64,000 nt of DNA, taken from the NCBI RefSeq assembly GCF_003602005.1, contig NZ_QZWD01000009.1, positions 62,001 through 126,000 on the forward strand, written 5' to 3'. This DNA comes from Salinisphaera sp. Q1T1-3. GTDB taxonomy: Bacteria; Pseudomonadota; Gammaproteobacteria; Nevskiales; Salinisphaeraceae. Under the pieces are notes generated by a model. It saw nothing but the letters and a program-made list of their open reading frames with translations, made no database searches and had not been told where the DNA came from. Below are positions 1-64,000 of this stretch, in pieces; the first letter of the stretch is position 1, and each line of letters opens with the position of its first letter. A program made the translations under genes and the position numbers.

Positions 1-1941
1 GTCGTGGGCTTCGGCGCGCAACAGGGCCAGATAACCGAAGGGCGGGAGGGCGGTGGCCTCTCGCTCGGCGAGCGCGGCGCGGGCAAACCCGGCATAGCCG
101 CCGGCGAGCAGGCGATGCAGCAGCGGATGATCGGGATTACGTGTCTGCAACCAGACTTCACCCGGCCGGTCGGCCCGGCCGGCGCGCCCGGCGACCTGGG
201 TGACCACCTGGGACATATGTTCGGTGGCTCGGAAATCGGCCGAGAACAGGCCGCCGTCGACATCCAGCACGCCAACGCACGTCAGACGCGCGAAATCGTG
301 TCCCTTGGCCAGCATCTGGGTGCCGACCATCAGCTGTGTGGTGCCGTTGGCGACATCGGCCAGCTGGGCTTCTAGGCGGCCCTTGCGGGCCGTGGCGTCC
401 CGATCGAAACGCGCGATGGTCACGTGCGGGAACCGGCTGCGCAGGGCCCCGGCCACGCGCTGTGTGCCGGCCCCGAGTGCCAGCAGTTGGGTGCTGCCGC
501 AGGCGGTACAGGCCTGCGGCGCGGCGGCCTGTTCGCCGCAGTGGTGACAGATCAGACGCCGGCCGCCGGCGTGGGCGGTCATCGGGGCATCGCAGCGCTC
601 GCACGGTGCGATCCAGCCACAGTCATGGCAGGCCAGGGCCGGTGCGAAGCCGCGCCGGTTGATGAAGATCATCACCTGATTGCCGGCCTCGATGTGTGGT
701 GTCAGCGCGGCGATCAGCGGATCCGACAGGCCGCCGTCGAGCGGTCGCGAGCGGATATCGATCACACGGATGGCCGGCATCGCCGCGCCGGTGGCGCGGC
801 GCGTCAGGCGCAGGTGCGCGAAACGATGCGACTGGGCGTTGTGCAGGGTTTCCAGTGCCGGGGTCGCGCTGCCGAGTAATAAAGGAATGCCCGCATCCTG
901 GGCACGCTTGGCCGCTACATCGCGCGCATGATATCGCAGCCCGTCGCCCTGCTTGTAGGAGCCGTCGTGTTCCTCGTCGACCACGATCAGCCCGAGCCGC
1001 GGCATGGGGGTGAAGACCGCCGAGCGGGTACCGATCACGATATCGGCATCCCCCACGGCCGCGGCCCGCCATACATCGGCGCGTTCGCCGTCCGAGCGGG
1101 CCGAGTGGAGCACGCCGATCGCGGCGTCAAAGCGGGCCCGGACACGCTCGATGAGCTGCGGCGTGAGCCCGATCTCCGGCGCCAGGAACAGACACTGGCC
1201 ACCGCTGGCCAAGACATCGGCCATGCGCCGGAAATACAGCTCGGTCTTCCCGGAGCCCGTCACGCCGTCGATGAGCGCCGGGGCGAAACCCTCGACATCG
1301 CGCAGGCGGGTCAGGGCGTCGCTCTGATCGGCCGTCAGGGCCGGGGCCGGGCCTTCATGGCCACGCTCCAGCCCGCCGGGGAGTGTGACCGCCTCGACCA
1401 GCCCGCGCGCCGCCAGCTGGGCCAGCGGCCGGGCGGCGGTCGGAAACCGGGCAACCAGGGTTGCCTGGGCGATGGCCTGGCCGGCCGTTCGCAATGTGGC
1501 CAGAATTTCGCGCTGGCGCGGCGCCCGGGTCAGCGCGGTCTCGGCATCGACGGCCGGCTCCGATACGGCCTGCCAGCCGCGGTTGCGGCTGGCATCGGCT
1601 GCGGCATCGACGCGGCGCAGCGCGGCGGGCAGTGCGGTCGCCACGGTTTCGCCGAGCGGATGATGGTAATAGCGCGCCGTCCAGCGCAGCAGCTTGAGCA
1701 GCGCCGTATCGAGCAGCGGCGATTCATCCAGACAGCGTTCGACTGGGCGCAGCTTGTCGAGCGCGACCGAAGGCGTCACATCGCAGGCCATGACGATGCC
1801 CACGAGATGGCGTCGTCCGAAGCGCAGCAGCACGCGCATGCCGACCGCGATCGCCACGTTCGACGGCACGAGATAGTCGAACATGCCGTGCAGCGGGACC
1901 GGAACGGCCACGCGAATGACTCGTGTCGTCTCCGCCGCCAT
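1..1941 (-). CDS. priA: Primosomal protein N' (PriA helicase), C-terminus cut by window edge
   Basis: ATP-dependent 3'-5' DNA helicase that recognises stalled forks and reloads DnaB during replication restart. The 647 codons visible include the N-terminal DNA-binding region, a Walker A motif GVTGSGKT near residue 226-233, a DEEH Walker B box near 322-325, a SAT motif near 358-360 and the eight zinc-binding cysteines typical of PriA (CHDCGWIAPCERC and CHHCGE...CTAC, residues 438-481). The ATG at 1941 is the only sensible start: an ATG a little upstream runs straight into a stop. The family is about 730 residues, so roughly the last 80 lie outside the window. It is transcribed alone from the AT-rich region beyond 1941. 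Confidence 0.97.
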   Translation of the reverse strand, partial: MAAETTRVIRVAVPVPLHGMFDYLVPSNVAIAVGMRVLLRFGRRHLVGIVMACDVTPSVALDKLRPVERCLDESPLLDTALLKLLRWTARYYHHPLGETVATALPAALRRVDAAADASRNRGWQAVSEPAVDAETALTRAPRQREILATLRTAGQAIAQATLVARFPTAARPLAQLAARGLVEAVTLPGGLERGHEGPAPALTADQSDALTRLRDVEGFAPALIDGVTGSGKTELYFRRMADVLASGGQCLFLAPEIGLTPQLIERVRARFDAAIGVLHSARSDGERADVWRAAAVGDADIVIGTRSAVFTPMPRLGLIVVDEEHDGSYKQGDGLRYHARDVAAKRAQDAGIPLLLGSATPALETLHNAQSHRFAHLRLTRRATGAAMPAIRVIDIRSRPLDGGLSDPLIAALTPHIEAGNQVMIFINRRGFAPALACHDCGWIAPCERCDAPMTAHAGGRRLICHHCGEQAAAPQACTACGSTQLLALGAGTQRVAGALRSRFPHVTIARFDRDATARKGRLEAQLADVANGTTQLMVGTQMLAKGHDFARLTCVGVLDVDGGLFSADFRATEHMSQVVTQVAGRAGRADRPGEVWLQTRNPDHPLLHRLLAGGYAGFARAALAEREATALPPFGYLALLRAEAHD

Positions 1942-2181
1942 TAAGCCATGGCCTGTGGACAAGTCGGTGGAGTATTTATGGACGAGCGCCTCACGGAATC
2001 CGCCCGGCGTTGCCCCATATCGGTTTGGTTGTAAAAATAATCAAATAATTCAATCGCTTGAAGTCTTTCGGCTTGCAAGAAAAATAGGCTCGGGTCCGGT
2101 ATCGGCCGGCTTGAATGATGTGGAAAGTTCTGTCGCATCATGTTGATACGCGGCGAAAAGTTCCCGGCGCGCCCACCGTCA
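1942..2181. promoter_or_regulatory. AT-rich intergenic region upstream of priA
   Basis: This 240-bp stretch separates priA from the Nudix gene, both on the minus strand. The part around 2030-2060 is clearly AT-rich (runs such as gtaaaaataatcaaataat) against a GC-rich background, as expected for a promoter serving priA. No convincing ORF or terminator hairpin is seen here. Confidence 0.4.
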
Positions 2182-2781
2182 TCAACGCGACGTGGCCCGT
2201 CTCGCGATAGCCAGCAATTCATCGACCACTCGCAGCGTGAGCCCCCACAGTTGGCGGTCGTCGCCACAATCATAGCTCGGCAATCGCAGTCCGAATCCGA
2301 ACCGGCGCCAGATCACGGTGCCCCGGTTGATCGGTTCGTCCAGCCAGGCCAGCGGCAGCCAGCGCCAGTCGGCGATTTCATGATTGCAGACGATACGGGG
2401 ATTGTCTGTCGGCCAGCGATAGACGAAAGGCGACAGCGCCAGTGGTGCCCGGCGTGCGTGATCGAGTGTCACGATGTCCGACAGCCGCCCCATGCCCAGA
2501 CTCGGGTCGAGCTGAACGCCGATCTCCTCTCGTGTTTCGCGTATGGCGGCCAGCGAGCCGCTTCGGTCGTCCCCGGCTGCCAGCCGTCCGCCGGGCAGGC
2601 CGAGATGGCCTGACCAGGGGTCACCATGACGGCGCGCACGCTCGATGACCAGGAGTTCCGTGCCCTGGCGCGATTCGCGCAGGATGGCTGCAATGGCGGC
2701 GCGTTTGAGTCGACGGCGCAGGGGCATGCGATGCGGCCGGTGATCGGCCAGGGCCGCGGCGATGGGCTCGAGTTCGTGCAT
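2182..2781 (-). CDS. Nudix hydrolase, NudL/CoA-pyrophosphatase-like
   Basis: Small (199 aa) hydrolase of nucleoside diphosphates linked to another moiety. A Nudix signature is present at residues 63-89: LPGGRL, a short insertion, then RETREEIG with the metal-binding glutamates. The preceding stretch LLVIERARRHGDPWSGHLG resembles the region before the box in CoA-pyrophosphatases (NudL), and the box carries the same kind of insertion. This supports CoA or short acyl-CoA as substrate, but substrate assignment within Nudix is unreliable. It stands alone between priA and the transhydrogenase operon, on the same strand as both. Confidence 0.82.
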   Translation of the reverse strand: MHELEPIAAALADHRPHRMPLRRRLKRAAIAAILRESRQGTELLVIERARRHGDPWSGHLGLPGGRLAAGDDRSGSLAAIRETREEIGVQLDPSLGMGRLSDIVTLDHARRAPLALSPFVYRWPTDNPRIVCNHEIADWRWLPLAWLDEPINRGTVIWRRFGFGLRLPSYDCGDDRQLWGLTLRVVDELLAIARRATSR

Positions 2782-2919
2782 CGGCCCAGTTTACCCCGTG
2801 GCACGGGCGGTATCGGTGGCCATGGCCGGTGTGCCGCTGTCGGTGGGTCGATACTGTCGTGTGATGGGCCGCTGCGGCAGCATTGCCGGCGGCCGGCCTT
2901 GCGGTATCGGTACGTCTTT

Positions 2920-2962
2920 CCGGTACGGGCGGGCCGCCCGCAGGCGGCCCGCCCCGTACCGG
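2920..2962. terminator. Strong hairpin downstream of pntB
   Basis: A near-perfect inverted repeat: left arm CCGGTACGGGCGGGCCGCC, loop CGCA, right arm the complement with one extra G. It begins 14 bp past the pntB stop codon. There is no U-tract on either strand, so it may be a 3'-end stabiliser or a Rho-assisted stop rather than a classical intrinsic terminator. Confidence 0.5.
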
Positions 2963-2975
2963 ATGGTGTCTCCGT

Positions 2976-4373
2976 CTAGATCTGCTTGAGCCCGGCGGTG
3001 AGGTCGGCACAGACCTGCTTGGCATCGCCGAAGACCATGCGGGTGTTGTCGCCGAAGAACAGATGGTTCTGGACGCCGGAAAAGCCGGTGCCCTTGCCGC
3101 GTTTGACGACATAGACCTCGTGGGCGGCATCGACATTGAGAATCGGCATGCCGTAGATCGGGCTGCCCTCGTCGGCCTTGGCTGCCGGGTTGACCACATC
3201 ATTGGCGCCGATGACCAGTGCGGCATCCGCGTTCGGGAACTCCGGATTGATCTCTTCGAGATCGTAGATCAGGTCGTAGGGCACGCCGGCCTCGGCCAGC
3301 AGCACGTTCATGTGCCCCGGCATGCGCCCGGCCACCGGGTGGATGGCGAACTTCACGTCCACCCCGTGCTCGGTCTGTAGGGCCTGCACGAACTCCCAGA
3401 GCTTGTGCTGGGCCTGGGCCACGGCCAGGCCGTAGCCGGGCACGATGATCAGGCTGTCGGCATAGGCCATCGAGGCCGCGGCGTCGAAGCCTTCGACCGA
3501 CTTCATTTCGCCTTCGGGGCCCTCGGCCTGGCTGTCGTCGTCCGCGCCGAAGCCGGCGAACAAGACGTTGGTCAGCGAGCGGTTCATCCCGACCGCCATC
3601 AGCCAGGTCAAAAGCGAGCCGGCAGCCCCGACCACCATGCCGGCGATGATCATGGCCGGGTTGTCGATGACGTAGCCTTCGAAGGCCACGGCCAGGCCGG
3701 TGAAGGCGTTGTACATGGAGATGACGACCGGCATGTCGGCACCGCCGATCGGGATCGTCAACAGGACGCCAAAGGCCAGGCTGGCCAGGAAGAACAGCGT
3801 GACCAGGACCGAAGCGCCGTCGTCGGCGACCACGATCGCCCAGCCGAGAATGACGATGACAACCGCCAGGGCGCCGTTGATGAGTTGCTGGCCCGGCACA
3901 CGCAGGGTCTTGTCGAGCTTGCCTTCCAGCTTGGCCCAGGCGATCAGCGAGCCGGCAAACGAGACGCCGCCGATCAGCGCGCCGATCACGGCCATCAGAA
4001 TGAGCGCGAAGCCGTGCTGAAAGGCGGCATGCGAGTACATCTCGATCAGCGCGATGGCCGCGGCCGCGCCGCCGCCCATGCCGTTGTAGAGCGCGACCAT
4101 CTGCGGCATGGCCGTCATCTGGACGGTCTGGCCGGATTTCCAGGCCGCGCCACCGCCGATGGCGATCGCGATCAGCATCAGCAGGTAGTGGCCGAAACCG
4201 CCGTGGATGGCCGGGTGGCAGAGTGTGAACACGACAGCCACGAGCATGCCGATACCCGCGAGCCGGATGCCCTTGCTGGCGGTACGGGGCGAGCCCATCT
4301 GCTTGAGGCCGTAGATGAACAGGACGGCCGCGATGAAGTAGCTCGCGTTGACGATGAAGTCCCAGAAACTCAT
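2976..4373 (-). CDS. pntB: NAD(P) transhydrogenase beta subunit PntB
   Basis: Integral inner-membrane subunit (465 aa) of the proton-translocating transhydrogenase, which makes NADPH from NADH at the expense of the proton gradient. The N-terminal two thirds is a run of hydrophobic helices (domain II). The C-terminal third is the soluble NADP(H)-binding domain III with the dinucleotide motif VPGYGLAVAQAQ and the conserved end region IYGMPILNVD...VVKRG. Length matches the family. It is the last gene of the pntAA-pntAB-pntB operon, with 31 bp between pntAB and its ATG; a GAGGG stretch lies about 10 bp before the start. Confidence 0.97.
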   Translation of the reverse strand: MSFWDFIVNASYFIAAVLFIYGLKQMGSPRTASKGIRLAGIGMLVAVVFTLCHPAIHGGFGHYLLMLIAIAIGGGAAWKSGQTVQMTAMPQMVALYNGMGGGAAAAIALIEMYSHAAFQHGFALILMAVIGALIGGVSFAGSLIAWAKLEGKLDKTLRVPGQQLINGALAVVIVILGWAIVVADDGASVLVTLFFLASLAFGVLLTIPIGGADMPVVISMYNAFTGLAVAFEGYVIDNPAMIIAGMVVGAAGSLLTWLMAVGMNRSLTNVLFAGFGADDDSQAEGPEGEMKSVEGFDAAASMAYADSLIIVPGYGLAVAQAQHKLWEFVQALQTEHGVDVKFAIHPVAGRMPGHMNVLLAEAGVPYDLIYDLEEINPEFPNADAALVIGANDVVNPAAKADEGSPIYGMPILNVDAAHEVYVVKRGKGTGFSGVQNHLFFGDNTRMVFGDAKQVCADLTAGLKQI

Positions 4374-4404
4374 GCGGGAAACCCTCGGATGATGGTGGCG
4401 GCGC

Positions 4405-4689
4405 TCAGTCCCGGGAGGACTTGAACATTTCGAGCATGCGCTTGGTCACGACGTAGCCGCCGACCGCATTGCCGGCGGCCAGTACGGTGCCGACGAAGCC
4501 GATCAGGGTTTCCCAGAACCCCTCGGCGTTGCCCAGCGCGACCATCGCGCCAACGAGCACGATGCCGTGCACGAAGTTCGAGCCGGACATCAGCGGCGTA
4601 TGCAGGATGGTCGGCACGCGACCGATGATCTCGTAGCCGGTGAAGGCCGCGAGCATGAAGATGTAGAGGGCGACAAAGCCGGTGATCAT
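4405..4689 (-). CDS. pntAB: NAD(P) transhydrogenase alpha subunit 2 (membrane part)
   Basis: Short membrane protein (94 aa) corresponding to the C-terminal membrane part of E. coli PntA. It shows three hydrophobic segments: ALYIFMLAAFTGYEII, FVHGIVLVGAMVALG and a glycine-rich helix containing FVGTVLAAGNAVGGYVV. The split of the alpha subunit into two genes is the arrangement known from Rhodospirillum and many other proteobacteria. A GGGAGAA ribosome site precedes the ATG. It lies between pntAA (36 bp) and pntB (31 bp), so all three are co-transcribed. Confidence 0.95.
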   Translation of the reverse strand: MITGFVALYIFMLAAFTGYEIIGRVPTILHTPLMSGSNFVHGIVLVGAMVALGNAEGFWETLIGFVGTVLAAGNAVGGYVVTKRMLEMFKSSRD

Positions 4690-4725
4690 GGGGTTCTCCC
4701 TGGCTGGCGGCGACCTGTGGCCGAT

Positions 4726-5931
4726 TCAGCTGGCGGTGGTGTGCGCGTCGTCGGCCGTCTCGTCGGCGCTGCCGAGCGCCGCGCGTGCGTCGTCGTCGAT
4801 GAGCGTGCCGTCGCGGGTCAGCACCGATTGCGCCAGGATGTCGTCATCCCAGTCGAAGGCAATGTGATCGGTCTGCTCGGCCGGCTTGACGTCGTCCTGG
4901 CCGGGTTCGGCCACCACGAACAGCTGGAGGAAGTTGAACAGGTTCTGGGCGTACATCTCGCTGGCGTGTTCGGCCAGCAGCGCCGGGACGTTGGTCGGGC
5001 CGTGGATGGTCACCGCGCCGTGGGTGACGGTCTCGCCCGGTTCGGTCAGCACACAGTTGCCACCGCCGGCCGCGCCGAGATCGACGATCACCGAGCCCGG
5101 CTTCATGCCGTCGACCATCGCCTGTGTCACGATCTTCGGCGCGGGCTTGCCGGGCACGGCGGCGGTGGTGATCACGGCATCGGCATCGGCAATGCGCTCG
5201 GCGAGCATGGCCTGTTGTTTCTGTTTCTCCTCGTCGGTCAGCTCGCGGGCGTAGCCGCCCTCGGCTTCGGCCTTGACGCCCTCGGCAACGAGAAATTCCG
5301 CGCCCAGCGATTCGACCTGTTCCTTGGTGTCGGTGCGCACGTCGTAGGCATAGACCTTGGCGCCCAGCCGGCCGGCCGTGGCGATGGCCTGCAGGCCGGC
5401 CACGCCAGCGCCGATGACCACGACCTTGGCCGGCCGGATGGTGCCGGCGGCCGTGGTGAGCATGGGGAGGAAACGTTCGAGGGCGTTGGCGGCAATCAGT
5501 GCAGCCTTGTAGCCGGCCGCGTTGGCCTGCGAGGAGAGCGCGTCCATGGACTGGGCCCGGGTGATCCGCGGGATCCGTTCCATGGCAAAACAGGTCACGC
5601 CCTGGCGCTGCAAGGCGTCGACGATGTCGGGATGATTGTGGGCCTGGACGAAGCTCACCAGCACCGCCCCCCGACGCATCCGGCCGATCTGTTCGGCCTC
5701 CGGGGCGTTGACGGCCAGTACGATGTCGGCGCCGAACACCGCATCGGCGTCCTCGGTCAGCTCGATCGCCTCGTCGAACGCGTCGTCGGGAATCCGACTG
5801 GCCTCGCCGGCGCCCCGGGCAATACGCAGAGTGACGTCGCGCTTGATGAGCTTGGCCGCCACCTTGGGCACCATCGCCACGCGCTTCTCGTCGGGCGCGG
5901 TCTCCCGAACCACGGAGATCGTTACGGTCAT
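4726..5931 (-). CDS. pntAA: NAD(P) transhydrogenase alpha subunit 1 (NAD-binding)
   Basis: Soluble NAD(H)-binding domain I (401 aa) of the split transhydrogenase, related to alanine dehydrogenase. It starts MTVTISVVRETAPDEKRVA, the typical family N-terminus, and carries the Rossmann motif VIGAGVAGLQAIATAGRLGA near residues 170-190 followed by YDVR. The frame stays open 43 codons further upstream, but the ATG at 5931 was chosen because the family begins there. First gene of the pnt operon; the promoter should lie in 5932-6117. Confidence 0.95.
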   Translation of the reverse strand: MTVTISVVRETAPDEKRVAMVPKVAAKLIKRDVTLRIARGAGEASRIPDDAFDEAIELTEDADAVFGADIVLAVNAPEAEQIGRMRRGAVLVSFVQAHNHPDIVDALQRQGVTCFAMERIPRITRAQSMDALSSQANAAGYKAALIAANALERFLPMLTTAAGTIRPAKVVVIGAGVAGLQAIATAGRLGAKVYAYDVRTDTKEQVESLGAEFLVAEGVKAEAEGGYARELTDEEKQKQQAMLAERIADADAVITTAAVPGKPAPKIVTQAMVDGMKPGSVIVDLGAAGGGNCVLTEPGETVTHGAVTIHGPTNVPALLAEHASEMYAQNLFNFLQLFVVAEPGQDDVKPAEQTDHIAFDWDDDILAQSVLTRDGTLIDDDARAALGSADETADDAHTTAS

Positions 5932-6117
5932 GGATTGTCTCGGCTCATGAATCACAAAAGAGCGCCAACCGGCAGGGTGATCGGCGCGCCCGGTAAGGAT
6001 CCGCGCGATGACCATGCCGTGACGGGCAGCTCGGCCGAGTCTAACCAAAACCTGTGGCAATTGGCGAGCGGTCCGCCTCCCGGGCGGGCCCGCGCGCCGG
6101 AGTCAAATCACCGTGGC

Positions 6118-6891
6118 TCAGCCACCGGCGCGCGGGGCCTGCGGCTGTTGCTCGACATACGATTGCGGGACTTGGAAGCGGCTGTTGGGGATATCTTGAT
6201 GTGAAACCGATACCAGAGCGCGCTGTTCCCCGGATATACCGTCGACAAAACGTACCGGCATGCCGGAAAGACTCTGATAAGGCAGGCCGATGCCTTCCAG
6301 GCCAGTCCCCTTGAGCATGTTCTGAAGAAGACTGAACATCGAACGGACCGTGCCGAAGCCATCCTTGGAAATGCCGAGTGCATCGGCCGAGGCCACGCAC
6401 ATCGTGTCGGCCGGCTGACCGTCGCGGATGATCTGGTAGACCACACACGGCACGTTGGCCACGCGATCATCGGCACCGGTCTTGTCGAGACCGATCTTGC
6501 CGCCGGCGTTCAGCCCCGGAATCTTTTCGGCCATGGCCATGCGTGCCGCGACCCGCTTGCCCTCGGGCAACTGGGACAAGCGTTGGTTGATGCGTGCCCG
6601 GAGGTCGTTCATCTGGTTGCGGATGCGGCCGGCCGTATCCTGATCCAGGCGCGTGAAGGTCTGTTCGCCGGGTTCGACGGACAGAATCGCCGGATCGTCC
6701 TGTCGATAGAGTTGCCATTCCGCGCCATCGCCGTCGATGCGTACGGCCTTCGGCGAAATCGAGACGACGTACTGGCCGGATTGGCCGGCATACGTCAGCG
6801 TGGTGTCGGCTTGAGCGACGCCGGCCAGGCCGGTGCCGGTCATGATCATCAGAACGAACGGTGCGCCGCGGCGCAGCAGCTGGGACAACAT
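6118..6891 (-). CDS. Exported protein of unknown function (DUF4412-like)
   Basis: 257-residue protein with an apparent Sec signal peptide (basic N-terminus, hydrophobic APFVLMIMTGTGLAGV, cleavage probably after AQA). The mature part begins with a beta-rich stretch (TTLTYAGQSGQYVVSISPKAVRIDGDG) typical of periplasmic proteins that report on a bound ligand or lipid. A helical segment with Asp/Arg/Gln follows, then a proline-rich tail. Two cysteines (VPCVVYQ and TMCVAS) are about 20 residues apart and could form a disulfide. Weak overall resemblance to DUF4412-type proteins; function unknown. Divergent from the exonuclease gene. Confidence 0.75.
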   Translation of the reverse strand: MLSQLLRRGAPFVLMIMTGTGLAGVAQADTTLTYAGQSGQYVVSISPKAVRIDGDGAEWQLYRQDDPAILSVEPGEQTFTRLDQDTAGRIRNQMNDLRARINQRLSQLPEGKRVAARMAMAEKIPGLNAGGKIGLDKTGADDRVANVPCVVYQIIRDGQPADTMCVASADALGISKDGFGTVRSMFSLLQNMLKGTGLEGIGLPYQSLSGMPVRFVDGISGEQRALVSVSHQDIPNSRFQVPQSYVEQQPQAPRAGG

Positions 6892-6958
6892 AACTGTTTT
6901 CTCCGAAATGGGCGCCGACGACTCGCGCCGGCCTGGGGGCGGTCAGTACACTATCGGC

Positions 6959-7840
6959 ATGCTGCTCATCGATGCCAGTGTCTATATCTTCCGGGCGTTT
7001 CACGCGCTGCCCGCGAGTATCGCCGGAGCCGACGGTCGGCCGCTGAACGCCTTCCATGGCTATGCCGGTTTTCTGCTCGGCCTGCTGGACGCGACCGACG
7101 AGTCGCGTGTGGCTGCGGCTTTCGACGAATCGCTGACCAGCTCGTTCCGCAACACGTTCTATGCCGATTACAAGGCCAATCGCGAACTGCCGCCCGTCGA
7201 GCTGACCGATCAGATCGCCGGCTGTCGCGAGCTGACCGAGGCGCTGGGCATCGCGACGCTGTCGAGTCCGACCTACGAAGCCGACGATCTCATCGGCACC
7301 CTGGTACAGGCGAGCGATGAGCCGGCCACGATCGTGACATCGGACAAGGATCTGGCGCAGGTGCTGCGAGATCACGACGTGCTCTGGGACTATGCCCGCG
7401 AGACACGGTACGACCGCCAGGGCATCACGACGCGTTTCGGCGTGGCGCCGGATCAGATTCCGGATTATCTGGCCCTGGTCGGCGACACGGTCGACAACAT
7501 CCCCGGCGTGGCCGGCATCGGGGCCAAGACAGCGGCCCGTCTGTTGTCTCGTTTCGATACACTGGAAGCCATGCTGGACGATACGGCAAGCGTCGGCGCG
7601 TCCGACCTGCGCGGTGCCGCGGGGCTGGCCGATAAGCTGGCAGCCGGCGCTGATCAGGCGCGGCTGTCCAGACGGCTGGCGACCATCGTGTGCGATATCG
7701 ACCTGTCGCCTGCGCAACGCGACATCAGGCGGCGTGAAGTCGATTCCGAGGCGATCGAGGCGCTGTGCACGCGGCTCGGCGTCGGTCGTAACCTGAGAGC
7801 CCGCCTGCGCGACGCGGGCAGGGGGGCCAGACATGAGTGA
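6959..7840 (+). CDS. 5'-3' exonuclease / flap endonuclease (Xni-like)
   Basis: 293-residue structure-specific nuclease of the FEN family, like the stand-alone exonuclease domain of DNA polymerase I. It opens with LLIDASVYIFRAFHA, has the metal-binding YEADDLIGTL and VTSDKDLAQVL acidic motifs, and the helix-hairpin-helix region DNIPGVAGIGAKTAARLL. The ATG at 6959 is chosen because the family starts at this motif; an open extension upstream overlaps the divergent gene. It overlaps the next gene by 8 bp, indicating translational coupling. Confidence 0.9.
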   Translation: MLLIDASVYIFRAFHALPASIAGADGRPLNAFHGYAGFLLGLLDATDESRVAAAFDESLTSSFRNTFYADYKANRELPPVELTDQIAGCRELTEALGIATLSSPTYEADDLIGTLVQASDEPATIVTSDKDLAQVLRDHDVLWDYARETRYDRQGITTRFGVAPDQIPDYLALVGDTVDNIPGVAGIGAKTAARLLSRFDTLEAMLDDTASVGASDLRGAAGLADKLAAGADQARLSRRLATIVCDIDLSPAQRDIRRREVDSEAIEALCTRLGVGRNLRARLRDAGRGARHE

Positions 7841-8729
7841 CGCCTCGCGCGCGCTTGTCGATGCCGTGGCGGCAGCCATCGGTCGCGAGACCGGTCGTGC
7901 GTTTGGCCACGCGACCGTCCAGCGACTTTCCGGTGGCGATATCAATGCGGCCTATGCCCTGACTGGCGCAGACGGGCGCCAGTATTTCGTCAAATGCAAC
8001 GCTGCGGCACGCCTTGCCATGTTCGAGGCCGAGGCTGCCGGTCTCGAAGAACTCGCTCAGGCCACGCTGCTGCGCGTGCCGCGTCCGATCGCCGTGACGA
8101 CATGCGACGACACGGCATTCATCGTGCTCGAGCACGTCACGCTGTCGCGGCCCACGCGTCTGGCGATGACGCAGCTGGGCGAGGGACTGGCCGAGCTGCA
8201 CGGCATCGTGGCGACACGCCACGGCTGGGATCGGGATAACACGCTCGGCGAGACGGCCCAGCACAACACGTCGCACGCCGATTGGGTGGAGTTCTGGCGC
8301 GAGAACCGGCTGGCCGTGATGCTCGACGCGCTCGCGCCGGCGCACCCCGGTCTGGCGCGCGACGGTGACCGGCTGCTGGCGGCGCTGCCGGATCTGCTGG
8401 CCGGCCATACGCCGGAGGCCTCGTTGCTGCACGGCGACCTGTGGGGCGGCAATGCCGGTATGGACGACCAGGGCCGACCCGTGATCTTCGACCCGGCGGT
8501 CTATTACGGTGATCGCGAAACCGATCTGGCCATGACCGAACTGTTCGGCGGTTTCACGCCCGAATTCTATGAAGCCTATTGGGGCGCCTGGCCGATGCGT
8601 CCCGGCTATCGTGAGATACGGCGTCCGCTCTACCAGCTTCATCATCTGCTCAATCACGCGCGTCTGTTCGGGGGTGGCTATGCTGGCCAGGCCCAGCGTG
8701 TCGTGCGGGAGTTGCTCGCGCGCGTCTGA
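7833..8729 (+). CDS. Fructosamine kinase family protein
   Basis: 298 aa, aminoglycoside-phosphotransferase fold. Family members phosphorylate ketosamine adducts on proteins or amines (deglycation repair). Conserved features are RLSGGDINAAYAL (nucleotide loop), YFVKCN (ATP-binding Lys), the catalytic loop LLHGDLWGGNAG and the metal-binding VIFDPAVYYGDRETDLAM. Length and motif order match E. coli YniA. The start overlaps the end of the exonuclease gene by 8 bp, so the two are co-translated. Confidence 0.92.
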   Translation: MSDASRALVDAVAAAIGRETGRAFGHATVQRLSGGDINAAYALTGADGRQYFVKCNAAARLAMFEAEAAGLEELAQATLLRVPRPIAVTTCDDTAFIVLEHVTLSRPTRLAMTQLGEGLAELHGIVATRHGWDRDNTLGETAQHNTSHADWVEFWRENRLAVMLDALAPAHPGLARDGDRLLAALPDLLAGHTPEASLLHGDLWGGNAGMDDQGRPVIFDPAVYYGDRETDLAMTELFGGFTPEFYEAYWGAWPMRPGYREIRRPLYQLHHLLNHARLFGGGYAGQAQRVVRELLARV

Positions 8730-8903
8730 ATCGGTGCCAGGCAGCGACCGGACGCCCAGCAGGCCCCTTGCCCGCCACCGGCTGGTCGCCCGACTTGCCG
8801 GGGGCGTCGCGGCAGACATTGATATCTGCCCCTACAATGTCGGGCCGGTGTCGCGGCTGTCACAATGCGCCGCGCCCGTCATTGTCCCAGGCCAGGTGTT
8901 GTC

Positions 8904-9803
8904 ATGAGCGAGATTCCCGTACTGGATACGCGCCCGCCGGCCGGGTTGCAGCCCGGCTCGGTCGCCGCCAAGAAACTGACCAAGCGCATTCGACGGCTGG
9001 CAGGCCAGGCGATCGTCGACTACGGCATGATCGATGACGGGGATCGCGTGATGGTCTGTCTGTCGGGTGGCAAGGACAGCTATACGCTGCTCGATACGTT
9101 GCTCTACCTGCAGCGGGTCGCACCGATCGATTTCACGATCCGTGCGGTCAATCTCGATCAGAAGCAGCCGGGTTTCCCCGAGCACGTTCTGCCCGGCTAT
9201 CTGCATGAGCTCGGGGTCGACTACGAAATCATCGAACGCGACACCTATTCCGTGGTGACCGAGAAGATCGAGCCGGGGGCGACGATGTGCGGTCTGTGTT
9301 CACGCCTGCGTCGCGGCATCCTGTATCGCTATGCGCGCGAGCAGGGGTTCAATCGCATCGCCCTCGGTCATCATCGCGACGATATCGTCGAGACCCTGTT
9401 TTTGAACATGTTTCATGGTGGGCGCATGTCGGCGATGCCGCCGAAGCTTTTGTCCGACGATGGCGATAACGTGGTCATCCGGCCGCTGGCCTATTGTCCG
9501 GAAAAGGACATCGAGAAATTCTCGCGGCTGTCGCAGCACCCGATCATCCCCTGCAATCTCTGCGGTTCGCAGGAGAATCTGGCGCGCCAGAACGTCAAGG
9601 CCATGCTGGCCGAATGGGAGGCCGCCGATCCGGGGCGCAGTGAGCGCATCTTCCGGTCGATGACCCGGATCGCGCCGTCGCAGATGGCCGACCGGACGCT
9701 GTTCGACTTCCAGGGGCTGGATGTCGAGGCTGATGAGTCCGGCACGATCGACGGCCCGGAGCGCGATACCGCGGTCGGGCAGCCGAGCATCATCCGGAAT
9801 TAA
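8904..9803 (+). CDS. ttcA: tRNA 2-thiocytidine(32) synthetase TtcA
   Basis: Iron-sulfur ATP pyrophosphatase (299 aa) that thiolates cytidine 32 of certain tRNAs. Shown by the PP-loop [13 protein letters not shown] (residues 52-63), the CxxC pair MCGLC (C129, C132) and the third cluster cysteine within IPCNLCG (C217/C220), plus [15 protein letters not shown]. The ATG at 8904 follows a non-coding stretch; the predicted N-terminus is about 30 residues longer than the conserved core. Gene stands alone; 174 bp separate it from the kinase upstream. Confidence 0.95.
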
Positions 9804-9828
9804 ACGGATGATGCAGCGCGGATTTCTT

Positions 9829-9881
9829 GAAAACGATTCTCATCCGACGCATACTCTGGCTGTCTGTGCACGGTTGTGCAC
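9829..9881 (+). promoter_or_regulatory. Candidate operators upstream of the desaturase
   Basis: Two elements precede the desaturase. GAAAACGATTCTCAT at 9829-9843 matches 11 of the first 15 bases of the Fur-box consensus GATAATGATAATCATTATC. A symmetrical repeat GTGCAC-GGTT-GTGCAC lies at 9866-9881, ending 36 bp before the start codon, where a repressor would block transcription. Both are pattern matches only. Confidence 0.35.
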
Positions 9882-9917
9882 TACAATGATTTTGTGTCCG
9901 ACGAGGTTCGCCAAGCA

Positions 9918-11117
9918 ATGAGCGAAAAGACCAAGCGGTTCCGTTTCCCCCAGAATCAGCACATGGATGACCACTTCAACTGGTGGAACTTCATGCCGAT
10001 GGGGCTCATGCATGTCGCACTGATCGGCATCTGGTGGACCGGTTTCACCTGGACAGCCGTGGCCATGTGCGTCTTCCTGTATGTCGCCCGCGTATTCGGG
10101 ATCACGGCCGGCTATCACCGTTATTTCTCGCACCGCGGCTACAAGACCAGCCGCACCTTCCAGTTCGTTCTCGCTTTCCTGGGCGCGACCGCCTTGCAGA
10201 AGGGCCCGCTGTGGTGGGCTGCCAAGCACCGTGAGCATCATCGCGATACGGACGAACCGGAAGACGCGCATTCGCCGCGCCACTACGGTTTCCTGGATGC
10301 GCACGTCGGTTGGGTCTATCGTGAAGCCCGTTCCAGCCCGGACATGGATCTGGTCAAGGACTTCTCGAAGTATCCCGAGATTCGCTGGATCGAGCGGCAT
10401 CAGTACTTGCCGGGTCTTTCCGTGGCCGTACTGTGTTTCCTGATCGGCGGCTGGTCCGGCCTGCTGGTCGGCTGGCTTTTGTCGACCATCCTGGTCTATC
10501 ACGCCACGTTCACCATCAACTCGCTGGACCACATGTTCGGTCGCCAGCGCTACCTGACCGGTGACGACTCGCGTAACAACTGGCTCATGGCTATCCTTTC
10601 GATGGGTGAGGGCTGGCACAACAACCACCACTATTATCCGGCCACCGCGCGCAACGGCTTTTTCTGGTGGGAGTTCGACCCGACGTACTACATGCTCTTG
10701 GGGCTCGAGAAGATCGGTCTGGTCTGGAACCTCCGGCAGCCGCCGAAGTCGATTCTGGCCAACGAAAAGCCGCCAACGCAGAAGATCATCGACAAGTGCG
10801 CGACCTACATCGCCGATGGTTTCTCGGCTGATCGCATCACGGCCAATCTGCGGGCCCGCTGGGAAGGCAGCCACATCATGGAAGATCTGCGCGGCCATGC
10901 GCGGACCAAGTGGAGCGCCGCCGAGGCCTATCTGGCCGAGATCGAACTGCCCGATCTGCCAAGCGCAGACGAGCTCAAGGCGCGCGCCCAGAAGCAGTTC
11001 AAGATCCAGCATGAAGGACTGGATCGCGCGATCGAGCGCGCACACGACATGCTGCGGCGTTCGGTCTCGCACCGTCTGATCGAGCAGGCTCGGGAAGAGC
11101 GTCAGCAACACGCTTAA
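9918..11117 (+). CDS. Acyl-CoA / fatty acid delta-9-type desaturase
   Basis: Membrane di-iron desaturase (399 aa) introducing a double bond in a saturated acyl chain, setting membrane fluidity. The three histidine boxes are intact: HRYFSH (67-72), HREHH (104-108) and HNNHH (234-238), as in stearoyl-CoA desaturases. Hydrophobic pairs flank the boxes (31-60 and 165-200). The ATG at 9918 is preferred over an in-frame GTG 42 bp earlier, which lies inside a symmetrical operator-like repeat. The C-terminal ~110 residues after the catalytic core are helical and charged, longer than in minimal desaturases. Followed by a strong terminator. Confidence 0.93.
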   Translation: MSEKTKRFRFPQNQHMDDHFNWWNFMPMGLMHVALIGIWWTGFTWTAVAMCVFLYVARVFGITAGYHRYFSHRGYKTSRTFQFVLAFLGATALQKGPLWWAAKHREHHRDTDEPEDAHSPRHYGFLDAHVGWVYREARSSPDMDLVKDFSKYPEIRWIERHQYLPGLSVAVLCFLIGGWSGLLVGWLLSTILVYHATFTINSLDHMFGRQRYLTGDDSRNNWLMAILSMGEGWHNNHHYYPATARNGFFWWEFDPTYYMLLGLEKIGLVWNLRQPPKSILANEKPPTQKIIDKCATYIADGFSADRITANLRARWEGSHIMEDLRGHARTKWSAAEAYLAEIELPDLPSADELKARAQKQFKIQHEGLDRAIERAHDMLRRSVSHRLIEQAREERQQHA

Positions 11118-11143
11118 AGCCCGACCGACCGTTTGAAACGGCC

Positions 11144-11176
11144 AAGACCCGCGATCTTCGGATCGCGGGTCTTTTT
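11144..11176 (+). terminator. Intrinsic terminator of the desaturase gene
   Basis: Perfect 13-bp stem AAGACCCGCGATC with a TTCG tetraloop and its complement, running into a five-T tract. It begins 27 bp after the stop codon. Confidence 0.95.
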
Positions 11177-11540
11177 ATGCGGGCATGTCGTGCCTGTTCA
11201 CCTGTTCACCTGTTCATCTCGCCGTACTGAACAGCACTTTGTCGCGACCGATCAGCCCGGCAAGCCAGCCGATCGAGGCGATCTCGCAGCCCCGTCGTCA
11301 GGCGAACGGCGCGGTCGCGACAGTGAGCATATGGCATAACAGGTTATGGCTACTCGGGCGTCGGGTTGTCGATAACGCTGGCAGTGTATTGCGCATGAAT
11401 CATGCTGTACCGATGCCATGGAAGACGGTGGCACCGGCGAGGCGCTGTGCCGGCGATCTCTGCGCTGGGCGTGTTCGACAGCAGCAGCGCCAGCCCTCGT
11501 TGGCATGACGCACGTGCCATGGCGACAGCGTTGAGGCGCC
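11177..11540. other. Gene-free spacer with a short tandem repeat
   Basis: About 360 bp between the desaturase terminator and the convergent ion-channel gene. No ORF here looks coding. The only structure seen is a triple tandem repeat of CCTGTTCA at 11193-11216 (third copy lacks nothing but is followed by a different base context). Confidence 0.5.
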
Positions 11541-12428
11541 TCAGTCCAGCTTCTCGCGCGCTTCGGCCTGTTCCTCGTTCTCGACCTCTTCGTCCTCGGG
11601 ATCCTCGTCCAGATCGCCGCCACAGAAGCGACAGTAGCTGGCGTCCTTCTCATGTCCGCTGCGTTCGCAGTGCGGGCAGAAGATGCCCTGGCGATCGTTG
11701 CGCAGCTCATTGGTGAGGGTGGCGGTGATGATGCCGGTCGTCACTGCCAAGACGGCATAGCCGATGAGAATGGCCACGCCAGCGATGGCCTGGCCGAGCG
11801 GCGTGGCCGGCGATATGTCGCCGTAACCGACGGTGGTGATCGTGACCACACCCCAGTAGATCGCCCGCGGGATGCTGGTAAACCCGTGTTCCGGCCCCTC
11901 GACGACGTACATGATGGCGCCGAGCACGGTCACGAACAGGGCGAGCATGCCCATGAAGATCTGCAGCTTGCGCTGGGCCTCCATGAGCGATCGCCGCAGC
12001 ATCTGCAGATCAGAGTCGTAGTGGCCGAGCTTGAGCACCCGGAACATGCGCGCCACGCGCAGCACGCGTATGGCGATGAAGAAATGCGATGCCGGGATGA
12101 AGATCGCCACGTACATCGGCAGGATCGAGACCAGATCCACCAGCCCGTAAAAGCTGCGGATATAGGCCATCGGGCGACGCGCGACCGCGATCCGGGTCAG
12201 GTACTCGATGGTGAACACGACCGTGAAGACCCATTCGGCCGTGTCCAGCCAATCGCCGATCCGGGCCCGGATGCCGGCCACCGAGATCAGCATCAGATTG
12301 GCCACGCTCGCCACGATGACCAGGAGGAGCACGACGTCGAAAAGCCAGCCTGCGCGCGTGCTCGTGCCGAAGATGATCGTGCGCAGCCGCTCGCGCAGCG
12401 TCGTGTGATGGTCGTCGAGCTCGCTCAT
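11541..12428 (-). CDS. Voltage-gated-type potassium channel with C-terminal zinc ribbon
   Basis: 295-residue six-TM cation channel. S1-S3 occupy about residues 28-110. S4 is an arginine ladder (R121, R124, R127, R130 in RVLRVARMFR). The pore loop holds the K+ selectivity filter TTVGYGD (198-204), and S6 follows to about 236. The tail carries a four-cysteine ribbon CPHC...CRFC (C251, C254, C266, C269) and ends in a very acidic stretch. Related channels of this kind occur in many bacteria; the zinc ribbon is an unusual cytoplasmic add-on. Monocistronic, convergent with the desaturase. Confidence 0.9.
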   Translation of the reverse strand: MSELDDHHTTLRERLRTIIFGTSTRAGWLFDVVLLLVIVASVANLMLISVAGIRARIGDWLDTAEWVFTVVFTIEYLTRIAVARRPMAYIRSFYGLVDLVSILPMYVAIFIPASHFFIAIRVLRVARMFRVLKLGHYDSDLQMLRRSLMEAQRKLQIFMGMLALFVTVLGAIMYVVEGPEHGFTSIPRAIYWGVVTITTVGYGDISPATPLGQAIAGVAILIGYAVLAVTTGIITATLTNELRNDRQGIFCPHCERSGHEKDASYCRFCGGDLDEDPEDEEVENEEQAEAREKLD

Positions 12429-12501
12429 GTGCCGCGCAGCTTAACAGGCCGGCCCGCGTGGTTCGTGTCTGTCGAGGCGAGCAAGTGATGAACGGGGCGT
12501 G

Positions 12502-13179
12502 TTACATGCGCGAGGCCTGCAGGGTGTCGCCGTTGTCGGCGACCAGGCGGCGCGATTGCCAGTAATGATTGCGCCAGTACACGTTGTCGAGTCGCGAGAT
12601 GGTCACGCCTTCGCTGGTCGAGGCGTGCATGAAACGCCCATCGCCCAGATAGATTCCGACATGATGCGACAACGAGCCGGTCTTGAAGAAGACGAGATCG
12701 CCCGTCTGGAGCGCCGAGCGGGGAATCGACATCCCGACGCGGGCCTGCTGCACGGTCGTGCGTGGCAGCTCGTAGGATTCGACACGATCCATGGTCTGCT
12801 GCACGAAACTCGAGCAGTCCACGCCGTGCTTGCTCTGGCCGCCGTAGCGATACGGTGTGCCGGCCCAGGTCTGATACACGCTGTGCAACGCGTTGCGCAG
12901 CTTGCGCTGGGCCAGGGCCAGCCCGTCGGCGCCGGCCTGAAGCCAGCCGTCATCGTCGTCGGCCGCGGTCGCGGTCTGGCGATGGGGACCGTTGCCGGGC
13001 CCGGCCGCGCCGGAGCGGGTCATGCCGTTGCTGGCACAGCCGCTGGTTGCCAAGACGACCAGGCCGGCAAGCAGGAGCATGCGATGCTCGTAAAGCCGAC
13101 GCCGCGCGAGCGCTGGCCGGAAATGGGAAAAGAGTCGACGGATCGGCACGATACGCCGATCGACGGTTGTCGTCGTCAA
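12502..13179 (-). CDS. NlpC/P60 (C40) peptidase, outer-membrane lipoprotein
   Basis: Cell-wall endopeptidase cleaving peptide stems. The catalytic Cys is in HGVDCSSFVQQ, the His in LSHHVGIYLG, and the conserved GDLVFF lies between; the tail NHYWQSRRLV is typical of Spr-like proteins. A lipobox (VVLATSGCAS) points to lipid anchoring. Start choice is uncertain: a TTG at 13179 has a good ribosome site (GAGGGG, about 8 bp upstream) but gives a basic 33-residue leader before the hydrophobic core, whereas the ATG at 13080 gives a normal lipoprotein signal but no visible ribosome site. Divergent from ppx, sharing the 45-bp gap. Confidence 0.9.
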   Translation of the reverse strand: MTTTTVDRRIVPIRRLFSHFRPALARRRLYEHRMLLLAGLVVLATSGCASNGMTRSGAAGPGNGPHRQTATAADDDDGWLQAGADGLALAQRKLRNALHSVYQTWAGTPYRYGGQSKHGVDCSSFVQQTMDRVESYELPRTTVQQARVGMSIPRSALQTGDLVFFKTGSLSHHVGIYLGDGRFMHASTSEGVTISRLDNVYWRNHYWQSRRLVADNGDTLQASRM

Positions 13180-13224
13180 AATGCACCCCTCGCAACTACC
13201 CGGTTGCCCGCTTAAGATAGTGCC

Positions 13225-14790
13225 ATGTCCATGCCTTTGAAAAGCCCTGAGTTATCGCAGGGGCCGCTGACGGTAGCCGCCGTCGATCTCGGCTCGAACA
13301 GTTTCCACATGATCGTGGTGCAGATCGAGGGCTCGCAGCGGCGTGTCGTGGATCGGCTCAAGGAGTCGGTGCGGCTGGCCGGCGGTCTCGATGCCGACGG
13401 TACGCTGGATGCGCCCACCCGAGAAGCCGCGCTGGCCTGCCTGTCGCGTTTCGGCCAGCGGCTGTCCCAGCTGCCCAGTGCCCAGGTCCGGGTCGTGGGC
13501 ACGAATACGCTGCGCCAGGCGCGTCATGCCGAGGGTTTCCTGGCCGAGGCCGAGGCGGTGCTCGGGCATCCCATCGAGATCATCTACGGCGTCGAAGAGG
13601 CACGGCTGATCTATGCCGGGGTCTGCGAGGATCTGGCTGCCGAGGACGAGCAGCGACTCGTCGTGGACATCGGCGGTGGCTCCACGGAACTGGTGATCGG
13701 CTGCGGCCCGCGTGTCCTGCACGCCGAGAGCGTGTCGCTGGGGGCGGTGAGTTTCACACGGGAATTCTTCCCCGACGGCAAGGTCGACAAGACACGCTGG
13801 CGGGCTGCGGTCACGGCTGCGCGTGTCGCGCTGGAGCGGCTGGCCTATACCTATCGCCAGACCGGCTGGAGCCGAGCCATCGGTGCCTCTGGCAGCGTCA
13901 AATCCATCCTGCGGGCCAGCGGCATCGAGGATCCGGCGGGCGTGATCACGCCGGACGCGCTCGACAAGCTGGGCCGCCAGGTCCGCCGCACCGGCAACCT
14001 GGACAAGCTGTCGCTACCGGGGCTGTCGGCCGAGCGACAGGCGATCTTCGCCGGCGGTCTGGCGGTATTGACCGGTATATTCGAGAGCCTGTCGGTGCAG
14101 CGTATGGCCGTATCGGACAAGGCCCTGCGTGAAGGCGTGATCACCGATCTGCTGGATCGACTGGCCGCACACGATGCACGCGATGATGGCGTGGCCGAAG
14201 CCGTGGCCCGGTTCGGCGTGGACGACGGGCACGGGCGGCGGGTCGCGGCGACGGCCGTTTCGTTATGGCGTTCGCATGCGGTCGCGGCGGCCGCCGCAGC
14301 CGACGAGCCGTCGCGTATCGAATCCGATACGCGCCAGACCCTGCGCTGGGCCGCCATATTGCATGAGATCGGCCTGGCGATCGCGCATCGGGCCTATCAC
14401 AAGCACGGCCAGTATCTGCTCGAAAACGCCGATCTGCGCGGCTTCTCCCAGGCCGATCAGCATCGGCTGGCTACGCTCGTTCGGCTTCACCGCGGTCGGT
14501 TGCGTGCCGAGATCGTGGACGCGTTGCCCGCTGCCTGGCAGCCCTGGATCCTGCGGGCATCGGTGACGCTGCGGCTGGCCGTTCTGCTGCATCGCGCGCG
14601 TAACCCGGCCGCGCGCCCGCCGGCGCGCCTGTCGATCGACAAGAAACACGTCATCCTGACACTGGATGCGGACTGGCTGGCCGAGCGGCCGTTGACGCGG
14701 GCCGACCTCGATGTCGAGGCCGGCCGCCTGGCCAAGGCCGGTTACACCCTGGTTGTCGAGGCCGGTGACGCGCTGCCGATCGATCCCTGA
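13225..14790 (+). CDS. ppx: Exopolyphosphatase (Ppx/GppA family)
   Basis: Releases orthophosphate processively from polyphosphate. 521 aa, matching the two-domain Ppx length. The ASKHA-fold ATPase half starts with VAAVDLGSNSFHMIVV near residue 16, and the second phosphate loop LVVDIGGGSTELVIG lies near 148. The C-terminal half is the HD-type helical domain (WAAILHEIGLAIAHRAYHKH). No ppk neighbour: the gene sits between a divergent peptidase and the convergent prfC. Confidence 0.94.
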   Translation: MSMPLKSPELSQGPLTVAAVDLGSNSFHMIVVQIEGSQRRVVDRLKESVRLAGGLDADGTLDAPTREAALACLSRFGQRLSQLPSAQVRVVGTNTLRQARHAEGFLAEAEAVLGHPIEIIYGVEEARLIYAGVCEDLAAEDEQRLVVDIGGGSTELVIGCGPRVLHAESVSLGAVSFTREFFPDGKVDKTRWRAAVTAARVALERLAYTYRQTGWSRAIGASGSVKSILRASGIEDPAGVITPDALDKLGRQVRRTGNLDKLSLPGLSAERQAIFAGGLAVLTGIFESLSVQRMAVSDKALREGVITDLLDRLAAHDARDDGVAEAVARFGVDDGHGRRVAATAVSLWRSHAVAAAAAADEPSRIESDTRQTLRWAAILHEIGLAIAHRAYHKHGQYLLENADLRGFSQADQHRLATLVRLHRGRLRAEIVDALPAAWQPWILRASVTLRLAVLLHRARNPAARPPARLSIDKKHVILTLDADWLAERPLTRADLDVEAGRLAKAGYTLVVEAGDALPIDP

Positions 14791-14812
14791 AGCCGAGCCG
14801 GTGAGGGCGGCC

Positions 14813-16426
14813 TCAGCCGCCTGTATTGAACTCGCGCACGGATGCGAAGGTGATATCCGGCCAGCGTTCCTCGGTCAATTGCAGTTTGACGCGTGACGGG
14901 GCCAGGTAGACGAGTGCGCCGGAATGATCCTCGGCCACCCCGGTGTCCATGCGATCGCGGAACCGCTCCAGCTCGCGTGGCTCTCCGTAGATCCAGCGCG
15001 CCGTATGGACTTCGATGCTCTCGAAGCCGGCGTTGACGTTGTACTCGGTACGCAGGCGCTCGGCGACGACATCGAACTGCAGCGTGCCGACCGCGCCAAG
15101 GATCACGTCGTTGTTGTGCAGCGGGCGAAAGACCTGGGTCGCGCCTTCCTCGCACAGCTGATCCAGCCCCTTGTGCAGGGCCTTGGCCTTGAGTGGATCC
15201 CGCAGGACCACGCGCTGGAACAGCTCGGGCGCGAAGTTCGGGATGCCGGTGAAGGCCAGCTCCTCACCTTGAGAGAAGCAATCGCCGATGGCGATCGTGC
15301 CGTGGTTGTGGATGCCGATGATGTCGCCGGGCCACGCTGTCTCGGCCGCCTCTCGGCGATTGGCCATGAAGGTGATCGCATCGCCGACGCGGATGTCCTT
15401 GCCTGCCCGCAGGTGCCGCATCTTCATGCCTTTCTGGTAATGGCCGGAACAGATGCGCATGAAGGCGATGCGGTCTCGATGCTGTGGGTCCATGTTCGCC
15501 TGAATCTTGAACACGAAGCCGGACAGGGGTTTCTCGGTGGGGGTGACCGAGCGCGACGTCGTCTCGCGTGGCTGCGGCGCCGGTGCCCATTCGACGAAGG
15601 CATCGAGCAGCGGGCGGATGCCGAAGTTATTGACCGCGGAGCCGAAGAAAACCGGGGTGACCTCGCCGCGACGATAGCGCTCGAGATCGAAACCGGCCCC
15701 GGCTTCGCGGACCAGTTCGATCTCCTCGAGCAGGTCGTCGTAGTAGTCGCCGGCGATTTCCTTCAGGCGATCGTCCTCCAGCCCGTCGAGCGTGATCGTG
15801 CGGCCGCCGGCCTCATTGTCGCTGCCCTCGTACAGATGCACCTTGTCCTCGAGCAGATGATAGACGCCCTTGAAGGCCCGGCCCATGCCGATCGGCCAGG
15901 TAATGGGCGCGCATTCGATCTTCAGAATGTCTTCGATCTCGTCGAGCACTTCGAGCGGCGGCCGGCCGTCGCGGTCCATCTTGTTGATGAACGTGAAGAT
16001 CGGCGTGGTGCGCAGCCGACAGACCTCCATCAGCTTGATCGTGCGCGGCTCCACGCCGCGGGCGATGTCGATCACCATCAGGGCTGAATCCACCGCCGTC
16101 AGCGTGCGATAGGTGTCCTCGGAGAAATCCTCATGGCCCGGCGTATCCAGCAGATTGACGATGCGATCGTTGTAGGGGAACTGCATCACCGAGGTGGTCA
16201 CCGAAATCCCGCGTGACTGCTCCATGGCCATCCAGTCGGAAGTCGCATGACGCGAGGCCTTGCGGCCCTTGACCGTGCCGGCGAGCTGAATCGCGCCGCC
16301 GAACAGCAGCAGTTTTTCGGTCAGTGTCGTCTTGCCCGCATCGGGGTGCGAAATGATGGCGAACGTGCGTCGCAGATCGGCTTCCTGCGCGGTCGCCTCG
16401 TCGGCAATTGCCGCGGTCTGATTCAT
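14813..16426 (-). CDS. prfC: Peptide chain release factor 3
   Basis: Translational GTPase (537 aa) that removes RF1/RF2 from the ribosome after termination. G1 is [21 protein letters not shown]3 [19 protein letters not shown]4 [10 protein letters not shown]; the RF3-specific stretch [11 protein letters not shown] follows the switch region. Length equals the family norm. The ATG has a GGAG ribosome site 8 bp upstream. Converges with ppx, with only 22 bp between the two stop codons. Confidence 0.97.
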
Positions 16427-16526
16427 CTCAAAGCTCCGTTTTACGACCGCGCGATCGTATGTATCTGAGTCGACTCGAAATAATAGTTGTATAGTGCAAC
16501 GCTATATTTCGTCGAAAGAAAAACAA

Positions 16527-16556
16527 TTGGTCGGAAGTCAGGTATCCGACTATAGT
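16527..16556 (+). promoter_or_regulatory. Putative promoter of the intergenic small RNA
   Basis: TTGGTC (16527-16532) and TATAGT (16551-16556) are separated by 18 bp. The -10 matches the sigma-70 consensus at 5 of 6 positions; the -35 is weaker. It would start transcription near 16562, just ahead of a series of hairpins ending in an intrinsic terminator. Confidence 0.45.
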
Positions 16557-16561
16557 CTCAC

Positions 16562-16741
16562 TCGATGGCAACGGGGCAATCCCGCTGCTTCGCAGAACCG
16601 GTGTCTCCCCCTTCACCGACTCTGCCGACACAGCCACACCTACCCGAGTCGAGTGGCTGTGTTTCAACTGTACCGTCCGCCCCCTGACGGTACGGATAAG
16701 CTGGCCCGGATCGGATGCCCTCCCGATCCGGGCCTCTTTTT
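16562..16741 (+). ncRNA. Putative structured small RNA with C-rich loops
   Basis: About 180 nt with no ORF, between divergent prfC and the acylphosphatase gene on the opposite strand. It reads as successive hairpins: CGGG/CCCG, CTGC/GCAG, CGGTG-tctccccctt-CACCG, ACACAGCCAC/GTGGCTGTGT (16628-16637 with 16653-16662), GTACCGTC-cgccccct-GACGGTAC (16670-16693), then a terminator. Several loops are C-rich, a known device for pairing with Shine-Dalgarno sequences. No plus-strand gene follows the terminator, so this is not an obvious mRNA leader. It does not look like 6S, 4.5S, tmRNA or RNase P RNA. Confidence 0.55.
16703..16741 (+). terminator. Intrinsic terminator of the putative small RNA
   Basis: Twelve-base perfect stem GGCCCGGATCGG / CCGATCCGGGCC with an 8-nt loop, followed by TCTTTTT. 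Its orientation fits only plus-strand transcription. Confidence 0.9.
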
Positions 16742-16785
16742 ATCTGCCTATCGAAATCGCGTTCCCGGTGGCCGGATCGATGCGT

Positions 16786-17067
16786 TCAGATAACCGCGAA
16801 CGGGTCAGCCAAGTCCGGTGATGACGCCGGTGCGCCGGTCTCGACGGCCACGTGTGTGACCCGGGCAGCCGCCGGGCCCGCGTGCAACCAGTCCGTCAGT
16901 TCGTCCAGCGCGCGGGGTTTGCCGGCCGCGACCAATTCCACATCGCCGTCGGCACGATTGCGTACCCAGCCGGCCAGCGACAGTCGACGGGCCGTCTGCT
17001 GCGTGGCGACGCGAAAGCCGACGCCCTGGACGGTACCGCTGACGCGAAAATAACGGGTCTCGGACAT
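16786..17067 (-). CDS. Acylphosphatase
   Basis: Small enzyme (93 aa) hydrolysing acyl phosphates. It has the phosphate-binding loop GTVQGVGFR with the catalytic arginine, and WVRNRADGDVEL with the catalytic asparagine. The ATG at 17067 gives the normal family length; an in-frame GTG 12 bp earlier would add four residues. The only gene on this strand here; its start is 59 bp from the divergent unknown gene. Confidence 0.93.
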   Translation of the reverse strand: MSETRYFRVSGTVQGVGFRVATQQTARRLSLAGWVRNRADGDVELVAAGKPRALDELTDWLHAGPAAARVTHVAVETGAPASSPDLADPFAVI

Positions 17068-17126
17068 GGCCTGGCGCACCGCGTATACTGCTTGACTCGC
17101 AATTGTACATGCTCGAAAGGTGCGGC

Positions 17127-17819
17127 ATGTGGCAGACAGTCAAGCGACGTCTCATCGGCGATGACCCGGATTCGGGCCTGTCCTCCCGGCGCCCGCGTCG
17201 CGCGAGTCTTGAGCTTCGACTTCCCAACCCCTACGGCGGCAAACCCTGGGTGACGGCCACGCTGGCGCTGTCGAGCGCGCCGGCGGCGCGCGGCGAAACA
17301 GTCCGGATCCGGGCCCATGTGGACAGCTGTTTTCATGCGCCTGCCACGCCCGGCGATCGAGCCGCGCTGGGCCATGAAGCGGCCGATTCCGGGTTGCGAG
17401 CCGGGCTGACACGTTACGGACGCGAGCTGGCGGCCGGCGCGACCCGGCGGGTTGTCGAATACGTGCCGGCGGGGCTGCTGCAGCGCCTGTCCGAGCAGCG
17501 ACGACGGGGCTGGCTGGACATGCAGATCAGTACGGCACCGCTGGATGCGGGCGCTGCGGCGTTAATGCCGGCCGCATTGCGCGCCCGCTACGGCGATGAA
17601 TTGCCGCAGAGCGTGGTCGGCGCCCCGCGTGTCGGCGTCTGGGCCGGGCCGGCCGGCGGGCCGCTCGGCGGTATGGCGCGCCTGGCCATGGTGCAGTTCG
17701 ACGACGGGGATCTCGATCCCACGGCGCGCCGCGCGCCGGGCGAGCGTTTCAGTCTGAACCTGACCATCGGCGAGCTGATCGAGCCGGCGACCGCCGACAG
17801 CGACGACGACGCCTCTTGA
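17127..17819 (+). CDS. Protein of unknown function upstream of cytochrome c pair
   Basis: 230 residues, not recognised. Arg-rich at the N-terminus (KRRLIGDDPDSGLSSRRPRR), then mixed alpha/beta with RLPNPYGGKPWVTATLAL and an acidic tail (ATADSDDDAS). No signal peptide, membrane segment or cysteine cluster of note (one Cys, in SCFHAP). The ATG at 17127 follows GAAAGG with good spacing, so it is preferred over a TTG 24 bp upstream. Its stop overlaps the TTG start of the cytochrome c gene, so they are probably translated as a unit. Confidence 0.7.
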   Translation: MWQTVKRRLIGDDPDSGLSSRRPRRASLELRLPNPYGGKPWVTATLALSSAPAARGETVRIRAHVDSCFHAPATPGDRAALGHEAADSGLRAGLTRYGRELAAGATRRVVEYVPAGLLQRLSEQRRRGWLDMQISTAPLDAGAAALMPAALRARYGDELPQSVVGAPRVGVWAGPAGGPLGGMARLAMVQFDDGDLDPTARRAPGERFSLNLTIGELIEPATADSDDDAS

Positions 17820-18142
17820 ATCGCGCCGTACTCGGGGCGCTGTGTCTGATTCTGATTGGCCCGGTGAGCACGACGGCCGCGGCCGCAGGAGACGCGGCCG
17901 CGGGGCGTCTCAAGTTCGAAAGCTGTCGTGGCTGTCATGCCATCGCCGGCTATCGCAATGCATATCCGGACTACGGCGTACCGCGGCTGTTCGGCCAGCA
18001 GCCCGATTATCTGGTTGCGGCGTTGAAGGCCTATCGTGCCGGCCGGCGCGATCATCCGACCATGCAGGCCCAGGCAGCGAGTCTGAGCGATCAGGATATC
18101 CAGGATATCGCAGCCTATCTCGCCGGTCGGGGGCGCCAGTGA
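17816..18142 (+). CDS. Monohaem cytochrome c, class I
   Basis: 108-residue periplasmic electron carrier: signal peptide (residues 1-24, ending TTAAAAG), haem site CRGCH at 37-41 and a probable axial Met in HPTMQ. The C-terminal helix SDQDIQDIAAYLAG is typical of cytochromes c4/c553. It starts at a TTG that overlaps the stop of the previous gene (TTGA), and its own stop overlaps the GTG of the next cytochrome (GTGA). Likely shuttles electrons to a terminal oxidase; partner unknown. Confidence 0.88.
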   Translation: MNRAVLGALCLILIGPVSTTAAAAGDAAAGRLKFESCRGCHAIAGYRNAYPDYGVPRLFGQQPDYLVAALKAYRAGRRDHPTMQAQAASLSDQDIQDIAAYLAGRGRQ

Positions 18143-18501
18143 GACGGGGTCGTCTTGTGCCCGGCTTCAAGGCGCTGGCGTGGGGCGGGTTGATCGCGCT
18201 GTGGGCCATGACCGTTGCCCGGGCCGACGACGGGCACGTCACATCGGACTGGCTGGCACAGCGAACGGACGCCTGTGCGGCCTGCCACGGCAAGCACGGC
18301 GTCGCCACCACGCCCACGTTTCCGACCATCGCCGGGCAGCCGGAGAGTTATCTCGTGCACACGCTCAGAGCTTATCGTGACGGCGGGCGAGACAATGCCA
18401 TCATGGCCGGTCAGGTCCGCGGATTGAGCGATGCCGAAATCGCGGCGCTCGCCGCGTATTATCATCGCCAGCGTGGGCCACTGCGCCGCCAGCGGCCCTA
18501 G
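18139..18501 (+). CDS. Second monohaem cytochrome c
   Basis: 120 aa with signal peptide (hydrophobic LAWGGLIALWAMTV, cleavage after ARA), haem site CAACH at 46-50 and probable Met ligand in NAIMAGQ. Closely similar in layout to the preceding cytochrome (YLVHTLRAYRDGGRDNAIM against YLVAALKAYRAGRRDHPTM), so the two look like a tandem duplication; together they resemble the two halves of a dihaem cytochrome c4. GTG 18139 is the likely start (overlaps the previous stop); a second GTG at 18157 is possible. Confidence 0.87.
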   Translation: MRRGRLVPGFKALAWGGLIALWAMTVARADDGHVTSDWLAQRTDACAACHGKHGVATTPTFPTIAGQPESYLVHTLRAYRDGGRDNAIMAGQVRGLSDAEIAALAAYYHRQRGPLRRQRP

Positions 18502-18551
18502 ACCGGCACCGGTTCAACAAGAGCAAGAACATTTCAACAGGGAGGAATACG

Positions 18552-18758
18552 ATGACGAACTTCGCGATTTACATGATCGGCGTGCTCATCGTCGTCGCCG
18601 CACTCGGCTACGGCGCCTATGCGCTGGGGGTGGCGCCGTTATGGATCGGCATCGGGGTCGCTGTGCTACTCGGCTTCGGATTGATGGGCGCAGCCAAGAA
18701 AGCCGGCATCGGGCGCGACAACCCGAACAATGCCAGGGGCCCGGACAACCAGCGCTAG
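18552..18758 (+). CDS. Small two-helix membrane protein
   Basis: 68 residues: two hydrophobic helices (about 4-26 and 29-47), then a polar tail (KKAGIGRDNPNNARGPDNQR). A strong ribosome site GGGAGGAA precedes the ATG. It follows the cytochrome pair by 50 bp and may belong to that operon. Its TAG stop codon is the TA flank plus the first G of a repeat element, so the native C-terminus may have been trimmed or the element may have landed exactly in the stop. Function unknown. Confidence 0.65.
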   Translation: MTNFAIYMIGVLIVVAALGYGAYALGVAPLWIGIGVAVLLGFGLMGAAKKAGIGRDNPNNARGPDNQR

Positions 18759-18945
18759 GGTCTGTCGATGTTTCGTGCGAGCGCCTTTTCGTCGAGAGGC
18801 CGCAGTGTGTCCGGCAAGGCGCGAGTCGCCGATCGTGGCGTGCCACGATCCAGACTCGCAACGCCGCCGGGCGCCCATCGTCGATTTTTCATGGGCGGCC
18901 CAACCCTTCGGGACAAGCGCTGTTTTGCGGCAATACAGCGCCTAG
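18758..18945 (+). repeat. Truncated MITE-like element, family C
   Basis: Begins GGGTCTGTCGATGTTTCGTGCGAG directly after TA. The interior (18805-18945) is a close match to the reverse complement of part of the element at 56114-56382, including a palindromic GATCGTGGC-GT-GCCACGATC. The second terminal repeat is missing, so this copy is 3'-truncated; the right boundary is approximate. Confidence 0.75.
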
Positions 18946-18964
18946 CCTCGATCGGACGGCCGCG

Positions 18965-19816
18965 TCAGTTCGTCCGGTAGCCGAGCCGGGCGAGGAGGCC
19001 TTCGAATTCGTCGAGATCGTGGAACGCGATGCGCAGCTCGCCGCGTCGACGGTTCGGCTCGTAGCGAATGGCCACGGTATTGCCCAGGTGCTCGGACAGG
19101 CCGCGTTCCATGGCCCCGAGGTCGGCGCCGGAATCAGCGTCCGGTGGCGGCGGCCCCTGATTTTCCGGGCCGGCTTCTCGCGCCCAGCGCTCAAGCTGGC
19201 GTACCGAGGCATGACGCGCGATCGCGCGCCGGGCCAGTTCGGCCTGGGTGCTGGCCGGCAGGCCGGCCAGCACCTTGCCGTGGCCGAGGCTCAACCGGCC
19301 CTCGTCGAGCAGAGTCTGGACGGTTGGTGCGAGCTGGCGCAGCCGCAGGAAATTGGTGACGTAAACACGTGATTTCCCGATTCGATGGGCAATCGCCTCG
19401 TGCGTCAGGCCGTGCGTGTCGCCCAGCCGGGCGAGGCCGTGCGCGGTGTCCATGACGCCGAGCGACTCGCGCTGCAGGTTCTCGATCAGGCCCAGAACCG
19501 CGGCTTCATCGGCCGACAGATCGTTGCGCACGATGGCGGGCATCTCGGCCAGGCCGGCGCGCTGGGCCGCGCGCCAGCGTCGTTCGCCGGCGATCAGGCG
19601 ATAGCCGTGCTCGGCATCGCCGTGCACCACGATCGGCTGGATGACGCCGGATTGGGTGATCGACTCGGCCAGCTCGTCGAGCCCGGCCTCGTCAAAGTGC
19701 GTGCGGGCCTGCGCTCGATCGCGCTGGATGATCTCGATCGGCAGGTGGACCACGGACGAGGCCGCGCCGCTGCCGGCAGTATCGGATTTCGCGGGCGCAT
19801 GATCGGACCGGGACAT
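18965..19816 (-). CDS. ParB/RepB/Spo0J-family partition protein, no ParA neighbour
   Basis: 283 residues with the ParB N-terminal CTP-binding domain (VIQPIVVHGD, LIAGERRWRAAQRAGL), a helix-turn-helix (THEAIAHRIGKSRVYVTNFLRL) and a C-terminal dimerisation segment (RGELRIAFHDLDEFEGLLARLG), i.e. complete chromosomal ParB architecture. Chromosomal ParB is normally encoded beside ParA and near rsmG/oriC; here neither is adjacent. ATG 19816 chosen; an in-frame GTG 36 bp earlier is possible, and neither has a clear ribosome site. It may be a true ParB displaced from parA, or a paralogue of the Noc/ParB type. Confidence 0.88.
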   Translation of the reverse strand: MSRSDHAPAKSDTAGSGAASSVVHLPIEIIQRDRAQARTHFDEAGLDELAESITQSGVIQPIVVHGDAEHGYRLIAGERRWRAAQRAGLAEMPAIVRNDLSADEAAVLGLIENLQRESLGVMDTAHGLARLGDTHGLTHEAIAHRIGKSRVYVTNFLRLRQLAPTVQTLLDEGRLSLGHGKVLAGLPASTQAELARRAIARHASVRQLERWAREAGPENQGPPPPDADSGADLGAMERGLSEHLGNTVAIRYEPNRRRGELRIAFHDLDEFEGLLARLGYRTN

Positions 19817-19905
19817 CGGGTATTCGCGTGCTAAGCTCGGTGCAGGCTGCACGAGTGTAAAGGTAAATCGGCCCGTGCGACCGACTTAGTCAGGGATAAG
19901 TTGTC

Positions 19906-20724
19906 ATGCGCACGCGTCAGTTCCTCAAACCGCGACTGGTCCCGCGCGACGTGGAGGCCATCGTCGATAATCTGCCGATGGGCAACATCGGCAGCGCCGG
20001 CTATGACCCGTGGGGGCTCAACCCGGACACGGCCAAGATCACCTTCACGCTGGTGCGCTGGCTCTACGACCATTATTTCCGTGTGGTCGCCAACGGCCTG
20101 GAGAACGTGGCCCCGGAAGGTCGGCTGCTGCTCGTCGGCAATCACGGCGGCCAGCTGCCGGTCGACGGTGTTCTCGTGTCTTATGCCGTGGCGAGTCGCA
20201 ACGACGGGGCGCGTCTGCCGCGCTCGATGATCGAACGCTGGTTCCCTTCGGTGCCGTTTCTCGGCAACTGGATGAATTCGGTCGGCGGCGTTATCGGCGA
20301 TCCGAAGAACTGCGCCAAGATGCTCGAGCGCGATGAGGCCATCGTGGTCTTTCCCGAAGGCATTCGCGGCTCGGGCAAGCCGTATCATCTGCGCTATCAG
20401 CTCCAGCGATTCGGCCACGGCTTCATGCATCTGGCCATGGAGCACGACGCGCCGATCGTGCCGGTCGGCGTCGTGGGCTGCGAGGAAACCATGCCATCGC
20501 TTGCCAACATCAAACCGGTCGCCCGCATGCTGGGCATGCCTTACTTCCCGTTGTCGCCGCTGGTGCCCTTGCCGGCGCGGGTGGTGCTGAACTTCGGTAA
20601 GCCCATGCATTTCGCCAACGATGTCCGGGGGGAGGCGGACGTCGCGCGTCGGGTGGAGCAGGTCAAGGATGCCATTCGTGATCTGATCGATGCCGGCGTC
20701 GCCCAGCGACAGCATCTGTTCTGA
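19906..20724 (+). CDS. Acyltransferase of the PlsC/LPLAT superfamily
   Basis: 272 residues. The acyltransferase motif I appears as GNHGGQLPVDG (the usual H-x4-D spacing is lengthened) and motif III as FPEGIRGSGK; PIVPVGVVG corresponds to motif IV. Predicted to acylate a lysophospholipid or similar acceptor at the cytoplasmic membrane. Gene order with the adjacent SDR gene (2 bp apart), mlaA and plsB points to envelope lipid metabolism. Exact acceptor unknown. Confidence 0.85.
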   Translation: MRTRQFLKPRLVPRDVEAIVDNLPMGNIGSAGYDPWGLNPDTAKITFTLVRWLYDHYFRVVANGLENVAPEGRLLLVGNHGGQLPVDGVLVSYAVASRNDGARLPRSMIERWFPSVPFLGNWMNSVGGVIGDPKNCAKMLERDEAIVVFPEGIRGSGKPYHLRYQLQRFGHGFMHLAMEHDAPIVPVGVVGCEETMPSLANIKPVARMLGMPYFPLSPLVPLPARVVLNFGKPMHFANDVRGEADVARRVEQVKDAIRDLIDAGVAQRQHLF

Positions 20725-20726
20725 CA

Positions 20727-21788
20727 ATGGCCGAGCGCACCCGACAAGAGACCCGACGCCAGACCGCGGCGCGGCGCAAGACGCCGGCCCGTCGTGATCG
20801 CGCCGACGGCCGCAAGGCCGCGACGGCGACTGATGACGTGCAGGGCATTGGTCATGGCCATCGCGGCAAGGTGATGGTGACCGGGGCGGCCGGCGCGTTG
20901 GCCCAGCACGTCATCGCCGAGCTGATCGAGCATGACTATGACGTCGTGGGCGTGGAATTCCGCGGCGTCCAGCACGAATATCCGGACACCGTCGATTATG
21001 TCGTCGACTTCAATCAGCGGCCGTTCGAGGATGTCTTTCGCGAGCACGATTTCGTCGGCGTGGTGCATCTGGGCCGGATCCGGTTCACGCAATCCACGCG
21101 CGGCCGGCGCTATTCGGCGAATGTCGTGGGGACATCTCGCCTGCTGGGATTGGCAAAGAAATACGGCGTGACGAAGGTGCTCGCGCTGTCGACGTATCAC
21201 GTTTACGGCGCGGATGCCCGCAATCCGAGCCTGATCGACGAAGAGCATCCCATGCGCGCGGCGAATCTCATGCCGGAGATCGTCGACGCCGTGGAACTGG
21301 AGAATCTGTTCAACATCCATCTGTACAAGGATCCGGAGCTGAACATCGTCATTCTGCGGCCGTGCAATATCGCCGGCCCCGGCATCAATAACGAGATCAG
21401 CCGTATGCTCGGCCAGTCCGTGGCGCCGTGTCTGGTCGGTTTTTCGCCGTTGATGCAGTTCATCCACGTGGCCGACATGTCGCGCGCGGTGCTGATGGCA
21501 TTCGAGCAAAACCATCCGGGCGTATATAATGTTGCACCGAATGATTATGTGACCTATCAGGACGCGCTCCAGATGGCAGGCTGTCGACGGCTGTTTCTGC
21601 CATCGGTGCCGCCGCGGCTGGCGCGTCGGGCCGTGCGCGCGCTCGGACGGCTTGCGCCGCCGGCCTACCTGATCGATTTCTTCAAGTATTCGGTCATTAT
21701 CGATGGCAGCCTGTTCGCTCGTACCTTCGATTTCGCGCCCGAACATTCATTGAGCGAATTGTTCGCGCATTACCGCGCCAAAAAATAA
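20727..21788 (+). CDS. SDR-family NAD-dependent epimerase/dehydratase-like protein
   Basis: 353 aa. A Lys/Arg-rich leader of about 48 residues precedes a Rossmann fold with VMVTGAAGALAQHVIAEL. The extended-SDR features ALSTYHVYG and ILRPCNIAGPG are recognisable, but the catalytic YxxxK is not in the expected place, so redox chemistry is doubtful. It starts 2 bp after the acyltransferase stop, a coupled pair. A role in modifying or sensing lipid head groups is speculative. Confidence 0.8.
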   Translation: MAERTRQETRRQTAARRKTPARRDRADGRKAATATDDVQGIGHGHRGKVMVTGAAGALAQHVIAELIEHDYDVVGVEFRGVQHEYPDTVDYVVDFNQRPFEDVFREHDFVGVVHLGRIRFTQSTRGRRYSANVVGTSRLLGLAKKYGVTKVLALSTYHVYGADARNPSLIDEEHPMRAANLMPEIVDAVELENLFNIHLYKDPELNIVILRPCNIAGPGINNEISRMLGQSVAPCLVGFSPLMQFIHVADMSRAVLMAFEQNHPGVYNVAPNDYVTYQDALQMAGCRRLFLPSVPPRLARRAVRALGRLAPPAYLIDFFKYSVIIDGSLFARTFDFAPEHSLSELFAHYRAKK

Positions 21789-21821
21789 CGCATCGTCGCC
21801 TTGTCCCCGAGGTTCGTTTTC

Positions 21822-22616
21822 ATGTCTAGCCCCTCACGTCTTCAAATCGGCCTGCTCAATCTGCTGGCACTTCTCATGCTGGCGGGCTGTGCGCACAGCC
21901 CGCCCTCGGATCCGTGGGATCCGCTGGAGCCGGTCAACCGCTTCAATTACAAGGTCAACGACAAGGCTGACAAGTACGTGGTGCGGCCGGCGTCGAAGGG
22001 CTATGACAAGGTCGTGCCGGATCGGGTGCAGGCAGGCATCGCGAATTTCTTCGATAACGCGAGCCAGCCGGTGACCATGGCCAACAGCCTGCTCCAGCTC
22101 AAATGGGGCAAGTTCAACCAGTCGCTCGGCCGTTTCATGATCAACACGACGGCCGGTGTCGGCGGTATCTTCGATATCGCCACGCGCCTGGACGTGCCGC
22201 ATCCCGACGAAGATCTGGGGCAGACGCTCGGCTTCTGGGGGGTTGGACCGGGCTTCTATCTCTATCTGCCGCTGCTGGGGCCCTCCGATGGTCGTGATTT
22301 CCTCGGTGGTCTGGGTGATCAGTTCGCCAACCCGATCAACTACGTCGATCAGTTCGACGTGATCGATGACGATTATCCGTGGGTGCCGTATGCGCTGCGG
22401 GCGATCGAGGGCATCAATCTGCGCGCCAGCCTGCTCGGGTTCGACCAGACGCTGCAGCAACAGTTCGATCCTTATGCCTTCGTGCGCAGCTATTATCTCG
22501 AGGACCGCCAGAAAAAGGTCTACGACGGGAACGTCCCGGCCGATCTGAACTCGTCGGACGATAGCGCGGATCCGGACTTTCCATCCGCAGCGGCGGCGGA
22601 TGACGGCGCCAACTAG
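21822..22616 (+). CDS. mlaA: Outer-membrane lipoprotein MlaA (VacJ)
   Basis: 264-residue lipoprotein that removes phospholipids from the outer leaflet of the outer membrane and passes them to MlaC. Lipobox LMLAGC with Cys23; conserved family segments DPLEPVNRFNYKVND, FFDNASQPVTMANSLLQ, RFMINTTAGVGGIFD and LGFWGVGPGFYLYLPLLGPS. The ATG at 21822 has CGAGG about 9 bp upstream. The mlaBCDEF genes are not in the window; neighbours are lipid acyltransferases. Confidence 0.96.
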   Translation: MSSPSRLQIGLLNLLALLMLAGCAHSPPSDPWDPLEPVNRFNYKVNDKADKYVVRPASKGYDKVVPDRVQAGIANFFDNASQPVTMANSLLQLKWGKFNQSLGRFMINTTAGVGGIFDIATRLDVPHPDEDLGQTLGFWGVGPGFYLYLPLLGPSDGRDFLGGLGDQFANPINYVDQFDVIDDDYPWVPYALRAIEGINLRASLLGFDQTLQQQFDPYAFVRSYYLEDRQKKVYDGNVPADLNSSDDSADPDFPSAAAADDGAN

Positions 22617-22628
22617 GTCGGCGTCGCC

Positions 22629-23324
22629 ATGCCCGACGATGGCACCGCATCGGTGCTGATGACGATGACGCGTGATCAGCTCCACGCGACCGCGATCCGG
22701 TACTTCAAGACCGCCGGGCCGACGGAGCCGGAAGTCGCGCTCGTCGAGCGCGACGGTCATCGGGTCGTGTTCAAGGATTACGGGCGCGGGCAGGGCTGGT
22801 TCGCCCGGCTCGTCGCACCGGTGCTGATCTGGCGCGAGGCGAGCGCGCTCGAAGCGCTCGCCTCGTTGCCCGGCGTGCCGCGCCTGATCCGACGCGTAGA
22901 CGCCCGGGGTGTGCTCATCGAGTACTGTCCGGCCGTGCCATGGGGCCAGGCGCGACCGGCCGATGCCGCCTATGCGCGGCTGAGCGCGCTCGTCGCCGAG
23001 ATTCACGCACGCGGCATCGCCCACGGCGATCTGCGCGGCGGTGGCAATTTCCTCGTCGACGATTCGGGCCAGCCGTACGTTGTCGATTTCGTTGCTCGGG
23101 TACGCCGTGGGCGGACCTGGAACATCGGCTGGAACTGGTTGTTCGCGCAGTTCGTCGGTGCTGACGACAGCGCGCTGGCCAAACTGCGCGTCAAGCATGC
23201 CCCGCATCTGGCCACGGCCGCCGACCGGGCCCGTCTGGCCCGACGTGGCCCGCTTGAACGTCTGGCGCGAACGATCGGGGAGACCGTTCGTCGCCTCACT
23301 CGACAATTCGCCTCGCGCGACTGA
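22629..23324 (+). CDS. Lipopolysaccharide-kinase-like protein
   Basis: 231 aa, small protein-kinase-like fold as in LPS core heptose kinases. It has a nucleotide-side segment HRVVFKDYG, the catalytic loop AHGDLRGGGNFLVDDSG and the metal-binding VVDF. Lies 12 bp after mlaA and 12 bp before plsB. Cytoplasmic; the substrate could be LPS core sugar or a lipid. A second in-frame ATG ten codons in (MTMTRDQ) is an alternative start. Confidence 0.83.
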   Translation: MPDDGTASVLMTMTRDQLHATAIRYFKTAGPTEPEVALVERDGHRVVFKDYGRGQGWFARLVAPVLIWREASALEALASLPGVPRLIRRVDARGVLIEYCPAVPWGQARPADAAYARLSALVAEIHARGIAHGDLRGGGNFLVDDSGQPYVVDFVARVRRGRTWNIGWNWLFAQFVGADDSALAKLRVKHAPHLATAADRARLARRGPLERLARTIGETVRRLTRQFASRD

Positions 23325-23336
23325 CCAGGCCCGCCG

Positions 23337-25829
23337 ATGATTCGTGTGCTGCTGCGACTGCTGCTCGTGTTCATGCCGCTGGTGCGCTGGCCGCTCCGGG
23401 CCTGGATCCGGACGCGGGTCACGCCGACCGATCTGGATGAACTCGGTCTCGATCTCGACAAGCCCGTCTGCTACGTGTTGCCGGTGGCCAGCATATTCGA
23501 CTGGCTGGCACTGGAAGCGGTGTGTGCGGCCCGCGGTCTGCCGCGTCCGCATCTGGCAGGCAATCGGCCACCGACGGTCAAGCGGGCCGTGGTGCTCGCC
23601 GTGCCGATCGGCCGGTCGCGTCATCGTTCCGAGCTGCAGCGTATCGTCACCCGTACGCTGCACGACCACACCTTTGACGTGCAGATGGTGCCGGTCTCGG
23701 TCTTCTGGGGCCGAAACCCGGTGCAGGAGACCTCGATCACGCGGATCCTGTTCGCCGACTCCGAACGATCGAGTCGGCTACGCAAGGTTCTGATCGTGCT
23801 GGTCAACGGCCGGAACACGCTCGTGCATTTCGGCCGCCCGGTCGATTATCGCGGTGTGGTCGCGCAGAACGCGACGCCCGGTGTGCTCGTACGCAAGCTC
23901 GTACGCGTGCTGCGGGTGCATTTCCGTCGCCAGCGGGCCGCCACGCTCGGCCCCGGCGTGTCGCGGCGCAGCCAGCTCATCGACACGCTCGTTTCCGACC
24001 CGGAAGTCATCCGGGCGATTTCCGAGGGCGCCCGGCGCGAGAACAAGAACGTGGCCGTCCTGCGCACGCGTGCTCGTGAATATGCCGACGAAATCGCGGC
24101 CGATCACTCCAATATCGCTATCGGTTTCATGCTGCGCGTGCTGACCTGGCTGTGGAACCGCATCTACGACGGCATCGATGTGCGGCACCTGCCACGCCTG
24201 CGCGAGGCCGCGCACGACAACCGCGAGATCATCTATCTGCCGAGCCATCGCTCGCATATGGATTATCTGCTGCTGTCCTACATCCTTTACGAGGAGGGCC
24301 TGGCGCTGCCGCAGATCGCCGCGGGCGTAAATCTCAACTTCTGGCCGGTCGGTGGGCTGCTGCGCCGGTGCGGCGCCTTCTATCTGCGCCGCAGTTTCAA
24401 GGGCGATCGACTCTATACGGCGGTGTTTCGTGCCTACGTGGAAACGCTGGTCGCCCGCGGACAGCCGATGAAATTCTACCCGGAGGGCGGGCGGAGCCGG
24501 ACCGGCCGGCTGCTCGCCCCCAAGACCGGGATGTTGCAGATGACCATCGCCAGTGCGCTGGCCACGAGCCAGGATGCGCCCGTCTCGATCGTGCCGGTCT
24601 ATATCGGCTACGACCGCGTGATGGAGGTCAAGGGCTACTTCGACGAGCTGCGTGGCACGCGCGTCAAGAAAGGCGAGACGATGGGTGATCTCGTGCGTGG
24701 CTCGACCAAGGTGCTCTCACGCAAGTACGGCCGGGTGTTCGTGTCCTTCGGCGAGCCGATCGAGCTGCAGACGTTTGCCGATACGCATCTGCCGGACTGG
24801 CGTGACCGCATGAGCGAGCTCTCGCTCGATGCCCGACCGAAATGGCTGCAGACGTTCACCGACGATCTGGCCACGTCGGTCATGCGCGGCATCAACGCGA
24901 CCGCGACCCTGAATGCGACCGGGCTGGCCTCGCTGGTCCTGCTGGGCGCGCCGCAGAAATCGGTGGCCGAAGACGAAATGGTCCACACCCTGGCCACGCT
25001 GGCCCGAGTGGCCCATGCCTGTCCGTATTCGCCGGATGCCAGTGCGCCGGAGCCCGACGGCACTGCGTTGCTGGCCGAAGCCGAGCCGACCATGCGATTG
25101 ATCCGGGCGCCGCATGCCTGGGGCGATATCCTGACGGTGGATTCGCGTCAGGCGGTGCTGCTGACCTACACCCGCAACAACGTGATGCATCTGTTCGCGT
25201 TGCCGTCGCTGATCGCCAATTTCTTTGCGCACTTCGAGCAGCGCAACGAAAAGGCCCTGTTGGGCGATGCCGTCGAGTTGTACCCGCTGCTGGCCTCGGA
25301 GCTGTTCCTGCGCTGGTCCATCGAGGACTGTCGCGAGGCACTCGTCGATTCGGTCAACGGCCTGATCGAATGCGGCCTGTTGTCGCGCACGGACAAGGGC
25401 GCGCTGCGGCGGCCGCAGGCCGGCAGTCAGGAGTTCGCGGCCCTGATGAGCCTGGCGCGCATCATGCGCGAATCGCTGGAACGCTATGCGATGACCGCTA
25501 CGCTCCTGTCGCACAATCGGGAGAGTGGAGTGGTCGAGCGAGGTCGCTTCGAACGCCAGTGTCAGCTCATGGCCGAGCGGATGGCCCTGTTGACCGGGCG
25601 CAACAGCCCGGAATTCTTCGATGCGCGCCTGTTCCGCAATCACGTGGAAACCCTGGTACGGGTCGGGCTGCTCCGACGGGAAGGCAACAAGCTCCACATC
25701 GACGACGGGCTACGACACCTGGCCGATCACGCACTGCGCCTGCTGGGTTCGGATATCCGCCAGACCATCGCGCATCTGACCTCCATGCCGCGTCTGGACG
25801 ATGCCGAGCCAGGCGAGACCTTGGGTTGA
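23337..25829 (+). CDS. plsB: Glycerol-3-phosphate 1-O-acyltransferase PlsB
   Basis: 830-residue enzyme for the first step of phospholipid synthesis (acyl-ACP or acyl-CoA to sn-1 of glycerol-3-phosphate). The acyltransferase motifs are all present: SHRSHMDYLLLS (about 302-313, H-x4-D), GGLLRRCGAFYLRR, FYPEGGRSRTGRLL (about 379) and IVPVYIGYDRV. N- and C-terminal helical domains complete the normal E. coli-like length. Located in the cluster with acyltransferase, SDR, mlaA and kinase. Confidence 0.97.
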   Translation: MIRVLLRLLLVFMPLVRWPLRAWIRTRVTPTDLDELGLDLDKPVCYVLPVASIFDWLALEAVCAARGLPRPHLAGNRPPTVKRAVVLAVPIGRSRHRSELQRIVTRTLHDHTFDVQMVPVSVFWGRNPVQETSITRILFADSERSSRLRKVLIVLVNGRNTLVHFGRPVDYRGVVAQNATPGVLVRKLVRVLRVHFRRQRAATLGPGVSRRSQLIDTLVSDPEVIRAISEGARRENKNVAVLRTRAREYADEIAADHSNIAIGFMLRVLTWLWNRIYDGIDVRHLPRLREAAHDNREIIYLPSHRSHMDYLLLSYILYEEGLALPQIAAGVNLNFWPVGGLLRRCGAFYLRRSFKGDRLYTAVFRAYVETLVARGQPMKFYPEGGRSRTGRLLAPKTGMLQMTIASALATSQDAPVSIVPVYIGYDRVMEVKGYFDELRGTRVKKGETMGDLVRGSTKVLSRKYGRVFVSFGEPIELQTFADTHLPDWRDRMSELSLDARPKWLQTFTDDLATSVMRGINATATLNATGLASLVLLGAPQKSVAEDEMVHTLATLARVAHACPYSPDASAPEPDGTALLAEAEPTMRLIRAPHAWGDILTVDSRQAVLLTYTRNNVMHLFALPSLIANFFAHFEQRNEKALLGDAVELYPLLASELFLRWSIEDCREALVDSVNGLIECGLLSRTDKGALRRPQAGSQEFAALMSLARIMRESLERYAMTATLLSHNRESGVVERGRFERQCQLMAERMALLTGRNSPEFFDARLFRNHVETLVRVGLLRREGNKLHIDDGLRHLADHALRLLGSDIRQTIAHLTSMPRLDDAEPGETLG

Positions 25830-25917
25830 GCGAAGACGGGCGCGGTACGACGAGATCGACGCCCGGCGCCGGCTGTGACATGGTTTGGCCCCATATCTGT
25901 ACGAGGGCTGTCACGCC

Positions 25918-26175
25918 GTGTCGCATCTGATCTTCACGCTGCTGTTTGTCGCCGCTGCCGTTTTCTACTTCGGCGCGGCTCTTATCTGCCATCGACGCGG
26001 TGACGCCCTCAAATGGCCGCGTCTGGCCACCGGTGTCGGGTTCACACTCATGGCGATCGGTTTTCTTGTCGATCTGAATGCCTCGCACGCGTTGACCTTC
26101 ATCGGGGCGATCGTGGTCTTCGTCTCGGCCATCACCACGGCCGTGCTGAGCGCACGTCGCGTTCGACGCAGCTAG
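25918..26175 (+). CDS. Small three-helix membrane protein
   Basis: 85 residues with hydrophobic helices at about 3-22, 34-53 and 57-79, each Ala/Val/Phe-rich, and a basic tail. Start chosen at GTG 25918 because ACGAGGG lies about 10 bp upstream. Its TAG stop is formed at the left boundary of the repeat element at 26175, so the original C-terminus may have differed. No known family recognised. Confidence 0.6.
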   Translation: MSHLIFTLLFVAAAVFYFGAALICHRRGDALKWPRLATGVGFTLMAIGFLVDLNASHALTFIGAIVVFVSAITTAVLSARRVRRS

Positions 26176-26424
26176 GGCCTGTTAACACTTCGCACGTGGC
26201 CGCGTTGCCGCCCAAAAACCGGTGGGCCTAGGTCATGTCCAAGGTCAAGCCGTGCAACACCGCATGGCCGGTTTTTGGACGCAATCCGACGGGAAGCCGG
26301 TCATTTTTTGCGCAATCCGGCGTTGTCGTTCGCGACGCCAGAATGACGGCCGTACGCGCCCGATGCCTTGTCTTGTAGAAAAATGAGCGCCGGCGCGGCG
26401 CACGCGGGACATGTTGACAGGCCC
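26175..26424. repeat. MITE-like inverted-repeat element, family B
   Basis: 250 bp bounded by GGGCCTGTTAACA and TGTTGACAGGCCC, an inverted pair with one mismatch, flanked on both sides by TA (26173-26174 and 26425-26426). No ORF. The interior has a segment GTCAAGCCGTGCAACACCGC...GGCCGGTTTTTGGACGC that recurs inverted at 45689-45730. Confidence 0.85.
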
Positions 26425-26466
26425 TAAGGCGGCGATCCGCTGCGGCGCCCGCGCGGATCGAGTCGA

Positions 26467-27498
26467 TCAATAGCGGGCGGCGCCGCGCCAGAGATAGAGC
26501 GGCGTCGTGCCGTCCATGCCGGATCGAGCAGCCAGGAGCGCGCTCAGCGCATCGACGCCAGGCGTGCTGCTCGCCGAAGCCCCGCCGAGGCCGGCCGCCC
26601 CGGCATGGGCCGACAGCGTGCGCGGTGGGGTAGCGCCCTGGTAATAACGCACCACCCGGGCCGAGGGCAGCTGCGCGGCAGCGCGGGCGGCATCGATTGC
26701 ATCGTCGCGATAGCCGATGGTATCGACGAGGCCGAGCTGTTGGGCGGCACGGGCCGTGAATATTCGCCCGTCGGTGATCGTGGCGAGCCGGTCTTGATCC
26801 AGGTTGGGGCGATTGGCCTGCACGACGGCAACGAAGCGCTGGTACAGGCCGTCGACGACCTGCTGGACGATGGCCCTGTCATCGGGCGCGGGTGGTCGAA
26901 GCGGCGAGAGAATGGCCTTGTGGGCTCCGGAGGTAACGCTGGTGTCGGTCAGGCCGATCTTGTCCATCAGGCCGGCCGCATTGACGTTGGCGATGATGAC
27001 GCCGATGGAGCCGGTGATCGTGGTCGGTGCGGCGATCAGGCGATTCGCGCTCATTGCCACGTAATAGCCGCCAGAGGCGGCGACCCCGTCCAGATGGGCG
27101 ATGACGGGGATTCCGGTCTCGGCCTCGAAGGTCTTGATGCGATGATAGATTGCATCGCTGGCGGCCACAGTGCCGCCCGGGCTGTCGATGGCCAGCACGA
27201 CGGCCTTGACGTCGGGGTCGTCGCCGGCCTTGTTCAGGGCCCGCTCGATGCGCGTGAGCGTGGACTCGCGCTGTACCAGGCCCAAGGCCTGGGATGACGG
27301 ATGCGAAGAGATGAACCCGTCGATCGGCAGCCAGACGATTTTGGCGGCGCCGGTGCCGCGAATCACGGATTCATGCAGGCTATCGTCGCCACCGCCGGAC
27401 AGCGGCGTGTTGACGGTGATACAGCCGGCTAGCGACAGCGCGAGCGTCAGGGCCAGTAGCCAGCGGCCGCCCGTCATGGCCGTGCGCCAGTGCATCAT
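26467..27498 (-). CDS. S49 family signal-peptide-peptidase-like lipoprotein
   Basis: 343 aa. The N-terminus is a lipoprotein signal (LSLAGC, Cys26), so it is anchored to a membrane rather than being the soluble E. coli SppA type. ClpP-like fold: VLAIDSPGGTVAASDAIYHRI and the catalytic Ser loop VAASGGYYVAMSANRLIAA; a Lys in SGAHKAIL supplies the general base. One SppA half-domain only (short SppA as in Bacillus). Overlaps the preceding gene by 4 bp. Confidence 0.9.
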   Translation of the reverse strand: MMHWRTAMTGGRWLLALTLALSLAGCITVNTPLSGGGDDSLHESVIRGTGAAKIVWLPIDGFISSHPSSQALGLVQRESTLTRIERALNKAGDDPDVKAVVLAIDSPGGTVAASDAIYHRIKTFEAETGIPVIAHLDGVAASGGYYVAMSANRLIAAPTTITGSIGVIIANVNAAGLMDKIGLTDTSVTSGAHKAILSPLRPPAPDDRAIVQQVVDGLYQRFVAVVQANRPNLDQDRLATITDGRIFTARAAQQLGLVDTIGYRDDAIDAARAAAQLPSARVVRYYQGATPPRTLSAHAGAAGLGGASASSTPGVDALSALLAARSGMDGTTPLYLWRGAARY

Positions 27499-28007
27499 TG
27501 GGTCTCGCCGCGCCAGACTTCGATCGCGGCCACCACGTGTTCGCAGGCCTGCTTGAGACAGTGACGCCCGGGGTCGCGATCCATCTCGTCGAGATGGGAG
27601 AAGGCCATTGCGACATAGCGTTCGCTGCCCTCAAGCACGGCCTGGGTCTGTGCCTGGGCATAGGCGGCTTCGAGAGCGCGCAGCAGGTGGTCGATCGTGT
27701 CGGCATCGAGTCGTGCTTCCTGGAAGACCATGACACAGGCCGCCGTGGCGGCATTATCGAGCAGCAGCCGATGGTCGGCCGGGGTGTCCGGATAGTACGC
27801 GATGTACAGGTCAGCCAGCCGCGTGACGAGATCGACCAATCCGAGCATGGCCGGCATGTCGTCGAAAAGATGCTTGTGGCCGCGCCGGGCCGCCACATCG
27901 GCGGCTACCTGCAACGCGGGCCCGACCGTCCGGTGATAGGCATGTGGCGGCAGGGCGTTGGGGTCGATCGTTTCGCCCTCGGGGCGGGTATCGGAACCTT
28001 GGGTCAT
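27495..28007 (-). CDS. Hypothetical all-helical protein coupled to the S49 peptidase
   Basis: 170 aa, unrecognised. Mostly helical, Ala/Leu/Asp-rich, no signal peptide or TM helix. Histidines and three cysteines are scattered (CVMVF, HCLKQACEH). The ATG at 28007 follows an open stretch that runs into the repeat element at 28020, so the upstream extension was rejected. Its stop overlaps the peptidase start (ATGA), indicating a two-gene operon. Confidence 0.65.
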   Translation of the reverse strand: MTQGSDTRPEGETIDPNALPPHAYHRTVGPALQVAADVAARRGHKHLFDDMPAMLGLVDLVTRLADLYIAYYPDTPADHRLLLDNAATAACVMVFQEARLDADTIDHLLRALEAAYAQAQTQAVLEGSERYVAMAFSHLDEMDRDPGRHCLKQACEHVVAAIEVWRGETQ

Positions 28008-28019
28008 GATGGTGGGCCA

Positions 28020-28287
28020 GGGCCTGTTGAGAATCGGCACGCGTGCCAACATTGGCGAGCGCGAATCGGGCCAGCCAAGGCGCGCATGGCGGCATTGTGG
28101 CGCGCTGCAAGCAGGACACGCAACGCGGCGTGGCGCGGTCGGCAGGGGCCACGCGAAGAGCTAGCGGCCAAGCGACGACCATCCGGCGTTATCGCGCGCA
28201 CGCGGCTGGGCCACGCCAGGCTCACGATGCCTTGTCTTGCAAAGAATGATCACCGGCGCGGCGCACGCGGGAAGTGTTAACAGGCGC
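28020..28287. repeat. MITE-like inverted-repeat element, family B
   Basis: 268 bp, ends GGGCCTGTTGAGA and GTTAACAGGCGC. The right 60 bp (GATGCCTTGTCTTG ... GGCGCGGCGCACGCGGGA) closely matches the right end of the 26175 element. Flanked by CA on the left and TA on the right. The right boundary supplies the stop codon of the histidine kinase gene. Confidence 0.8.
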
Positions 28288-29633
28288 TAGCTTTCGGGAA
28301 TACGAACGATGACGCGCGCGCCGCCGTCCGGGGTGGCGCTCAGTTCGATCTTGCCGTTGTAGGAACGCACGATCTCGGCCGCGACGGCCAGACCAAGACC
28401 CTGACCCTCGCGAGTGCTGTCGGCTCGGACGCCGCGCTCGAGCAGGCGCTGTGGCGCGCTGTCGGCAAAGCCCGGGCCGTTGTCGTCGACCCAGAGTACG
28501 AGGTCGCCGTCCTCGCGGCGCGCATCCACGATCACGAGGTTCTTGCCGTACTTGGCCGCGTTGTCCATCAGCGTGCCGAGCATTTCGGTGAGATCGCCGG
28601 CATCGATCGGCGCTCGCAGATGGTCGTCGATTCGGATATCGAAACGCGTCCCGTTGCCGGCATAGACCTTGGTCAACGCTCTGGCCAGCCGTTCGGCCGG
28701 TGGGGCGATGGGCAGCGGGCGGGCCAGCGTTCGCTTGCCCGCGGCGGCGGCCTTTTGCAGCTGATAGTCCAGGATGTCGTTCATGCGGGCCAGCTGGGCG
28801 CGCAACGGGCCGCGTTGCTTGCCGGGCAGCGTATCGTCCTCGGCCAGGCCGCGCAGAATGGCCATCGGGGTCTTGAGACTGTGCGCGAGATCACCCAGCG
28901 CATTGCGATAGCGGGTCAGCCGGGCCTGATCGTTGGCCAGCATGGTATTCAGATTCGAGACCAGCGGCTGGATCTCGTCGGGATAATCCCCCTCGAGTCG
29001 GCGGTCGCCGTCGGACTCGAGGCTGGCCAGATTGCGTGCCAGTCGGCGCAGGGGCGCCAGGCCCCAGCGCAGAATCAGTAGTTCGACGACCAGCAATATG
29101 AGGGCGGAAGCGGACAGCAACGTCCAGAGTACGCCGCGAAAACGCGTCATCTGCTTGACGAAGGTCGTGGCGTTCTCGGCGACAATCAGCGTGTAGCGGA
29201 AATCGTTGCCGTTGTCCGTCACCCATCGGAAACCGAACGACAGCGTCAGCAGGTCAGCGTCGTTGGGCCCGGCCACGCGCAATTCCTGCCATTGTCCGAC
29301 GGCCGGCACCGAGGGCATCTGGATCGTGCCGAGCAGGGACGGCGAATGCCATATCACCTTTCCATCGTCGTCGATCACCATCGCATAGAGCCCGGAATCG
29401 GGGCGCGACAGATCGGACTCCGGCAGCACGCGCGGGGCGAGCTTGAAGCTGCCGTCGTCGGTGATGTCGGCGCTGCCCAGCAGTGCATAGGACAGGCCCT
29501 GAAGGCGGTCGTGCTCGGCCTGTTCGGCGCGCTCGCGCACTGCGGTCTGCAGGGCGAGGCCGGTCAGCACGATGAAGGCCAGCAGGAGTACCGCGGTCGC
29601 GGCCAGCAGCCGCGCCCGCAGCGAGTTGATCAC
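28287..29633 (-). CDS. PhoQ-type sensor histidine kinase
   Basis: 448 aa. TM1 lies at about 8-30, a periplasmic sensor of about 135 residues follows, then TM2 at about 168-188, a HAMP-like linker, H-box LGDLAHSLKTP with phospho-acceptor His251, and a C-terminal ATPase with N and G boxes (LMDNAAKYG, DNGPGFAD, GQGLGLAVA). The H-box is the PhoQ variant. It overlaps the regulator stop by 4 bp (GTGA). Its TAG stop sits at the edge of the repeat element at 28020-28287. Confidence 0.93.
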   Translation of the reverse strand: MINSLRARLLAATAVLLLAFIVLTGLALQTAVRERAEQAEHDRLQGLSYALLGSADITDDGSFKLAPRVLPESDLSRPDSGLYAMVIDDDGKVIWHSPSLLGTIQMPSVPAVGQWQELRVAGPNDADLLTLSFGFRWVTDNGNDFRYTLIVAENATTFVKQMTRFRGVLWTLLSASALILLVVELLILRWGLAPLRRLARNLASLESDGDRRLEGDYPDEIQPLVSNLNTMLANDQARLTRYRNALGDLAHSLKTPMAILRGLAEDDTLPGKQRGPLRAQLARMNDILDYQLQKAAAAGKRTLARPLPIAPPAERLARALTKVYAGNGTRFDIRIDDHLRAPIDAGDLTEMLGTLMDNAAKYGKNLVIVDARREDGDLVLWVDDNGPGFADSAPQRLLERGVRADSTREGQGLGLAVAAEIVRSYNGKIELSATPDGGARVIVRIPES

Positions 29634-30334
29634 GAGTCGGTGGCGGCCGCGCTGCGGGGCCGGTCGTCGCGGGCCAGCCGATAACCCCGGCCGCGCAGGG
29701 TCTCGATCGGCTTGCGGGTGCCGTCGGGATCGAGCTTGGCCCGCAGACGGCGCACGAAGACCTCGATCACGTTGGAGTCGCGCTCGGCGTTCTCCTCGTA
29801 GATGTGCTCGGTCAGTGCGGTCTTGGAGATGACCTCGCCAGCGTGGAGCATGAGGTATTCCAGGACACGGTATTCATACGCGGTGAGATCGATCGATTCC
29901 TCACCCACGAAGACTTCCTGGCGTGATGTGTCGAGCACGATATCGCCGGATTCCAGGCGTGGCTGGGCCCAGCCACGCGAGCGGCGCACCAGCGCCTGGA
30001 TGCGGGCGGACAGTTCCTCGGGTTGGAAGGGTTTGACGACATAGTCGTCGGCGCCGGCCTCGAGTCCTTCGACCTTGTCCTGCCAGCGGCTGCGGGCGGT
30101 GAGAATCAGGATCGGATAGTCGAGCCCGGCATCACGCACCTCCGAGATGATGTCCAGACCGGTCGGGCCGGGCAGTCCCAGATCGATGATGGCGACATCG
30201 ACCGGATACTCCTTGGCATAGAACAATCCCTCATCGCCTTCGCCGGTCGCATCCACGGCATAGCCTTCGCTTCTCAGGCGTTCGCAGACCTGCTCGCGAA
30301 GTTCGACGTCGTCTTCAATGACCAATGCACGCAT
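29630..30334 (-). CDS. OmpR/PhoP-family response regulator
   Basis: 234 aa. Receiver domain with acidic pocket EDD (8-10), phospho-acceptor Asp51 in AIIDLGLPG and the conserved Lys in LILTARSRWQDK near 101, then a winged-helix DNA-binding domain (NVIEVFVRRLRAKLD, TLRGRGYRL). Partner of the downstream histidine kinase. Preceded by a PepSY-domain gene 27 bp upstream on the same strand; order is PepSY, regulator, kinase. Confidence 0.95.
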   Translation of the reverse strand: MRALVIEDDVELREQVCERLRSEGYAVDATGEGDEGLFYAKEYPVDVAIIDLGLPGPTGLDIISEVRDAGLDYPILILTARSRWQDKVEGLEAGADDYVVKPFQPEELSARIQALVRRSRGWAQPRLESGDIVLDTSRQEVFVGEESIDLTAYEYRVLEYLMLHAGEVISKTALTEHIYEENAERDSNVIEVFVRRLRAKLDPDGTRKPIETLRGRGYRLARDDRPRSAAATDS

Positions 30335-30361
30335 CGCGCTCGTTCCTTTGGACCGGGCTGC

Positions 30362-30802
30362 CTAGGGCCGCGCATCGACATGCACCACGCGAACCCGACC
30401 CTGTTCGAGTATCTTGACCAGATAGTAAGGGCCGCCGGGCCCGTCTTCCAGTACGACGTTGAGGACGCGCCCGCCGGCACGCTGACGGGCGATGCGCGCC
30501 GCATCGGCCGAGGAGATGCCGACAGCCGCTCCGGTGTTCGCTTTCGCCTCCGGCTTCTGCTGGTTTTGATCATGCTGTTTAGTGTCCGAAAGAGACAGCG
30601 GCTGGGCCGACGCGCGGCTCCGGTCGTGTTCGGCGTGCTGGACCTGTTGCATGGTGCGTGGATCGAGCCCCACGAAACCCGGACTGGCTTCGGCGATCGC
30701 CGAAGACAACAGGAACAGCAGCCCACCGACGGCAAGCTGGGCGGCGTGACGACCGTCCCATGAATGAAGACTGGCAAGATCCGCTGTTCTAGGGGCGCGC
30801 AT
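30362..30802 (-). CDS. PepSY-domain exported protein
   Basis: 146 aa with a signal peptide (AVGGLLFLLSSAIAEA). The C-terminal 65 residues form a PepSY unit (ISSADAARIARQRAGGRVLNVVLED, then YYLVKILEQGRVRVVHVDA); a Gln/Asp linker precedes it. PepSY proteins placed next to PhoPQ-like systems often modulate the kinase in the periplasm. The ATG at 30802 is chosen because the coding pattern and signal peptide start there. First gene of the three-gene signalling operon. Confidence 0.82.
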   Translation of the reverse strand: MRAPRTADLASLHSWDGRHAAQLAVGGLLFLLSSAIAEASPGFVGLDPRTMQQVQHAEHDRSRASAQPLSLSDTKQHDQNQQKPEAKANTGAAVGISSADAARIARQRAGGRVLNVVLEDGPGGPYYLVKILEQGRVRVVHVDARP

Positions 30803-31215
30803 GGGAAGATTCAGTCCGAAACGGGACAGCCGCGATGCGCCAATGGGGGATCGGGCACGTCGGTGCAACGATGAATGGTCGTGCCGCCGGCGGCGACAGG
30901 AAAGTCGAAACGAGGGAATGCGCGATTCCGGATGAATCGTCTTGCTCGGACCGATCGGCGTCGCCCGGACTGGGGCTGCGTGCCGGGGCGGATGCGGCTT
31001 GCATCGGGCGCGCCGCTCGGGGAACGCATGCCATGGACAACCGTCCGGTGTCGGTTTCCGGGCCGTTGTCGAGCGGACACCAAGACGTATTGTGTGACAA
31101 CGACATATCGAACACCTCGTTGGATTCGACACTAGGCTGCCCGCGCTGAATACGTGCTTAAAATCCAGGTGGCGGCCAGACGATGCCCTCCGACACCGTC
31201 CGGCCGTCTCGAACG
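30803..31215. other. Gene-free region upstream of the PepSY-regulator-kinase operon
   Basis: About 410 bp between two minus-strand genes. ORFs here lack codon bias or homology. An imperfect inverted repeat (CGGCCAGACG with CGTCCGGCCG) lies near 31172-31205 and could end transcription of the BON gene. The operon promoter should be in this stretch; no clear PhoP box was found. Confidence 0.4.
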
Positions 31216-31755
31216 TTACTGATTCTGGTTCGTTCCCTTGTTGTTCTGGCCGGCCGAGTCGGGGGCGCTGTCCCCGGATTTGCTGATCTGGAGTCTGTCG
31301 ACGACATGGGCGACGCCGGGCTGGTTCTTGACCAGTTCGACGGCCTTGTCACGTGTCTTCTTGTCGGGAACGGCGCCGGTCAGGGTCACCACGCTCTGCT
31401 CGACGCCGACCGATATGGCGGCATCCGAGAAGCGACTCTTGTTGAGCACGTCCTTTTGCAGTACACGGAACAGGATCTGATCGGTCGCACTCTTCTGAAC
31501 CTTCTGGCGAGCCTGCTCCATATCCTGGCGCGTCGAGTCCAGGTCCTGTTGTGCCTGCTGGAAGCTCTGCTGAGCCTGTCGCATCTGCTGACGCGCGTTC
31601 TCGACGCGTTTCTGAGCGTCGTTGAGCTCCTGCTTGGAATCGTTGAGCGAATTCACGGCATCGTCGTACTGGTCCTGCGGCGACTGGGAACAGCCGGTCG
31701 CGAGCGTCGCAGCGAACAGGCCGGCGGCGAACGTCGTTCGGAAACGGCAATGCAT
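31216..31755 (-). CDS. BON-domain lipoprotein with coiled coil
   Basis: 179 aa. Signal peptide with lipobox LATGC. A predicted coiled coil of about 75 residues follows, rich in Gln/Glu/Asp/Lys (DSKQELNDAQKRVENARQQM...). Then a BON domain (RFSDAAISVGVEQSVVTLTGAVPD...) that binds phospholipid or membrane surface, and a Gly/Asn/Gln tail. Probably a periplasmic envelope protein induced in stress, like OsmY relatives. ATG 31755 with AAGGA 8 bp upstream; the longer open frame upstream is discarded. Confidence 0.87.
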   Translation of the reverse strand: MHCRFRTTFAAGLFAATLATGCSQSPQDQYDDAVNSLNDSKQELNDAQKRVENARQQMRQAQQSFQQAQQDLDSTRQDMEQARQKVQKSATDQILFRVLQKDVLNKSRFSDAAISVGVEQSVVTLTGAVPDKKTRDKAVELVKNQPGVAHVVDRLQISKSGDSAPDSAGQNNKGTNQNQ

Positions 31756-31900
31756 GGTTTTTGTCCTTGTTACACGCGTCAGGCGTAGGAAATTACCAGA
31801 TCCAGGATGAACGCCGGACGAGCCGCGACGAATCCTCTTGCATCCGGCAGGCTCGGGACGCCCGAGCTGCCCGATGACGGCTGGCGTACAATCGCGCGCC

Positions 31901-32896
31901 ATGTGGATCGGCGACTTCCAGTTGGCTGGCAATCTCGCGCTCGCGCCAATGGCGGGCGTGACCGATCGTGTCTTTCGCAGCCTGTGTCGCAGCCAGGGCG
32001 CGACGGTGACAACCGGCGAGATGGTGTCGGCGCGGGCCGAGCTGCGCACGACACGCAAATCGCGCCAACGTCTGGATTTCAGCGGCGAGCCGCGACCTCA
32101 TATCGTCCAGATCGCCGGCGGGGATGCCGCCGATCTTGCCGCGGCGGCACGCTGTAACGCCGAGGCCGGTGCCGACATCATCGATATCAACATGGGGTGT
32201 CCGGCCAAAAAGGTCTATCGCAAGGCGGCAGGTTCGGCGCTGATGGCCGATATCGATCAGGTGGAGCGCATTCTGGATGCCGTGGTCGCGGCCAGTCCGG
32301 TGCCGGTGACGCTCAAGATGCGGACCGGTGTCTCGGCCGATCGCATCAATGCGGTGGCGATCGCGCGTCTGGCCGAGGCCGCGGGCATCGCGGCCGTGGC
32401 CGTGCACGGCCGCACGCGCGACCAGCACTACAACGGAATCGCGGAGTACGCGACGATCGCTGCCGTCAAAGCGGCCGTCTCGATCCCGGTCTGGGCCAAT
32501 GGCGATGTCGACTCGACGGACAAGGCTGTCGAGGTGCTGGCGGCCACGGGTGCCGATGGTCTGATGATCGGGCGGGCGGCCTGTCGACGGCCGTGGTTGT
32601 TCGGCCTGATCGGGCAGCGTCTGGCCGGAGGCGCGACACCGATGGCGCCGAGTCTGGCCGACGAGCGGGAGCTGATGCTCGGGCTGATCGAGCAGATCCA
32701 CGATTTCTATGGCGAGGCTCAGGGCGTGCGTGTGGCACGCAAGCACATCGGCTGGCTGGCCGACCGCCACCCGCTGCATCCGACCTGGTATCTCGATCTG
32801 ATGCAGGCCGATAGTGGGCCACGTCAGTGTCATCGGCTGGCGCGTCTGTTCGATGCGCTCGGGAATGTCGTCGACAGACAGGCGGCCGATATTTGA
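31901..32896 (+). CDS. dusB: tRNA-dihydrouridine synthase B
   Basis: FMN enzyme (331 aa) reducing uridine in tRNA D-loops. Motifs: APMAGVTDRVFR near the N-terminus, catalytic Cys in DINMGCPAKKVYRKAAGSALM, ALKMRTG-like VTLKMRTG, HGRTRDQHY and the FMN-binding ANGDV/GADGLMIGRAACRRPWLF. In enterobacteria dusB is followed by fis; here no fis follows. The TGA stop lies inside an FNR box, so the operator of the next unit starts at the very end of dusB. Confidence 0.95.
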   Translation: MWIGDFQLAGNLALAPMAGVTDRVFRSLCRSQGATVTTGEMVSARAELRTTRKSRQRLDFSGEPRPHIVQIAGGDAADLAAAARCNAEAGADIIDINMGCPAKKVYRKAAGSALMADIDQVERILDAVVAASPVPVTLKMRTGVSADRINAVAIARLAEAAGIAAVAVHGRTRDQHYNGIAEYATIAAVKAAVSIPVWANGDVDSTDKAVEVLAATGADGLMIGRAACRRPWLFGLIGQRLAGGATPMAPSLADERELMLGLIEQIHDFYGEAQGVRVARKHIGWLADRHPLHPTWYLDLMQADSGPRQCHRLARLFDALGNVVDRQAADI

Positions 32897-32906
32897 TCTG
32901 GATCAT
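32893..32906 (+). promoter_or_regulatory. FNR/ANR box (TTGATCTGGATCAT)
   Basis: Matches TTGAT-N4-ATCAA with one mismatch at the last base. It overlaps the dusB stop codon. Its centre lies about 66 bp before the start of the small Cys-rich gene that follows. Confidence 0.75.
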
Positions 32907-32965
32907 CGAGCCGGGTCGTATTCCGGCCCAGGCTCGGGGCTTTGTCAGCAACGGCGGAGTCCGCG

Positions 32966-33244
32966 ATGTCTGTATCCACCCCCCGAATCAGCGTGGCGAT
33001 CGGCCATATCGGTCGTGACCGGATCATGCTCATGGCCCTGAGCGAGGCCGCAGCGCGCCACGGAGCGCGGCTGATCGGACGCTACGAGCCGGGGCGTCGC
33101 CACCAAGACGATGCACCGCCGGCCTGTTGTCGCGACTGCGATGTCGCGGCCGACTTCGCCCGGCGTCTGTTCGAAAACCTGTGTCGACGAGCGGGCCTGG
33201 CCAATTACGCCTGGCTCGACGGGCGACGTCTCTCATGTGGTTGA
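32966..33244 (+). CDS. Small Cys-rich protein under an FNR-type box, unknown
   Basis: 92 residues, family not recognised. The N-terminal half is hydrophobic-amphipathic (RISVAIGHIGRDRIMLMALSEAAARHGARLIG), the rest holds five cysteines (CCRDC, LC, SC at the end) and a HQDD segment. No signal peptide or TM helix. ATG 32966 has GGAG six to seven bp upstream. FNR-type boxes lie both before it and over its stop codon, so it is probably expressed under low oxygen. A metal-binding or redox role is inference. Confidence 0.6.
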   Translation: MSVSTPRISVAIGHIGRDRIMLMALSEAAARHGARLIGRYEPGRRHQDDAPPACCRDCDVAADFARRLFENLCRRAGLANYAWLDGRRLSCG

Positions 33245-33254
33245 TCTGGATCAA
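33241..33254 (+). promoter_or_regulatory. FNR/ANR box upstream of ompW
   Basis: Exact consensus TTGATCTGGATCAA. It overlaps the stop codon of the small gene (TGA at 33242-33244) and lies 90 bp before the ompW start. A transcription start 41.5 bp downstream of its centre (near 33289) would be the activator geometry, but no good -10 is visible there. Confidence 0.8.
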
Positions 33255-33343
33255 TAACCCAATGGCGTGATGGCGTCAGAGTGTCTTCCAGCGGCGTGCC
33301 GGAAAGACGCCGCGGCTCGATACACCGCAAGGGAGACAACGGC

Positions 33344-34030
33344 ATGAACATTCGACGAGCGGTCGCCGGCGTGATCGGTCTCGGCCTGTTATTCACCGGG
33401 GGCGCGGCCGCCGCGGCCGGCCCGTTGAGCGCAGGCCAGGTCATTCTGCGCGCCGGGGCGACCGGCGTGCTGCCGGACGAGGACACGCATCAGGTTGGCG
33501 GCGCGCTTGCGCCGGCGCTGGCCGGCACGCATGTCGCCGTCGATAACGACGTCAAGCCGGGCATCACGCTCGCCTACATGCTGACCGACCATATCGACGT
33601 CGAACTGCTCGGCGCCTGGCCGTTCAAGCACGAGGCCACACTACGCGGCGGGGCGCTGGCGGGGACGCGCCTGGGGTCGATCAAGCATCTGCCGCCGACG
33701 CTCAGCGTGGATTATCACTTCGATACCGGGACGCCGGTCACGCCTTATGTCGGCGTCGGCGTGAACTACACGATGTTCTTTGACGAGCAGGTCGACGATG
33801 CCGCGGCCGCCGCTGGCGTGACGGGTCTCGATCTGTCGAATTCGTTCGGGCCGGCGGCCCAGGTCGGTGTCGACTACATGCTGGGTGATCACTGGTTGGT
33901 CAATGCCAACGTGCGTTATCTGCAGATCGATACCAATGCGCGGGTCGCGACGGCCGGCGGCGGCCGTACCGATGTCGATCTGGACATCGACCCGTGGGTC
34001 TATACCGCCGCCATCGGCTATCGTTTCTGA
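33344..34030 (+). CDS. ompW: Outer-membrane protein OmpW
   Basis: 228 aa eight-stranded beta-barrel with signal peptide (VIGLGLLFTGGAAAAAG). Typical family segments: ILRAGATGVLPD, PGITLAYMLTDHIDVELLGAWPFKH, TPYVGVGVNYTMFF and the C-terminal AIGYRF with a terminal aromatic residue recognised by the BAM machine. GGGAG lies about 12 bp before the ATG. An FNR box precedes it; ompW is a known FNR-controlled gene in other proteobacteria. Confidence 0.93.
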   Translation: MNIRRAVAGVIGLGLLFTGGAAAAAGPLSAGQVILRAGATGVLPDEDTHQVGGALAPALAGTHVAVDNDVKPGITLAYMLTDHIDVELLGAWPFKHEATLRGGALAGTRLGSIKHLPPTLSVDYHFDTGTPVTPYVGVGVNYTMFFDEQVDDAAAAAGVTGLDLSNSFGPAAQVGVDYMLGDHWLVNANVRYLQIDTNARVATAGGGRTDVDLDIDPWVYTAAIGYRF

Positions 34031-34046
34031 TGCGGTGGTCGGCCGG

Positions 34047-34790
34047 TCACTGGTCCGCGGCCCAGGCACCGTGCCCGGCCCAGGTCTCGAGCGCGTCGAA
34101 ATCGCATATCGCGACTTCGGCGCGGGCGAGTGTGATGATGCCGTTGTGCTGCATGCGGCTGAGCACGCGGCTGACGGTCTCGATGCGCATGCCGAGGAAA
34201 TTGGCCAGCTCGGCGCGCTTCATGGACAGCCGGATCGGCGAGGCAGGGAGGCCGCGCTGCTGGCGCCGGCGCGACAGACAGAGCAGCAGGGTGGCGATAC
34301 GCCCTTCGCTGTTCTTGCGTCCCAGCGTCAGCAACAGCGATTCGTCGTCGGATAGTGCCTGGCCCATCAGACGCATCATCTGGCGTCGCAGGCTCGGTAT
34401 GTCGTCGATCAGATCGTCCAGACGCTCGAATTCGATTCGACAGATCCGACTGTCCTCAAGCGCAGTGGCAGTGCACTGATGCGTCTGGGCGCCGAAGCCG
34501 TCGAGGCCGAGCAGATCACCGGGATAATAGAAACCCATGATCTGTTCCAGCCCGTCGGCATCGAGCATGGCGGTTTTCAGGGCGCCGGCACTGACGGCAT
34601 AGATCGCGGCCAGCGGTTCGCCCTGCCGAAACAGTGTCTTGCCGCGCGGCAGCGGGACGGCCACTTCGACTTCCGTTTCCAGCTGGGCGACATCATCGGT
34701 ATCCAGGCCGTACGGCAGGCACAGATGGGCCAGCGAGCACTGACCGCAGGCCTGATTGACTTGTTCGAGACGACGAGACGTGGCGGGCAT
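34047..34790 (-). CDS. FNR/ANR oxygen-sensing transcription regulator
   Basis: 247-residue CRP-FNR protein. N-terminal cysteines C15, C18 and C24 (ACGQCSLAHLC) plus C106 are the four ligands of the oxygen-labile 4Fe-4S cluster. A cyclic-nucleotide-like sensor fold follows, and the DNA-recognition helix contains ETVSRVLSR, the E-xx-SR pattern that reads TTGAT half-sites. This explains the four TTGAT boxes around it. Convergent with ompW, divergent from cydDC with an FNR box between. ATG 34790 gives the normal family length. Confidence 0.95.
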   Translation of the reverse strand: MPATSRRLEQVNQACGQCSLAHLCLPYGLDTDDVAQLETEVEVAVPLPRGKTLFRQGEPLAAIYAVSAGALKTAMLDADGLEQIMGFYYPGDLLGLDGFGAQTHQCTATALEDSRICRIEFERLDDLIDDIPSLRRQMMRLMGQALSDDESLLLTLGRKNSEGRIATLLLCLSRRRQQRGLPASPIRLSMKRAELANFLGMRIETVSRVLSRMQHNGIITLARAEVAICDFDALETWAGHGAWAADQ

Positions 34791-34940
34791 GACACAGCGC
34801 TTATCGTTGAATCCGAGACATCGGCGACCGGTTCTTGTGCGTCCGGTCGAAAAATGACGGGTACACCGTAGCTTACGCTGGTTTGAAAATTCATGAGTCG
34901 GGCACGATGAAATCGCGCAACGCTTGCTTGTGGGCATGAT

Positions 34941-34954
34941 TTGATCTGGATCAA
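34941..34954. promoter_or_regulatory. FNR/ANR box between the regulator and cydD
   Basis: Exact TTGATCTGGATCAA. For cydD, a TAGGCT (TAnnnT) -10 at 34977-34982 fits a start near 34989, 41.5 bp from the box centre: class II activation geometry. For the regulator on the other strand the box is about 150 bp from its start and could support autoregulation. Confidence 0.82.
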
Positions 34955-35013
34955 GAAGTCCGCGCGTGCCTCGCACTAGGCTGACTGCACTGGTTTTCCG
35001 CGCACGCTCCCCC

Positions 35014-36768
35014 ATGAGTGCCACGACCGCGGCCGATGCCCCCGGCTGGCTCGCTTCACAAAAAAGCCGTGTGTCCGGGCCGGTGGCCACGACCATCGGT
35101 CTGGGGCTGGCCGGTGGTCTGCTGTTGATCGTCCAGGCCAGCCTGTTCGCGTTGCTGGCCAATGCCGTGATCTTCGACAACGCGGGTCTGGCGCGTATCG
35201 CGCCCTGGCTGATCGGTATCGCGGCCCTGGTGCTGGTCAGGGCGGGGCTGGTCTATGCCGCCCAGCAGAGCGCCTTCGTTGCCGGCCGTCGTATCAAGAC
35301 GGCGATCCGGGCTCGTCTGATCGCCCGCCTCGGCACGCTCGGCATCGTCTGGCAGCGGGCCACGCCGACCGGGGATGTGGTCAACACGCTGACCGATGGC
35401 GTCGAGGCATTGGAGGCCTATTACGCGCGCTATCTGCCACAGAGCGCGCTGGCGGCCCTGATCCCGTTGTCGATTCTGGTCGTGGTCGTGCCGATCGACT
35501 GGCTCTCCGCGCTCATTCTGGTGATCACCGCGCCGCTGATTCCGGTGTTCATGGTCTTCATCGGACGCGGCGCGGAAAAACTCAATCAGCGCCAGTGGCG
35601 TCGCATGGGACAGTTGTCGGGGCATTTCCTCGATGCGCTGTCCGGCCTGAGTACGCTGCGGATCTTCAATCTCGGCCGGCGCGAAGCGCGTCTGATCGCG
35701 CGCTTTTCCGAGGAATACCGGCTGGCTACGCTGCGCGTGCTGCGCCTGGCGTTCGTTTCGTCGTTGGTACTGGAGTTTCTGGCCACGGTGAGCATCGCGA
35801 TGGTCGCAGTGCTGATCGGGTTCCGACTGCTCTGGGGAGATCTCGGTTTCGCCGCCGGCTTCGTCGTGCTCCTGCTGGCACCGGAGTTCTATCTGCCGCT
35901 GCGCAACATGGGCAGCGTGTATCACGCCCGCATGGAGGCGATCGGCGCGGCCGAGGGCATCGTGGTCCTGCTCGACGAGGCCGAAAGCGGGCCGGCGACG
36001 GCGATGCCCGGCACAGAGCAGATCGGGCTCGCCGCCGGTCGTGCGCCTTATATCGAGCTGCGCGATGTCGGGCTGTGCTATCCGGACGGCACGCCAGCGC
36101 TGCGTGCGATCGATCTCGCGATCACGCCGGGCGAAACGGTGGCTATCGTGGGGGCCTCGGGGGCCGGCAAGAGCACGCTTGCCGGCGTGCTGCTCGGGCT
36201 GCTGGCGCCGAGTACCGGGCAGGTGTGGGTCGACGGGATCGATCGGTCGCAGCTGGATGCAGGATACTGGCACCGGTTTTGTGCCTGGGTGCCGCAGCAG
36301 CCGCGGCTGTTCCACGGCACGGTGCGCGACAATCTGGCGCTGGCCGATCCGGCCGCCGACGACGCGACACTCTGGCACGCACTCGAACGGGCCCAGGCGC
36401 GCGACTTCGTGGCCGCGCTTGCCGACGGTCTGGACACCGCGATCGGCGAACGCGGCCTGTCGTTGTCGGGCGGCGAGATCCAGCGCCTGGCGATAGCCCG
36501 GGCGCTCGTCTCGCAGGCGCCCTTCGTCGTCGTCGACGAAGCCAGCGCCCATCTCGATCGGCCGAACGAGGTGGCCCTGACCGCGGCCCTGGCCGAGCTC
36601 GGCGCGGGGCGCAGCCTCGTGGTCATCGCGCATCGCCTGGCCACGATCCGACGGGCCGACCGGATCGTGGTGCTCGATGCCGGACGCATCGTCGAGATCG
36701 GAACCCACAACCGCCTGCGCGCGGCCGGCGGGCCCTATGCCGCCATGCTCGGCGAGGCCCCCCGATGA
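35014..36768 (+). CDS. cydD: Thiol reductant ABC exporter subunit CydD
   Basis: 584-residue half of the CydDC transporter, exporting cysteine/glutathione to the periplasm for bd-oxidase assembly. Six N-terminal TM helices, then an ATPase with Walker A VGASGAGKSTLAG, signature LSLSGGEIQRLAIARAL and Walker B FVVVDEASAHLD. ATG 35014 is downstream of the FNR-dependent start; an in-frame GTG at 34966 would be upstream of it. The start of cydC overlaps its stop (ATGA). Confidence 0.95.
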   Translation: MSATTAADAPGWLASQKSRVSGPVATTIGLGLAGGLLLIVQASLFALLANAVIFDNAGLARIAPWLIGIAALVLVRAGLVYAAQQSAFVAGRRIKTAIRARLIARLGTLGIVWQRATPTGDVVNTLTDGVEALEAYYARYLPQSALAALIPLSILVVVVPIDWLSALILVITAPLIPVFMVFIGRGAEKLNQRQWRRMGQLSGHFLDALSGLSTLRIFNLGRREARLIARFSEEYRLATLRVLRLAFVSSLVLEFLATVSIAMVAVLIGFRLLWGDLGFAAGFVVLLLAPEFYLPLRNMGSVYHARMEAIGAAEGIVVLLDEAESGPATAMPGTEQIGLAAGRAPYIELRDVGLCYPDGTPALRAIDLAITPGETVAIVGASGAGKSTLAGVLLGLLAPSTGQVWVDGIDRSQLDAGYWHRFCAWVPQQPRLFHGTVRDNLALADPAADDATLWHALERAQARDFVAALADGLDTAIGERGLSLSGGEIQRLAIARALVSQAPFVVVDEASAHLDRPNEVALTAALAELGAGRSLVVIAHRLATIRRADRIVVLDAGRIVEIGTHNRLRAAGGPYAAMLGEAPR

Positions 36769-38543
36769 GCGATCTGCGCTGGTGGTGGCAGCGGGCGCGA
36801 CCGTATCGCGGCGCTTTCGCGCTGGGGCTTGTGCTGTCGATCGTGACGATGGCCTCGAATATGGCACTGCTGGCGGTGTCCGGCGGTTTCATCGCCGCAA
36901 TGGCGGCCGCCGGGCTGGCCGGCCTCGACATGAACTACTTCACGCCGGCAGCCGCCATCCGGGGCTTGGCGATTACGCGGACGGTCGGACGCTACTTCGA
37001 GCGGCTGGTCAATCACGATGCCACGCTGAAAGTGCTGACCGGCCTGCGTGTCTGGTTCTATAACCAGATCGAACCGCTGTCGGCGCATCAATGGTCACGT
37101 CTGCGCGGCGGTGATCTGCTGGCGCGGGTGCGCTCGGACATCGATACCCTGAGCGGCGTCTATCTACAGCTCGTGGTGCCGGCGATCGCCGGGGGGCTCT
37201 GTATTCTCGGCGCCACTGCGGTCTGGGCCTGCTACAGCGGCGCGGTCGCTGTCGTGAATCTGGCCTGCCTGGTGGTAGCCGGTGGCGTGCTGCCCTGGGC
37301 CGTGGCGCGCGCGGGCGAGGCGCCCGGACAGGCCGCGGTGGCCGTCGCGGCCCGCCTCAAGAGCGAAACCGTGGATCTGGTGGCCGGACTGGGCGAGCTG
37401 CAGATTTTCGGTGCCTTCGAGCGCCGGGCAGATGAAGTCGCGGCTCTGACCGAGGCCCATCTGGATCATCAGGCCCGCCTGTCGCGCCTGACCGGGCTCG
37501 GTCAGGCCGGCGTGCTGGTCGCGGTCAATGCCGCGCTCGTGGCTACGGTGCTACTGATCGTGCCGGTGATTCGTGCCGGTGCTATCGCGCCGGTGGACTT
37601 CGCCGTCGTCACGCTGCTGGTGCTGGCCAGCGCCGAGGCGGTGGCCCAGATGCCGACGGCATGGCAGGCGCTGGGCCAGTTTCGGGCAGCCACACGGCGG
37701 TTGCGGGCCTTCGAGGCATTGCGCCCGGCGATCATCGAGCCGGAGACGCCGCTGCCGGCGCCGCGTCGTCACACGCTGGTCTTCGATCGGGTATGCGCCC
37801 GGCATACGCCCGATGCGCCCTGGGCGCTGGCCGAGGCGACGTTCTCGATCGCGCCCGGTGAACACGTGGCGATCATCGGGGCCAGCGGCGCCGGCAAGAG
37901 CACGTTGGTGCATCTGCTGACGCGCATGACTCTGGCCGAACGCGGCATGGTGCGCTGGGGCGGGGCGCCGGTGGCGGCCTACGACAGCCACGATTTGCGC
38001 GCTGCCCTCGCCGTCGTGCCGCAACATATCCATCTGTTCCATGCCTCGGTCGCCGACAACATCGCAGTCGGCGACCCGGCGGCCGACGAGGGCGCACTCG
38101 TGGCAGCGGCCCGGGCGGCCGCCATCCACGACGACATCATGGCCTTGCCCGAGGGCTACGACACGCTGGTCGGCGAGCAGGGCATGCGGTTGTCCGGCGG
38201 CCAGATCCGGCGTATCGGCATTGCCCGTGCCCTGCTGCGCCGCGCCCCGATCGTCGTCATGGACGAGCCGGGCGAAGGGCTTGACCGGGCAACGGCCGAG
38301 CGCTTCTGGCAGGCGGCCGGCTCGTATCTGGCCGGCCGTACGTTGCTGGTCGTCTCGCATCAGCCGGAATGGGTAGCCCACTGCGAGCGCGTGATCGTGC
38401 TCGATCGCGGGCGCGTGGTCGGCGACGGCCCGCCGGAAACGCTGGCCGAGACCTGTGCTGAATATCGTCGTCTGACCCGGCCCGGCGGGCGACTTGATCC
38501 AGATCAAAAGCCCGCCCGGGCAGCCTGTCTAACCTTGTCCTGA
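36765..38543 (+). CDS. cydC: Thiol reductant ABC exporter subunit CydC
   Basis: 592 aa partner of CydD. TM part starts RWWWQRARPYRGAFALG; ATPase part has Walker A IGASGAGKSTLVHLL, Q-loop VPQHIHLFH, signature RLSGGQIRRIGIARAL and Walker B IVVMDEPGEGLD. Translationally coupled to cydD. Its last ~17 codons carry the FNR box that serves cydA, so this coding sequence doubles as a promoter. Confidence 0.95.
   Translation: MSDLRWWWQRARPYRGAFALGLVLSIVTMASNMALLAVSGGFIAAMAAAGLAGLDMNYFTPAAAIRGLAITRTVGRYFERLVNHDATLKVLTGLRVWFYNQIEPLSAHQWSRLRGGDLLARVRSDIDTLSGVYLQLVVPAIAGGLCILGATAVWACYSGAVAVVNLACLVVAGGVLPWAVARAGEAPGQAAVAVAARLKSETVDLVAGLGELQIFGAFERRADEVAALTEAHLDHQARLSRLTGLGQAGVLVAVNAALVATVLLIVPVIRAGAIAPVDFAVVTLLVLASAEAVAQMPTAWQALGQFRAATRRLRAFEALRPAIIEPETPLPAPRRHTLVFDRVCARHTPDAPWALAEATFSIAPGEHVAIIGASGAGKSTLVHLLTRMTLAERGMVRWGGAPVAAYDSHDLRAALAVVPQHIHLFHASVADNIAVGDPAADEGALVAAARAAAIHDDIMALPEGYDTLVGEQGMRLSGGQIRRIGIARALLRRAPIVVMDEPGEGLDRATAERFWQAAGSYLAGRTLLVVSHQPEWVAHCERVIVLDRGRVVGDGPPETLAETCAEYRRLTRPGGRLDPDQKPARAACLTLS
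38494..38507 (+). promoter_or_regulatory. FNR/ANR box of cydA inside cydC
   Basis: TTGATCCAGATCAA, the exact reverse complement of the box at 34941. The -10 TAACCT (38530-38535, TAnnnT) predicts a start near 38542, again 41.5 bp from the centre. Confidence 0.82.
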
Positions 38544-38589
38544 CCGGCCGCCCCGGCTGGCCGAGATTTTTCGATCGGAGAACGTACCG

Positions 38590-40179
38590 ATGCATGCCCT
38601 GGATACCGTCGTCGAGCTTTCGCGGGCGCAGTTCGCCGCGACCGCGCTCTACCATTTTCTGTTCGTGCCGCTCACGCTCGGGCTGACCATGCTGCTGGCG
38701 GCGATGGAAACCATCTACGTCATCACCGGCCGCGCGATCTACCGCCAGATGACCCAGTTCTGGGGCAAGCTGTTCGCGATCAACTTCGCGCTCGGCGTGG
38801 CCACCGGACTGACGATGGAGTTCGAGTTCGGCACCAACTGGTCGACCTACTCGCACTTCGTCGGGGATATCTTCGGCGCGCCCCTGGCCATCGAGGGCCT
38901 GATGGCCTTTTTCCTCGAATCGACCATGGTCGGGCTGATGCTGTTCGGCTGGGACAAGCTCTCGCGGGGCAAGCATCTGCTGGTGACCTACATGGTCGCG
39001 CTCGGCTCGAACCTGTCGGCGTTGTGGATTCTGATCGCCAACGGTTACATGCAGGCACCGGTGGGCTCGGTCTTCAATCCAGAGACGATGCGCGTCGAGC
39101 TGACCAGCTTCACGGATCTGATCTTCAACCCCGAAGCCCAGGCCAAGTTCGTGCATACCAGCATCGCGGGTTATCTGACGGCCGCGATGTTCGTGATCGG
39201 CATCAGTGCCTTCTACATGCTGCGCCAGCGCCACGTGGAGCTGGCCAAACGCTCGTTTCGCGTGGCCGCGCTGTTCGGCATCTTCGCGAGCATTGCGGTG
39301 ATCTGTCTCGGGGATGCGCTGGGTTTCATCAACGGCGAGGATCAGCCGACCAAACTGGCTGCGATGGAAGGGCTCTGGGAAACTGCCGAACCGCCGGCCG
39401 GCTTCAACGTCATCGCCTGGCCGAACCAGGACGAGCAGAAAAACGACTTCGAGCTGCAGATTCCCTATCTGCTCACACCGCTGGTCACCCATAGCTTCGA
39501 CACGCCGATCCCGGGCGTCGACGATCTGGAAAAGACGGCGGCACAACGCATCCGCAGCGGTATTCCCGGTCTGGCCGCCCTGCAGCACCTGCGCGAGCAT
39601 CCGAACGATGCCGCCGCCCGGGCGCAATATGAAGCGCACAAGGCCGATATCGGCTATGCGCGGCTGGTTCAGCGCTATGCGCCGGACGTCACGCAGGCCA
39701 CCGATGCGCAGATCGCCAAGGCAGCGGCCGATACGATTCCGCCGGTCTTCCCCGTGTTCTGGAGCTTCCGGGTCATGGTCGGGGCGGCCTTCGTGATGCT
39801 GGCCTTTTTGATCCTGGCGGTCACCTATTCGCTACGCGGCACGATCACCGACAAGCGCTGGTTCTTGAAAGTGGCGCCCTGGATGATCCCGGTACCGTTC
39901 ATCGCCAACGAGGCCGGCTGGGTGGTGGCTGAACTGGGCCGCCAGCCCTGGACGGTCTACGACCAGCTGCCGACCTGGGTCTCGGCCTCGACCCATTCAG
40001 TGGGCTACATGATCTTTTCGCTGACCGGCTTCGTGCTGCTCTACACGATCTTCATCGTGATCGAGATGTTCTTGATGGTGAAGTACATCCGGCTGGGTCC
40101 GGATGACCCGCACCCGGGCCATGGACAGGGCACACCGGCAGGCCAGGGCAATCGCGTATCGCAGTGGAGCGAGGCATAA
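38590..40179 (+). CDS. cydA: Cytochrome bd ubiquinol oxidase subunit I
   Basis: 529 aa high-affinity quinol oxidase subunit carrying haems b558, b595 and d. Opens with ELSRAQFAATALYHFLFVPLTLGL (conserved His ligand), then FEFGTNWSTYSHFVGDIFG and the conserved Q-loop start GEDQP. The Q-loop is long, as in E. coli CydA, rather than the short CIO type. C-terminal GWVVAELGRQPWTVYDQLPT is diagnostic. Preceded by an FNR box and cydDC. Confidence 0.97.
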   Translation: MHALDTVVELSRAQFAATALYHFLFVPLTLGLTMLLAAMETIYVITGRAIYRQMTQFWGKLFAINFALGVATGLTMEFEFGTNWSTYSHFVGDIFGAPLAIEGLMAFFLESTMVGLMLFGWDKLSRGKHLLVTYMVALGSNLSALWILIANGYMQAPVGSVFNPETMRVELTSFTDLIFNPEAQAKFVHTSIAGYLTAAMFVIGISAFYMLRQRHVELAKRSFRVAALFGIFASIAVICLGDALGFINGEDQPTKLAAMEGLWETAEPPAGFNVIAWPNQDEQKNDFELQIPYLLTPLVTHSFDTPIPGVDDLEKTAAQRIRSGIPGLAALQHLREHPNDAAARAQYEAHKADIGYARLVQRYAPDVTQATDAQIAKAAADTIPPVFPVFWSFRVMVGAAFVMLAFLILAVTYSLRGTITDKRWFLKVAPWMIPVPFIANEAGWVVAELGRQPWTVYDQLPTWVSASTHSVGYMIFSLTGFVLLYTIFIVIEMFLMVKYIRLGPDDPHPGHGQGTPAGQGNRVSQWSEA

Positions 40180-40180
40180 G

Positions 40181-41314
40181 ATGGAACTCTACGTTGGACT
40201 CAAACTGATCTGGTGGGCCCTGCTCGGGGTGCTGCTGATCGGCCTGGCCGTGATGGTGGGCATGGACATGGGCGTCGGTGCCGCACTGCGCTATCTTGGA
40301 CGCAACGATGGCGAGCGACGCGCCGCGATCAACATGATCGCGCCGCACTGGGACGGCAACCAGGTCTGGTTCATTCTCGGGGGCGGGGCGATCTTCGCGG
40401 CCTGGCCCACGATCTATGCCACGGCGTTTTCCGGGCTGTACGTGGTGATGCTGTTGCTGCTCTGGGCCATGATCGTGCGCCCGCTCGGTTTCGAGTATCG
40501 CAGCAAGATGCCGGGTACGTTCTGGCGTAATGCCTGGGACTGGATGCTGTTCGTCTCCGGGGCGGTCCCGATGATCGTGTTCGGTGCGGCCATGGGCAAC
40601 ATGCTCGAAGGCGTGCCGTTCCATTACTCGTGGGACATGGTCTCGTACTACACGGGCAGCTTCATCACACTGTTCAATCCGTTTGCCGTGCTCTGCGGCC
40701 TGATGTCGCTGGCGCTCGCGCTGTATCAGGGCGCCACGATGATCATGGGCCGCGGCACCGGGGTGATCCGGGCGCGCGCCATACGTCTGGCCACGGTCAG
40801 CGGGGCAGCGGCCCTGGTGCTGTTCTCGATCGGCGGAATCTGGGTGAGTCAGATGCACGGCTATGTCGTGACCGGCGGGCTCGATCCGGCCGGGCCGGCG
40901 TTGCCGCTGAACAAGACTGTGGTCCGCGAAGGTGGTGCATGGCTGGCCAATTATCGCGCCGTGCCGTGGCTGTGGGCGATACCGGCGATGGTCTATCTGA
41001 CGTTGATCGGCGGCGTGCTCGTCGCGCGTCGCGGAATGGGCATCGTGGCCTGGTGGGCGGGAGCGCTCGCCTGGGCGGCGACCATCGGCACGGTCGGAGC
41101 GGCGATGTTCCCGTTCCTCATGCCCTCGTCGAGCGCGCCGAGCCAGAGCCTGACGGTCTGGGATGCCTCGTCCAGTGCCGGCACACTCGGCTGGATGCTG
41201 GTCTTTGCCGTGATCTTCGTGCCGATCATCCTGATCTACACGAGTTGGGCCTTCCATGTGATGCGCGGCAAGGTCACGCCGGAATCGATCGCCAACGACG
41301 ATCACGCCTACTAG
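40181..41314 (+). CDS. cydB: Cytochrome bd ubiquinol oxidase subunit II
   Basis: 377-residue membrane subunit, eight hydrophobic helices. Starts right after the cydA stop (TAAG-ATG) with GGAGCGAGG upstream inside cydA. Typical GMDMGVGAALRYLGRNDGERRA and APHWDGNQVWFILGGGAIFAAWP. Forms the heterodimer with CydA. Confidence 0.97.
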   Translation: MELYVGLKLIWWALLGVLLIGLAVMVGMDMGVGAALRYLGRNDGERRAAINMIAPHWDGNQVWFILGGGAIFAAWPTIYATAFSGLYVVMLLLLWAMIVRPLGFEYRSKMPGTFWRNAWDWMLFVSGAVPMIVFGAAMGNMLEGVPFHYSWDMVSYYTGSFITLFNPFAVLCGLMSLALALYQGATMIMGRGTGVIRARAIRLATVSGAAALVLFSIGGIWVSQMHGYVVTGGLDPAGPALPLNKTVVREGGAWLANYRAVPWLWAIPAMVYLTLIGGVLVARRGMGIVAWWAGALAWAATIGTVGAAMFPFLMPSSSAPSQSLTVWDASSSAGTLGWMLVFAVIFVPIILIYTSWAFHVMRGKVTPESIANDDHAY

Positions 41315-41326
41315 GAGCTGTCATCG

Positions 41327-41515
41327 ATGAAAGCATTTCTGCAATTCATCTTCTGGATCTTCGTCGCCTTCGTCGCGCTGTTTCTGGCGATCGTGCTGGG
41401 CGAACGGGGCGCCTGGTATCTGGCCTGGGTGCTCGGCACGGTGATGATCATCCTGATCGCCGTGGCTGGCACCGTGATGCTGGATGCCCGCTACGAGGAC
41501 GAGCCGCTGGAATAG
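41327..41515 (+). CDS. CydX-like small subunit with an extra N-terminal helix
   Basis: 62 residues. The C-terminal ~36 (RGAWYLAWVLGTVMIILIAVAG...) match CydX, which is normally about 37 residues with one TM helix. Here it is preceded by a second hydrophobic helix (QFIFWIFVAFVALFLAIVLG). The ATG at 41327 has AGGAG 9 bp upstream (overlapping the cydB stop), and no internal start with a ribosome site precedes the CydX part, so the two-helix form appears to be real. Operon with cydAB. Confidence 0.8.
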   Translation: MKAFLQFIFWIFVAFVALFLAIVLGERGAWYLAWVLGTVMIILIAVAGTVMLDARYEDEPLE

Positions 41516-41527
41516 GCGGGCAGGAGG

Positions 41528-41555
41528 CCGGGCCGGCCGTTGGTGGCCGGCCCGG
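41528..41555. terminator. GC-rich hairpin between cydX and the Yip1 gene
   Basis: CCGGGCCGGCC-gttggt-GGCCGGCCCGG, an 11-bp perfect stem located between two convergent genes. No T-tract follows on either strand; it may act as a weak bidirectional stop. Confidence 0.5.
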
Positions 41556-41568
41556 TTCGTGCCTCCGA

Positions 41569-42120
41569 TCAGATCGCGCCGCCGGCCGGTGCCGGGGTGC
41601 TGCCGCTGAGCAGCAGGCCGCCGAGCAGGCCGCTCAGCACCAGCTGGATGATCCAGCCGATCACACAGACCGCGATGGCGCGTGGCGTGTTATTGAAATC
41701 CAGGGCCTGACGCACGGCCACCACGAGCGTGACGAGCAGCCAGATCCAGACCACGAAGGCCACGATGGCGCCGAGCACCGGAATGATCTCGAAGATGCGC
41801 AACAGCCCCGGGGCCATGGCGAAACCCATGGTGCGCAGCAGCTGGCCGATATCGGCCTCGGTCTGGGCCTGTGCCAGGAGCTTGGTGCCGACGAACCAGA
41901 TGATGGCCGCCGAAATCACCCAGCTCACCAGTGCGGCCAGTGTCACGGCGAACAGCCCGCCGATGCCGGCATGGCCGAGCACGCCGATGCCGGCCGCCAG
42001 CGAGGCCAGTACCACCACACCGGCCGCCTGGGCGGTCGCGCTGCGATCGTGTTCGACCTCTTCGTAGACGGAAACATCGAGACGAGCAGCCCCGATCATG
42101 CGATTGACGAAACGATTCAT
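41569..42120 (-). CDS. Yip1-family membrane protein
   Basis: 183 aa, about five hydrophobic helices (AAGVVVLASLAAGIGVLG, LFAVTLAALVSWVISAAIIWFVG, a glycine-rich pair and two C-terminal ones), the Yip1 layout. Conserved-type features RTMGFAMAPGLLRIFEIIPVLG and WIWLLVTLVVAVRQAL. ATG 42120 chosen as the family starts near MNRFVNRMIGAARL; an in-frame extension to 42207 is possible but lacks support. Function of bacterial Yip1 proteins is poorly known. Confidence 0.8.
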   Translation of the reverse strand: MNRFVNRMIGAARLDVSVYEEVEHDRSATAQAAGVVVLASLAAGIGVLGHAGIGGLFAVTLAALVSWVISAAIIWFVGTKLLAQAQTEADIGQLLRTMGFAMAPGLLRIFEIIPVLGAIVAFVVWIWLLVTLVVAVRQALDFNNTPRAIAVCVIGWIIQLVLSGLLGGLLLSGSTPAPAGGAI

Positions 42121-42259
42121 GAGATTCGGATATTGTCGATGCTTTGGCCCCAGAATGACGCAATCGGGCGCTCGCGGCCACCGGGGCCCCGCCGGGTTTT
42201 CGTGCATTGCGCCGCTGCGCGTCGCGACTTAGGCTTGCATCATTGATATCCGCATTCCG

Positions 42260-43201
42260 GTGACAACGCTGCGCGCGTTACTGCTAGTCAATCAGCATTC
42301 TCGTCAGGGCGAGGCCAACGCGGACAGCGCCGTCGCGCATCTCGAAGCGCTTGGGGTGGAAGTCACCCGGGGCGATTTCGACGAGCCGGACGGGCTGGTC
42401 ACCGAGATCCGGCGCCGGGCCCGCGGTTTTGATGTGGTGGTTCTGGGCGGCGGCGACGGGACGCTCAATCTCGCCGCCGGTGCGATGCGCGAGGTCGACG
42501 TGCCGATGGCGGTCCTGCCGTTGGGCACAGCCAACGACTTCGCGCGCACGCTCATGATTCCACAGGATCTGGCCACGGCCTGTCGCAACGTCGTCCAGGG
42601 CGTGAATTACGGCGTGGATCTCGGGCAGTGCAACGATATCCATTTCGTCAACGTGGCCAGCATCGGCCTGGCCGTGCGTGCCTGTGAATATCGCTCGAGT
42701 GCCGCCAAACGCTGGCTTGGCTCGCTTGGCTACGCGGCCAACGTGTATTCGGCGTTTCGCGACACCAAGCCGTTCGGGGCGCAGGTGCATTTCGATGGTC
42801 AGACCCACCGGCTGCACTCCATACAGATCGCCATCGGCAACGGGCGCTATTTCGGCGGCGGCCTCGCGGTGGCCAGCGATGCCGCCCTCGATGACGGCAC
42901 GCTGGATCTCTACAGTCTCAAGCCCCAGCGGGCCGGCTCGCTGATCCGCATGATGCCGGCGTTCATACGCGGGCCGGACAAGTCAGTCCAGGGTGTCCAG
43001 CTGTTCGAAGGCCAGGCTTTCGATATCGAGACCGACCGACCCATGGCGATCAATACCGACGGCGAGATCCTGACCGAGACACCGGCCTCGTTCCGTGTGC
43101 TGCCCCGGGCGCTCACGGTCAAGGTGCCGCAATCCTATGTCGATACCTATGGCCGGTCCGAACGTATCCGGCCGATGTCTGTCGGGGACCGCGTCGAATG
43201 A
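42260..43201 (+). CDS. YegS/DAGK-family lipid kinase
   Basis: 313 aa diacylglycerol-kinase-fold protein. It has the nucleotide-binding VVVLGGGDGTLNLAAGAM and LPLGTANDFARTL, and the beta-sandwich domain IAIGNGRYFGGGLAVASDAALDDGTLDLYSL, closest to E. coli YegS. Phosphorylates a lipid alcohol; the substrate cannot be read from sequence. GTG start at 42260. Its stop overlaps the ATG of the acetyl-CoA hydrolase gene (ATGA). Confidence 0.92.
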   Translation: MTTLRALLLVNQHSRQGEANADSAVAHLEALGVEVTRGDFDEPDGLVTEIRRRARGFDVVVLGGGDGTLNLAAGAMREVDVPMAVLPLGTANDFARTLMIPQDLATACRNVVQGVNYGVDLGQCNDIHFVNVASIGLAVRACEYRSSAAKRWLGSLGYAANVYSAFRDTKPFGAQVHFDGQTHRLHSIQIAIGNGRYFGGGLAVASDAALDDGTLDLYSLKPQRAGSLIRMMPAFIRGPDKSVQGVQLFEGQAFDIETDRPMAINTDGEILTETPASFRVLPRALTVKVPQSYVDTYGRSERIRPMSVGDRVE

Positions 43202-45366
43202 ATGGCGCGCCGCGGCCCAGGCGTTTCGAGGCGGCCGAGGCCTGCATCGATTGGCTGATCGCTCGCGTGGGACGACGGATCCGCGTCGGCGCGCCGCTCG
43301 GCCTTGGCAAGCCCGCGACCCTGATGAACGCACTCTATGCGCGGGCCAAGGCCGATCCGACGATCGAGCTGACGATCATCACCGCGCTGTCGCTCAACGT
43401 GCCCGCGGCCCGTTCGGATCTCGAGGCCCGGCTGATGAACCCGATCATCGAGCGGGTGTTCGAGGACTACCCGGGACTGGATTATCTGCGCGACGTCCGG
43501 CAGGGCCAGCTGCCGGCCAACGTCACGGTCTCGGAATTCTTCTTCCAGCCGGGGGCGATGCTGTCGAATGACTACGCCCAGCAGCACTATCGCTCGGTGA
43601 ACTACACCCATGCGGCGCGGGATCTGCTCGATGCCGGGGTCAACGTGCTCATGCAGATGGTCGCACCGGGCACGCATGACGACGAGCTGAGCCTGTCCTG
43701 CAACACGGACGTCACGCTCGATCTGATACCGGTCGTGCGGGCCATGCGCGAGCGTGGCCAGGCGCCCTTGATCGTCGGCCAGCTCAATCGTCGGCTGCCG
43801 ACGATGACGCGCAGCGCACTCGTACCGGCGGCCGAGGCCGATGCCCTGTTCGCCGGGGAAGCCGCCGACTTCAAGCCGTTCGGCGCACCGGCCGAGGCGG
43901 TCTCGCGCGTTGATTACGCGATCGCGGCCCGCGTGACCGGCCTGATCGCCGACGGCGGCACGCTGCAGATCGGTATCGGCAGCCTGTCGGATGCGATCGC
44001 CTGGTGCTGTGGTCTGCGCCAGAAACGCAACGCCGTGTTCGGTGCGTTGCTCGATGCGCTGAAGCCCGGCGACACAGAGCGGGCATTGATCGCGCGCTAC
44101 GACGGCCGTTCGACGTTCGCCGAGGGGCTCTACGGCTGTACCGAGATGCTGGTGGATGCCTATATCCATCTCTATCGCGACGGCGTGATCACCCGACGCG
44201 TCTACGACGATGCCAGCGTGCAGCGCCTGATCAACGAGGCGGCGATCCAGGCCGAGGTCACGCCCGAGACACTCCAGGCGCTGATACGTATCGGCGCGGT
44301 GCGTACACCGCTGCAGGCCGTCGATGTCGAGTATCTCAAGCGTATCGGGGTCTTTCGATCGGCAGTGACGTATCGCGACGGCGGCATCGACCCCGGCGAC
44401 GGTGGGGCCGTGCTGGGCGATGACCCGACCCGCAGTGCCACGGCCCGGGCCATGGCCAAGCGATGTCTCGGCCAGACGCTGGCCGGGCCGACGCTGGTAC
44501 ACGGCGGTTTCTTCCTCGGCCCGAACGCGTTCTATCAGCGCCTGCGCGATCTCGATCCGGCCGAACGCGAACTCTTTCACATGACCAGCGTCGGCCAGAT
44601 CAATCATCTGTACGGCGACGAGGCGGCCAAGCGTGCCCAGCGGCGCCGGGCGCGCTTCGTCAACACGGCCATCAAGGTCAGTCTCGATGGCGCCGTGGCT
44701 GCTGACGGCCTGGAAAACGGGCGCGTGCTGTCGGGTGTGGGCGGTCAGTACAACTTCGTCGCCCAGGCCCATGAACTCGCCGATGCCCGCGCGATCATCT
44801 GTGTCCGAGCGACCCGGCAGGGCAGCGACGGGCCGGAGTCCAATATCGTGGCCGCCTACGGCTACAACACGATCCCGCGTCATCTACGCGATATCGTGGT
44901 CACTGAATACGGCGTGGCGGATCTGCGTGGTGCGACCGATGCCGAGATTGCTGCGGCCCTCATCGAAATCGCCGATGCCCGTTTCCAGGACGAACTGCGG
45001 GCGACAGCGGTCGCCGCCGGCAAGCTGCCGACCGACTACCGGATTCCGGCAGCGGCGCGTGACAATACGCCGGACCGCATCAAGCGTGTTTTTGCCGGGC
45101 CGCCCGCGGCGGCCTTCCCGCGCTATCCCTACGGCAGCGATCTTACGGCCGTCGAGGATACGCTCGCCGGCGCTCTGAAAAACCTGGCCGGCGAGTCGCG
45201 TCTGGCAGCCGTCGGTGCATTGGCGCGCCACGGGCGAGCGCCCGACACCGAGCTGATGCCGTATCTCGAACGCATGGGGCTGGCCGAGCCCAAAGGCTGG
45301 CGAGAGCAGCTGTATGCAAGGCTTGTCTCGGCGGCCCTGCGACGCCACGGAATCGATAAACCCTGA
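43198..45366 (+). CDS. Acetyl-CoA hydrolase/transferase family protein (long form)
   Basis: 722 aa. The CoA-transferase-type domain order is recognisable: N-terminal RRIRVGAPLGLGKPATLMNALY, a middle GTLQIGIGSLSDAI, and the C-terminal domain with VSLDGAVAADG, GVGGQYNFVAQAHEL and ITEYGVADL-like VTEYGVADLRG. It is about 200 residues longer than classical acetate CoA-transferases, with added sequence mainly after the second third. Function could be succinyl-CoA:acetate transfer or acyl-CoA hydrolysis. Coupled to the lipid kinase gene. Confidence 0.85.
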   Translation: MNGAPRPRRFEAAEACIDWLIARVGRRIRVGAPLGLGKPATLMNALYARAKADPTIELTIITALSLNVPAARSDLEARLMNPIIERVFEDYPGLDYLRDVRQGQLPANVTVSEFFFQPGAMLSNDYAQQHYRSVNYTHAARDLLDAGVNVLMQMVAPGTHDDELSLSCNTDVTLDLIPVVRAMRERGQAPLIVGQLNRRLPTMTRSALVPAAEADALFAGEAADFKPFGAPAEAVSRVDYAIAARVTGLIADGGTLQIGIGSLSDAIAWCCGLRQKRNAVFGALLDALKPGDTERALIARYDGRSTFAEGLYGCTEMLVDAYIHLYRDGVITRRVYDDASVQRLINEAAIQAEVTPETLQALIRIGAVRTPLQAVDVEYLKRIGVFRSAVTYRDGGIDPGDGGAVLGDDPTRSATARAMAKRCLGQTLAGPTLVHGGFFLGPNAFYQRLRDLDPAERELFHMTSVGQINHLYGDEAAKRAQRRRARFVNTAIKVSLDGAVAADGLENGRVLSGVGGQYNFVAQAHELADARAIICVRATRQGSDGPESNIVAAYGYNTIPRHLRDIVVTEYGVADLRGATDAEIAAALIEIADARFQDELRATAVAAGKLPTDYRIPAAARDNTPDRIKRVFAGPPAAAFPRYPYGSDLTAVEDTLAGALKNLAGESRLAAVGALARHGRAPDTELMPYLERMGLAEPKGWREQLYARLVSAALRRHGIDKP

Positions 45367-45485
45367 GACAGACGACGCCGGCACCCGCGCGTCATCGCGG
45401 CACTCACATGGCTGATGTGGTGCGTCGATGATGCGGCCACTGCGGCGTATGCCGGTTCGGTAGCACGTGTTTCGACGACGTCTCG
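45367..45485 (+). other. Short spacer after the acetyl-CoA hydrolase gene
   Basis: No gene. It ends at the left boundary of a repeat element; a strong hairpin inside that element (45509-45535) may terminate the upstream gene. Confidence 0.4.
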
Positions 45486-45813
45486 GGGCCTGTTATTAAT
45501 CCGGCACCAAAACAGCTGACGACGTCAGCTGTTTTCAACGCCATCGAAAGAAACGCCGGCCCTTGTCCGTCTTTTTATTTTCACTGGCTTCACGGCCGTT
45601 GGCCGTGGCGCGCGTGCTGTCGCACATGCGCGTCATCAACCCGAAAAATCATCTATTTTTATGCCGGGTTAATAACACTTCGCGCGTGCGTCCAAAAAAC
45701 GGCCATGCGGCGTTGCACGGCTTGACCTTAGAATGGCTAAAGTCGGCGCCATGCGCCTTGCCTGGCCGGTTTATGGGCGGCAACGCGGTCACGCGCGAAG
45801 TGTTAACACGCCC
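45486..45813. repeat. Composite MITE-like element (families A and B joined)
   Basis: Starts GGGCCTGTTATTAAT and ends GTGTTAACACGCCC. The left 180 bp is a family A copy, reverse complement of the element at 63879 (CTTGTCCGTCTTTTTATTTTC...). Its inner end GGGTTAATAACA joins family B sequence CACTTCGCGCGTG...GACC, which recurs inverted at 26220-26280. One A copy inside or abutting a B copy is the simplest reading. Contains a 12-bp stem AAAACAGCTGAC-gac-GTCAGCTGTTTT. Confidence 0.8.
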
Positions 45814-46940
45814 TAGTGGTCGAGCAGGCTCGAAATACGATCGACGAAACTATCCCACAGACGTGAACTCGGCTGGCCGATCGTGAAACTCTCGGCGCCG
45901 ATGAGCTGGCCGTCATCGGTGATCACGGCGACACGCCAGTGCCCACTCGGCTCGGGGCCGAACGTGAGTTTGTGGCTCCAGGTGCGAAAGCCCTGATCCT
46001 GGTCCTGGCCGTTGATCTGCAAAGCGATCCGGCTGACCACGCGGCCATCGTGGGACCAGACATGAAAGACCCCCTGGTGAAGTCCGCGCGGCGCCTTGAT
46101 GGCCGAGAACGCGTACAGCCCGTTGTTCTGCAGCTCCGCCAGCGAGAAATGATTGCGATCGGCGCCGGGCACGCGGTTGTCCACATCCAGTTGGGTGGTG
46201 ATCGCCATCTGCTTGGCGCTGAGCGTGGCCGGCGGGATCCAGAAACGCGCGCCCCAGGCACTCGCGCCGAGCGCCAGCGACAACGCCCCGAGGACGAACC
46301 AGCGCCACCAGTGTCGTGTGCGCACCACATCGTTGAAGCTCGGTAGGGCACAGATCGCCATCACGATGGACGCCAGGGCGATCGAGGTGCCGGTGTTCAT
46401 CGAACCGATGATCGGCCCGGCAGCGAGCAGGGCCGCGAACAGCGTGAAGGCGTGATACCCCAGAAACAGCCAACGGCGTTCGGCGATCACGTCGTAATAG
46501 AGTGGATCGATCGCCGAGGCCGTGGCCGCGCCGATGAGTAACAGCGTGAACACGCACTGCGGTGAGGCCCAGGTGGTGCTGGCCAGGAAGAAAGGCAGCA
46601 CGAAGAACAGGGTTTCCTGATGTAGCGCCTGTGCTGCATAGCGCACCACGATCTGTGGCAGGCGCTGGCCCATGATCCGGGCCAGGCAACGATGCAGCAG
46701 CCCTTCGAACAGAAGTGCCAGCCAGCCGACGAGCATCAGCACGGTCAGCCACTGGGCGAGGACATTCTGGCGCTGGACGAGGAAATAGCTGCCTACACCG
46801 AGTACGAACGAAAAGACCGGCAGCAGACGGCGATAACGCAGCGCGACCCGGCCGAGGCGGCTGTTGGTGCAATAAGCGATCAGACGCTCGGTCCGGCCGC
46901 CCGGGGTCGGGGCCGCATCGATATCGGCTTGTCTGGACAC
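45813..46940 (-). CDS. Membrane protein with C-terminal DUF2914-like domain (DUF5924 type)
   Basis: 375 aa. N-terminal half: six to seven hydrophobic helices (VFSFVLGVGSYFLV, LTVLMLVGWLALLFEG, TLFFVLPFFLAST and others). C-terminal ~140 residues: a soluble beta-rich domain (GLYAFSAIKAPRGLHQGVFHVWSHDG...TWSHKLTFGPEPSGHWRVAVITDDG) like DUF2914. GTG 46940 is preceded by GGAG 7 bp upstream. The TAG stop is formed at the edge of the composite repeat. Divergent from lipA. Function unknown. Confidence 0.78.
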   Translation of the reverse strand: MSRQADIDAAPTPGGRTERLIAYCTNSRLGRVALRYRRLLPVFSFVLGVGSYFLVQRQNVLAQWLTVLMLVGWLALLFEGLLHRCLARIMGQRLPQIVVRYAAQALHQETLFFVLPFFLASTTWASPQCVFTLLLIGAATASAIDPLYYDVIAERRWLFLGYHAFTLFAALLAAGPIIGSMNTGTSIALASIVMAICALPSFNDVVRTRHWWRWFVLGALSLALGASAWGARFWIPPATLSAKQMAITTQLDVDNRVPGADRNHFSLAELQNNGLYAFSAIKAPRGLHQGVFHVWSHDGRVVSRIALQINGQDQDQGFRTWSHKLTFGPEPSGHWRVAVITDDGQLIGAESFTIGQPSSRLWDSFVDRISSLLDH

Positions 46941-47111
46941 GCAGTCTCCGATCCGGCGTGGGGAGGCGCGATCATAGCAATCACCAGGCTGACTGCCGCC
47001 TGATTCAGTAACGCGTTTGCAACCGGCCTGCGACGCCCTCACGTAGGATAGAACACGTGGCGGTGTTAGCATGTTCGGTCATTCTCACCGTCCGACGGAT
47101 CGAGGCCATCC

Positions 47112-48107
47112 ATGAGCGAATTCAAGGGTATTCCGGTCATCACCGGGACGAAGGTGCAAAAGCCCAACGGCACGCGGGCTATCAAGAACGGCATGAAAGC
47201 CTCCAAGAAGGCAGCGGCTGTACCGATCGGCCGCAAGCCGGACTGGCTGCGTGCGAAGCTGCCCTCGGGCGGCGTCTATGGCGAAGTCAAGGCCAATGTG
47301 CGCGAGCACAAGCTCGCCACGGTGTGCGAGGAGTCGATGTGTCCGAACATCGGCGAGTGCTGGAGCCATGGCACGGCGACCATCATGATCATGGGCGATA
47401 CCTGCACGCGGGCCTGTCGCTTCTGTGCGGTCGATACCGGTAATCCGCACGGCTGGCTGGATGCCGATGAGCCCGAGCATTGCGCGGACTCCGTCGAGAT
47501 CATGGGGCTGAACTACATCGTGCTGACCTCGGTCGACCGGGATGATCTGTCCGACGGCGGAGCGCAGCACTATGCCGACTGCGTGGCCGCGATCAAGCGC
47601 CGCACGCCACAGGTCCGTGTGGAAGCGCTGGCGCCGGATTTCTCCGGCGACATGCGCCACGTCGAGACCGTGGTCGACTCCGGCTTGGAGGTCTTCGCCC
47701 AGAACGTCGAGACCGTCGAGCGCCTGACGCATGTGGTGCGCGACGCGCGCGCCGGTTACCGGCAGACGCTGGACGTTCTGGCGCACTCGAAAAAGCATAA
47801 TCCTGAGGTGCTGACCAAGACCTCGGTCATGCTGGGGCTGGGCGAGACCGAAGACGAGATTGCCGCTACCTTGGACGACCTCAAGGCCGCCGGCGTGGAT
47901 ATCGTGACCTTTGGCCAGTACCTGCGCCCGACCGTCAATCACTTGCCGATCGATCGCTACGTGCCGCCGGACGACTTCAAGAAATACCGCCAGTGGGGTC
48001 TGGCGCGCGGCTTCCTCGAGGTCGTCTCCGGCCCGCTGGTGCGCAGTTCGTATCGCGCCGATCGCGTGTTCGACCAGAACAACGCCGGGCTCGAGGAAAC
48101 CGCCTGA
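47112..48107 (+). CDS. lipA: Lipoyl synthase
   Basis: Radical-SAM enzyme (331 aa) inserting two sulfurs into octanoylated lipoyl domains. The auxiliary cluster motif [12 protein letters not shown] (C72, C77, C83) and the SAM motif CTRACRFC (C98, C102, C105) are intact, as is the C-terminal RSSYRAD. The usual neighbour lipB is not here. Ends in a strong terminator. Confidence 0.97.
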
Positions 48108-48134
48108 TCCGCCGCACACCGCGGCTTTAAATCG

Positions 48135-48168
48135 ACCCGTCCAGGGCTTGCCCGGACGGGTTTTTTTT
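48135..48168 (+). terminator. Intrinsic terminator of lipA
   Basis: ACCCGTCC stem with inner GGGC-tt-GCCC extension and complement GGACGGGT running into eight Ts. Confidence 0.95.
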
Positions 48169-48230
48169 GCGCCATCATCGGCCGGCTCGCGCACCGTCGT
48201 GCGCATGTCTCGACACGCGAATAGCGTCGT

Positions 48231-48248
48231 GCTAGCTTTAAAACTAGC
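48231..48248 (+). promoter_or_regulatory. Palindromic operator-like site upstream of the acyl-CoA ligase
   Basis: GCTAGCTTTAAAACTAGC is an 18-bp near-palindrome (16 of 18 symmetrical), followed by GCGCTTGTTCGTTAATCG. It lies about 70 bp before the ligase start, where a TetR-type repressor such as the one at 55352 could bind. Confidence 0.4.
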
Positions 48249-48316
48249 GCTTGTTCGTTAATCGGTAATCGCATTCTGCCGATGTCACGTCAGGCGCCGC
48301 GAAGGAGGAGAAAACG

Positions 48317-49852
48317 TTGCGAACAATCAACGAATGGTTGCGTCTGAATCATCGTCGGTATCCGGCACGCGAAGCGCTGGTCGATGCGCGATGCCGACTG
48401 ACGTTCGCCGAAACGGCCGAGCGCGCCTGGCAGCTCGCCCGCGGTCTACGGACGGCCGGCGTGGCCACGCACGACAATGTCGGCGTGCTGGCCGGGAACA
48501 CCGTCTTCAATGCCGAATGCCTGTTCGGGATTGCCGCGGCCGGCGGCACCTATGTCGCCTTCAATTGGCGCTGGTCGGCCCAGGAGCTGGCGGTCGGGAT
48601 CAAGACCGCCGAGGTCGATGTGATCCTGCTGGAAGAGCGGATGCTCGACAACGCCGAGCAGGCGCTGGCGATCCTCGAGGCCAGTGGCGACAAGCAGCCC
48701 ACGCTGATCGTCGAAGGCACAGTGGTGGACAGACTGCGTACCGGCAGCGGCGTTCTCGAGGATATCGCGACGCCGGACAGTCCGCTGTGCATCATCTATA
48801 CCGGCGGCAGTACGGGCACGCCCAAGGGTGTGATGATCTCGCATCGTGCGGCTGCGGCCAACGCGTTCAACGAGATGTATGACTGCGGGTTCGGTCGGCG
48901 GCCCGACGAGCGCGGCCTGATCCTCACGCCGCTCTTTCACTCGGCCGCGCTGCTGTGCTGGTTGGTTCCGCATTTCATCGCCGGTGCCACGAGCGTCATT
49001 GCCGACAAGTTCAACGACGAGACGGTGCTGGACTGGGTCGCGCGCGAGCGGATCACCAATACCTTCCTGATCCCGAACATGATGCGCCGGCTCATGCAGA
49101 ACGGCGTCTTCGCCGATCCCGCGGTGCAGCGCCATCTCAAGGCCGTGCATACCGGCGCTGGTCTATTGCGCATGCCCGACAAGGAACGCTTCACCGCGTT
49201 GTTGCCCGAGACCGAGCTTTATTTTCGGTATGGCCTGACCGAGGCCGGGCCGATGGTCACGCGCCTGCAACCGCAATACATGCTGGATCCCGAGGCCGAC
49301 GGCTCGATCGGGTCCGAATATCTGCTGGCCGAGGTGCAGCTCCAGGATGCCGACGGCAACGTGATGGGTCCGGGCGAGTCCGGCGAGATCTGTGTTCGCG
49401 GGCCGTCGCTCATGGACGGCTATTACAAGAACCCGGAGGCGACGGCCGAGGCGTTTCGCGGCGGCTGGCTGCACACCGGGGACCTGGCGACCGTGGACGA
49501 ACGCGGTTTCTATTATTTCCGCGACCGGCTCAAGGAAATGATCAAGACCGGCGGCGAAAACGTGTATTCCGTCGAAGTCGAACAGGCCCTGCATCTGCAT
49601 CCGGCCGTGCTCGAAGCCGCCGTGGTGGGGGCGCCCGACCCGGTCTGGGACGAGGAAGTCCGAGCGGCTGTCGTGCTGCGCCGCGACATGCACTGTGAGG
49701 TCTCGGATCTGTCGACGTTCCTGCGCGAGCATCTGGCTGGATACAAGATTCCGAAAAAGATCGTGTTCGTCGAAGCCGACCAGTTGCCGCGCTCGGCCGC
49801 AGGCAAGCTGGTCAAGTCTCAGCTCAAGACTGATATGGGGTGGAACGGATGA
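48317..49852 (+). CDS. Acyl-CoA synthetase / AMP-dependent ligase
   Basis: 511 aa adenylate-forming enzyme that activates a carboxylic acid to its CoA thioester. P-loop-like IIYTGGSTGTPKGVMISH, YFRYGLTEAGPM, the hinge DRLKEMIKTGGENVYSVEVE and C-terminal Lys in PRSAAGKLVKSQL. The start is TTG, with an exceptionally strong GGAGGAG site upstream. First gene of the catabolic cluster; substrate unknown, probably a short or branched acid. Confidence 0.9.
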   Translation: MRTINEWLRLNHRRYPAREALVDARCRLTFAETAERAWQLARGLRTAGVATHDNVGVLAGNTVFNAECLFGIAAAGGTYVAFNWRWSAQELAVGIKTAEVDVILLEERMLDNAEQALAILEASGDKQPTLIVEGTVVDRLRTGSGVLEDIATPDSPLCIIYTGGSTGTPKGVMISHRAAAANAFNEMYDCGFGRRPDERGLILTPLFHSAALLCWLVPHFIAGATSVIADKFNDETVLDWVARERITNTFLIPNMMRRLMQNGVFADPAVQRHLKAVHTGAGLLRMPDKERFTALLPETELYFRYGLTEAGPMVTRLQPQYMLDPEADGSIGSEYLLAEVQLQDADGNVMGPGESGEICVRGPSLMDGYYKNPEATAEAFRGGWLHTGDLATVDERGFYYFRDRLKEMIKTGGENVYSVEVEQALHLHPAVLEAAVVGAPDPVWDEEVRAAVVLRRDMHCEVSDLSTFLREHLAGYKIPKKIVFVEADQLPRSAAGKLVKSQLKTDMGWNG

Positions 49853-50670
49853 AACTCGCGACGTTGCGTACCGGGCAGGGCACGACGGCCGCCGTCGAGC
49901 GGGACGGGACTTTCCGAACCCTGCCCTTCGACGATGTCGGCGCCCTGCTGCGGACCGGGCCGGCCAAGATCGAAAAACAGATGGCCGCCGACGGCATCCC
50001 GGTCGACGAGGCCGATTTCGCACCGCTGGTGACCGCGCCCGGCAAGATCATCTGTGTCGGGCTCAATTATCGGACCCATATTCGCGAGATGAATCGCGAG
50101 CTGCCCACGCATCCCACGTTGTTCGCGAAATTCGCCGATGCGCTGATCGGCGCCAACGACGACATCGTGTTGCCCCCCGGCTCATCGGCGGTGGACTGGG
50201 AAGCCGAGCTGGCGCTGGTCATCGGCGAGACCGTCTCGCGTGCCACTGAACAACAGGCCGGCGAGGCGATCGCCGGTTTTACCGTGGCCAACGATATTTC
50301 CGCGCGCGATTTCCAGAAGTACACGCTGCAATGGTTGCAGGGCAAGACCTTTGACCAGACCACGCCGCTCGGGCCGACCCTTGTGACCGTCGATGAGACC
50401 GGGCTGGATCCGGATCTGTCTCTGGAATGCCGGGTCGATGACGTGCTCAAGCAGCAGGCCCGCACCAACGACCTGGTGTTTCCGCCCACCGCGCTCGTGC
50501 GCTACATCTCGGCGATCACCACGCTGCGCCCGGGGGACGTCATTCTCACCGGCACGCCGGGGGGCGTCGGCGCCGGGCGCGATCCCCAGGAATTTTTGTC
50601 CGAGGGTCGCACGGTCACCACGCGCATCGCCGGCATCGGCGCCTGTCACAACCTTTGTTCCGCGCGCTAA
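49849..50670 (+). CDS. Fumarylacetoacetate hydrolase (FAH) family protein
   Basis: 273 aa. Metal-binding and catalytic FAH features: IICVGLNYRTHIREM, DWEAELALVIGE (E and D ligands), GFTVANDISARDFQ and ILTGTPGGVGAGRDP. Family members are hydrolases, isomerases or decarboxylases of 3-oxoacids. The ATG overlaps the ligase stop (ATGA), so they are coupled. Confidence 0.9.
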   Translation: MKLATLRTGQGTTAAVERDGTFRTLPFDDVGALLRTGPAKIEKQMAADGIPVDEADFAPLVTAPGKIICVGLNYRTHIREMNRELPTHPTLFAKFADALIGANDDIVLPPGSSAVDWEAELALVIGETVSRATEQQAGEAIAGFTVANDISARDFQKYTLQWLQGKTFDQTTPLGPTLVTVDETGLDPDLSLECRVDDVLKQQARTNDLVFPPTALVRYISAITTLRPGDVILTGTPGGVGAGRDPQEFLSEGRTVTTRIAGIGACHNLCSAR

Positions 50671-50700
50671 AACGGCGACGCACAAGAGATAAGAGGACCC

Positions 50701-52455
50701 ATGTTTTCCAAGATTCTTGTCGCTAACCGGGGTGAGATTGCCGTCCGCATCATTCGCAGCTGTCGGTCGCTGGGGATCGAATCCGTGGCGGTGCATTCGG
50801 CGGTCGATGCGTCGTCGCTCCATGTTCGCGAAGCCGATACCGCCATCGATCTCGGTGACGGGCCGGCGAGCGAAAACTATCTGAATATCGAAAAGATCGT
50901 GGCGGCGGCGAAGGAAGTCGGCGCCGAAGCGATCCATCCGGGCTACGGTTTTCTGTCCGAAAATCCGGACTTCGCCTCGGCGATTGCCGAGGCCGGGCTG
51001 ACGTTCATCGGGCCTTCGGCCTATGCGATCACGCAGATGGGCGGCAAGGTCGCCGCGCGTGAGCGGGCAATCGCCGCCGATGTGCCACTCGCCCCGGGCT
51101 CCGACGGCGCGGTCGCCGGCGCCGAAGAAGTCGAGGCCTTTGGCGCGGCACACGGCTATCCCTTGCTGATCAAGGCATCGGCCGGCGGCGGCGGCCGCGG
51201 CATGCGACGGGTCAACGATGCCGCAGAGGCCGCGGAGGCGTTCCGGTCGGCGGTTCAGGAAGCGAAATCGGCGTTCAGCAACGGTGAAGTCTATCTCGAG
51301 CGATACCTGACACACGCGCGCCACGTGGAAGTGCAGGTGTTCGCCGATACCCACGGCCGCACTGTCTACATCGGCGATCGCGACTGTTCGGTACAACGTC
51401 GCCATCAGAAGCTCGTCGAGGAATCACCCGCGCCGGGACTGTCCGATGATTTGCGCCGGGCGATGGGCGAGGCGGCCGTGCGGCTGGCCGAAGAAGTCGG
51501 CTATGTCGGGGCCGGGACTGTCGAATTCCTGCAGGAAGGCGATGCGTTCTATTTCCTGGAAATGAATACCCGTATCCAGGTCGAGCATCCCGTCACGGAG
51601 CTGGTGCACGGGGTTGATCTCGTCGCGGAACAGATCCGGGTGGCGGCCGGCGAGCCCTTGTCCATCGGTGACAACCTCGCGCCCAAAGGCGCGGCGATCG
51701 AGGCACGCATCAATGCCGAAGACGTCTCGGACGGCCAGTTCATCCCGGCGCCCGGGCCCGTCGACTCGCTCGAGGCGCCGGAGGGCGAAGGGCTGCGTTA
51801 TGACACGGGCTATGTTGCCGGTGACACCATCCAGCCGTTCTACGACAGCCTCATCGGCAAGCTCATCGCCTACGGGCCCGATCGGGACACGGCGATCGAT
51901 CGGTTGCTCGACGGCCTGGGCCGGCTGAAGATCGAAGGTGTGCCGACGACCATCCCGGCCATCGAAAAGATCATTGCTCACAAGGATTTCCGTGAGCTGC
52001 ACTTCAGTACGCTCTGGCTCGAGTCCGCCGTCGACGAGATCCTGGCGGACAGTGAAGATCGTTCGGTCGTCGAGGTGGGCGGGCGTTTCTATATCGTGCC
52101 GGTGTTCGCCGACTACGTCGAAGGTGGCGGCTACCGGATGCCGGCGGCCGCGGCCGGATCGAGCCAGGAGCCACAGAGCCTGGCCGGGCGGACCGGTCGG
52201 GGGCGCTCGAAGAAAGAAGCGGTCAGTGACGGCACGGTCAAGGCCCCGATGCAGGGCAGCATCACCGAAATCAACGTGGCCGCCGGCCAGCAGGTCGACA
52301 AGGGCGAGATCCTGTTCGTCCTGGAGGCGATGAAGATGGAGAACTCGCTGGCTGCGCCGGTTGCCGGCGTGGTCGGTGCGATCGATGTCGAGGTCGGCCA
52401 GTCGATCGCTGCCGGCACCCTGCTCACGACGATTACCGAGGAGGGCAGCGCGTGA
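50701..52455 (+). CDS. Acyl-CoA carboxylase biotin carboxylase + BCCP subunit
   Basis: 584 aa. N-terminal biotin carboxylase (MFSKILVANRGEIAVRIIRSC, ATP-grasp with KASAGGGGRGMR, FLEMNTRIQVEHPVTE) fused to a C-terminal biotinyl domain with EAMKM near residue 546. This is the alpha subunit layout of propionyl-, methylcrotonyl- or geranyl-CoA carboxylases. No carboxyltransferase beta subunit is in the cluster, so a partner must be encoded elsewhere. GTG of the next gene overlaps its stop. Confidence 0.93.
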   Translation: MFSKILVANRGEIAVRIIRSCRSLGIESVAVHSAVDASSLHVREADTAIDLGDGPASENYLNIEKIVAAAKEVGAEAIHPGYGFLSENPDFASAIAEAGLTFIGPSAYAITQMGGKVAARERAIAADVPLAPGSDGAVAGAEEVEAFGAAHGYPLLIKASAGGGGRGMRRVNDAAEAAEAFRSAVQEAKSAFSNGEVYLERYLTHARHVEVQVFADTHGRTVYIGDRDCSVQRRHQKLVEESPAPGLSDDLRRAMGEAAVRLAEEVGYVGAGTVEFLQEGDAFYFLEMNTRIQVEHPVTELVHGVDLVAEQIRVAAGEPLSIGDNLAPKGAAIEARINAEDVSDGQFIPAPGPVDSLEAPEGEGLRYDTGYVAGDTIQPFYDSLIGKLIAYGPDRDTAIDRLLDGLGRLKIEGVPTTIPAIEKIIAHKDFRELHFSTLWLESAVDEILADSEDRSVVEVGGRFYIVPVFADYVEGGGYRMPAAAAGSSQEPQSLAGRTGRGRSKKEAVSDGTVKAPMQGSITEINVAAGQQVDKGEILFVLEAMKMENSLAAPVAGVVGAIDVEVGQSIAAGTLLTTITEEGSA

Positions 52456-53348
52456 CCCCTTATCGCTCTCTGCTGTTCGTCCCCGGTCACAAGCGCGACT
52501 GGATCGACAAGGCACTGGCCGGCGAGGCCGATGCCATCATCATCGATCTCGAGGACGCGGTCCCCGAGGATGCCAAGGACACGGCCCGGATCAACGCGCG
52601 CCAGGCGCTGGATGCATATGAGGGTCGCACGGGTATTCTGGTGCGCCCGAACGCGCTCGATACGCCGTTCTTCGGCCGGGATGTGGCAGCCGTTACACAC
52701 GCCAATCTGTCGGCGTTTCTCTTGCCGAAACTGTTTGGCGCCGATGACATCGTGCGCTTCGACGGGTTGATCACGGCTGCCGAGATCGAGGCGGACATCG
52801 AGCGAGGCCGTGTCTCGCTCGTACCGTCTCTGGAAACTGCGGCCTCGTTGCGCGATATCGACAGCCTGCTGGCCGCGCCGCGGGTCGCCGGTGTGATGGC
52901 CGCCGCCGCGAAGAACGCGGATATCTCGCGCGCTGTCGGTTTTCGCTGGACCGCCGAGGGCACAGAAACCTTGTATCTGCGCAGTCGAGTCGTGCTCGCG
53001 GCCCGGGCGGCCGGTCTGTCCAACATCCTGTTGGGGCTCTGGCAGGACGTGAAGGATCTCGACGGCATGCGGCGTTTCGCCGAGGACAACTGCGGGCTGG
53101 GTTATACCGGCCAGGTGCTCATTCACCCGTCGCACGCGCCGATCGCCAACGACGCCTACGGGCTCGATGACAGTGCCCGCGAATACTACGAAGGGCTGGT
53201 CGAGGCGTTCGAGCAGGGTCGCGCGGCCGGCCACGGCGCGGTGATCTATCGCGGCGAGCACATCGATCTGGCCCATGCCAACCACGCGCGCGATCTTCTC
53301 GGCCAGGACGCCGCCGCGCTCGATTCCGAACAACGAGGTACGCCATGA
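52452..53348 (+). CDS. CitE-like HpcH/HpaI aldolase / acyl-CoA lyase
   Basis: 298 aa TIM-barrel lyase splitting hydroxyacyl-CoAs. RSLLFVPGHKRDWIDKAL, IIDLEDAVP (metal Asp/Glu), LVRPNALDT (Arg ligand), LVPSLETAASL, and CGLGYTGQVLIHPSHAPIANDAY. GTG start overlapping the carboxylase stop. Placement between a carboxylase and a MaoC hydratase resembles the branched-chain or itaconate/citramalyl-CoA pathway order. Confidence 0.9.
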   Translation: MTPYRSLLFVPGHKRDWIDKALAGEADAIIIDLEDAVPEDAKDTARINARQALDAYEGRTGILVRPNALDTPFFGRDVAAVTHANLSAFLLPKLFGADDIVRFDGLITAAEIEADIERGRVSLVPSLETAASLRDIDSLLAAPRVAGVMAAAAKNADISRAVGFRWTAEGTETLYLRSRVVLAARAAGLSNILLGLWQDVKDLDGMRRFAEDNCGLGYTGQVLIHPSHAPIANDAYGLDDSAREYYEGLVEAFEQGRAAGHGAVIYRGEHIDLAHANHARDLLGQDAAALDSEQRGTP

Positions 53349-53794
53349 GCGGCTTGTATTACGAAGATTTTGTCATCGACGACGTCATCAAGCACGAAGT
53401 CACCCGAACGGTGACCGAAACCGACAATCTGCTCGTGACGACGCTGACGATGAATGTCCAGCCGTTGCATCTCGACGAGGAATTCGCCAAGGACAGCCCC
53501 TTCGGAAAGCGTATCGTCAACAGCATTTTCACGCTGGGTCTGGTGACGGGGATTCCCGTCCAGGACACCACGCTGGGCACGACGCTGGGCAATCTCGAGT
53601 TCCGGAATATCGAGTTCCCGAACCCGGTGTACGTCGGTGACACGCTGCGCGTGGAGACCATGGCCCTGGACAAGCGCGAATCCAAATCCAAACCGGACCG
53701 GGGCATCGTCGGTATCGAGCATCGCGGCTTCAACCAGAACGACGATCTGGTCTGTGTCGTGCGCCGGACCGCGCTCATGAAACGCCGACCGTAA
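53345..53794 (+). CDS. MaoC-like hot-dog (R)-hydratase
   Basis: 149 aa. Hot-dog fold; the hydratase-2-like core has LTMNVQPLHLDEEFAKDSPFGKRIVNS, with Asp and His in LHLDEEFA in the position of the catalytic pair. The N-terminal (YYEDFVIDDVIKHEVTRTVTETDN) is family-typical. Probably hydrates a mesaconyl-/itaconyl-type enoyl-CoA to feed the CitE-like lyase. Overlaps citE-like by 4 bp. Confidence 0.88.
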   Translation: MSGLYYEDFVIDDVIKHEVTRTVTETDNLLVTTLTMNVQPLHLDEEFAKDSPFGKRIVNSIFTLGLVTGIPVQDTTLGTTLGNLEFRNIEFPNPVYVGDTLRVETMALDKRESKSKPDRGIVGIEHRGFNQNDDLVCVVRRTALMKRRP

Positions 53795-53892
53795 AGCTTG
53801 CGGGCCGCGCCTCGACGATGACATCGATGGCTCGCCCCGATACGGGCGGTGTCGTGTTGGTTGAAAACGTTGGCCGAACGTCAGTCGAATAC

Positions 53893-53912
53893 TCTCGAAA
53901 CGATACGAGAGA
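53893..53912 (+). promoter_or_regulatory. Inverted repeat before the alcohol dehydrogenase
   Basis: CTCTCG-AAACGATA-CGAGAG, 20 bp before the ribosome site of the next gene, within the 138-bp gap after the MaoC gene. Could be an operator or an RNA hairpin. Confidence 0.35.
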
Positions 53913-53932
53913 AAAGAAAAGGAGGAGAGAAA

Positions 53933-54985
53933 ATGAAAGGTTATGTCTTTCTGGGTGACAAGGAAATCGACTTCGTTGAAAAACCGACGCCCACACCGGG
54001 TCCGGGCGAGGCGCTGATCAAGGAAAAGACCTCGGCGCTTTGTGGGTCGGATCTGCATGTCTATCGCGCGCCCAAGGCGTATCGTTCGAGTTGTACCCAT
54101 ACCTACACCGGGCACGAGCCGGTCGGCGAGGTCATCGCGGTGGGCGAAGGTGTGCAATGGCCGAAGGTGGGCGATCGGGTCGTCGGCTATCACGCGCTGG
54201 GTTGTGGCGAGTGCCGATATTGTCAGACGCGGGAATTCAAGAAATGTCCGCATAACTTCATCGCACCGCCGGATGACCCCGAACGCGTCGCGATGATGGA
54301 AAACCGGGACGGTTCCAACGCGGATCATTTCGTCGCGAAAAGCGGTCAACTGTTGCCCCTGCCGGACGATTTCAGCTACGAGGATGGCTCGGTGCTCTCC
54401 TGCAATTTCGGCACCGCGTGGTCGGCGATCAAGACCGGCAGCTGTTTCCCCGGCGGGACGATTGCGCTCTGGGGGCTTGGCCCGGTGGGACTGAATATCG
54501 TCCTGATCGCGAAGAAGCTCGGCATGCGGGTCATCGGCATCGATCTATCATCCGCGCGATGTGACTTCGCCCGCGAGGCAGGTGCCGACGAGGTCATCGA
54601 CGGCAGCCAGACCGACGCAGTCGAAAAGTTGTTATCACTGACCGGGGGCGAGGGCGCCGACACGGTGATCGATACGACGGGCGCGGGTCCCGTGCACGAG
54701 CGTCTGGTCGAGGCCACCCGACTGGGCGGGCACATCGTGCTGGTCGGCATGGGACACGAGACATCGGTTGGTCCGGTGCCCGCGATCATCCTGCGACAGG
54801 TCACGATTCACGGCTCGTGGATCTATGACATCGCGGACTGGTGGCCGATGCTGGAATTCGTTCGCCAGCACGAGATTGATCTCATGTCCTGTGTCGAGGA
54901 AGTCGTGCCGATCAGCCAGTTCCCCGAAAAGATCGAGAAAGCCGACAAGGGCGAGTGCGGCAAAATCATCTTCCGCTGGGACTAG
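53933..54985 (+). CDS. Zinc-dependent alcohol dehydrogenase (MDR family)
   Basis: 350 aa. Catalytic zinc ligands C37 (SALCGSD), H61/E62 (TGHEPVGEV); structural zinc C91, C94, C97, C105 (CGECRYC...C). NAD-binding LWGLGPVGLNIVLIAKKLGM. A strong GGAGGAG site precedes the ATG at 53933. Likely oxidises an alcohol that feeds the CoA ligase pathway; GC and codon use match neighbours. Confidence 0.92.
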   Translation: MKGYVFLGDKEIDFVEKPTPTPGPGEALIKEKTSALCGSDLHVYRAPKAYRSSCTHTYTGHEPVGEVIAVGEGVQWPKVGDRVVGYHALGCGECRYCQTREFKKCPHNFIAPPDDPERVAMMENRDGSNADHFVAKSGQLLPLPDDFSYEDGSVLSCNFGTAWSAIKTGSCFPGGTIALWGLGPVGLNIVLIAKKLGMRVIGIDLSSARCDFAREAGADEVIDGSQTDAVEKLLSLTGGEGADTVIDTTGAGPVHERLVEATRLGGHIVLVGMGHETSVGPVPAIILRQVTIHGSWIYDIADWWPMLEFVRQHEIDLMSCVEEVVPISQFPEKIEKADKGECGKIIFRWD

Positions 54986-55351
54986 TTGATGTCGTCACAA
55001 GATAGGCAGCGGCGCTAGCGGCCAGGCGATGCCAAGCCAACGCATCGCGAGTGCGGCGCCGCCGGGCTACGTGAGCACGCGATAACGGGGTGGCCCCGTC
55101 CGGGCGCTGGGCCGGTTCGGGGTGTCCCCGCGAGCGGCACCATGAGGCTGTCGACCTCGTACAGTTCGTACGTAAACGACATTCGGCGACGGCGGGGCCG
55201 ATGCCGTCACGATAGGCAAGAGAGTGTTTTCGCGTCTGGCGGCCTGAGCGGTCTGGCTTGCTGGAACCGCAATCGTCGACCGACCGCGACAGGGTCGGCA
55301 AACGCGACCGGCTCGATCCAGCCGGTCGCACTCTCCGTTGGGGAGAAACGG
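54986..55351. other. Gene-free spacer before the TetR gene
   Basis: About 365 bp between two convergent genes. No ORF with coding character and no strong terminator found; GC-rich with short repeats of ACCGGC type only. Confidence 0.45.
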
Positions 55352-55948
55352 TCAGTTGTCGGAGAACACACCGATTTCGCGCAACGCGAATCGAGTATAG
55401 ATTTCGACGATCTCCTCGAGTGACAGGCGCCCGTCGGGGCGATACCAGCTGGCGATATGCGTGGCCTGGGCGATGAAACTGTAGACGTGCAGCTTGGTGT
55501 CGATCGTATCGGCCAGGCCTGCCGCATCGGCGGTTTCGATGAGATCGCCGAGATAGGATTCATATTCGAGCCGTTTCTGCGTGATCGACGAACGGGCTTC
55601 TTCGGATAACGATTTGAGCTCGGTATTGCCGATGAAGACCTCCTGTGCACGCTCGGCGTGGAACGCCAGATGAGCCGCCAGGCCGGCACGCAGTCTTTCG
55701 ATTGTATCCCCCTCGGCTGCCGCGACTGCTTCACGAACACGCTCATTGAGATCATCAATGACGCTGCCCATGATCTGTAACAGCAAATCTTCCTTGCTAT
55801 CGATGTGGTTGTAGAGGCTGCCCACCTTGAAACCCGCCTCGAAGGCAATCTGACGCAGCGTCGTGGCATCGTAGCCCTGGGTGAAGAAAAGCTTTTTGGC
55901 AGCCTGCCGGATGCGCTTGGCGCTCTCCCGTCTTTTATTTGAAATCAC
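55352..55948 (-). CDS. TetR/AcrR-family regulator
   Basis: 198 aa. The helix-turn-helix ATTLRQIAFEAGFKVGSLYNHIDSKEDLL lies at about 27-55; the C-terminal ligand domain is all-helical. GTG start. Encoded at the end of the catabolic cluster and facing it, so it probably represses those genes in response to a CoA-thioester or fatty-acid-like ligand; this is inferred from position. Confidence 0.88.
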   Translation of the reverse strand: MISNKRRESAKRIRQAAKKLFFTQGYDATTLRQIAFEAGFKVGSLYNHIDSKEDLLLQIMGSVIDDLNERVREAVAAAEGDTIERLRAGLAAHLAFHAERAQEVFIGNTELKSLSEEARSSITQKRLEYESYLGDLIETADAAGLADTIDTKLHVYSFIAQATHIASWYRPDGRLSLEEIVEIYTRFALREIGVFSDN

Positions 55949-56113
55949 GTGTGTCCCGACTCGGATGTATGGTTTGCCCGCTTCGTGCGCATCGCCGATG
56001 CATATCCCGGTAGAAGGCCTTGATCGCGGTTTTCCAGGCGTCTTATCGGACGCAATGTGCGGTTGCGCCTGTCATGAGTGAAATCGCTGATGAAAGAAAC
56101 ATGAATTATTCTA

Positions 56114-56382
56114 GGGCCTGTTGATGTTTCGTGCGAGTCCGCGCCAAGTGCTGTTTTGCGGCAAGACGAGGCGTAGTGCGCGCCGTGCTGTCATTCTGCA
56201 CTAGCGGGCTACAACGCTGGATTGCCGCAAAAAAGCGTTTGTCCCTAAGGGTTGGGCCACAAATCCCGCCCTGCGGCGTTGCGAGTCTGGATCGTGGCAC
56301 GCCACGATCGGCGACTCGCGCCTTGCCGGACACACGGCGGTCTCTCGACGAAAAGGCGCTCGAACGAAACATCAACAGACCC
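56114..56382. repeat. MITE-like inverted-repeat element, family C (complete)
   Basis: 269 bp, ends GGGCCTGTTGATGTTTCGTGCGAG and CTCGAACGAAACATCAACAGACCC, an inverted pair of about 24 bp with few mismatches. Left flank TA, right flank TG. Shares an inner ~140-bp block with the truncated copy at 18758-18945, in inverse orientation. No ORF of note. Confidence 0.85.
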
Positions 56383-57094
56383 TGGCGCTTATCGATTGAA
56401 TGTCGTCCAGATTGCGTCGCGCCGTTTCGCGAAATTAAAAACGCCGTGGTTTCGGTATCGCCAGGTAAGCGCGCAATGGCGATTTTTTACGCTTTCAAAG
56501 AGAAAGCCCTGAAAGTCATCTTTTCGGTCTGATTCCAGGGGGCTTTGCTGCCGATCGGGCATCTTTTCGAGTGGTTATGTATTGGGCAATGGACGCAGTA
56601 TTTGATGTCCATCAATACCGAGCCAAAGCCGACGAAGCCGTCGGCTGTTTCAGCGCCGTCGACAATGGACACCGACGCCTGGGGTCTCGAAATTTAAATT
56701 TCAGATGTCCTTGGCCGCGACATGCATGCCTTCGTATCCTCGCGTCATTAGCCTGAAATCTTATCTGTTCTAACATTGGGTCAATAATCCCTGTAAATGC
56801 ATCGATAATGCCGTAAAAATAAAAATACGGCGGCATTCGAGATGATGTGCTCGCCGAGCGGCGCGTTTCTATGAGCACTTCACCGCGCCTGCGGCGATGC
56901 GGCCGTCGCATCGATCGGCATCCGATGTGACCGAATATACGACCTTTGTCTGTTTGACAGTTTTCGAACTGCCACGCTAAAACAAAACGAACGTCAGTTC
57001 GTAAAACTGAGAAGCCGATTCCCATTGCTGGACTCTGGATTGTTCGCCCTGCGACATCGCGTTTCGTGGTCTCCGCCGTGCGAGAAAAAATCAG

Positions 57095-57134
57095 TAATTC
57101 GTGAATTCGTGAATCCGTGAATCCGTGAATCCGT
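57095..57134. repeat. Five tandem 8-bp repeats
   Basis: Units TAATTCGT, GAATTCGT, GAATCCGT, GAATCCGT, GAATCCGT in a row, within the gene-free region upstream of the ABC importer. Iteron- or slippage-type repeat; no coding context. Confidence 0.75.
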
Positions 57135-57382
57135 GAAGCCGGACATCGGATCGCGGGTCCCGAAATCATCGGGCTTCTGGCGTGTCCGGCGGTGCGACAT
57201 GCCGCGCCGGCTGTAAGAGCGGTTCTCTTTCGAGATCACACGCGGCCGGATATAGACGTCGCCGGCAGAAGAAAAAACGAGTACCGCCGAGGAGATGCGA
57301 TGCGGTGGTCTGCAGCAAGGAAACACAAGCGACGGCCTGCCCAGGCGGGGCGCGCAATACAAGAATGATCAAGGAGGAGAAT

Positions 57383-58480
57383 ATGAGCCGATTCAACGTG
57401 CGCTGTCTTGTCTTGCAGCTGGCCACCAGCTGTGTCCTGACCATGGCCAGTCTGACTGCCGTGGCTCAAGAGCCGGCCAAGGTCGATCAAGGGATCGATA
57501 TCAAGCCCTTGTGTGGCAGTCAGCCGATCCGAGTGGCGCTCGTGGACGGATACGGCGGTGATACCTGGCGCAAGACAACGGTAGCCGAACTCAAGGACGA
57601 GGCGTCGGCATGCGACAACCTCACGATCGCGGGCTATACCGACGCCGGTGGCAATCGCCAGGCCTATAACGCGGCAATCAACGGCTATGCCGCCCAGGGC
57701 TACGAGATCATTCTGGCCTTCACGGACTTCGGAGAAGCCGCGATTCCGGCGTATCGGCGTGCCAACGGCAACGGTACGACGATGGTGCCGTACTTCAATC
57801 AGTTGTCCGGTCGTCCGGGCTTCGATTACGCGGTCAACCCGTATCAGGATTCCTACGCGATTGGTCAGACCTACGCGCAATGGATGGCCAAGGCGCTGGA
57901 TGGCCAGGGCAACGTGCTCATGCTCGGTGGCCCGGCCGGCGCAACCTCGTCATCGATTTTCCTCAAGGGATTCAAGAAAGGGCTGGCAGCACATCCCGGC
58001 CTCAAGTTGCTGGACCAGAACTTCATCGCGACGAACTGGAACCCGGCCGACGCGCAGAAAGCTGCCGCCGGCCTCATCGCGAAGTACGGCGACCGGATCG
58101 ACGGTATCGCCTCGGATTTCGGGGTGACGGCGTTGGCCACGGCCAAGGCATTCCAGCAATCGGGCACGCGGATGCCCGCGCTGGCGACAGTGGCGAGTAA
58201 CAACGAGCTCAACTGCCTGTATCGGCAATCCGTCAAGAACGGCAACGGCTGGAAGTATCTCGCGCTCGACGGGACCACTGCCGATATCCGGTTCGCGCTT
58301 CGCCAGGCTCTGGCGGCCCACAACCACGTCGACATCGACGAACCGCTCGGGGTGGTGCCCTACGTCTACGCCGATAGCACGACGAATACGATGCCGGCGT
58401 GCTCGAAGAGCGCACCGCCCGATGCCGATCTCTCTTCGCTACTGCCCGAGAACAAGCTCGAAGCGCTGTTCTCGCAGTAA
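57383..58480 (+). CDS. ABC importer periplasmic substrate-binding protein (sugar type)
   Basis: 365 aa, two-lobe periplasmic binding protein of the ribose/LacI-like class. Signal peptide to about Ala28 (LTAVAQ). Features: TAGYTDAGGNRQAYNAAINGY-like loop and SGRPGFDYAVNPYQDSYAIGQTYAQWM. Three or more cysteines in the mature part (PLCGS, SACDN, LNCLY, PACSK) may form disulfides. ATG 57383 preceded by AAGGAGGAG. Ligand cannot be read off; probably a small polyol, aldose or lactone. Confidence 0.85.
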   Translation: MSRFNVRCLVLQLATSCVLTMASLTAVAQEPAKVDQGIDIKPLCGSQPIRVALVDGYGGDTWRKTTVAELKDEASACDNLTIAGYTDAGGNRQAYNAAINGYAAQGYEIILAFTDFGEAAIPAYRRANGNGTTMVPYFNQLSGRPGFDYAVNPYQDSYAIGQTYAQWMAKALDGQGNVLMLGGPAGATSSSIFLKGFKKGLAAHPGLKLLDQNFIATNWNPADAQKAAAGLIAKYGDRIDGIASDFGVTALATAKAFQQSGTRMPALATVASNNELNCLYRQSVKNGNGWKYLALDGTTADIRFALRQALAAHNHVDIDEPLGVVPYVYADSTTNTMPACSKSAPPDADLSSLLPENKLEALFSQ

Positions 58481-58513
58481 TTCATTCGATCCCCCAAAGC
58501 AGACTGAAGACCT

Positions 58514-60022
58514 ATGCGTAATCATTTCAACTTCGACAAGCCGCTCGAACATGTCAGTGATGCGACCCGTCAGTTTCTCGGGAAATCGCATCAGCTGCTC
58601 ATCGGCGGCGCATGGCACGATCCGATCGACGGTGGCCGTCGCGATGTGTACGACCCGGGCAGCCGTCAGGTGATTGCCAACGTGGCCGATGGCAGCGCTC
58701 GCGACATCGAGGCGGCCGTGGCGGCGGCGCGCAAGACGTTCGACGAGAGCAGCTGGCCTCAGACCAAGGCGGCGGCCCGGTCGCGGCTGCTGTGGCGTAT
58801 CGCCGAGCTGATCGACGAGCACGCCGTGCAGCTCGCCGAACTCGACACGCTGGACGAGGGATCGCCCTATGGCGTGGTCAAGGGCGGCTATATCGCGGCC
58901 GCGGCCGAGCATTTCCGTTATTTCTCGGGCTGGGCCAGCAAGATCGGCGGCGACACGATGCCGGTTGGCCTACCCGGTGAGTGGCATACCTATACCACCC
59001 GCGAGCCTGTCGGCGTCGTGGGGCAGATTCTGCCGTGGAACGTGCCGTTTCTGATGATGGCATGGAAGCTCGCGCCGGCGCTGGCAGCGGGCAATACGGT
59101 TGTCGTCAAGCCGGCCGAGGATACGCCGCTATCGGCCTTGCTGTTCGCCGATATCGCGCGCGAGGCCGGCGTGCCGGATGGCGTGATCAATATCGTGACC
59201 GGTGACGGCAAGGCCGGGGCGGCCCTGGTCGAGCATGGCGACGTGGACAAGGTCGGTTTCACCGGCTCGACCGCGACCGGCAAGGCCATCGTGCGGGCCT
59301 CGGCCGACAATCTGAAGCGGGTGACCCTGGAACTCGGCGGCAAGAGCCCGGTGTTCGTCTTCCCCGATGCCGATATCGACGCCGCGATTCCGCAGGTCGC
59401 CGAGGCGGTTTATCTCAACAGCGGCCAGGCCTGTAGCGCGGGTACGCGGCTGTACATCCATGAGGATGTCTACGACCGCGTGATCGAAGGCGTGGCCGAA
59501 TATTCCAAGGGGCTCAAGCTGGGCCACGGCCTGGATCCGGAGACCAATCTGGGGCCGATCGTCTCGCAGAAACAGTTCGACCATGTCAACGAACTGCTCC
59601 AGTCGGGCATTGCCGAAGGGGCACAGGTCGTGGCCGGTGGCGATCCCGGCATGGACGGCTATTTCGTGCGCCCGACCCTGCTGGCCGACGTGACGCCGGA
59701 TATGCGGGTCTACAAGGAAGAGATCTTCGGCCCGGTGATCAGCGCCATGAAGATGACCACCGAGCATCTCGACGAGCTGGCGCGCGAGGCCAACAACACG
59801 CCGTACGGCCTGGCCGCGAGTATCTGGACCAAGGATCTGACCGTGGCCCATCGGCTGGCCGCCCGGATCCGTGCCGGCACGGTCTGGATCAATGCCCACA
59901 ACATGATCGATCCGGCGATGCCCTGGGGCGGTTTCAAGCAGTCCGGCTGGGGCCGCGAGATGGGTGAGGCAGCGCTCGATGTCTACACCGAGACGAAAAC
60001 GGTCGCAATGAAGCTCGATTGA
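58514..60022 (+). CDS. NAD(P)-dependent aldehyde dehydrogenase
   Basis: 502 aa. Catalytic Cys in LNSGQACSAGTRLY, general-base Glu in LELGGKSP, cofactor loop FTGSTATGKAI, and NVPFLMMAWKLAPALAAGN. Lies between the binding protein and the transporter ATPase, so the imported substrate or a derivative is likely an aldehyde or becomes one. Substrate not assignable. Confidence 0.92.
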   Translation: MRNHFNFDKPLEHVSDATRQFLGKSHQLLIGGAWHDPIDGGRRDVYDPGSRQVIANVADGSARDIEAAVAAARKTFDESSWPQTKAAARSRLLWRIAELIDEHAVQLAELDTLDEGSPYGVVKGGYIAAAAEHFRYFSGWASKIGGDTMPVGLPGEWHTYTTREPVGVVGQILPWNVPFLMMAWKLAPALAAGNTVVVKPAEDTPLSALLFADIAREAGVPDGVINIVTGDGKAGAALVEHGDVDKVGFTGSTATGKAIVRASADNLKRVTLELGGKSPVFVFPDADIDAAIPQVAEAVYLNSGQACSAGTRLYIHEDVYDRVIEGVAEYSKGLKLGHGLDPETNLGPIVSQKQFDHVNELLQSGIAEGAQVVAGGDPGMDGYFVRPTLLADVTPDMRVYKEEIFGPVISAMKMTTEHLDELAREANNTPYGLAASIWTKDLTVAHRLAARIRAGTVWINAHNMIDPAMPWGGFKQSGWGREMGEAALDVYTETKTVAMKLD

Positions 60023-60032
60023 GCTTTCGCAA

Positions 60033-60062
60033 GGCAAGGCGTCTCGCACGAGACGCCTTGCC
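60033..60062 (+). terminator. Perfect hairpin between the dehydrogenase and transporter genes
   Basis: GGCAAGGCGTCTCG with a CA loop and its full complement, 14-bp stem, starting 11 bp after the dehydrogenase stop. No T-tract; more likely an mRNA processing or stabilising hairpin that sets relative expression. Confidence 0.6.
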
Positions 60063-60192
60063 ATCCGGCCCGCGCCGCGTGGGCCGGACTGATCGACAGC
60101 GAACAACAGGCGTCCGGTGAATGACCGGGTGCTGCTTTCGAGACCGACGGCAGAGCCACGCGCTCGTCAGCGGCCTTGCAAGGGGGAGGCAC

Positions 60193-60291
60193 ATGCAAGA
60201 CAACACGCAGAACATCGTGACACGGTCCGGCAATGTCGGCGATGCCCAGACGTCGCGCGTCAGCGATCGCCAGCATCGTGCTGCGGCATGA
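60193..60291 (+). CDS. Possible 32-residue leader ORF coupled to the transporter ATPase
   Basis: MQDNTQNIVTRSGNVGDAQT and twelve more residues. It has a very strong ribosome site (AGGGGGAGG, 3 bp before ATG) and its TGA overlaps an in-frame ATG (60288) of the long transporter gene as ATGA. Either a small protein or a leader peptide that delivers ribosomes to the transporter gene. Confidence 0.4.
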   Translation: MQDNTQNIVTRSGNVGDAQTSRVSDRQHRAAA

Positions 60292-60374
60292 CAAGCCCCG
60301 ACCACGCCATGTCATCGGCCTCGGGGCATCCGTCGAAGGCGGGCCGGTCCGGCGGGCGGGATGACGAGGTATCC

Positions 60375-62852
60375 ATGACGACAGACCACCGGCTTCTCGA
60401 AATGCAAGGCGTTTCGAAACAGTTCCCGGGCGTCCGGGCTCTCCACGACATCACCTTCGATGTCCGCGCGGGGGAGGTGCACGGGCTCGTGGGCGAGAAC
60501 GGCGCCGGCAAATCGACGTTGATGGGCGTGGCCTCCGGCGCGCTCGTTGCCACCGCCGGCCAGGTGCAAATCGATGGCCAGCCGGTGTCGGGCCAGCCGG
60601 ATCGGGCACGAGAGCTGGGCCTGGCCATCGTGCGTCAGGAACCGGCGTTGATGCCTGATCTGTCGGTGGCCGAGAATCTGTACTTGGGCATGCCACGCGC
60701 GCGTCGTCCGTCCCTGTCCGGCCTGAACGACTGGGCCCGGGACCTGCTGAAACACTGGAGTGACGACGTCGCCATCACGCCTCGGGATCAGGTCGTGACG
60801 TTGAACCCGGAGCAGCGTTTCATCGTCGAGATCGTCAAGGCGCTGGCCTGCGAGCCGAAAGTGCTGGTACTCGACGAGCCGACCGAACATCTGGCCGCCG
60901 AAGACGTCGAGCGGCTGTTCGCGCGGGTCCGTGATGTCACGGCACGCGGTACGGCGGTGATCTATATTTCGCATCGCATCCGCGAGGTTCAGAAAATATC
61001 CGATCGCTTGACGGTCCTGCGTGACGGCGAAGGGCAGGGCACGTTCGAGGCCCGCGGGCTCTCGGAGGATCGGATCGTGTCGTTGATCGTGGGCGGCGAA
61101 CTGGATCGGACCTTTCCGGCCAAGGCCGTCGACGGCGACCGCGCGACCGTGCTGTCCACGCGCGACTTCTCGGGCCCGGGTTTCTCGCATGTCGATCTGG
61201 ACGTGCGCGCCGGCGAGATCCTCGGGTTGGCCGGGATCGATGCCAACGGCCAGCGTGAATTCATGCGCGCCCTGGCCGGCATTCATCGCGGCACCGGCGA
61301 TGTACGCCTGCAGGGCAAGCCGATCGGTATTCGCTCGGCCCGCCAGGCCCGCTCGCATGGCATCAGTTATCTGCCGGGCGACCGCCATCGCGAGGGTATC
61401 TTTGCCGAGCTGCCGGTCCGCGAGAATTTTTCGATTCGCAGTCTCGGCCGCGACGCAACGGCCGGCCTCGTCAACGGGCGTTGCGAGCATCGCCGCGCGA
61501 CGCAGGCGATCCGCCAGTTCGCGGTCAAGACGCCGCATGCAGAGACGCCGATCCAGTCGTTGTCCGGGGGCAACCAACAGAAGGTCGTGCTCTCGAGTGT
61601 CCTGGCCGCCCGGCCGCAGGTCTTGCTGATCGACGAGCCGACCCAGGGCGTCGACGTGGGCGCCCGTGCCGAGATTTACCGGATCATCCGTGAAACCGCC
61701 GACAGCGGCGTGGCCGTCATTGTGGTCTCCTCGGATGCCCAGGAAGTGGCGGGGCTGAGCGATCAGGTCGCGATCTTCTCGCGTGGCCGAGTGGTCGAGA
61801 CGCTGTCCGGCGAACGCGTCAGCGAGGATCGCATCACGGCATCGGTGCTGAAGTCGACCGAACAGCGCGACAAGGATTACAAGACCGTTGGCCGGTTCTG
61901 GAAATGGGCCGCCGGCAACAGTGCGCCACTGGCGATGGTCGGTCTGGCGACCGTGCTGCTCGGCGCGGTCGCCGGGCTGTCGAATCCGTATTATCTGTCG
62001 GGCGGCAATCTCAACAGCATGCTGACGCTGGCCGCCACGCTTGCCCTGGTCGGTTACGGGCAACAGCTTTTGATGATGGTCAGCGGCATCGATCTGGCTG
62101 TCGGCCCGTTGATGGGCCTGTGTCAGATCGTGGCGTCGTTCTTCGTCCTGCAGGAACTCGGCCTCGGGGCTCACTTTCTGGGCTGGATATTGTTGCTGCT
62201 GGCCGCCATCGCGGTCGGGGTTGTCAACTGGTGCCTGGTCGAGGGCCTGCGCATGCATCCGATGGTCGCGACCCTGGCGACCTACATGGCGGTCCAGGCG
62301 GTTTCGCTCATTCTGCGGCCGGTGGCCGACGGGATGATCGACGGCGACGTGATGATCGCGCTCGGCGCCACGATCGGTGTCGTGCCCTGGACATTCATCG
62401 GCGCAGTCATCCTGGCCCTGGTCATGGAGTTCGGCCTGTATCGATCCGGGCTGGGCGTGTCCATGCGCGGGCTCGGCTCGCGCCAGGAGGCAGCGCGGAC
62501 CGCGGGTATCCGGCCGAAGCATGTGCGGCTTCTGGCGTATGTGGGGTGCTCGGTATTCGCTGGCCTGGCCGCGGTCACCATGATCGCCCAGGTCGGCATC
62601 GGTGATCCCAACGCCGGTCTGACCTACACCCTGAGTTCGATCGCGGCGGTCGTGATCGGTGGCGCCAGTCTGTTCGGCGGGCGCGGGTCTTTCATCGGCG
62701 CGCTGCTGGGCGCCCTCTTTATCGTGCAGGTGAATTCCGTGACCGTATTCATCGGACTGAGCCAGGAGTGGAAGCAGTATCTCCTGGGCTTGCTCATCAT
62801 CGCGTCCGTCGCGTTGTACTCCAAAAGCCGTCAGAAGGTGGTACCGGTATGA
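60375..62852 (+). CDS. Fused ABC importer ATPase-permease (RbsA-RbsC type)
   Basis: 825 aa from ATG 60375, which has GAGG 6 bp upstream; in-frame starts at 60288 and 60309 would lengthen it. First ATPase half: Walker A GENGAGKSTLM, Walker B LVLDEPTEHL. Second half has degenerate A site (GLAGIDANGQREF), signature LSGGNQQKVV and LLIDEPTQGVD, the RbsA pattern. From about residue 510 follows a full permease of eight or so helices with the conserved GVVNWCLVEGLRMHPMVATLAT. Both parts are normally separate proteins. Confidence 0.9.
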   Translation: MTTDHRLLEMQGVSKQFPGVRALHDITFDVRAGEVHGLVGENGAGKSTLMGVASGALVATAGQVQIDGQPVSGQPDRARELGLAIVRQEPALMPDLSVAENLYLGMPRARRPSLSGLNDWARDLLKHWSDDVAITPRDQVVTLNPEQRFIVEIVKALACEPKVLVLDEPTEHLAAEDVERLFARVRDVTARGTAVIYISHRIREVQKISDRLTVLRDGEGQGTFEARGLSEDRIVSLIVGGELDRTFPAKAVDGDRATVLSTRDFSGPGFSHVDLDVRAGEILGLAGIDANGQREFMRALAGIHRGTGDVRLQGKPIGIRSARQARSHGISYLPGDRHREGIFAELPVRENFSIRSLGRDATAGLVNGRCEHRRATQAIRQFAVKTPHAETPIQSLSGGNQQKVVLSSVLAARPQVLLIDEPTQGVDVGARAEIYRIIRETADSGVAVIVVSSDAQEVAGLSDQVAIFSRGRVVETLSGERVSEDRITASVLKSTEQRDKDYKTVGRFWKWAAGNSAPLAMVGLATVLLGAVAGLSNPYYLSGGNLNSMLTLAATLALVGYGQQLLMMVSGIDLAVGPLMGLCQIVASFFVLQELGLGAHFLGWILLLLAAIAVGVVNWCLVEGLRMHPMVATLATYMAVQAVSLILRPVADGMIDGDVMIALGATIGVVPWTFIGAVILALVMEFGLYRSGLGVSMRGLGSRQEAARTAGIRPKHVRLLAYVGCSVFAGLAAVTMIAQVGIGDPNAGLTYTLSSIAAVVIGGASLFGGRGSFIGALLGALFIVQVNSVTVFIGLSQEWKQYLLGLLIIASVALYSKSRQKVVPV

Positions 62853-63847
62853 CGACAGCCGTGCACGAAACCGCGCCCACGTCCCATGGTGGCGGCCTGT
62901 CCCGTCTGTCAGCAGGCCTGTTCAACGAGTTCTCGTGGATCTGGGCCGCGCTGATCGTGCTTTTCGGGGTCTGCAGCGTCGTCACGCCGGGTGTCGTGCG
63001 TCCGGCCGCGCTCGGCTCTCTGTTGCCGTTCGCCGCGATTCTCGCGATCGCGGCGGTCGGCATGACGGTCGTGATCCAGCAGCGCGGGCTCGATATGTCC
63101 CTGCCGGGCACGATGACGCTTGCCGGCCTGCTCTTCGCCAAGATCGGCTTTTTAACCGGTTCGACGCTGCTGGCCGTGCCGCTCACGCTGATGATCGCGC
63201 TGTTCATCGGCACCGTGAACGGCCTGCTGGTGGCCCGGGTGAATATTGCGCCGATCGTCACCACCCTGGCGACCAACGCGATTCTTCTGGGTGCGGTCCG
63301 CACGGTTTCGGGCGGCAGCCCGATGTCGGCGCCATCGACGTTGGCAGCGTTCTCTCACAGCACGGTGCTCGGGATACCGATGACGCTGCTCCTGGCGCTT
63401 CTGTTCATCGTTTTCATCAGCATCGTCACGAAACGATCGATCGCCGGGCGACGGTTTGTCGCGGTCGGACAGAACCCGGCGGCCGCGGCAGCCGCGGGCA
63501 TCCCGATTCTGCGGTACCAGGTCGGGACCTATGCCGTGGCCGCGCTGTGCTTCGCCGTGGCTGGCATGCTGTTCACCGGTTTCATCGGCTCGGCCTCGCA
63601 GACCGCGGGTAACGATTATCTGTTACCGGCCATCGCGGCTGTCGTCGTCGGCGGTACGCCGTTCAGCGGTGGGCGCGGCAGCGTGATCGCGAGCGGCGTG
63701 GCGGCCTTGTTCATGTCGTTGCTCGGCCAGATGGTGCTGGCACTGGGCGCCGAAACCTCGGTCCAGCTCCTGGTTCAGGCCATTGCGATCGTCGTGGCCG
63801 TGACCGCGCGCTATCTCCCCGATATGTGGCGCGCGATGCGCGGGTGA
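62849..63847 (+). CDS. ABC importer permease (RbsC type)
   Basis: 332 aa. Eight to ten TM helices with the family stretch VNGLLVARVNIAPIVTTLATNAILLG and the loop VGQNPAAAAAAGI. Overlaps the fused protein stop by 4 bp (ATGA). With the permease half of the fusion it would form a heterodimeric channel. Last gene of the transport unit. Confidence 0.93.
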   Translation: MTTAVHETAPTSHGGGLSRLSAGLFNEFSWIWAALIVLFGVCSVVTPGVVRPAALGSLLPFAAILAIAAVGMTVVIQQRGLDMSLPGTMTLAGLLFAKIGFLTGSTLLAVPLTLMIALFIGTVNGLLVARVNIAPIVTTLATNAILLGAVRTVSGGSPMSAPSTLAAFSHSTVLGIPMTLLLALLFIVFISIVTKRSIAGRRFVAVGQNPAAAAAAGIPILRYQVGTYAVAALCFAVAGMLFTGFIGSASQTAGNDYLLPAIAAVVVGGTPFSGGRGSVIASGVAALFMSLLGQMVLALGAETSVQLLVQAIAIVVAVTARYLPDMWRAMRG

Positions 63848-63878
63848 TGTGCGGCGGTTGCCTGCGATGGATCTTCTA

Positions 63879-64000
63879 GGGTCTGTTATTAACCCGGCCT
63901 AAAAATAGATGATTTTTCGGGTTGATAACGCGCGTGTGCGACAGCACGCGCGCCACGGCCAACGGCCGTGAAGCCATTGAAAATAAAAAGACGGACAAGG
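63879..64000. repeat. MITE-like element, family A, cut by window end
   Basis: Begins GGGTCTGTTATTAAC after a TA dinucleotide (CTA) and runs to the window edge. Its interior is the reverse complement of 45563-45670 (the CTTGTCCGTCTTTTTATTTTCA region). Right end not visible. Confidence 0.85.

Follow-up and report, generated by a model that had tools for sequence, protein, structure and literature searches.

An FNR/ANR class II regulon is well supported by the sequence of the cyd–ompW locus of Salinisphaera sp. Q1T1-3, in the 64,000-nucleotide stretch analysed here (the window). The regulator encoded at the locus very probably activates cydDC, cydAB, ompW, and a truncated usp gene, and the spacer shared by its four boxes would then reflect a binding preference of the regulator together with selection. 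Matches to Pfam and NCBIfam models gave the identities of dusB, ompW, the regulator gene, cydD, cydC, cydA, and cydB, and the features of the locus are summarized in Table 1.

Table 1. Boxes and genes of the locus (window positions).
Feature	Positions	Strand	Remarks
FNR/ANR box 1, TTGATCTGGATCAT	32893..32906	+	overlaps the TGA stop of dusB; nAnnnT = CAGGCT at 32929-32934
orf92, N-terminal Usp-like fragment, 92 aa	32966..33241	+	stop codon 33242-33244 within box 2
FNR/ANR box 2, TTGATCTGGATCAA	33241..33254	+	CAGAGT at 33277-33282
ompW	33344..34027	+	Pfam PF03922, 2.1e-61
FNR/ANR-type regulator	34050..34790	-	Cys15-Cys18-Cys24 and Cys117; recognition helix ETVSR
FNR/ANR box 3, TTGATCTGGATCAA	34941..34954	+	in the interval from the regulator gene to cydD; TAGGCT at 34977-34982 towards cydD
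cydD	35014..36765	+	NCBIfam TIGR02857, 584.8 bits (cut-off 435)
cydC	36765..38540	+	NCBIfam TIGR02868, 393.4 bits (cut-off 329); box 4 in last codons
FNR/ANR box 4, TTGATCCAGATCAA on the plus strand	38494..38507	-	TAACCT at 38530-38535 towards cydA
cydA	38590..40176	+	Pfam PF01654, 1e-171
cydB	40181..41311	+	Pfam PF02322, 1.9e-89; TIGR00203, 395.9 bits

The original prediction described four FNR-type boxes that are one 14-mer, its reverse complement, or a one-base variant, and all four were found where it had placed them. The boxes at 33241 and 34941 are exact copies of TTGATCTGGATCAA, the box at 38494 is an exact copy on the minus strand, and the box at 32893 has one mismatch to TTGATCTGGATCAA, at position 14. 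With ≤2 mismatches to TTGATCTGGATCAA allowed, the window gave seven strand matches, every one at the four boxes, and 100 shuffled windows gave a mean of 0.22 matches and a maximum of 2. In the whole genome (3,871,222 bases, 59 contigs), TTGATCTGGATCAA occurs exactly three times, always within this locus, and the two places with one mismatch are the box at 32893 and TTGATCTGGGTCAA at C10:24380. The free-spacer pattern TTGATNNNNATCAA has eight places, three in this locus and five outside; the latter carry five distinct spacers (GAGC, CGAC, ATCC, GATA, and GTCC), and three of them lie within predicted genes (one prediction weak) and two are intergenic. Because the exact 14-mer is confined to the locus and the outside TTGATNNNNATCAA places have other spacers, the random genome-wide scatter that had been named as evidence against the prediction was not seen. 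By a simple codon model, 50 of the 65 candidate sites fell inside predicted genes; one of the 50 is the cydA box, which shares its sequence with the 3' end of cydC. The half-site TTGAT includes TGA, and boxes 1 and 2 consequently hold stop codons, those of dusB (32894–32896) and orf92 (33242–33244), respectively.

We examined the distance between box and promoter in 32 hand-picked box–promoter pairs (7 own and 25 from relatives) by seeking TAnnnT at every offset; the targets in these pairs are cyd genes, ompW, usp genes, orf92, and one chemotaxis-like gene. In 16 of the 32 pairs, the first base of TAnnnT was exactly 29.5 bp away from the centre of the box, the next commonest offsets being 28.5 and 52.5 bp (2/32 each), and nAnnnT was present at 29.5 bp in 26 pairs and in ≤4 at any other offset; these counts are descriptive, because the pairs are related and were picked by hand. 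The relatives alone gave 14/25 (TAnnnT) and 21/25 (nAnnnT) at 29.5 bp, and the four boxes of the locus gave 2/4 and 4/4, respectively; at the base frequencies of the window, nAnnnT would stand at a given offset in all four with a probability of ~9e-7. As a -10 hexamer occupies -12 to -7, the box centre falls at -41.5. The class II spacing proposed for cydD and cydA was therefore borne out, TAGGCT and TAACCT lying exactly 29.5 bp from their box centres. The hexamers of ompW and orf92 are only CAnnnT, a poor -10. Six of the 32 pairs lacked even nAnnnT at 29.5 bp, namely uspA of G005 (TAnnnT at 28.5 bp), the upstream boxes of ompW in G005 and G007, uspB of G005, and two weak own sites. In G008, read after the count, the usp side of the box carries GAAACT at 29.5 bp. 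These distances indicate that the predicted promoter geometry at the locus is that of class II, centred at -41.5, and that it is conserved in the genus.

The cydA box and its -10 (38494–38543) sit within the last codons of cydC, and the cydA start deduced from the -10 position coincides with the cydC stop codon. Counted as the first base of the hexamer plus 12, the predicted starts are at ~34989 (cydD), ~38542 (cydA), ~33289 (ompW), and ~32941 (orf92).

The geometry and spacer counts exclude boxes with an unassigned downstream gene, namely L045 5297 and 7410, L046 10357, L047 13034 and 14901, L048 13308 (inside cydA), L050 10629, 12441, 13499, and 14095, L051 7877 and 10539, L052 9018, L055 7710, all L060 boxes, L062 9976, and L064 10128. 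L053, L056–L059, L061, and L063 had no boxes listed because no query gene matched there, and G016, a relative from another genus, is in neither count.

FNR-like proteins can also repress, as does CydR of Azotobacter. Repression of cydAB and cydDC in place of activation would have precedents in Anr, which represses cioA in Pseudomonas according to the regulon described in PMC6588701, and in FnrL of R. sphaeroides, whose coxI entry is marked repressed at a ChIP site with the identical 14-mer (PMC2908626). Against repression, activating sites usually lie at -41.5: among the 23 E. coli FNR-activated promoters with known start given in PMC3688515, 19 have the site there within 4 bases, and Fnr3 is described as activating cydAB in Herbaspirillum (PMC5934665). 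We thus consider repression unlikely at this locus and retain activation from class II promoters.

In regards to the regulator itself, PF00027, PF13545, and PF00325 matched above cut-off (cNMP-binding domain and Crp-type HTH). The protein has an N-terminal C-x2-C-x5-C (Cys15, 18, and 24) and a fourth cysteine, Cys117, which together form the [4Fe-4S] ligand motif known from E. coli FNR, and the helix ETVSR at 204 has the ExxSR form that reads TTGAT half-sites. The cysteine motif and the ETxSR helix were kept in all 11 aligned regulators (the own protein and 10 from relatives). The best of the 10 matched NCBIfam models was the Fnr model NF008365, with 219.3 bits and a cut-off of 228, which the protein did not reach and which we treated as a naming threshold, not as defining FNR membership.

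A second CRP/FNR protein is encoded at C54:15378–16046; it is 34% identical to the regulator, keeps ETxSR, and is devoid of the CxxC cysteines. Its gene follows a usp gene (Pfam Usp) on C54 (L069 3361–4989) with a TTGAGATGGATCAA site upstream, and the pair may form a second layer beneath the main regulator. Its recognition helix would suit the four boxes; its gene is nevertheless on another contig, beside the usp gene, and a box adjoins the local regulator gene in 10/10 genus loci, so that use of the boxes by this second protein appears very improbable.

Of the 13 genus relatives, nine have an ortholog of the local regulator (54–73% identity), and G016 has two copies (57 and 58% identity). ompW lies beside the regulator gene in eight of the nine ortholog-bearing relatives, and the cyd genes are also beside it in five (G003, G005, G007, G011, and G012); in G008, the divergent neighbour resembles a usp gene by eye. 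No box with ≤1 half-site mismatch was found before cydD in G012. At the corresponding locus, G003 has four exact copies of the 14-mer in a stretch of 8.8 kb, and its genome has six TTGATNNNNATCAA places in total. A comparable locus is carried by S. hydrothermalis. The free-spacer TTGATNNNNATCAA counts of the 13 genus relatives ranged from 1 to 25 (G005, 23; G007, 25), the own genome having 8, so that the regulon may have shrunk here or may have grown in G005 and G007; the pattern listing over 41 genomes was used for counts only.

The bd oxidase genes cydAB, the transporter genes cydDC, ompW, and the regulator gene had all been put forward as targets. The first three are upheld by their boxes and class II hexamers, and the regulator gene is not. 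cydD and the regulator gene both have the box at 34941 in front of them, but only in the direction of cydD does a -10-like hexamer follow at class II distance. In all 10 genus loci, the own locus included, the interval that separates the regulator gene from the gene diverging from it contains a box, at 115–174 bp from the regulator start, and a -10-like hexamer at class II distance was found on the regulator side in none of the 10 (TAnnnT and nAnnnT alike). The two copies in G016, a genome of the same family but another genus, have no box just upstream at ≤1 half-site mismatch; the nearest upstream box is 862 bp off for one copy, and the 5.5 kb contig of the other has none. Autoregulation is not supported by the geometry, because of the 0/10 count, and control by the regulator of its own gene would be the weakest of the claimed targets.

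The shared CTGG spacer had been regarded as surprising, on the premise that FNR sites tolerate any N4. We compared it with 24 boxes from relatives, collected with ≤1 half-site mismatch and a free spacer at loci that were first reached via a CTGG-like search. The set covers all nine genus relatives with a regulator ortholog, two of its boxes (G001 usp) came solely from the CTGG-led search, and it omits two uspB pairs and, except in G008, the regulator-side pairs, which reuse counted boxes; the independent number is below 24, because G005/G007 and G002/G006 are close pairs. After strand collapsing, the spacer was CTGG/CCAG in 13 of the 24 boxes. The centre was pyrimidine–purine in 24/24, position 7 always being a pyrimidine, and position 6 was C in 77% (both strands pooled, n = 24). 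The spacer information amounted to ~0.9–1.0 bit per position without small-sample correction. At the frequency in relatives, three additional boxes would all carry CTGG/CCAG with a probability of ~0.16, versus ~2e-6 for a neutral spacer. Published sites lean the same way: C6 or G9 occurs in 23/28 FnrL ChIP sites versus ~54% expected at 65% G+C (the window composition), with a weaker lean (0.25 bit for position 6 and 0.38 bit for position 7), and Herbaspirillum Fnr3 is reported to prefer C/G at position 6 and C/T at position 7 (PMC5934665). Because the boxes of relatives and the published FNR-family sites favour the same spacer letters, the neutral-spacer premise fails and the surprise is unjustified. 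The shared CTGG spacer is probably a binding preference of the regulator, seen across the genus, and a preference of this kind is already in print for Fnr3. Local duplication of one ancestral box, with spacers identical by descent, would fit four boxes within 5.6 kb of which three are identical, but we rejected such copying as the least probable explanation, since the ungapped flanks of the own boxes match poorly (6–12 of 40 bases upstream and 9–19 of 40 downstream) and same-gene promoters in relatives mostly retain the box while their spacers vary (CTGG, CCAG, TCAG, GCAG, and CCAA).

The gene behind box 1, orf92, had been listed as an unknown target. Its box with a class II nAnnnT stands, and the gene itself is most likely a truncated relative of uspA. 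It has no Pfam or NCBIfam family and no Pfam match even at E 10; it had no match in PLSDB plasmids (tblastn) and none at E 0.001 in 16 relatives. The latter blank proves nothing on its own, and the search in the relatives likewise failed to pick up uspA of G005 and of G007. With no family and no match in the 16 relatives or the PLSDB plasmids, we rejected orf92 as a conserved new gene. Aligned with UspA N-termini, orf92 scored 68 for G005 (best of 2000 shuffles, 53) and 72 for G007 (52), and it scored 51 for the Usp N-terminus of L054a (50). Among 10 Usp N-termini, three scored above all 2000 shuffles each; of the other seven, two were reached by 1–2 of the 2000 shuffles and three by 14–52, and two showed no similarity (331 and 822 shuffles). 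The summed Usp score of 451 was reached by 0/500 shuffles and 0/647 decoys (best decoy, 366). With an HMM of nine Usp sequences, orf92 gave 3.3 bits and ranked 5 of 2420, which did not separate it from shuffles. A BLASTP E value of 2e-6, from a comparison with one sequence and no composition correction, was not counted as evidence. These scores suggest that orf92 is related to UspA and is not a full Usp member.

G005 and G007 carry uspA, cbpM, cbpA, and a second usp between dusB and ompW (L048 4531–7668 and L049 10526–13628; family assignments from the proteins of G005), and the box behind dusB faces uspA in both. The same gap in the window holds only the uspA-like fragment, of 92 aa versus 270 aa for the G005 UspA protein, without the full uspA-cbpM-cbpA-usp block; a cbpA homolog (61%) is elsewhere in the genome, at C54:67186. 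The most likely reading of this arrangement is that orf92 is the N-terminal piece of a truncated uspA that kept its own box and -10 position, the rest of uspA presumably having been lost from the window locus.

Several known systems resemble the locus, and among their targets oprG of Pseudomonas is an OmpW homolog. FnrL of R. sphaeroides shares, besides the 14-mer at coxI and the lean towards C6/G9, ompW, uspA, and fnrL itself as ChIP targets (PMC2908626). Unlike the sites here, the 27 ChIP sites of FnrL are spread over the genome, fnrL is marked repressed as is coxI, and in the FnrL table hemZ is listed next to fnrL and cyd genes are absent (PMC2908626). In the account of Herbaspirillum seropedicae Fnr1 and Fnr3, ompW1 is near fnr1 and is a direct Fnr1 target, uspA is activated along with cydAB, and the fnr1 promoter has a box centred at -42; in contrast to the present locus, that organism has three Fnr proteins, heterodimers, and fixNOP near fnr1, with 57 and 41 bound promoters (PMC5934665). 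At E. coli ompW, the validated activating FNR site TTAATCCAGATCAA has a CCAG spacer, but the sites described there are at -81.5 and -126.5, not at -41.5 (PMC4886647). Pseudomonas Anr, an Fe-S FNR homolog, has oprG in its core regulon; it differs in the 92–136 boxes predicted per genome in five species, in its repression of cioA, and in the setting of anr, which adjoins apt and has hemN downstream or nearby (PMC6588701).

Outside the locus, the usp gene adjoining the second CRP/FNR gene is preceded by TTGAGATGGATCAA at 86.5 bp, a single-domain usp gene by TTGCGCTGGATCAA at 102.5 bp, and a chemotaxis-like gene by TTGATCTGGGTCAA at 250.5 bp (the last two genes named by eye). These candidate targets are weak and are mainly at usp genes. 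An FNR/ANR regulon that hardly extends beyond the 5.6 kb surrounding the regulator gene is conceivable, and the restriction of the three exact boxes to the locus and the similar appearance of G003 speak for it, although we hold this view only tentatively and lean against it. If it is true, an otherwise global regulator would be a local switch for the bd oxidase, OmpW, and stress proteins.

At ~56110–56382 of the window, imperfect inverted ends gggcctgttgatgtttcg ... cgaaacatcaacagaccc stand ~270 bases apart and perhaps delimit a small mobile element; letters resembling these ends were also seen by eye near the C10 site.

From the boxes, the homologies, their conservation, and the -10 distance, we infer the following mechanism. 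At low oxygen, the regulator (34050–34790) would keep a [4Fe-4S] cluster on Cys15, Cys18, Cys24, and Cys117, dimerise, and bind boxes of the form TTGAT-C-YR-G-ATCAA whose centres are at -41.5 in four promoters. The bound regulator would touch RNA polymerase in the class II manner and turn on cydDC, cydAB, ompW, and the truncated usp frame. The CTGG spacer would arise from the binding preference of the regulator and selection for strong sites, with no separate code and no recent box copying.

The N4 shorthand for FNR boxes is hereby corrected, as the spacer is not neutral, and giving weight to the spacer in scans (C6, pyrimidine 7, purine 8, and G9) may part real from chance sites better than TTGATNNNNATCAA does. 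Salinisphaera thereby gains a testable low-oxygen regulon with a precisely predicted promoter geometry.
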